From the NCBI GenBank assembly GCA_027001105.1, contig JALTMZ010000088.1, positions 1 through 20,099 on the forward strand: a DNA stretch of 20,099 nucleotides, in the 5' to 3' direction. Shown here piece after piece: positions 1 through 20,099 of this stretch. Positions within the stretch are counted from its first letter, which is position 1. Every line of letters starts with the position of its first letter. Source of the stretch: Thermococcus sp. Its GTDB lineage: Archaea > Methanobacteriota_B > Thermococci > Thermococcales > Thermococcaceae. The notes under the pieces were generated by a model. That model ran no database searches. It had not been told where the DNA came from and was given only the letters and a program-made list of their open reading frames with translations. Both the position numbers and the translations under genes were made by a program.

Positions 1-779
1 GCTATCTCTGGGAAGAATGGGGATTCTTTAGGATGTTTGAGGGCAAAGTTACTCATGTCTTCAATGGCATAGCCTGTGACTTCTGGAACGAAGAATTTCT
101 GGAAAACAGGGATTTGCCAAGGAGAGAGAGGAGGAAAAAGATACTTGAAAGCTTAGGCTTGAGCGATGGGGTTGCTTTTATGTTCATAGGCAGATTTGAT
201 AAGGCACAGAAGGGAGTTGACACCCTTTTAAGGGCTATCGAAATTTTGGCTGAAGGTTATCCTCAAGAGTTTTCAAAAATGAGGTTCATAATCATTGGAA
301 AAGGTGATCCAGAGCTTGAGAGCTGGGCACATACAATGGAGAGCAAATATCCAAGCAATGTGAAGGTTATCACCAAGATGCTCAAAAGAGAATTTACAAG
401 AGAGCTCTACGGCAGTGTTGATTTTGTTATAGTTCCTTCATACTTTGAGCCCTTTGGTCTTGTGCAGATGGAGGCAATGTGCTTAGGAGCAATTCCAATA
501 GGTTCAGCGGTTGGAGGCATTAAGGACACTATAGTGAGCTTGGATGAGGATGAAGAAAATGCTACGGGACTTTTAGTTCCTCCAAGGGATGCTTTCGCTT
601 TGGCCCAGGCAATGCTCAGGATGGCGAAGCTTAGGGAGGAAAACCCAGAACTGCTGAAGAAAATGAGGGTTAATGGGAAGAGGAGAGCAAAGGAAGTCTT
701 TACATGGGAAAACGCATGTAAGAGATACCTCAGGGCTTACAAAAATGACATAGACAAGGCAGTAAGCTTCATAAAATGA
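1..779 (+). CDS. glgA: Glycogen synthase, C-terminal part (5' end outside window)
   Basis: Partial gene, open at the left edge; the frame is read from base 3 (YLWEEWGFFR...) to TGA 777-779. Glycogen synthases transfer glucose from ADP- or UDP-glucose to a growing alpha-1,4-glucan in the cytoplasm. What is visible is the C-terminal Rossmann lobe of a GT-B glycosyltransferase: IGRFDKAQKG (donor-site loop), then FEPFGLVQMEAM, which carries the E-x7-E motif of retaining GT4/GT5 enzymes, then GSAVGGIKDT and GLLVPPRD. A Met at base 33 is internal, not the start, because the upstream codons continue the family sequence. The length and order of motifs fit the short archaeal (Pyrococcus-type) glycogen synthase. 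The family assignment is firm; donor preference cannot be read from this fragment. A minus-strand sRNA gene begins just past the stop. Confidence 0.9.
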   Translation, partial: YLWEEWGFFRMFEGKVTHVFNGIACDFWNEEFLENRDLPRRERRKKILESLGLSDGVAFMFIGRFDKAQKGVDTLLRAIEILAEGYPQEFSKMRFIIIGKGDPELESWAHTMESKYPSNVKVITKMLKREFTRELYGSVDFVIVPSYFEPFGLVQMEAMCLGAIPIGSAVGGIKDTIVSLDEDEENATGLLVPPRDAFALAQAMLRMAKLREENPELLKKMRVNGKRRAKEVFTWENACKRYLRAYKNDIDKAVSFIK

Positions 780-838
780 GGCATCAGAACCGAGGTTTGT
801 CCTCACCGCTCAGGAGCGGCCAAGCTCATCATCTGCCA
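780..838 (-). ncRNA. C/D box guide sRNA (2'-O-methylation guide)
   Basis: Read on the minus strand this spacer has all parts of an archaeal C/D box sRNA in order. They are C box ATGATGA (832-826), a 12-nt guide GCTTGGCCGCTC (825-814), D' box CTGA (813-810), a 4-nt spacer, C' box TGAGGA (805-800, one change from TGATGA), a 12-nt guide CAAACCTCGGTT (799-788), and D box CTGA (787-784). The flanks GCA and TGC can pair to close the k-turn stem. Both guides are exactly 12 nt, the optimum for archaeal box C/D RNPs (L7Ae, Nop5, fibrillarin). Under the D+5 rule the methylated bases would be G in the targets AACCGAGGUUUG (D) and GAGCGGCCAAGC (D'). A minus-strand TATA box lies about 25 nt upstream. Sequence-supported; targets were not searched. 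Confidence 0.85.
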
Positions 839-840
839 TA

Positions 841-882
841 GCTTTTTATTTCCTTTCTCTTTATAATTTTGGAGGTGATTAA
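841..882. promoter_or_regulatory. Divergent promoters for the sRNA (-) and HIT gene (+), plus strong RBS
   Basis: On the minus strand AAAATTATAAAG (870-859) is a good archaeal TATA element placed about 25 nt before the predicted 5' end of the sRNA near 839. On the plus strand CTTTTTATT (842-850) could be the TATA element for the HIT gene, giving a start near 870. GGAGGTGAT (871-879) is a near-perfect Shine-Dalgarno sequence 3 nt before the ATG at 883. Promoter calls rest on motif and spacing only. Confidence 0.5.
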
Positions 883-1332
883 ATGAAATGCCCCTTCTGC
901 AATGCAAGCCCTGAAGTGCTGCTTTATGAGGATGACCTAATCAGAATTCTCATTGACTCCTATCCAGCTAATAGAGGTCATCTTTTGGTTGTACCGAGGA
1001 GACATGTAGAAAAATGGGAAGAGCTGAGGTTTGAAGAGAAAGTTGCTTTGCTTAGAGGGATTGAACTTGCAATAGAAAAGCTGAAGCAGACTTTAAATCC
1101 AGATGGCTTTAATGTTGGTATAAATTTAGGAAAAGCCGCTGGGCAGACTGTTCCCCATCTTCACATTCACGTAATTCCGCGATATGAGGGAGACACGAAC
1201 TTTCCGAGAGGAGGTGTCAGAAAGGCAGTTCTTGATGTTGAAGACGAAAACTTAGAGCTAAAAGAACGCTGGATTAAGAACAGAATGAGTGAAAAGGAAA
1301 TTGAAAACCTAAGGCAAGCCTTTACTCCTTAA
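883..1332 (+). CDS. HIT-family nucleotide hydrolase/transferase
   Basis: 149-residue cytoplasmic protein of the histidine triad superfamily (HINT/FHIT/Ap4A hydrolase type), which cleaves the phosphoanhydride or phosphoramidate bond of nucleotides such as diadenosine polyphosphates or AMP conjugates. The triad HLHIHV is at residues 92-97 after QTVP, with H96 the expected nucleophile. DSYPANRGHLLVVPRRH (25-41) is the usual N-terminal substrate-binding region, and FNVGINLGKAAGQ precedes the triad. An N-terminal CPFC (3-6) resembles the zinc-binding pair found in many prokaryotic HIT proteins; the partner residues are less clear. The ATG is fixed by the GGAGGTGAT ribosome binding site. The end lies 8 nt from the convergent MazG-YbaK gene. 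Family certain; the natural substrate cannot be told from sequence. Confidence 0.93.
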   Translation: MKCPFCNASPEVLLYEDDLIRILIDSYPANRGHLLVVPRRHVEKWEELRFEEKVALLRGIELAIEKLKQTLNPDGFNVGINLGKAAGQTVPHLHIHVIPRYEGDTNFPRGGVRKAVLDVEDENLELKERWIKNRMSEKEIENLRQAFTP

Positions 1333-1340
1333 CTGCAGTT

Positions 1341-2090
1341 TTATTCTGCAATATCCAGAACTTCAGCCTTCTGAAATTCAAGAATTTTCTCTGGCTTTAT
1401 CTTTATTAAGCGGTCAATTCTTCCACCGCCAGCTATTACGATTTCCTTTTCAAGGACTTTCTTGTCAATCACCGTTTTAATTGAAATCCCAACCGGTGGT
1501 ACTTCTCCAACTTTGTATCCTGTAATTTTCTTGACCTCTTCTTTATTTGCCATTCTAACTTTCCCAAAGTACTTTGCGAGCTTTTCTAAGCTGGCTTTAG
1601 AGTTTCCATCAACTATAACCAAAATCGGTTCTTTTTCAGTAATAAAGATCAAAGATTTAACAACTTGTTCTGGTTTAACCCCTAAGAGCCTTGTAACCTG
1701 CTTAACGCTCCTAACTTCTTTTCCAACTTCAATTATTTCCCCTTCAAGTTCTTCAACGATCTCTTGCAGTCTTATTTCTCTTGCTGGATACTTTTCCTCA
1801 TTTTTCTTCAGCTTCCTTTCAACAGCTTCATCCAAATCAATGCCGAGCTCATGGGCTAAAAGCGTGAGATAGATTATTATATCGGCAATTTCATCTCCAA
1901 TCTCTTCTTTAATCTTTGGATTTTTAACTTTCTCAAGAATTTCTTTATCTGTTTCCCACTGGAAATGCTCTAAAAGCTCTCCAACCTCCACGGCTACTGA
2001 AATGGCAAGGTTTTTTGGTGTGTGGTATTTCCTCCACAGCCTTTCATCTCGAAACTTGACTGCCTTTCCTTCAAGCTCTTTAAAATTCAT
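1341..2090 (-). CDS. MazG-type nucleotide pyrophosphohydrolase fused to YbaK/ProX-type aminoacyl-tRNA deacylase domain
   Basis: 249-residue two-domain cytoplasmic protein. Residues about 1-105 are an all-alpha MazG/DCTPP1-like NTP pyrophosphohydrolase: DERLWRKYHTPKNLAIS, then the metal ligands E35/E38 in EVGELLEHFQW and E63/D66/D70 in EEIGDEIAD, and KNEEKYP at the end, as in dCTP pyrophosphatases. Residues about 107-249 are a YbaK/EbsC domain (Cys-tRNA(Pro) or related mischarged-tRNA editing): LLGVKPEQVVKSLIF with the conserved K145, VDGNSKAS, YKVGEVPPVG and VIAGGGRIDR. Both active sites look intact. The ATG at 2090 follows a GGGAGATGAAGGAG stretch. The 3' end of the upstream gene overlaps its start by 11 nt, so the two are probably translationally coupled. 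Domain calls are strong; the joint role is inference. Confidence 0.88.
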   Translation of the reverse strand: MNFKELEGKAVKFRDERLWRKYHTPKNLAISVAVEVGELLEHFQWETDKEILEKVKNPKIKEEIGDEIADIIIYLTLLAHELGIDLDEAVERKLKKNEEKYPAREIRLQEIVEELEGEIIEVGKEVRSVKQVTRLLGVKPEQVVKSLIFITEKEPILVIVDGNSKASLEKLAKYFGKVRMANKEEVKKITGYKVGEVPPVGISIKTVIDKKVLEKEIVIAGGGRIDRLIKIKPEKILEFQKAEVLDIAE

Positions 2091-2367
2091 GCTCCTTCAT
2101 CTCCCTTAGAGCTGTCAGATATTCTAAAAGCTCATTGAGCTCTTCCTCTGAGAAAATCTCCTCAACATTTTTATCAGGATCGAATTTTAGAAGATAATCT
2201 TTTATCTTATTCAGTCTATCAAGTTCATCCTCCAGCTCTAAAGAGCGCTGTGTAAACTCCCAGCTTGTATGGGGGCTTTCAAAAATCCTCTGCTTGCTCA
2301 CTATTATGGCAACTTTGACGTTTGCTATTGCTTCTTCAAGAAGCGCTAAAAGCTCTTTAACCCTCAT
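2080..2367 (-). CDS. Conserved hypothetical helical protein
   Basis: 95-residue, highly charged, soluble, all-helical protein with no recognised enzyme motif. Heptad-like Leu spacing (ELLALLEEAIANVKVAI, then LELEDELDRLNKIKDYLL) suggests a helical hairpin or coiled coil. It is the first gene of a two-gene operon: its stop lies 11 nt inside the MazG-YbaK gene. A TTAAATAC element on the minus strand near 2400-2407 and a GCGGTG stretch before the ATG are the likely promoter and ribosome binding site. Function unknown; an accessory role for the downstream protein is only suggested by the overlap. Confidence 0.7.
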   Translation of the reverse strand: MRVKELLALLEEAIANVKVAIIVSKQRIFESPHTSWEFTQRSLELEDELDRLNKIKDYLLKFDPDKNVEEIFSEEELNELLEYLTALREMKEHEF

Positions 2368-2430
2368 TTTTTAGCACCGCTGATTAATACTCCATGGGGG
2401 TATTTAAGATGCTCGGCAACTGCAATAAAT

Positions 2431-2476
2431 GAAAAACTTTTAAACTTTGATAGGAAATTTACCATGGTGGTTTTCA
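2431..2476 (+). promoter_or_regulatory. Promoter of the small membrane protein gene
   Basis: GAAAAA followed by CTTTTAAAC (2431-2445) resembles a BRE plus TATA element. A start about 25 nt downstream falls near 2465, at the first ATG (2464). This implies either a leaderless mRNA from 2464 or a short leader in which GGTGG (2466-2470) serves the second in-frame ATG at 2476. Confidence 0.45.
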
Positions 2477-2733
2477 TGGACTTTGACCTGTTTATGGAGA
2501 GATATGGGTACAAGTTGCTTCTTGGATTAATGGCACTTGTTGTAATAGTCGTCGTTGGAATACCGATACTCGGCTACCTATACTTCCTCCGGAGATACAG
2601 CTGGGAAATTGGGGGGCTGATGTTAATAATAGTGGTAGTTTACGCTTTCTCAGTTAGGAGAAAGGTTATGGATGCTTATGCCCAAGCACATGGAAAGTAC
2701 TTCTATGACGATAAGTGGTACAAGAGAAGGTAG
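2464..2733 (+). CDS. Small two-TM membrane protein, hypothetical
   Basis: 89 residues from the ATG at 2464, or 85 if translation begins at the ATG at 2476, which has GGTGG before it. There are two hydrophobic segments, about residues 17-42 (KLLLGLMALVVIVVVGIPIL...) and 48-65, with a short YFLRRYSW turn between them and a basic, Tyr-rich tail (KYFYDDKWYKRR). The positive tail suggests a cytoplasmic C terminus. No known family is recognised. The T-rich spacer after it separates it from iorA, so it is probably its own transcription unit. Confidence 0.65.
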   Translation: MVVFMDFDLFMERYGYKLLLGLMALVVIVVVGIPILGYLYFLRRYSWEIGGLMLIIVVVYAFSVRRKVMDAYAQAHGKYFYDDKWYKRR

Positions 2734-2744
2734 TCGAAATCTTT

Positions 2745-2790
2745 GTTTTCTTCGTGAATCTTTTTCGTTTTATCCAATATTTTTCCGAAA
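2745..2790 (+). terminator. Possible oligo-T terminator after the small membrane protein gene
   Basis: The spacer after the stop at 2733 has several plus-strand T runs (TTTGTTTTC, CTTTTTCGTTTT, ATTTTTCC). Intrinsic termination in Thermococcales relies on such U tracts without a hairpin. Weak evidence from composition only. Confidence 0.3.
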
Positions 2791-2834
2791 TACGGGTTTT
2801 TAACATGAAGCTCGATTAATTTTTGGTGGTGAGG

Positions 2835-4685
2835 ATGAGGAAACTTCTAATGGGTAACGAGGCTATCGCTTATGGAGCTTTAGAGAGCGGAATTTCTTTT
2901 GCAACTGGTTATCCTGGGACTCCATCAACCGAGGTCATCGAAACGATAGCACACCTAAACCCGGAGGTTTTTGCCGAATGGACACCAAATGAAAAAGTGG
3001 CTTTAGAAGAAGCAGCTGGTGTTTCTTATGCTGGGCTTAGAAGTTTGGTAACTATGAAGTGTGTCGGCTTAAACGTTGCCGCTGATCCTCTTATGAGCTT
3101 GGCTTATTCTGGTGTTGAGGGAGGCTTAGTAATTTTGGTTGCAGATGACCCTGGACCTCATACCTCTCAAACGGAGCAGGATGACAGGTATTATGGAAAG
3201 CTCTCCCTTTTACCGGTTCTTGAGCCTCATGATCCCCAAGAAGCCCATGATTTAATCAAATATGCCTATGAGCTCAGTGAGAAGTACAAAGTTCCTGTAA
3301 TATTCAGAACTACGACAAGGGTAAATCACACAACTGCTGACGTTGAAGTTGGTGAGTTTGTTAAGCTTGAGAGAAAGCCGGAGTTCAAGAAGGACATACA
3401 GAGGTACGTGAGAGCCTCAATGAAAGGCAACTTGGAGAGGCATAAATGGCTGAACAAGACGCTTAGAGAAATTGAAAAAGAATTTGAGACTTTAGAATTC
3501 AACTGGGTTGAAGGTGACGGAAGAATAGGAATTATTACTGAAGGAGCTCCATACAACTACGTAAAAGAGGCTGTTCCAAAGATTGGTGAAGATTTTAAAA
3601 TCTTAAAGCTCTCAACTCCACATCCGCTTCCAAGGAAACTGGTAGCCGATTTTCTTAAGAGCGTTGACATGGCGATAGTTGTTGAGGATGGAGCACCCTT
3701 CTTAGAGGAAGAGGTTAAAATTGTAGCGTATGAGGAAGGGCTTAGCGTTCCAATATATGGGAAGAGAACCGGTAATTTGCCCCTCGAAGGAGAGCTAACG
3801 CCAAGCTTGGTTAGAAACGCCCTTTTGAGACTTCTTGGAAAGGAAGCCCAAAGCTATGAGAAGCCTAAGGAAGTTGAGGAAGCAGAAAAATTAGCACCCT
3901 CAAGACCACCAACCATGTGTCCGGGCTGTCCTCACCGCGGTTCTTATAGAGCTCTGCTCGATGCTCTTAGGGAACTTAAGTTCAGGAGGGATGAGATACC
4001 GATACATGGGGATATAGGTTGTTACGCACTCTCATTACTGCCACCACTTGAAGCCATTTGGACAGAGTACGTCATGGGTGCAAGCATAAGCTTGGCAAAC
4101 GGCCAGAGCATAGCTTTTGGCAAGAAAATTGTTGCCACAATTGGAGACTCGACATTTTTCCACAACGGAATACAGCCCCTGGTGGATGCTGTTTACAAGA
4201 ATCTTGATGTCCTCGTGATGATTCTTGACAACAGAACAACGGCAATGACTGGACATCAGCCCCATCCCGGAACTGGCGGAAGTGAAACAGGGAGAAAATT
4301 CAATGAGATTGACATTGAGGCATTGGTCAAAGCTTTAGGGGTCAAATACGTCAAAACAGTTGATCCGTATGATTTGAAGGCAACGAGAGAAGCAATAAAA
4401 GAGGCGATGCAGGTTAAAGGACCAGCGGTTATCATAGCTAAGAGGGAGTGCATAATTCCAGTGATTAGGAGAGGGGAGATAGGGGAGCTGCCGACAGTAA
4501 TTGAGGACAAATGTGTTGGTTGCAAGGCATGCATTCTTCTGACAGGCTGTCCCGCACTGGTTTATGACCCAGAGACCAACAGAGTCAAGATTGACCCGCT
4601 GATATGTACGGGCTGTGGGATCTGCAACCAGCTCTGTCCTTTTGATGCAATAAAGTTTCCAAGTGAAACAGAAAAGAAAGAGTAA
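2835..4685 (+). CDS. iorA: Indolepyruvate:ferredoxin oxidoreductase, alpha subunit
   Basis: 616-residue alpha subunit of IOR, which oxidatively decarboxylates arylpyruvates (from Trp, Phe, Tyr) to aryl-CoA and reduces ferredoxin during peptide catabolism. The N terminus (MGNEAIAYGALESG, ATGYPGTPSTEV) is the pyruvate-ferredoxin oxidoreductase domain I. The thiamine diphosphate motif runs from GD 437-438 (GDSTFFHNG) to DN 465-466. Two [4Fe-4S] ferredoxin clusters close the protein: C560, C563, C566, C572 and C591, C594, C597, C601, each ending in CP. The ATG at 2835 is chosen because GGTGGTGAGG lies directly upstream; a TTG and GTG codons before it are within that RBS. The partner iorB (beta subunit), often adjacent in related genomes as far as I recall, is not next to it or elsewhere in this window. 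Confidence 0.95.
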   Translation: MRKLLMGNEAIAYGALESGISFATGYPGTPSTEVIETIAHLNPEVFAEWTPNEKVALEEAAGVSYAGLRSLVTMKCVGLNVAADPLMSLAYSGVEGGLVILVADDPGPHTSQTEQDDRYYGKLSLLPVLEPHDPQEAHDLIKYAYELSEKYKVPVIFRTTTRVNHTTADVEVGEFVKLERKPEFKKDIQRYVRASMKGNLERHKWLNKTLREIEKEFETLEFNWVEGDGRIGIITEGAPYNYVKEAVPKIGEDFKILKLSTPHPLPRKLVADFLKSVDMAIVVEDGAPFLEEEVKIVAYEEGLSVPIYGKRTGNLPLEGELTPSLVRNALLRLLGKEAQSYEKPKEVEEAEKLAPSRPPTMCPGCPHRGSYRALLDALRELKFRRDEIPIHGDIGCYALSLLPPLEAIWTEYVMGASISLANGQSIAFGKKIVATIGDSTFFHNGIQPLVDAVYKNLDVLVMILDNRTTAMTGHQPHPGTGGSETGRKFNEIDIEALVKALGVKYVKTVDPYDLKATREAIKEAMQVKGPAVIIAKRECIIPVIRRGEIGELPTVIEDKCVGCKACILLTGCPALVYDPETNRVKIDPLICTGCGICNQLCPFDAIKFPSETEKKE

Positions 4686-4694
4686 GCTTTCTTT

Positions 4695-5378
4695 TTATTC
4701 TTTCCACACCTCCAGCACCATGAAAGTCCTTGCTATCGGGTTAGGATAAAGCTCCCAGCCAATCCCTTCATTATTCGACTCTATTTCTCCGTACAATCCA
4801 CCTTCTCTGGGGTCTAAGCTTTCACCGTAAATTCTGCTTTCATGAATTTCAACTCTCATATATCTCGGCAAACCAATTCTTATGCTCCCTTCTTCTCTTG
4901 CATATTCTATTGCCCATTTTGCTGAGTAAATTCCAGCGTAAATCTCTGCAATCCTAACAGCTACGCTGTCTTTTCCAATTGCCAAAATCTCTACCCCCGT
5001 GTCTTCCCAAAAGCGCTTTGCCAAAGGCTGCAGATCTTTGCTCAGCTCATGCCATATTGCTTTGCCTCTATCCGAGATTTTTAATGCATCTATTGTTGGA
5101 TCATCAAGTTTTCTGAGTTCTATTCCGCCCAAGCTTGAATCTAAATGAATAACATCTGGTTTAACTTTCTTAGCGAGCTTTATGGATAAGAACACTTCAT
5201 CTTTAATTGCCTCTCTTCCGCTTAGATCGTAGTTGAATGGATCAGCGTATTTCACTATGCTCATTGTTGCTGTTTTGTATGGTTTTTCAACGAGCACAGC
5301 GACGGTTGCTATCAGTCCTATTGGTTCATAGGCTTCATCAAGCACAGCTCCTCCAGTGTCGGCTGAAACTATTCTCAT
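4695..5378 (-). CDS. DUF4152 family protein, RNase H-like fold
   Basis: 227-residue soluble protein recognised as the Thermococcales DUF4152 family. From memory, a P. furiosus member was crystallised and reported to have an RNase H-like (RuvC/Piwi-type) fold with nuclease activity; I cannot verify this here. Visible acidic residues suit such a site: D7 in MRIVSADTGG (first strand), D80 in VIHLDSSLGG, and D137 with E145 in GKDSVAVRIAEIYAGI. GGGGTGA precedes the ATG at 5378. It is convergent with iorA (9-nt gap) and divergent from the paralogous pair at 5449. A role in nucleic-acid processing is inference from the fold. Confidence 0.8.
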   Translation of the reverse strand: MRIVSADTGGAVLDEAYEPIGLIATVAVLVEKPYKTATMSIVKYADPFNYDLSGREAIKDEVFLSIKLAKKVKPDVIHLDSSLGGIELRKLDDPTIDALKISDRGKAIWHELSKDLQPLAKRFWEDTGVEILAIGKDSVAVRIAEIYAGIYSAKWAIEYAREEGSIRIGLPRYMRVEIHESRIYGESLDPREGGLYGEIESNNEGIGWELYPNPIARTFMVLEVWKE

Positions 5379-5426
5379 GTTTTCACCCCGTTAATTTCTC
5401 ATTACCTAAAAGGATTAGGAGAGTAG

Positions 5427-5435
5427 TATATTTAA
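5427..5435 (-). promoter_or_regulatory. TATA element of the DUF4152 gene
   Basis: On the minus strand TTAAATATA (5435-5427) would start transcription near 5406 and leave a leader of about 28 nt that contains the GGGGTGA ribosome binding site. On the plus strand the same bases sit too close (about 18 nt) to the ATG at 5449 to fit that gene well. Confidence 0.45.
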
Positions 5436-5448
5436 GGGACGTGATTGT

Positions 5449-5844
5449 ATGGAGAAGAGCAATGATATTTTAAGCCTTTACTTGGATATGCTTTCAAGTG
5501 GCTTTTATATTGGCAATGTGAGAGGAAGCATTACTGCCGTCACAGAAGATGGGGAGTTTTCCCTCATATCTCCCGTTTCGACTACGACATTCGATATTTT
5601 CTGCAGTGAGAATAGTTTGATTCTTTTTGGGTTTTGGAAACATGGTGAAGAAGCGGAGTATGGGTACTTGAAAATACCCCTCAGCCGCATAGAGATGATA
5701 GGGGAGATCGATGATGAGCTTGTACTCTATGTCTTCTCCGAAAAAAGAACTCAAGATAGCATAGGATTTGTTAGACTCAATTTGTATCCTGAGCCGATAA
5801 TTAAAGAAAAACTCCTCAAGGTGATTGAATTTGAAGGGGAGTGA
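5449..5844 (+). CDS. Hypothetical protein, first of a tandem paralogous pair
   Basis: 131 residues, acidic, mixed alpha/beta, with no signal peptide or membrane segment. Family unknown to me. It aligns without large gaps to the protein at 5952-6413 through shared positions: YLD.L, then IG..RG (21-26), a central D-F pair, FGFWKHG against ISFWREDG, YGY.K and SR. GGACGTGAT upstream of the ATG is a plausible ribosome binding site. It is followed after 4 nt by a small ORF and then by its paralogue, so the three reading frames probably form one transcript. The hydrophobic beta-strand pattern suggests a compact beta-rich domain, but no function can be given. Confidence 0.72.
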   Translation: MEKSNDILSLYLDMLSSGFYIGNVRGSITAVTEDGEFSLISPVSTTTFDIFCSENSLILFGFWKHGEEAEYGYLKIPLSRIEMIGEIDDELVLYVFSEKRTQDSIGFVRLNLYPEPIIKEKLLKVIEFEGE

Positions 5845-5848
5845 AAAT

Positions 5849-5950
5849 ATGGGGAAATGGCATGTAACTGTACTTCAGAACTTCAAAAATTTAAGGGAAA
5901 TTGCTCGGATCAAGTTTTACGCACAATTATACACAAAAGGTGGTGTTTAG
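5849..5950 (+). CDS. Possible 33-residue small ORF bridging the paralogous pair
   Basis: This ORF starts at an ATG 4 nt after the stop of the preceding gene, has GGGGAGTG just upstream as a candidate ribosome binding site, and ends in TAG one base before the probable TTG start of the next gene. The product would be basic (MGKWHVTVLQNFKN...YTKGGV). It could be a real small protein, a coupling leader that carries ribosomes to the next gene's RBS, or a chance frame. No similarity is recognised. Confidence 0.3.
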   Translation: MGKWHVTVLQNFKNLREIARIKFYAQLYTKGGV

Positions 5951-5951
5951 C

Positions 5952-6413
5952 TTGGAAGATATGCAGCCTAATGTAGAAAAGGCCCTTGGAATGTATCTTG
6001 ATGATCTTTGCAAGGCAGTTCATATTGGAACCACCCGGGGTGCGGTGTTCTTAATTTATGAAGGGAGGAAATATCCTATTGTATCATCAAAAGCTGTACT
6101 CCCACTGATTGATGTGTTCTATAGATATCCGTGTTTAGAGCTCATTTCATTTTGGAGAGAAGACGGAAAAAACATGTATGGATATGCGAAGTTTGCGATG
6201 TCAAGGGTTAAAGTTCTGGAGGAAAAGGGGGACTACCTGCTACTTGCTGTAGAACCCCACGGCCATATGATAAAAGCCAATGTGTACATACTGATACTCC
6301 TATTTACAGTCCCTGGTTTTAAGAAGACACTTTTCAGATTATTGGAAGAGGAAGGCGAATCAGGGAATGAAGATGAATGCGGGATTATAGATTCTTCATA
6401 CCTGTTTACTTAA
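5952..6413 (+). CDS. Hypothetical protein, second of the tandem paralogous pair
   Basis: 153 residues from a TTG at 5952, chosen because GGTGGTG (5940-5946) precedes it and because the resulting N terminus (MEDMQPNVEKALGMYLDDL) lines up with that of its neighbour (MEKSNDILSLYLDML). The open frame itself extends upstream to 5901 without a good RBS; an ATG at 5961 is another candidate. It shares IGTTRGA, FWREDG, YGYAKF and SR with the gene at 5449. Compared with it, this copy has a longer C-terminal tail (GESGNEDECGIIDSSYLFT). Its last 8 nt overlap the convergent gene at 6406. Function unknown; the pair probably arose by duplication followed by strong divergence. Confidence 0.68.
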   Translation: MEDMQPNVEKALGMYLDDLCKAVHIGTTRGAVFLIYEGRKYPIVSSKAVLPLIDVFYRYPCLELISFWREDGKNMYGYAKFAMSRVKVLEEKGDYLLLAVEPHGHMIKANVYILILLFTVPGFKKTLFRLLEEEGESGNEDECGIIDSSYLFT

Positions 6414-6726
6414 TGATATCTCTGTAAATCTTTTCAACGTCATTTTTTATTATCCTTACAAGTTCCTCGTCAATTCCAGATATTCTGGCCTCATATGGAA
6501 TATACTTTTCTATCACTCCGTAAACGTCTGGATACCTTGTCTTCATCATGCCCAATGCAGGACCTGGAGGCATGAGCAGTCCTAAATCCCTATAGATTAC
6601 GTAAACGCTTATACTGTACATAGCTTCAAGATAGGATCTAAATGCCAGCCGATAGTTTCCTTCTTTAAAGTACTCATCCCCTGACTTTATGTACTCATCA
6701 ATTTTCCTGAGCATCTCTTCCTCCAT
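6406..6726 (-). CDS. Small helical protein, TPR/HEPN-like, hypothetical
   Basis: 106 residues, all-helical. The N-terminal stretch (KSGDEYFKEGNYRLAFRSYLEA) has the spacing of a TPR-like or HEPN-like helical hairpin (residues about 8-45), followed by a Tyr-rich segment and a charged C-terminal helix. No HEPN nuclease motif (R-x4-6-H) is present, so an RNase role is not supported. The ATG at 6726 has GAGGGAT upstream. It is divergent from the AI-2E family gene and its tail overlaps the preceding convergent gene by 8 nt. Function unknown. Confidence 0.65.
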   Translation of the reverse strand: MEEEMLRKIDEYIKSGDEYFKEGNYRLAFRSYLEAMYSISVYVIYRDLGLLMPPGPALGMMKTRYPDVYGVIEKYIPYEARISGIDEELVRIIKNDVEKIYRDIIK

Positions 6727-6736
6727 TTGTTATCCC

Positions 6737-6746
6737 TCGTTTATAA
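6737..6746 (+). promoter_or_regulatory. Candidate TATA box upstream of the AI-2E family gene
   Basis: GTTTATAAAT lies about 95 nt before the chosen ATG at 6835 and would give a start near 6765, so a leader of about 70 nt. An AT-rich stretch (AATAGTTTTATT) closer to the gene is a weaker alternative. Inference from motif only. Confidence 0.35.
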
Positions 6747-6834
6747 ATTGGCAATGGAAGGATATAACCATTACCTTCTGAAGAAGCCAAAAGTTAAAAG
6801 CTCCGAGGCAATAATAGTTTTATTGGTGAGCTTT

Positions 6835-7818
6835 ATGAAGGCAGAATTATTAGTTTGGGGAGGTATTATCATAGCAATACTTTACTTGGCATGGAGCACA
6901 GTCTCACAGTTGCTGTCCCCAATTTTCTTCGCTGCGATTCTTACGTATGCTGTTTATCCTATTCATAAATACCTCTCGAGCAGGCTAAGTATCAAGAAAT
7001 CAGCCCTGATATTGACTGCTTTCCTAATTCTTATTGCAACGGGCATTACAATTGAGTTAATTCTAATATTCAAAAATGTTTTAATGTCCTTCTACGAAGA
7101 TGTCATTGCCTTTATATCTTGGAGCCAGACATTTACCTTTCCTTTTGGACTAACTAACGTGATTCAGAAATTCTATGCACAGTTTACCCCCAAGTTCTCT
7201 GAGTACATACTATCATACACATTCTCGATTCCGAAATACCTTCTACAGCTTGTCATATTTGTTGTCATGTTTTATTATTTTCTTGTGAGCTCTGAAGCCA
7301 TTAGGAGGCAAATTTCTTTACTTTTGCCTCAAGAGAATAAAGAATTAGCAGAGAAATTGTTGAAAAGAGCAGATTTGACACTTCAAGCTTTGATTAGAGC
7401 TTGGCTTCTCCTCAATATTGCCAAGGGTATTTTGATGACACTTGGATTCATAGTCTTTCAGGTTTCAGATGTCCCAACCGCAGTAATCGCCGGATTTTTA
7501 ACTGTACTTTTTAGCTTTGTCCCGCTTTTTGAAGGCTGGATGGTGTGGTTAGCTGGTGCCATATACCTGTTTAAGAATGGAAATGTAATAACGGCAATTC
7601 TCTTAGCCGTTTATGGGTTTGTATTCGTGTCCCCACTACCGGATTTTACAGTGAGACCAAAGCTCGTTGCAAAAGGGGCACAGCTCGATGAGGTCATGGT
7701 TCTCGTTGGAATGATAGGGGGAGCATGGAGCTTTGGGGTTAAAGGATTGATAATAGGTCCAATAGTGTTGAACTTGGTGGTGGCACTGTTAAAAGAATGG
7801 AGAAAAATTACAACGTGA
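6835..7818 (+). CDS. AI-2E family (PerM/YdiK-type) membrane permease
   Basis: 327-residue polytopic membrane protein of the AI-2E/PerM family, whose members export small molecules or exchange ions; the name should not be read as evidence for autoinducer transport. The N-terminal hairpin (LLVWGGIIIAILYLAWSTVSQLLSPIFFAAILTYAVYPIHKYL), an amphipathic middle, and the C-terminal cluster with GFLTVLFSFVPLFEGWMVWL and SPLPDFTVRPKLVAKGAQ match the family; the P-x-x-D-x-x-x-R-P signature region is intact. ATG 6835 is chosen because GGTGAG lies 4 nt before it and MKAELLVWGG is the usual N terminus. The frame is open upstream to TTG 6727, but that extension looks unlike the family. It overlaps the convergent nicotinamidase gene by 11 nt. 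Confidence 0.85.
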   Translation: MKAELLVWGGIIIAILYLAWSTVSQLLSPIFFAAILTYAVYPIHKYLSSRLSIKKSALILTAFLILIATGITIELILIFKNVLMSFYEDVIAFISWSQTFTFPFGLTNVIQKFYAQFTPKFSEYILSYTFSIPKYLLQLVIFVVMFYYFLVSSEAIRRQISLLLPQENKELAEKLLKRADLTLQALIRAWLLLNIAKGILMTLGFIVFQVSDVPTAVIAGFLTVLFSFVPLFEGWMVWLAGAIYLFKNGNVITAILLAVYGFVFVSPLPDFTVRPKLVAKGAQLDEVMVLVGMIGGAWSFGVKGLIIGPIVLNLVVALLKEWRKITT

Positions 7819-8344
7819 TTATTTTTGCACCTTGTTCTTCGAGTTCTTTTAGAGCTTTTTCTTCATCTTCTGGGTTTATTCCTTTAATTGCATCTTTCAG
7901 TATGTACACCTCAAATCCATATTTTAAAGCATCTAATGCAGTTGCTCTGACGCAGTATTCAGTTGCAACCCCACAGATGTAGACCTTTTTAATTCCCCTT
8001 TCCTTCAAAGTTTCTGCTAAATTTGTTCCTTCAAAGCCTGAGTATGCCTCCTTATCGGGCTTATCAGCTTTTGAAATTATTATTGCATCTTCTGGGAGTT
8101 TCACTACAAATTCAGCACCTTCTGTATTTTGAACACAGTGCTTTGGCCATGGTCCTCCCTGCTCTTTAAAGCTTATATGGTTTGGGGGATGCCAGTCCCT
8201 TGTAGCAATTATCAATGCTCTTTTTTCTTTGAATTTTTTAATGTATTCTTCGACTTTCGGAATTATTTTATCTCCATCTGGGACCGGCAGAGCTCCATTA
8301 GGCATGAAGTCCTTTTGCATGTCAACAATTATAAGAGCCTCCAT
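7808..8344 (-). CDS. pncA: Nicotinamidase
   Basis: 178-residue cysteine hydrolase that converts nicotinamide to nicotinic acid in NAD salvage, in the cytoplasm. The catalytic triad is visible as D8 (IIVDMQKDF), K92 (IISKADKPDKEAYSGFEG) and C131 (GVATEYCVRAT). The metal ligands D50, H52 (TRDWHPPNH) and H69 (WPKHC) are all present. As I recall the Pyrococcus horikoshii enzyme, its residues match at a constant offset of two. GGAGGTGTGAGGG precedes the ATG. It is 3 nt downstream of the DUF2240-like gene, so they form an operon. Family and specificity are well supported. Confidence 0.95.
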   Translation of the reverse strand: MEALIIVDMQKDFMPNGALPVPDGDKIIPKVEEYIKKFKEKRALIIATRDWHPPNHISFKEQGGPWPKHCVQNTEGAEFVVKLPEDAIIISKADKPDKEAYSGFEGTNLAETLKERGIKKVYICGVATEYCVRATALDALKYGFEVYILKDAIKGINPEDEEKALKELEEQGAKIITL

Positions 8345-8347
8345 CCC

Positions 8348-8758
8348 TCACACCTCCAGCTTGTCTTTAAATTTGGACATATCGATTCCTTTGTCTACCC
8401 CGTAGAGGTAAGCCACAATCCTTTTATCTAAGGTACCATATCTCTCCGAGAATTTCTTCATGTCCTCGAGCACTTCAAATTCACTCCACCCAAGTTTTCG
8501 GGCAATATAGGCAATCATTTTTGTAAATATGTCTTCCTCCTTCTCTTCCTTTTCAAGTATCTCCTCATTAATTATAAGCTTTCCATCCCTCTCCTTAATA
8601 ATACCCTTCTCTATGCAATTTTCTATAAGCTCTTTGGCTTCTTTAACGCTCATCAGTCTGAGTTTAACCACAAGAATTCCGATCAGCTCTTGTTTTGTAA
8701 ATTCATTTGAGCCTTTATAGAGGATGGCATTTTTTAGCTCCTTCACCCACTCCACCAT
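8348..8758 (-). CDS. DUF2240-like winged-helix protein
   Basis: 136 residues, soluble. The N-terminal half (FTKQELIGILVVKLRLMSVKEAKELIENCIEKGII, then a GKLIIN wing) reads as a winged-helix domain. A charged linker (EEILEKEEKEED) and a C-terminal helical segment (about 77-136) follow. The arrangement resembles archaeal DUF2240 proteins; the assignment is from memory and moderate. No clear ribosome binding site precedes the ATG at 8758. It probably heads the transcript with pncA and lies 33 nt downstream of the two-TM membrane protein gene, from which read-through is possible. A regulatory role would be inference. Confidence 0.65.
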   Translation of the reverse strand: MVEWVKELKNAILYKGSNEFTKQELIGILVVKLRLMSVKEAKELIENCIEKGIIKERDGKLIINEEILEKEEKEEDIFTKMIAYIARKLGWSEFEVLEDMKKFSERYGTLDKRIVAYLYGVDKGIDMSKFKDKLEV

Positions 8759-8791
8759 ACAAAATTAAGTAAAAGAAGTAGAAAAGCTTTA

Positions 8792-9424
8792 CTAAGCTCC
8801 AACTCCTCCGCTACCCCAGAAGAACATTTCGAATGGGAAGTTGAAAATTGAGGACAGCTTTCCACCGGGGGACTGCGGAAAGAAAATGTATGCTGTCCGT
8901 AATGATTTTACATTTTTTCCCTCCATGTCATAAATGTAGAGCTTTGCCACTGGGAGGAAAGGATATCCTTGTAGGATAACAACCTGGTTAATCCTTTTCA
9001 CAATCAATCCCTCTCTAACGCTATCTTGGAGCTTATAGCCTTTGAGCAATCCATAGTGAGGCATTCCAAGTTTTTGGATTCCCTCAATATCAAATCTGTA
9101 CCTTTCGTTGCTCCTCATATCCTCAAGAAGTGAGGAGGCCGTAAAATGGGTTCCAGTAAACTCAAATGAATAAGTTGAGAGGTAATAGTCAGTCAATTTA
9201 AATGTTGAGAAAGACCACAGCATAAGGCCAATAATTAGCCAAGGTGCCCATTTTTTAAGGAACACCTTCTTTCCATGTGGTATATCTTCAAACTTGGGGC
9301 TCTTTATCAGTGCTTCCCTGTTAATGTAAGCCCCCAAGATGATTATTGCCCATGAGAAAATGAAGTAGGAGAGCATCATGAAGATGTAAGCGCCATATTC
9401 AGGGGCATGCTGATAATACGCCAT
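8792..9424 (-). CDS. Two-TM membrane protein with large extracellular C-terminal domain, hypothetical
   Basis: 210 residues. TM1 is about 12-33 (YIFMMLSYFIFSWAIIILGAYI) and TM2 about 59-77. The loop between them is basic (REALIKSPKFEDIPHGKKVFLKK), so by the positive-inside rule it is cytoplasmic and both ends face outside. The remaining 130 residues form a polar, probably beta-rich domain that ends in an unusual aromatic-glycine tail (FEMFFWGSGGVGA). The ATG at 9424 follows GGTGGTT (9436-9430) after 5 nt. No family is recognised. It is divergent from the hotdog thioesterase gene. Confidence 0.68.
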   Translation of the reverse strand: MAYYQHAPEYGAYIFMMLSYFIFSWAIIILGAYINREALIKSPKFEDIPHGKKVFLKKWAPWLIIGLMLWSFSTFKLTDYYLSTYSFEFTGTHFTASSLLEDMRSNERYRFDIEGIQKLGMPHYGLLKGYKLQDSVREGLIVKRINQVVILQGYPFLPVAKLYIYDMEGKNVKSLRTAYIFFPQSPGGKLSSIFNFPFEMFFWGSGGVGA

Positions 9425-9529
9425 TTTCCAACCACCTGTGATAATGATGATAACATTGAATATTTAAAGTTTTTCATGGGTGTAAAAGTTTATATTTTTC
9501 ATGTGTATTACAATACACTGGTGGGCATC
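9425..9529. promoter_or_regulatory. Divergent promoter region
   Basis: Minus strand: GAAAAAC-type BRE then TTTAAATA (9468-9461), giving a start near 9440 and a leader of about 16 nt holding GGTGGTT, for the membrane protein gene. Plus strand: GTAAAAG then TTTATATT (9489-9496), giving a start near 9517 and a leader of about 13 nt holding GGTGGG (9520-9525), for the thioesterase gene. The two promoters are back to back with about 20 nt between the TATA boxes. Confidence 0.6.
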
Positions 9530-9916
9530 ATGCAGAGAACCCATAATTTGACTTCTAAGCGATTGGTTGGAGATCCTATAAAAATCGAAGATGGGTATGC
9601 AGAAGTTAAGCTGAAAACTGTGGATGAAATGAAAGTTGACGAACACGGCTTAGTTCATGGCGGCTTTACGTTTGGACTGGCTGATTACGCTGCAATGCTT
9701 GCTGTAAATGAGCCAACAGTTGTTTTGGGAAAGGCTGAGGTGAAGTTCACGAAACCCGTGAAGATTGGAGACGAGCTTTTAGCTAAAGCAAAAGTTGTGG
9801 AAGATTTAGGCAGAAAGAAAGTAGTTCATGTTGAAGTGCTCAATCAGAAAAATGAAAAGGTTCTGGAAGGAAAATTTTACTGCTACGTTTTGGAAAAGCA
9901 TGTGCTCGAGCTTTGA
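9530..9916 (+). CDS. Hotdog-fold thioesterase, PaaI/4HBT family
   Basis: 128-residue cytoplasmic acyl-CoA thioesterase of the 4HBT/PaaI type. The signature is VHGGFTFGLADYAAMLAV: HGG in the loop and D-Y in the hot-dog helix near the expected active site. It is followed by the beta strands VVLGKAEVKFTKPVKIGDELLAKAKVV and VVHVEVLNQKNEKVLEGKFYCYV. The ATG at 9530 is chosen because it follows GGTGGG by 4 nt and because the promoter TATA at 9489 rules out the longer frame beginning at 9407. It precedes the PadR-MFS pair on the same strand, but a separate promoter lies in between. Substrate unknown; it may remove unwanted acyl- or aryl-CoA. Confidence 0.87.
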   Translation: MQRTHNLTSKRLVGDPIKIEDGYAEVKLKTVDEMKVDEHGLVHGGFTFGLADYAAMLAVNEPTVVLGKAEVKFTKPVKIGDELLAKAKVVEDLGRKKVVHVEVLNQKNEKVLEGKFYCYVLEKHVLEL

Positions 9917-9931
9917 TTCTCTTGATTTTGG

Positions 9932-9997
9932 TTTTATACGGGGGCAAAGTTTTTAAGAGATGATATCAGAATTCGATATCGGTGTTCGATATGATAC
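9932..9997 (+). promoter_or_regulatory. padR promoter and candidate operator of three 13-bp-spaced GATAT repeats
   Basis: TATA candidates are TTTTATAC (9932-9939) and, better placed with GGCAAAG as BRE, TTTTTAAG (9950-9957), which puts the transcript start near 9977. GATATC (9962), GATATC (9975) and GATATG (9988) begin exactly 13 bp apart; the first two 13-bp units match at most positions. They cover the transcript start and reach into the ATG, which is where a repressor would block transcription. GGTG (9981-9984) is the ribosome binding site. Confidence 0.5.
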
Positions 9998-10299
9998 GCC
10001 GCATCTTGCTTGGCTTCATGGGGCTGCACATACTGCATCACGCAAGCAAAGAGCCGATAACTGGGACGTTCATGATTGAAGAACTGAAAAAGCATGGTTA
10101 TGAAGTTAGTCCTGGGACGATATATCCGCTCTTGCATAAAATGGAGGTTTCTGGACTTTTAAAGAGCAGATGGGAAGTTAAGAATGGAAGAAGAGTTCGA
10201 CTTTACGAGATAACCCCAAAAGGCCTGGAAGTCTTAGAAGAGGGAAAAAAGAAAGTTAAAGAGCTCTGCAACGAAATTTTGGGTGATTGCAATGGATAA
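9991..10299 (+). CDS. PadR-family transcriptional regulator
   Basis: 102-residue winged-helix DNA-binding protein. The PadR domain reads ILLGFMGLHILHHASKEPITGTFMIEELKKHGYEVSPGTIYPLLHKMEVSGLLKSRW, where SPGTIYPLLHKME is the recognition-helix signature, followed by the GRRVRLYEITPKGLEVLEEG wing and a C-terminal dimerisation helix. ATG 9991 is chosen over the GTG at 9982 because GGTG at 9981-9984 is then correctly spaced. Its stop overlaps the start of the MFS exporter gene by 8 nt, so the two are co-translated. PadR repressors commonly control an adjacent exporter and themselves, and repeats over this promoter fit that. The inducer is unknown. Confidence 0.92.
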   Translation: MIRRILLGFMGLHILHHASKEPITGTFMIEELKKHGYEVSPGTIYPLLHKMEVSGLLKSRWEVKNGRRVRLYEITPKGLEVLEEGKKKVKELCNEILGDCNG

Positions 10300-11479
10300 A
10301 GAAAAGAAAATCTTCGGAATAAGCTGGAACGTATTCTTGCTGGGACTTGTAAGCTTTCTCAACGATATGAGCAGTGAGATGATTGCACCGATTGTTCCGG
10401 CATATCTGACCGGTGTGTTAAATGTTGGGAAGCTTGCAAGTGGTTCAATAATGGGGCTCATTGAGAGCTTAAGCTCTCTTTTTAAGGTTGTTTTTGGGTA
10501 CATCAGTGATAAATTCAGGCAAAGGAAGGTTTTCGTAACTTTGGGTTATGCCCTTTCAACGATTTCTAAGGGTGCTTTAGCTTTTACACACTCATGGTGG
10601 GATTTTTTAGGCTTAAGAATTATTGATAGGGTTGGGAAAGGTATTAGGACAGCTCCGAGAGATGCCTTAATAGCGGAGTCAACTGAAAAAGGGAAAACAG
10701 GCAAATCCTTTGGCTTTCACAGGATGATGGATACCATGGGGGCTGTTGCTGGGCCGTTGGTTGCCATTGGTCTCTTAGCTTTATTTGTGAAGTATCCAGC
10801 TGATATTACATACAGAAGAATTTTCCTCCTATCGGCTGTTCCTGGAGCATTGAGCATCTTGATAATAATTTTCTTAGTAAAAGACACTGGGAAAGAGGTT
10901 AAAAAGAAAATCAAGGGCATCTCAGCGTTAAGGAGTAGGAATCTGAAGCTGTTCTTGGTTGTTGTTGCGATTGGGGCTCTTGGAAGATACAGCTATGCCT
11001 TTACAATGTGGAAAGCTCAGGAGCTTGGGTACTCAATTGTTCAGAGTTTGGGCTTTTATGCTCTCTTTAATGTTATCTATGCACTGTCAGCTTACCCCAT
11101 AGGTGTTTACTCTGATAAAGTGGGCAAAAAAATTATCATTACAGCTGGATTTGGTGTTGCAACATTGGCAGCTCTAATGTTTGCATATGCGAAAACTCTG
11201 TGGATGCTCTTGGCAGGTTTTATCCTATATGGTGTCTATTTGGCAATTGAAGACACAATTCCGAGAGCTTATATGGCTGATTTGGCCAAAGACTTTGAGA
11301 AGGGAACGATAATCGGAGCATATCACACGGTCTTCGGAGTATTTGTTTTTCCGGCTTCAGCAATCGCAGGCTGGTTGTGGCAGAGCTATTCGCTGAAATA
11401 CAGCTTTCTTTATGCGGCAGCAATGAGTGCATTGGCAATGATTTTGATGCTGGCAATAGTTAAAGAAGAGAAAAGTTAA
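10292..11479 (+). CDS. MFS transporter, probable exporter controlled by PadR
   Basis: 395-residue, 12-TM major facilitator protein. The first TM carries NVFLLGLVSFLNDMSSEMIAPIVPAYL, typical of a branch of MFS drug/metabolite exporters. The loop 2-3 motif A region is GYISDKFRQRKVFV, with a related YSDKVGKKIII in the second half, and DRVGKGIRTAPRDALIAE follows TM4. ATG 10292 is preferred over the GTG at 10283 because GGGTGAT (10281-10287) is then a proper ribosome binding site. Overlap with padR implies an operon. Its stop shares bases with the stop of the convergent small gene. Substrate unknown; export of a toxic compound sensed by PadR is inference. Confidence 0.88.
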   Translation: MDKEKKIFGISWNVFLLGLVSFLNDMSSEMIAPIVPAYLTGVLNVGKLASGSIMGLIESLSSLFKVVFGYISDKFRQRKVFVTLGYALSTISKGALAFTHSWWDFLGLRIIDRVGKGIRTAPRDALIAESTEKGKTGKSFGFHRMMDTMGAVAGPLVAIGLLALFVKYPADITYRRIFLLSAVPGALSILIIIFLVKDTGKEVKKKIKGISALRSRNLKLFLVVVAIGALGRYSYAFTMWKAQELGYSIVQSLGFYALFNVIYALSAYPIGVYSDKVGKKIIITAGFGVATLAALMFAYAKTLWMLLAGFILYGVYLAIEDTIPRAYMADLAKDFEKGTIIGAYHTVFGVFVFPASAIAGWLWQSYSLKYSFLYAAAMSALAMILMLAIVKEEKS

Positions 11480-11694
11480 GCCTTTTCAAGCTTTTCTACA
11501 ATTTCTTTTGTTATCATAAGTGGCTTGTCAACTTCATAGATGTCATTTAGCTCCCATTTAACTTCTCCCCTGTTTATTGCTTTTATGTACCTCTCTGCCA
11601 GCTCTTTTGCTTCCTCAAAAGTTTCAGCTTCAACAATTCTCCTGACATACCACTTCATAGAACCGTATCTAAGTTTGAATTCCGCCATGAACAT
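11476..11694 (-). CDS. Small conserved hypothetical protein
   Basis: 72 residues, compact alpha/beta: a strand (AEFKLRYGSMKWYVRRIVEAE), a helix (TFEEAKELAERYIKAINRGE), a strand (VKWELNDIYEVDKP) and a C-terminal helix. No family name is recognised. Several starts are possible. GGTGAT (11705-11700) best serves the ATG at 11694, while the ATG at 11688 would give a shorter form, and upstream GTG/ATG codons overlap the RBS. TTTTATAC (11732-11725) on the minus strand is a fitting TATA element. Stop codons overlap those of the MFS gene on the other strand. Confidence 0.62.
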   Translation of the reverse strand: MFMAEFKLRYGSMKWYVRRIVEAETFEEAKELAERYIKAINRGEVKWELNDIYEVDKPLMITKEIVEKLEKA

Positions 11695-11743
11695 GGGCAT
11701 CACCAGAGAAAATTATGAGTGAGGGTATAAAAGAGTTGGGGAG

Positions 11744-13969
11744 CTAAGCATTCTTCTTTAACTTCACCACTTGCTTTGCAAACTCTTCAAGAACTTCTTT
11801 CCTTTTACCCTCAAAGAACTTTATTGAGCCAGCGTAGCTATGTCCTCCCCCTTCTACCCCAGCATCTGGGAGCTTCTCCTGAAGGATCTTAATAATTCCA
11901 TTGAGGTCGAATCCATAAGCTGCCATGCCATCGCTCGCTCTAATCACTGCAAAGTCTGGGCCATATGCCAAGGTCAGTATTGGTGATTCCTCCCCGTACT
12001 TCTCCTTGAAGTGATCATGGATTAGCCCGCTGAGCTTTCCCGGTGATGGATACTCGAACTTTGGAGCATAAAGCTCAATGTCAATTGTGTTGAACCTTAT
12101 CCCGTTTGGCAGAACAATGCTCTTTACATGCGGCAAGGAGGCTTTGAGAACCTTCTCCTGCTTTGCCTTAACTTCAGGATAAATTGCGTCAATGAGCTTT
12201 CTGTGTCTTTGGAGATTTCCAGTTAAGAGTAGAATCTCCTCAATTATCCCTTTTCCATCCATGAACTTCCAGTAATAAGCCTCATGATCAATGACTTCGG
12301 CAATTTTCTTTAAGTCCTCCTCTTCCAGTCCTTTCGCTTCCTTTGCAATCTTTAAATACTGCTCAAATTCTGGAGCCTTGCTCCTATCTCCAGTTCCAGC
12401 TATGGCTGGGAGGTGCTTTATCTTGTCCTCTACCTTTGGGTTAATGAACCTCGCAAGCTCAGTTGCTAACATTCCAGCTGTTAATTCGTAGTATCCTCTC
12501 TTGACAAGGTGAGGATTGACGTGAACATCAACCCACTCGTCAACTGCCGCTTTGTCTTCGCTTATGAAATCTCTTGGATCGTGGTGATCGATGACAACAA
12601 TCGGAACTCCGTAAGCTTTCAGCCTCTTGTATGCTGGTATATCCTCCGTTGTTCCGCCGTTGTCAACTATCACAACTAACGGCAGAGGTTCACCGAACTT
12701 CATCGAATCCTCTACAGCAAAGATTATGTCCTTCAAAACATCTTCAAGCTCATAGAACGGTGCTCTCGATGGTCTTCTCTTGAAGAGGTGCCACTCAGCC
12801 TCTGGATCTGGTGATACCTCCTTTAAGAGAGGAACTATGGCACTCTCCAGAGCCAATCCAGAGACATAACCATCTGTATCTGCATGGTGTCTGAGCAGAA
12901 TAGGCCTTCCTTCATAGATTGCTCTCCTGATCATGAAAGCAGCTTTCATGATTTTTGGCTTAAGCTTCTCCAAAACCTCACTTTTAACCAAGAACCCTAC
13001 ATCTTCCGGCTGTGCTTTTTTGTCAAGCTCTTCTTCAATCCTCTTCTTGACCTCAGCTGCCTCAGGTCCCCACAATCTTGACATGTCGCTTATTTCTATC
13101 TGAATCTCCCCAGCGTGAAATGACACTTTTCCAATGATTTCAACAATATCTCCAACGTTTATGTTGGGATAGGCCCTAACGCCAGGAGCTTCAAAAGCCG
13201 CTGCCCATGTTATGCCAGTTCCGTCTGTTATTGTAAATACCGTTGGACCACCCGTAACTTGCACTTGGATTATCTTACCCCTTATTCTCACGGTCTTCCC
13301 GGCTAATTCTTTGCTGAGCTCCTCAATCGGTGTAACAGGCAACTCCTTTCTCACGACTACTTCCTTGTACTGTCTTAATGCAGATTCAATGAAGTCTATT
13401 TCCCTCTTCTCTGGTCTAACATCTAAAACTTGAACCAAAATTTCCATTCCAGGCTTGTATTCTTTTCCTCCAAGCAGATCCTTACGCTTGATTAAACCAA
13501 CAACGTGAGGATTGAGCTTAACAAAAACCCCAAAGCGCTCTACTCTGTCGATAACACCTTTATAAATCCTTCCGATTTCAACGTCTTCATAATCACATGT
13601 CTTATCGAGAATGTATACAATTTTAAACTTCCTCTCGCACTCTGGACAGACCCAAGTTGTTTCCATGCCAGGCTCCCAGGGCTCTTTCACTTTCCCACAG
13701 ATATCACAGGCTAAAACCCTCCCAGTCCCTCCGCAGGTTGGGCATGCATCATAAACTGGCACGACGCCTTTTCCATGGCACTCTGGACAAGGAATCTCAT
13801 CAACTTCCTCATCAACCCCAAAGTAATCAAGGTTTTTGTAGCCTTTCAAATGCTCACCAAGCTTGAAATCTGCCGGGACATAACCCCATCCGTTGCAGAC
13901 CTCACACTCTTTCTCGCCTACTTTCATTTTCCCAGTTCCATGGCACTCTGGGCAATCTTTAACTGCCAT
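11744..13969 (-). CDS. RecJ-like DHH/DHHA1 phosphoesterase with zinc fingers, S1 and OB domains
   Basis: 741-residue multidomain nuclease. Domains in order: DnaJ-type zinc fingers (C6/C9, C22/C25; C61/C64, C76/C79), a further pair of CxxC knuckles (C88/C91, C108/C111), an S1 RNA-binding domain (about 125-197, VIDRVERFGVFVKLNPHVVGLI), an OB fold (about 223-300), then the DHH catalytic core with HHADTDG (361-367), DNGG (436-439) and DHHDPRD (461-467), and a C-terminal DHHA1 domain with GGGHSYAG near 707. All catalytic motifs look intact. ATG 13969 is chosen because GGGGTGA lies 6 nt upstream. From memory, a similar long P. furiosus protein was reported as a 5'-3' DNA and 3'-5' RNA exonuclease; the shorter GINS-associated GAN lacks these N-terminal domains. 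It may have its own promoter (GTTATAAGC near 14013-14021). Confidence 0.88.
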   Translation of the reverse strand: MAVKDCPECHGTGKMKVGEKECEVCNGWGYVPADFKLGEHLKGYKNLDYFGVDEEVDEIPCPECHGKGVVPVYDACPTCGGTGRVLACDICGKVKEPWEPGMETTWVCPECERKFKIVYILDKTCDYEDVEIGRIYKGVIDRVERFGVFVKLNPHVVGLIKRKDLLGGKEYKPGMEILVQVLDVRPEKREIDFIESALRQYKEVVVRKELPVTPIEELSKELAGKTVRIRGKIIQVQVTGGPTVFTITDGTGITWAAAFEAPGVRAYPNINVGDIVEIIGKVSFHAGEIQIEISDMSRLWGPEAAEVKKRIEEELDKKAQPEDVGFLVKSEVLEKLKPKIMKAAFMIRRAIYEGRPILLRHHADTDGYVSGLALESAIVPLLKEVSPDPEAEWHLFKRRPSRAPFYELEDVLKDIIFAVEDSMKFGEPLPLVVIVDNGGTTEDIPAYKRLKAYGVPIVVIDHHDPRDFISEDKAAVDEWVDVHVNPHLVKRGYYELTAGMLATELARFINPKVEDKIKHLPAIAGTGDRSKAPEFEQYLKIAKEAKGLEEEDLKKIAEVIDHEAYYWKFMDGKGIIEEILLLTGNLQRHRKLIDAIYPEVKAKQEKVLKASLPHVKSIVLPNGIRFNTIDIELYAPKFEYPSPGKLSGLIHDHFKEKYGEESPILTLAYGPDFAVIRASDGMAAYGFDLNGIIKILQEKLPDAGVEGGGHSYAGSIKFFEGKRKEVLEEFAKQVVKLKKNA

Positions 13970-13994
13970 CTCGCTCACCCCTTAGAACAGTCAT

Positions 13995-15188
13995 TTAAAG
14001 AGATGTGCTGTTGCTTATAACTCTTTCCTCATATCCAGCAAAGAACATCCAAAATATAACTATGGATGCCGCATATAGAAACCCGGTCATGAGGAACGGA
14101 AATACTAAAGATCTGTCGAAGATGATTCCTCCCAAATACTGCCCGAGTCCAAAGGTTGAGGTCCAAGCAAAGCTCCTCAGTGCTATTGAGGTTGCTCTCT
14201 CTTCCTTTGTGAAGAACTTCATCATGAAGGCATCCCATATTGGGTTGACGATGTTCATGAGGATTGTTCTAACTATGTAAATGATCGAAGCTATCAGAAA
14301 GCTTGGAGCAAATGGGAGGGCGATTATCAGAGCTGTGGCACTTCCGTTAAAGCTCACTATTGTCTTCACGCTTCCAATTTTGTCAGCTAAGAGGGGCATG
14401 GAGAACATTCCCAGTGCCATGACAAGCTGCTGTAGTGCAAAGAGCCCACCTATGCTCTCTAAGCTCGTCCCAAACTTCAAGTTGAAGTACAGCCCCATAT
14501 ATGGGATTGTTACTCCCGCACCCAGACCAATTAAAGCTGATGGGAGCGAAAACTTTGCTATCTTTACCAACAACTCTCTCCTGAGCTTAAGCTTCCTCTC
14601 TTCTTTTCCAAGCACTGGGGAGACAAAGGACATCAGTACCATTTGAATCAAAATTAGAAGAGCCGCAAAGAACAGAGTTCTCCTATATGGGTTTGTTCCA
14701 TCCAGAACTTTTGGCAAGATTCCCCCTAAGAGCATTCCAAAGGCTGCCCCCGCTGTTCCGAGAGCGCTGTTTAGAGTAAACAGATAGTGCCGCTTCTCTT
14801 CGCTTACCTCTCCACTAAGCAAAGCCATCAAAGAGGGCCACTCAAGTGCCATACCTATTCCAGCAATCACAGATGACAGTGCCAAAGCCCAGAATACTGG
14901 AACAGAAACCTGAATCAAGCGAGCGACGAAAAACAGGGATAATGAAAGCAGGATTGTCCTTTTGTAGCCAAGTCTAATGCTGATTTGCCCGGAAATTAGT
15001 AAAAGAGCAGCTTGAACTATTGTTGATAGGGAGAACAAAATCCCAATTTTTGTAAAGTCCATTCCAAGAGATTTAAGGTAGAACGGCAGAATAAACCATG
15101 CTATGTTGCCCCCTAACCAGCCAAAGAAAGAATAGGCTACAACTAACTTTGCATCCCTGCTGAATCCTCTGTATTTTTCAAGGCTCAT
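13995..15188 (-). CDS. MFS transporter, second of a tandem paralogous pair
   Basis: 397-residue 12-TM major facilitator protein. The motif A loop is SGQISIRLGYKRTILLS after TM2, and the second half begins SLPSALIGLGAGVTIPYMGLYFNLKFG. It is clearly paralogous to the protein at 15253-16425 (LGAG.TIPYM.LYF, FALQQLVMALG against FFQQLVMGLG, IRSILMNIV/VRTILMNIV, YLGG/YIGG). ATG 15188 is chosen over upstream TTG 15209 and ATG 15206 because the TATA box GCTTATAAAT (15218-15209) places transcription initiation at about 15188, so the mRNA would be leaderless. Substrate unknown. The RecJ-like gene follows after about 25 nt. Confidence 0.85.
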   Translation of the reverse strand: MSLEKYRGFSRDAKLVVAYSFFGWLGGNIAWFILPFYLKSLGMDFTKIGILFSLSTIVQAALLLISGQISIRLGYKRTILLSLSLFFVARLIQVSVPVFWALALSSVIAGIGMALEWPSLMALLSGEVSEEKRHYLFTLNSALGTAGAAFGMLLGGILPKVLDGTNPYRRTLFFAALLILIQMVLMSFVSPVLGKEERKLKLRRELLVKIAKFSLPSALIGLGAGVTIPYMGLYFNLKFGTSLESIGGLFALQQLVMALGMFSMPLLADKIGSVKTIVSFNGSATALIIALPFAPSFLIASIIYIVRTILMNIVNPIWDAFMMKFFTKEERATSIALRSFAWTSTFGLGQYLGGIIFDRSLVFPFLMTGFLYAASIVIFWMFFAGYEERVISNSTSL

Positions 15189-15208
15189 GGTTGAGAGTTG
15201 GGGCATCA

Positions 15209-15218
15209 ATTTATAAGC
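15209..15218 (-). promoter_or_regulatory. TATA box implying a leaderless MFS mRNA
   Basis: GCTTATAAAT on the minus strand is centred about 26 nt before the ATG at 15188. No Shine-Dalgarno-like sequence precedes that ATG. Together these predict transcription starting at or near the A of the start codon. Confidence 0.5.
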
Positions 15219-15252
15219 ATGTCGAAGCGTTTAAACAATGTTAGTAGAGGGG

Positions 15253-16425
15253 TTAAGCTTTGTTGTACTTGGCAAAGAAGAAGTAAAACGTAAGAGTGGC
15301 AATTATGTATAAAGTTGCGGTTGTATAGAATGGATAGCTGAGGGATATTCCAAAGAGGAATCCGCCTATGTAGTTCCCTACCCCCCGCATGAAGGTTGAA
15401 AATGCCCTTCTAATCCCAACAGCTGTAGCTTTCTCTTCAGTTGAAAAAAACCCAAGCATGAAAGAATCGTTAATCGGCCAGACAATGTTCATCAGTATGC
15501 TTCTTATGATGTAGAAGAAAGCCGCTAATGTGAATATATTGATTGATGGAAAGACGGCAAAAAGCAGTGCCGCGGAGCTTTGGAACAGTGTTATTGTTTT
15601 TACTGGACCTATTCTGTCCACAAGCTTTGGAAGTATGAATGATCCAAGACCCATAACCAGCTGCTGGAAGAAGAAAACGCCGCTTATAGCTGCTAAAGTA
15701 ACTCCAAACCTCATATCAAAGTAAAGCTGCATGTAGGGGATTGTTATGCCCGCACCAAGACCTATTATTGCCGAAGGGATTGAAAACTTGAGGATTTTCA
15801 CTACCAGCTCTCTTCTCCACTGTATTTTTGGATTCTCCACCGGAACATCCTTTATTATCAAAAGCGCAGGGATGGTGATTAAAAACTGCAGAAATGAAAA
15901 CGCTAAGACCAACCTGTATGCCAACTGAGGAGTAACTCCAAAAGCACTCTCTAAGAAATTTGGCATAAATCCCGCCAACAGAACTCCCACAGCATTAAAT
16001 ATGGTTCCGAGACCAAAGCTTATTGAAAACGCATGATGCCTAAGCTCATCCCCAACCTCTTCACTTAAGAGGGCAGAGAAGTTTGGCTGTCTTATGCCCA
16101 TATTTACCCCGACGAGAAGAAACCCGAGCAGGAGAACGTAGTAATTTAGAGCAGTAACCTGAAGTATTCTCCCAGTAAAGCCTAAAACCGCTCCAAGAAG
16201 GAGGGATTTTTTATAGCCGATTTTCAATGAAATCTGGCCGGCAAACAAGAAGAACAGGGCACCGACAAACGTCCTCAGTGAGAAGAACACTCCCATGTCG
16301 CTCATTGAATATCCCAGTGCTCTCAAATAGAACGGGATTATGAAGAAGGAAAACTGGAGAAACAGCTGTCCTACTGCGTTCAGTGCAATGAGTATTTTGG
16401 CATCCCTATTGAACTTCTGGAGCAT
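15253..16425 (-). CDS. MFS transporter, first of a tandem paralogous pair
   Basis: 390-residue 12-TM major facilitator protein. Motif A reads AGQISLKIGYKKSLLLG after TM2. The linker between halves (VPVENPKIQWRRELVVKILKFSIPSAI) and GLGAGITIPYMQLYFDMRFG match the paralogue downstream. The N terminus MLQKFNRDAKILIALNAVGQLF aligns with FSRDAKLVVAYSFFGWLG of the paralogue, which supports both chosen starts. The TATA element 16457-16449 lies about 27 nt before the ATG and no ribosome binding site is visible, so this too may be a leaderless mRNA. Substrate unknown; sugar, amino acid or drug transport cannot be distinguished. Confidence 0.86.
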   Translation of the reverse strand: MLQKFNRDAKILIALNAVGQLFLQFSFFIIPFYLRALGYSMSDMGVFFSLRTFVGALFFLFAGQISLKIGYKKSLLLGAVLGFTGRILQVTALNYYVLLLGFLLVGVNMGIRQPNFSALLSEEVGDELRHHAFSISFGLGTIFNAVGVLLAGFMPNFLESAFGVTPQLAYRLVLAFSFLQFLITIPALLIIKDVPVENPKIQWRRELVVKILKFSIPSAIIGLGAGITIPYMQLYFDMRFGVTLAAISGVFFFQQLVMGLGSFILPKLVDRIGPVKTITLFQSSAALLFAVFPSINIFTLAAFFYIIRSILMNIVWPINDSFMLGFFSTEEKATAVGIRRAFSTFMRGVGNYIGGFLFGISLSYPFYTTATLYIIATLTFYFFFAKYNKA

Positions 16426-16603
16426 GGTTTAACTTAATGTCTTAACGCTTATAAATTTATCGAAATGATAACATGGGGAACACAAAGCTTATTAATTATC
16501 GTTCGGAGATGTTGTTTGATGCCATAATGCACCAATCTCTGTGATACGCTCAAATCTTTTTGTAATTTTAAGTTTAGCTCCCTGAATTCATCGGGTGTCT
16601 GGA
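16426..16603. other. Divergent intergenic region between MFS and DUF998 genes
   Basis: This is the longest gene-free stretch in the window. Minus strand: AATTTATAA (16457-16449) serves the MFS gene. Plus strand: the DUF998 gene needs a promoter; TTTTAAG near 16567 is too close to the RBS to be ideal and CTTATTAATTATC near 16488 is an alternative. Nothing resembling an RNA gene, repeat or operator was seen in the middle. Confidence 0.4.
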
Positions 16604-17206
16604 ATGAGGACAAAGTCTGAGAATCTCTTGGAGATAGGGGCGGTGTCTGGGTTCCTCTTGCCCATAATCTTTGCAATAATGTTGAGTGTAGCTATAGCTC
16701 TTAATCCATGGTTTTCTTTCCATAAAAATGCCCTGAGCGACTTGGGTTCTCTTAAAGTCCAAACCCGGTATGTTTTCAATTCGGGCTTAATCATCATGGG
16801 TCTCCTTGGCATTGTCTTTTCTCTGGCAGCTGTTAGGTATTTTGGCTCAAATATTATGCACATTCTTACGGTTGCAATGGCATTTTTAATAGCCGTAGGG
16901 ATTTTTCCAGAGGAGTACGGCAAAATTCATTCAATCCCTGCGATTCTGTTTTATTTGTTGTCCCTTACTGGAATCTTTTATGCTGGTGTTATCTTTAGAA
17001 AACGTGGGAAACAAAAGCTCTCCTTATTCAGCATGATAGGTAGTGTTGGCACATTTATCTTAATGACATTAACACTTGGAAAATCTGGGTTAGCTGTGCC
17101 AGAAATGATAGGTGCCGTTTTTATACTTTCTTGGATTGTTGTGATAAGCCACAAGATGTTAAAAGAGACAAAAAGGAAAGAGTTGAACATCAAATCTCGT
17201 TCATAA
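16604..17206 (+). CDS. DUF998-family integral membrane protein
   Basis: 200-residue protein with about six membrane segments. NPWFSFHKNALSDLGSLK (about 35-52) is the DUF998 signature (W-F-x-x-x-x-N-x-L-S-D-L-G), followed by FNSGLIIMGLLGIVFSLAAVRYF. A second signature-like region, FPEEYGKIHSIPAILFYLLSL, is also typical. The tail is basic (HKMLKETKRKELNIKSRS) and probably cytoplasmic. ATG 16604 is chosen over the GTG at 16595 since GGGTG (16593-16597) then serves as ribosome binding site. The end overlaps the convergent S-layer-like gene by 17 nt. The family has no assigned function that I know. Confidence 0.83.
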   Translation: MRTKSENLLEIGAVSGFLLPIIFAIMLSVAIALNPWFSFHKNALSDLGSLKVQTRYVFNSGLIIMGLLGIVFSLAAVRYFGSNIMHILTVAMAFLIAVGIFPEEYGKIHSIPAILFYLLSLTGIFYAGVIFRKRGKQKLSLFSMIGSVGTFILMTLTLGKSGLAVPEMIGAVFILSWIVVISHKMLKETKRKELNIKSRS

Positions 17207-18653
17207 ACTCTTCAACAGCTTTCCTTGTCAGTGTGTAGTCCTTGCCCGCGAGTATTATGACTTTATACTCTGGATTTTTCGGATTGTCCATGACTTTGAC
17301 AACGTATCCCTTGTTCATTATTTCATCCTTTATACTCTGGATTGTGCTTGAGCCATAAACCTGCTCCAGTAACTTCCATGCTTTATTGCTGACCCATCCT
17401 CCAACGATTATCACATTTTTATCACTGGGCAGCTTTGTTAGTTGAGTGTCCTCTATTATCAGCTTGTTTACATCGTCGATAACATCAGCTTTAACGGTTT
17501 TTACGGTTACCTTCTTTTTTACTGTATCAATTCTGACAAATCTGTAGCCTGCGATTCCAGTTATCTCACCGTTTTCATCTTTTGTAAACACCGGCTGAAG
17601 GTTAAGCCCATCAATTGGAAGTTTCAGCATTTGACCGTCATCGAGTACAACTTTGGGGAAATTGTTGTCTGGATCGACATGGAGATACAGCACAAACAAA
17701 TTGTTGGTTGGGTCTATGTCCCAAATCCACTGTCCCTCGTAGACTTCGCCATCCTGATACATTCTAACCTTCTCGTAATATTCATATTTGTATGTGACCT
17801 GTCTTGTACCTCCTATACCAACAAAGAAGTCTGTTGGGGAGATTATCAGCATCTTCTTAATTCCAGCCTGTAGAAGCTCCTGAATCCTTGCTGAAGGATA
17901 TGAATCAAAGGGTTCAAAGTCTTCATCTCCGTTGGCATCAACGTAGAGGATGTAGTACTTATTCTTATAGAGCGTGTCTGTCCTCACGAATCCGCTCGGG
18001 AATGATATGTCAACAAGGGTCTTTTCCTGCTCAGTGTCAATATCTCTGAACTTAATTTTCCATCCATTTATTGTCAGCGTTTCACCCAGAGCCTTTGAAC
18101 CGGAGTTTTCCTCATATGAGTAGATGTACATGGTATCCTTTCCGTCCACGACCGTAGAAACTATTTTGGTGGTTTCTCCCCCAAGATTTAGGGGAGTTGT
18201 ATTTTCATTGAAAATTATCTCAATGCTCCTGTCGTTGAACTGTGCCTTTTTGATAGTATCGTTGTATAAGACCCTCGAAAAGTTAACCGCAACAACAATT
18301 GCGTTTCCAACAGGGGAATCTCCAACGGTAATCCCCACATCTGGCATATCCACACTGTTCAGCTTGTAGTACTGGTCGCTGTCTGGGATTAAGACGCTGT
18401 GGTACTCAATAGGCACATCAACGTATGTGGAGTATGTTACCTCTCTTATGCCTTTGAGCACAAGTAAGGCTCCCAATTTTGATCCAGTGATGGCATCCTC
18501 GCCTATATGGAGGGGTTGCCCATTAACTATCTTTGTTGTCGGTAGAACAATAACGCTATTTGCCGAGTTCACTTTAAAATTAAATCCCTGTACTGCTCCT
18601 GCAACAGATGCTAAAAACAAAACAGATAGTATTACGCTCAAAACTTTTCTCAT
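17190..18653 (-). CDS. S-layer-like secreted protein
   Basis: 487-residue exported protein. The N terminus is a classic signal peptide (MRK, hydrophobic core to about residue 20, AGA before V21). The mature start carries the archaeal S-layer N-terminal pattern IVLPTTKIVNGQPLHIGEDAITGSKLGALL, and the C terminus ends with VIIVGGWVSNKAWKLL and VIILAGKDYTLTRKAVEEFM, as in Methanococcales/Thermococcales S-layer proteins. Several N-glycosylation sequons are present (NFS, NDT, NTT). It is somewhat shorter than the main S-layer proteins I recall from Thermococcus (about 600 residues), so it may be a minor paralogue. AGGTGAG, 5 nt before the ATG, is the ribosome binding site. No transmembrane anchor is visible. 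Confidence 0.82.
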   Translation of the reverse strand: MRKVLSVILSVLFLASVAGAVQGFNFKVNSANSVIVLPTTKIVNGQPLHIGEDAITGSKLGALLVLKGIREVTYSTYVDVPIEYHSVLIPDSDQYYKLNSVDMPDVGITVGDSPVGNAIVVAVNFSRVLYNDTIKKAQFNDRSIEIIFNENTTPLNLGGETTKIVSTVVDGKDTMYIYSYEENSGSKALGETLTINGWKIKFRDIDTEQEKTLVDISFPSGFVRTDTLYKNKYYILYVDANGDEDFEPFDSYPSARIQELLQAGIKKMLIISPTDFFVGIGGTRQVTYKYEYYEKVRMYQDGEVYEGQWIWDIDPTNNLFVLYLHVDPDNNFPKVVLDDGQMLKLPIDGLNLQPVFTKDENGEITGIAGYRFVRIDTVKKKVTVKTVKADVIDDVNKLIIEDTQLTKLPSDKNVIIVGGWVSNKAWKLLEQVYGSSTIQSIKDEIMNKGYVVKVMDNPKNPEYKVIILAGKDYTLTRKAVEEFMNEI

Positions 18654-18682
18654 ACTTACTCACCTAAATTTTGTAGTCCTCA

Positions 18683-18693
18683 AAGTTTATAAC
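18683..18693. promoter_or_regulatory. Symmetrical TATA box able to serve both strands
   Basis: AAAGTTTATAACC contains TTTATAA (18686-18692), which reads TTATAAA on the other strand. On the minus strand it would start near 18664, just upstream of the S-layer-like gene's ribosome binding site. On the plus strand it would start near 18714-18718, at the 5' end of the C/D box sRNA. The spacing fits both; which is used was not tested. Confidence 0.45.
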
Positions 18694-18717
18694 CTTGTCC
18701 CAGTATTTTTTACAATG

Positions 18718-18774
18718 TGCGATGATGAATGAATCCAATGCTGAACTGATGATTGACCCCAGAGTGGCTGAGCA
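18718..18774 (+). ncRNA. C/D box guide sRNA overlapping the DUF2391 5' region
   Basis: Elements in order: closing stem TGC (18718-18720), C box ATGATGA (18722-18728), a 12-nt guide ATGAATCCAATG (18729-18740), D' box CTGA (18741-18744), a 2-nt spacer, C' box TGATGA (18747-18752, perfect), guide TTGACCCCAGAGTGG (18753-18767, 15 nt), D box CTGA (18768-18771) and closing stem GCA (18772-18774). By the D+5 rule the D' guide would direct methylation of G in CAUUGGAUUCAU and the D guide of U in CCACUCUGGGGU. The RNA ends 2 nt before the likely ATG of the next gene, so it may be processed from, or compete with, that mRNA. All four boxes are canonical; targets were not searched. Confidence 0.88.
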
Positions 18775-18776
18775 AA

Positions 18777-19253
18777 ATGAGTGAGGAACTGAAACAGATC
18801 AATGAGCGGTTTAAAAGGCTCTCAGAACAGATTGAAGGGTTAGAGAGGAAGTTTGAGAAGAAACCAGATAAGCTGGGGTGGGATGACATAGCTCAGGAAA
18901 TCATCGGTGCTCTGACGTTTTCTCTCCCCTTTCTCTTTACACAAGAAATCTGGGACATAGCAAAGTCTTTAACTATGGAACGAGCAGTTGGAATTCTGAT
19001 TTTGACCCTCTCAATTGCTTATCTTTTCATAACAAAAGCAAAAGTTTCAAACATTGAGAGAGAAGAGCTGTTCCACATACCAAAACGCCTTTTAACGGTA
19101 GTTTTGATCTCATATCTGATATCTGCGGGCTTGATCTACCTGTATGGTATAAACAGACTTGCTGAGTTCTCCCTGAATCAGTACATAAGTGCGACCATCA
19201 TAATAAGCACCTTTGCCGTGATTGGTGCAATAGCCGTTGATATGGTGAAGTGA
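18777..19253 (+). CDS. DUF2391-like integral membrane protein
   Basis: 158 residues. A charged N-terminal coiled coil (residues 1-30, KQINERFKRLSEQIEGLERKF split over the segment) is followed by four membrane segments: about 41-62, 70-87, 105-124 and 134-155. The pattern of a cytoplasmic coiled coil plus a 4-TM block resembles DUF2391 proteins; the family call is from memory. The longer frame opening at TTG 18753 is rejected as a start because its first codons are the D guide and D box of the sRNA. ATG 18777 has only a weak upstream GAGTGG. Its stop abuts the next ATG directly (TGA then ATG), so it is in an operon with the TOPRIM protein. Confidence 0.72.
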   Translation: MSEELKQINERFKRLSEQIEGLERKFEKKPDKLGWDDIAQEIIGALTFSLPFLFTQEIWDIAKSLTMERAVGILILTLSIAYLFITKAKVSNIEREELFHIPKRLLTVVLISYLISAGLIYLYGINRLAEFSLNQYISATIIISTFAVIGAIAVDMVK

Positions 19254-20099
19254 ATGAGAATTGTGACGGGAAAGCGTTATGAGAATTTTAAGGATGCGGT
19301 ACTTTTCCCAGAGCATGAAAAGAACAGCGAAGAGCTGAAGAAGTTTGTAGGTTCACTTGAAGGAGAAGAAACCGTGGTTACAGCAAGCTTAGAGCTAATT
19401 GACCTTATCTTGGAGCGGTTTAAAAGAACGGAAAGCGGAGAGCTTCTATATTCTGACACAATGAAAAGCTTAACTTTGAAGGAAGCTTATGAGCTCAGAA
19501 AATACCTCGATTTTGACCTGAGAGGTGCACCATTTGGTGAATTTTCCAAAGTCAGTGTTATCTTCTGTGAGGGTAAAACTGATTCGAAGTTTTTCAAAGG
19601 GGTTTACAAAAAGCTGTTCGGACTTAAAGAAAGCAGAACAGTGCCTGAAAATTTAAAGCTAATTGAAAAAGTTTTTAAGAGAGACAACTTTGAGCTTTTG
19701 ACAAAAGACGATGTATTTCTGGCAATAATCCCAAGTGAAGGCAACACTGGAGTCATAAGGAACTTAGGAAACTTTTTGAAAGCTATGGATGTTTTTGAGT
19801 TTAAAGTTGACAAGATAGGGTTAGCCATTGATATTGATGAGAGTGCTGAAGGGGTAATAGAATCAATAACTGGCAAGCTTTCATCGTTCAAATTCACAAG
19901 GGAGGGAGGGAATTTTAGAGTTGGAGATGTTGCTATAATCCCGCTTTTAATCGGCTACCACTTTAGGCATCCATGCGTGGAATGGAAAAAGCCAACTGTT
20001 GAAGATTTGATGCTTAAACTCTTAGAAAAGCAAGGGGTGCTGAGGAAAATTGAGAGGGCAATAAACATTCTGCGCATTGATTTAAAGAGAAAGCTGAAG
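19254..20099 (+). CDS. TOPRIM-domain protein (DUF3226-like), 3' end outside window
   Basis: Open frame of 282 codons from the ATG directly after the DUF2391 stop to the last base of the window, so the C terminus is missing. GGTGAAGTG precedes the ATG. After about 98 residues of charged alpha/beta sequence, a TOPRIM-type core begins: VSVIFCEGKTDSKFF with the conserved E106 and D110, then AIIPSEGNTGVIRNLGNFLKA, then KIGLAIDIDE with D193 and D195. This matches the E...DxD layout of TOPRIM folds found in topoisomerases, primases and OLD-type nucleases, and resembles the DUF3226 group. Magnesium-dependent nucleic-acid chemistry is expected from the fold, but no activity is shown. Co-translation with a membrane protein is unusual for such a domain. 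Confidence 0.75.
   Translation, partial: MRIVTGKRYENFKDAVLFPEHEKNSEELKKFVGSLEGEETVVTASLELIDLILERFKRTESGELLYSDTMKSLTLKEAYELRKYLDFDLRGAPFGEFSKVSVIFCEGKTDSKFFKGVYKKLFGLKESRTVPENLKLIEKVFKRDNFELLTKDDVFLAIIPSEGNTGVIRNLGNFLKAMDVFEFKVDKIGLAIDIDESAEGVIESITGKLSSFKFTREGGNFRVGDVAIIPLLIGYHFRHPCVEWKKPTVEDLMLKLLEKQGVLRKIERAINILRIDLKRKLK

Follow-up and report, generated by a model that had tools for sequence, protein, structure and literature searches.

We consider it likely that the guide RNA sR46 (Rfam RF01130) of the Thermococcales has a TATA promoter of its own and doubles as the 5' leader of the DUF2391-DUF3226 mRNA, with the C box serving as start codon in most Thermococcus and a slipped reading frame in the genus of the genome studied here. 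The window, meaning the whole stretch of DNA that was analysed, comprises 20,099 nt of contig JALTMZ010000088.1 (Thermococcus sp.); its arrangement is a shifted variant of the C-box-start layout. The features of interest are listed below.

18681..18692, + strand: BRE/TATA element CAAAGTTTATAA, with the hexamer TTTATA at 18686-18691 (from spacing)
18718..18774, + strand: C/D box guide sRNA sR46, RF01130 (from cmscan, 83.3 versus 50 bits, and the letters)
18722..18728, + strand: C box ATGATGA, whose ATG opens a 20-codon frame, 18722-18784 (from the letters)
18729..18740, + strand: D' guide, pairing with 16S AAUUGGAUUCA over 10 bp, registers 2-11
18741..18744, + strand: D' box CTGA (from the letters)
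18746..18755, + strand: C' box, two registers (from the letters and the g5 and g3 sequences)
18756..18767, + strand: D guide, pairing with 16S GCACUCUGGGGG over 10 bp, registers 2-11
18768..18771, + strand: D box CTGA (from the letters)
18777..19253, + strand: DUF2391 membrane protein (PF09622), 158 aa, likely start ATG 18777
19254..20099, + strand: DUF3226 protein (PF11536), truncated at the window end, with a GGDGRD motif at -10

The guide RNA in the window

A cmscan search of the window matched the complete RF01130 model at 18718-18773 (83.3 bits, E = 2.2e-18; the gathering cut-off of the family is 50 bits). The boxes C, D', C' and D are present in that order within a short closing stem, TGC 18718-18720 with GCA 18772-18774. 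The C' box is degenerate and can be read in two registers: CTGATGA at 18746-18752 matches RUGAUGA in 6 of 7 positions and gives a spacer of 15 nt, and ATGATTG at 18749-18755 matches in 5 of 7, gives the 12-nt spacer also found between C and D', and is the register of g5 and g3 (genus labels are given below). An earlier note on this DNA had described all boxes as perfect, with a TGC/GCA stem; this description holds for C, D', D and the stem, but the C' box reaches only 6/7 or 5/7. The same note was right in placing a C/D box sRNA 2 nt before a start codon: the RF01130 match runs to 18773, the D side of the stem ends at 18774, and AA (18775-18776) leads directly to ATG 18777. Folded alone, the leader is no more stable than its shuffles (z of +1.0 and +0.9), which is uninformative for such an RNA.

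Judging from the pairing of its guides, the element in the window is at heart an ordinary methylation guide. A search of the window's own assembly gave no match for an rRNA gene, and relatives stand in for the window species; of the eight genomes searched, six yielded a 16S gene. In all six of these genes, the D' guide forms 10 contiguous base pairs with AAUUGGAUUCA and the D guide 10 contiguous base pairs with GCACUCUGGGGG, and both duplexes run through position 5 from the box, the predicted methylated nucleotide. The predicted 2'-O-methyl targets are a G for the D' guide (16S position 913 in T. kodakarensis, 919 in genome G087) and a U for the D guide (1100 and 1106, respectively). When 300 shuffles of each guide were tried against G087, none paired equally well for D' and five did for D.

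The D' guide core TGAATCCAAT is identical across the 70 loci compared. The D guide is altered in g4, where sR46 is 3 nt shorter (53 nt) and has a C'-D spacer of 9 nt versus 12. Two g4 D guides were tried: their runs of 7 in G087 were equalled by 171 and 193 of 300 shuffles, their maximum in T. kodakarensis rRNA was 8, and their best was 9, in two genomes outside g4. In g4 the 16S match of the sR46 D guide has been lost, yet the 16S of T. kodakarensis retains the target sequence.

Distribution across the order

Matches to sR46 at E <= 0.001 were found in 89 of the 94 genomes of the order (above the cut-off in 85), including all 74 near-complete genomes; among the unrelated control genomes, 1/14 matched, below the cut-off. 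The locus analyses covered 89 loci, distributed over the genus labels g1 (the window's own, 7 loci), g2 (3), g3 (9), g4 (58, including T. kodakarensis), g5 (11) and g6 (1). We take g3 to be Pyrococcus and g4 to be Thermococcus proper. The D' guide core and D' box recur in the 70 of 89 loci whose letters were compared, and all 89 pass the D' box pattern. Because 89 of 94 genomes match and the D' core and box recur, sR46 is not a chance match. Three of 26 pattern hits carried labels outside the Thermococci (L081, L086 and L096); they had no Rfam match over the cut-off and were dropped. A second sR46-like match below the cut-off, of about 30-34 bits, occurs in seven g4 genomes (G018, G019, G025, G033, G044, G058 and G063) and is perhaps a related sRNA.

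The RNA and the gene are separable. At the g3 loci DUF2391 was not found beside sR46 (0/9), and DUF3226 was likewise not found there at any of the nine. PF09622 was absent genome-wide in 21 of 25 genomes checked, most of which were chosen for missing the conserved DUF2391 block described below, some being incomplete and one having a split gene; the four with a match have PF09622 beside sR46.

Probable promoter and shared transcript

In the window, the TATA hexamer is centred 29 nt before the sRNA, a spacing that predicts a transcription start at about 18714-18717. The hexamer is found at 27-29 nt in all seven g1 loci (each a 6-of-6 match), at 25-27 nt in g5 (11/11), g2 (3/3) and g6 (1/1), and at 23-27 nt in 52 of 58 g4 loci, of which five more have a 5-of-6 match elsewhere and one has none. 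In g3, a 5-of-6 match was seen in only 3/9, one of them at 27 nt. Control windows contained 5-of-6 matches in 10/89 cases and 6-of-6 matches in 0/89.

The element at 18681..18692 is probably the promoter of both the sRNA and the operon. Since TATA lies 29 nt upstream and the upstream neighbour (17190-18653) is divergent from sR46, a common start of the operon at sR46 is indicated, and the sRNA and the DUF2391-DUF3226 mRNA very probably have one promoter and one 5' end. These two observations, together with the published report on the TK0108 transcript discussed below, support the earlier proposal that the sRNA lies within the 5' leader of a DUF2391/TOPRIM mRNA. In the profile searches performed here, the TOPRIM likeness of the DUF3226 protein is weak. 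DUF3226 was also considered as a defence system and rejected, PADLOC returning only weak matches (best E of 1.4e-4 for the window's protein). On the other strand, the sR46 TATA TTTATAAC reads GTTATAAA (within 18653-18692) and precedes the start ATG of the divergent S-layer-like gene (17190-18653) by about 36 nt; a single TATA element may serve both directions.

Likely start of DUF2391 in the window

DUF2391 most likely starts at ATG 18777 in the window. The position of this ATG is kept in all six g1 loci that have DUF2391, and at 158 aa the closest database relative (94% identical) is just as long as the frame from ATG 18777. No GGDGRD (Shine-Dalgarno) motif was found in the 20 nt before ATG 18777; such motifs do stand at -10 for DUF3226 and at -11 for the divergent gene. 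The linker between sRNA and the DUF2391 block is 99 nt in 6/6 g1 loci, where the C-box frame is out of step with DUF2391. In the window, the C-box frame comprises 20 codons, MMNESNAELMIDPRVAEQNE, and its stop TGA 18782-18784 falls just past ATG 18777.

The C-box reading frame in sister genera

A conserved LGWDD block of DUF2391 follows sR46 in 50 of the 58 g4 loci, in every case in the reading frame that the C-box ATG opens. The same holds for 6/8 loci in g5 and 1/1 in g2 but 0/6 in g1, for a total of 57/65. The g4 distances from sRNA to block are 86, 92, 101, 104, 107 or 110 nt, all equal modulo 3, and the sRNA is 53 nt long in 50/50 in-frame loci. In the g4 linkers, the C-box frame contains a stop in 0/50 cases versus 42 and 47 for the other two frames; counted up to the next ATG or the block in all 57 in-frame loci, the numbers are 0 versus 17 and 43. 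Only when read in the C-box frame do most single-base codon differences in g4 come out synonymous (for classes with three or more loci). Counted between pairs of loci, so that related genomes also enter as pairs, the ratio of synonymous to other differences in the largest class (23) is 2091 to 1340 in the C-box frame, and 903 to 2684 and 603 to 3034 in the other frames; in one class of 8, synonymous changes are outnumbered by the others in the C-box frame (134 to 199).

The anatomy of the RNA varies with the presence of the gene. The D'-C' spacing is 5 in 51/51 in-frame g4 and g2 loci and 4 or 9 in 7 of the 11 g4, g2 and g6 loci without the block (Fisher p = 7e-7, with relatedness left in); this count leaves out 27 g1, g3 and g5 loci, in which the C' pattern misfits or gives another register. 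The four block-less loci with spacing 5 are L103, which carries an insert, L105, at a contig end, and L063 and L104, which keep a short piece of the frame. The insert in L103 (genome G059) lies right after the sRNA and splits DUF2391, and the C-box ATG frame there runs for 427 codons; the insert is presumably transposon-like.

A tree of DUF3226 covers 73 of the 89 loci, the remainder being without a match or too short. In it, L050 (spacing not 5, no block) falls among in-frame genomes with branch support of 91/91, and four block-less rows fall among g4 rows. The in-frame state needs 7 changes, 5 of them forced by well-supported branches, and 26 of 70 inner branches are open; the tree does not settle the ancestral state of the frame.

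From these comparisons, sR46 in g4 is probably also the first ~16 codons of DUF2391, and in sister genera DUF2391 probably starts at the C-box ATG, whose use is what the open frame leads us to infer. The g4 TATA at 23-27 nt (52/58) predicts a start of transcription within a few nucleotides of the C-box AUG; the criterion for a leaderless mRNA is a 5' UTR of about 5 nt or less. The earlier note had missed this complete overlap of the sRNA with in-frame coding sequence in sister genera. Public gene models of DUF2391 are inconsistent and place the start at either box (C or C') or on either side of the sRNA. Sorted by their N-terminal letters, 67 public related proteins start at the C-box ATGs (either of the two) in 34 cases, at the C' box in 20, upstream in 2 and otherwise in 11; of these last, 8 begin at a Met downstream of the sRNA and the other 3 belong to a different type.

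The T. kodakarensis locus

Published data are available for the T. kodakarensis homologue. TK0108 is listed as 'Tko-sR04 + hypothetical protein' and ranks highest in read number in one cDNA library and fourth in the second, and Tko-sR04 is placed in the 5'-terminal region of the TK0108 transcript (both according to PMC4247193). The published mass and pI of TK0108 are 22.39 kDa and 4.99, with gel masses of 23.0-24.4 kDa (as given in PMC4473059). We found a frame from GTG 87664 whose mass and pI equal these published values, and so the locus can be identified as TK0108; neighbouring HAD-hydrolase and elongation-factor genes also help to place it. The frame contains the one RF01130 match of the genome, and from its place we infer that Tko-sR04 is the T. 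kodakarensis copy of sR46. Because GTG 87664 lies upstream of the likely promoter, the old TK0108 gene model would seem to be too long. The expected mass from the C-box start is 19.76 kDa; the gel masses are nearer to the 22.39 kDa of the long model, which counts against the C-box start. The main Table 1 of the published circular-RNA work lists 24 other small RNAs, and the absence of the sR46 copy at 87.7 kb from it likewise speaks against a simple picture.

Alternative explanations

Under plain co-transcription, a strong sRNA promoter would be common to the operon, the sRNP would shield its body, and the remainder would be trimmed or translated, with sRNA assembly playing no regulatory part for DUF2391; we give this about even chances. 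Archaeal C/D sRNAs normally vary in their genomic context according to PMC7994747, which also relates that a 5' overlap reduced expression of the downstream gene in a reporter (Tripp et al. 2017), and sR46 persists without DUF2391, both at the g3 loci and in the 21 of 25 genomes (mostly chosen for the missing block) that lack PF09622. On the other hand, the frame is open through the sRNA in 57/65 DUF2391 loci, which suggests that the gene uses these bases; promoter sharing needs no such thing. A more radical possibility is that the element is a cis-acting k-turn leader only, without any trans-acting guide. PMC4247193 raises a cis-acting option for some 5'-located snoRNA-like elements, but here each guide forms 10 bp with 16S in six genomes, and the RNA persists in 9/9 g3 loci where neither DUF2391 nor DUF3226 was found adjacent, and we regard this idea as extremely improbable.

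Two further alternatives concern start codons. DUF2391 in the window might start at TTG 18753, the upstream limit of its frame, directly after an in-frame TGA (18750-18752), in which case its opening codons would come from the D guide and D box. The earlier note had equated these bases with the first codons of the longest frame of the next gene; the longest frame does run open from TTG 18753, but as a reading of DUF2391 codons here, ATG 18777 is the better one. The TTG belongs to C'/guide sequence seen again in g5 and also in the g3 loci, where no adjacent DUF2391 was found, and the constant place of ATG 18777 in g1 and the 158-aa relative also speak against it, making a TTG start very unlikely. 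In Thermococcus, DUF2391 might truly start at a downstream ATG or GTG or at the ATG of the C' box, the open C-box frame being a by-product. Between sRNA and block, 32/50 g4 loci have an in-frame ATG and 12/50 only GTG or TTG (a downstream ATG is also present in 39 of all 57 in-frame loci), and the 67 public protein models include 20 that start at the C' box and 8 that start at a Met beyond the sRNA. Against this reading, 6/50 g4 loci have no start codon at all from the sRNA to the LGWDD block. The fixed D'-C' spacing of the in-frame loci, lost in 7/11 block-less ones, also counts against a downstream start, because this spacing matters for the frame only if the start lies upstream of the spacer. 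We find such a start fairly unlikely, and the C box remains our preferred start in most Thermococcus.

Relation to known systems

The window element and Tko-sR04 belong to the same family and occupy the same place, before DUF2391 (TK0108) and in the 5'-terminal region of the transcript. They differ in that the T. kodakarensis sR46 is in frame with DUF2391 and has a D guide that pairs poorly with rRNA, whereas the window sR46 has a shifted frame and two guides that pair. According to PMC4247193, T. kodakarensis has 12 snoRNAs in 5'-coding regions and 11 in 5'-UTRs. The locus also resembles the 5'-overlapping archaeal C/D sRNAs, in which the sRNA and the start of the downstream gene overlap or lie a few nucleotides apart; in that class, the start codon usually lies within a guide or past the D box (as described in PMC7994747). 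ATG 18777, 2 nt past the sRNA, has the position inside or just after the sRNA that defines the class. In contrast, the start codon of the sister-genera sR46 is probably the C box itself, in frame in 50/50 g4 loci. As an mRNA that carries a k-turn motif at its 5' end, the transcript also resembles the L7Ae-bound mRNAs of Sulfolobus: L7Ae binds mRNAs or represses reporters with k-turns in the leader or coding sequence (l7ae, nop5 and saci_2027; as reported in PMC5539422). Those are simple k-turns with binding or repression shown, whereas sR46 is a whole guide RNA.

Among the literature matches listed, there was nothing on the sR46 overlap or these DUFs, nor on a C box that carries a conserved start codon whose frame is kept while the gene is present. 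The sR46 family and the 5'-overlapping class were already known, whereas the conserved C-box start codon is new. At stake is the regulatory meaning of archaeal guide sRNAs placed on gene ends, a placement that is frequent. The order offers a natural series: some loci have sRNA and gene in one frame, others have them in different frames, and others again have the sRNA but no gene, often with a broken frame. This series makes the regulatory question testable in T. kodakarensis, a species with published gene knock-outs.

Proposed mechanism

In the arrangement we favour, sR46 would be transcribed from its own TATA promoter, which would also be that of DUF2391-DUF3226, and the sRNA would make up nearly the entire 5' leader. 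L7Ae, Nop5 and fibrillarin would presumably bind the box motifs, shielding the first ~57 nt, and the mature sRNP would methylate 16S at the two sites predicted by the computed pairing. In most Thermococcus, where the frame is open, the C-box AUG could be the start of a nearly leaderless DUF2391 mRNA, and each transcript would be either guide or messenger, not both at once. In the window's genus, the frame would have slipped, such that the 20-codon C-box frame ends over the DUF2391 ATG; DUF2391 might then be expressed by read-through of the leader, by coupling from the short frame, or by excision of the sRNA, which would leave AAAUG at the new 5' end.

Given this layout, control of DUF2391 translation by sRNP assembly, as the earlier note suggested, is plausible. 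A specific version, which we think unlikely, is that ribosomes and L7Ae compete for the 5' AUGAUGA, plentiful L7Ae giving rRNA guide and titrated L7Ae giving DUF2391, with the AAAUG left by excision in the window's genus acting as a leaderless mRNA. If true, a two-way sR46 would couple a membrane-protein operon to ribosome assembly.

Other C/D sRNAs

The published table of 24 T. kodakarensis small RNAs was surveyed for comparable arrangements; 20 were readable with C/D boxes, and one of the other four was masked. The idea that C-box starts are general in this species was rejected, 0/20 starting at the C box. In 7/20, a frame runs from in or just after the sRNA for at least 60 codons beyond it, some of these maybe by chance. 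In sR05, sR34 and sR61 (genome G024), frames of 77 codons or more start at the C' box (RTGATGA), and these C' boxes may serve as start codons. The window itself contains a second C/D sRNA, sR32 (RF01119), at 782-836 on the - strand (50.6 bits versus a cut-off of 40), in the gap between one frame that ends at 779 and the following frame, which starts at 883.
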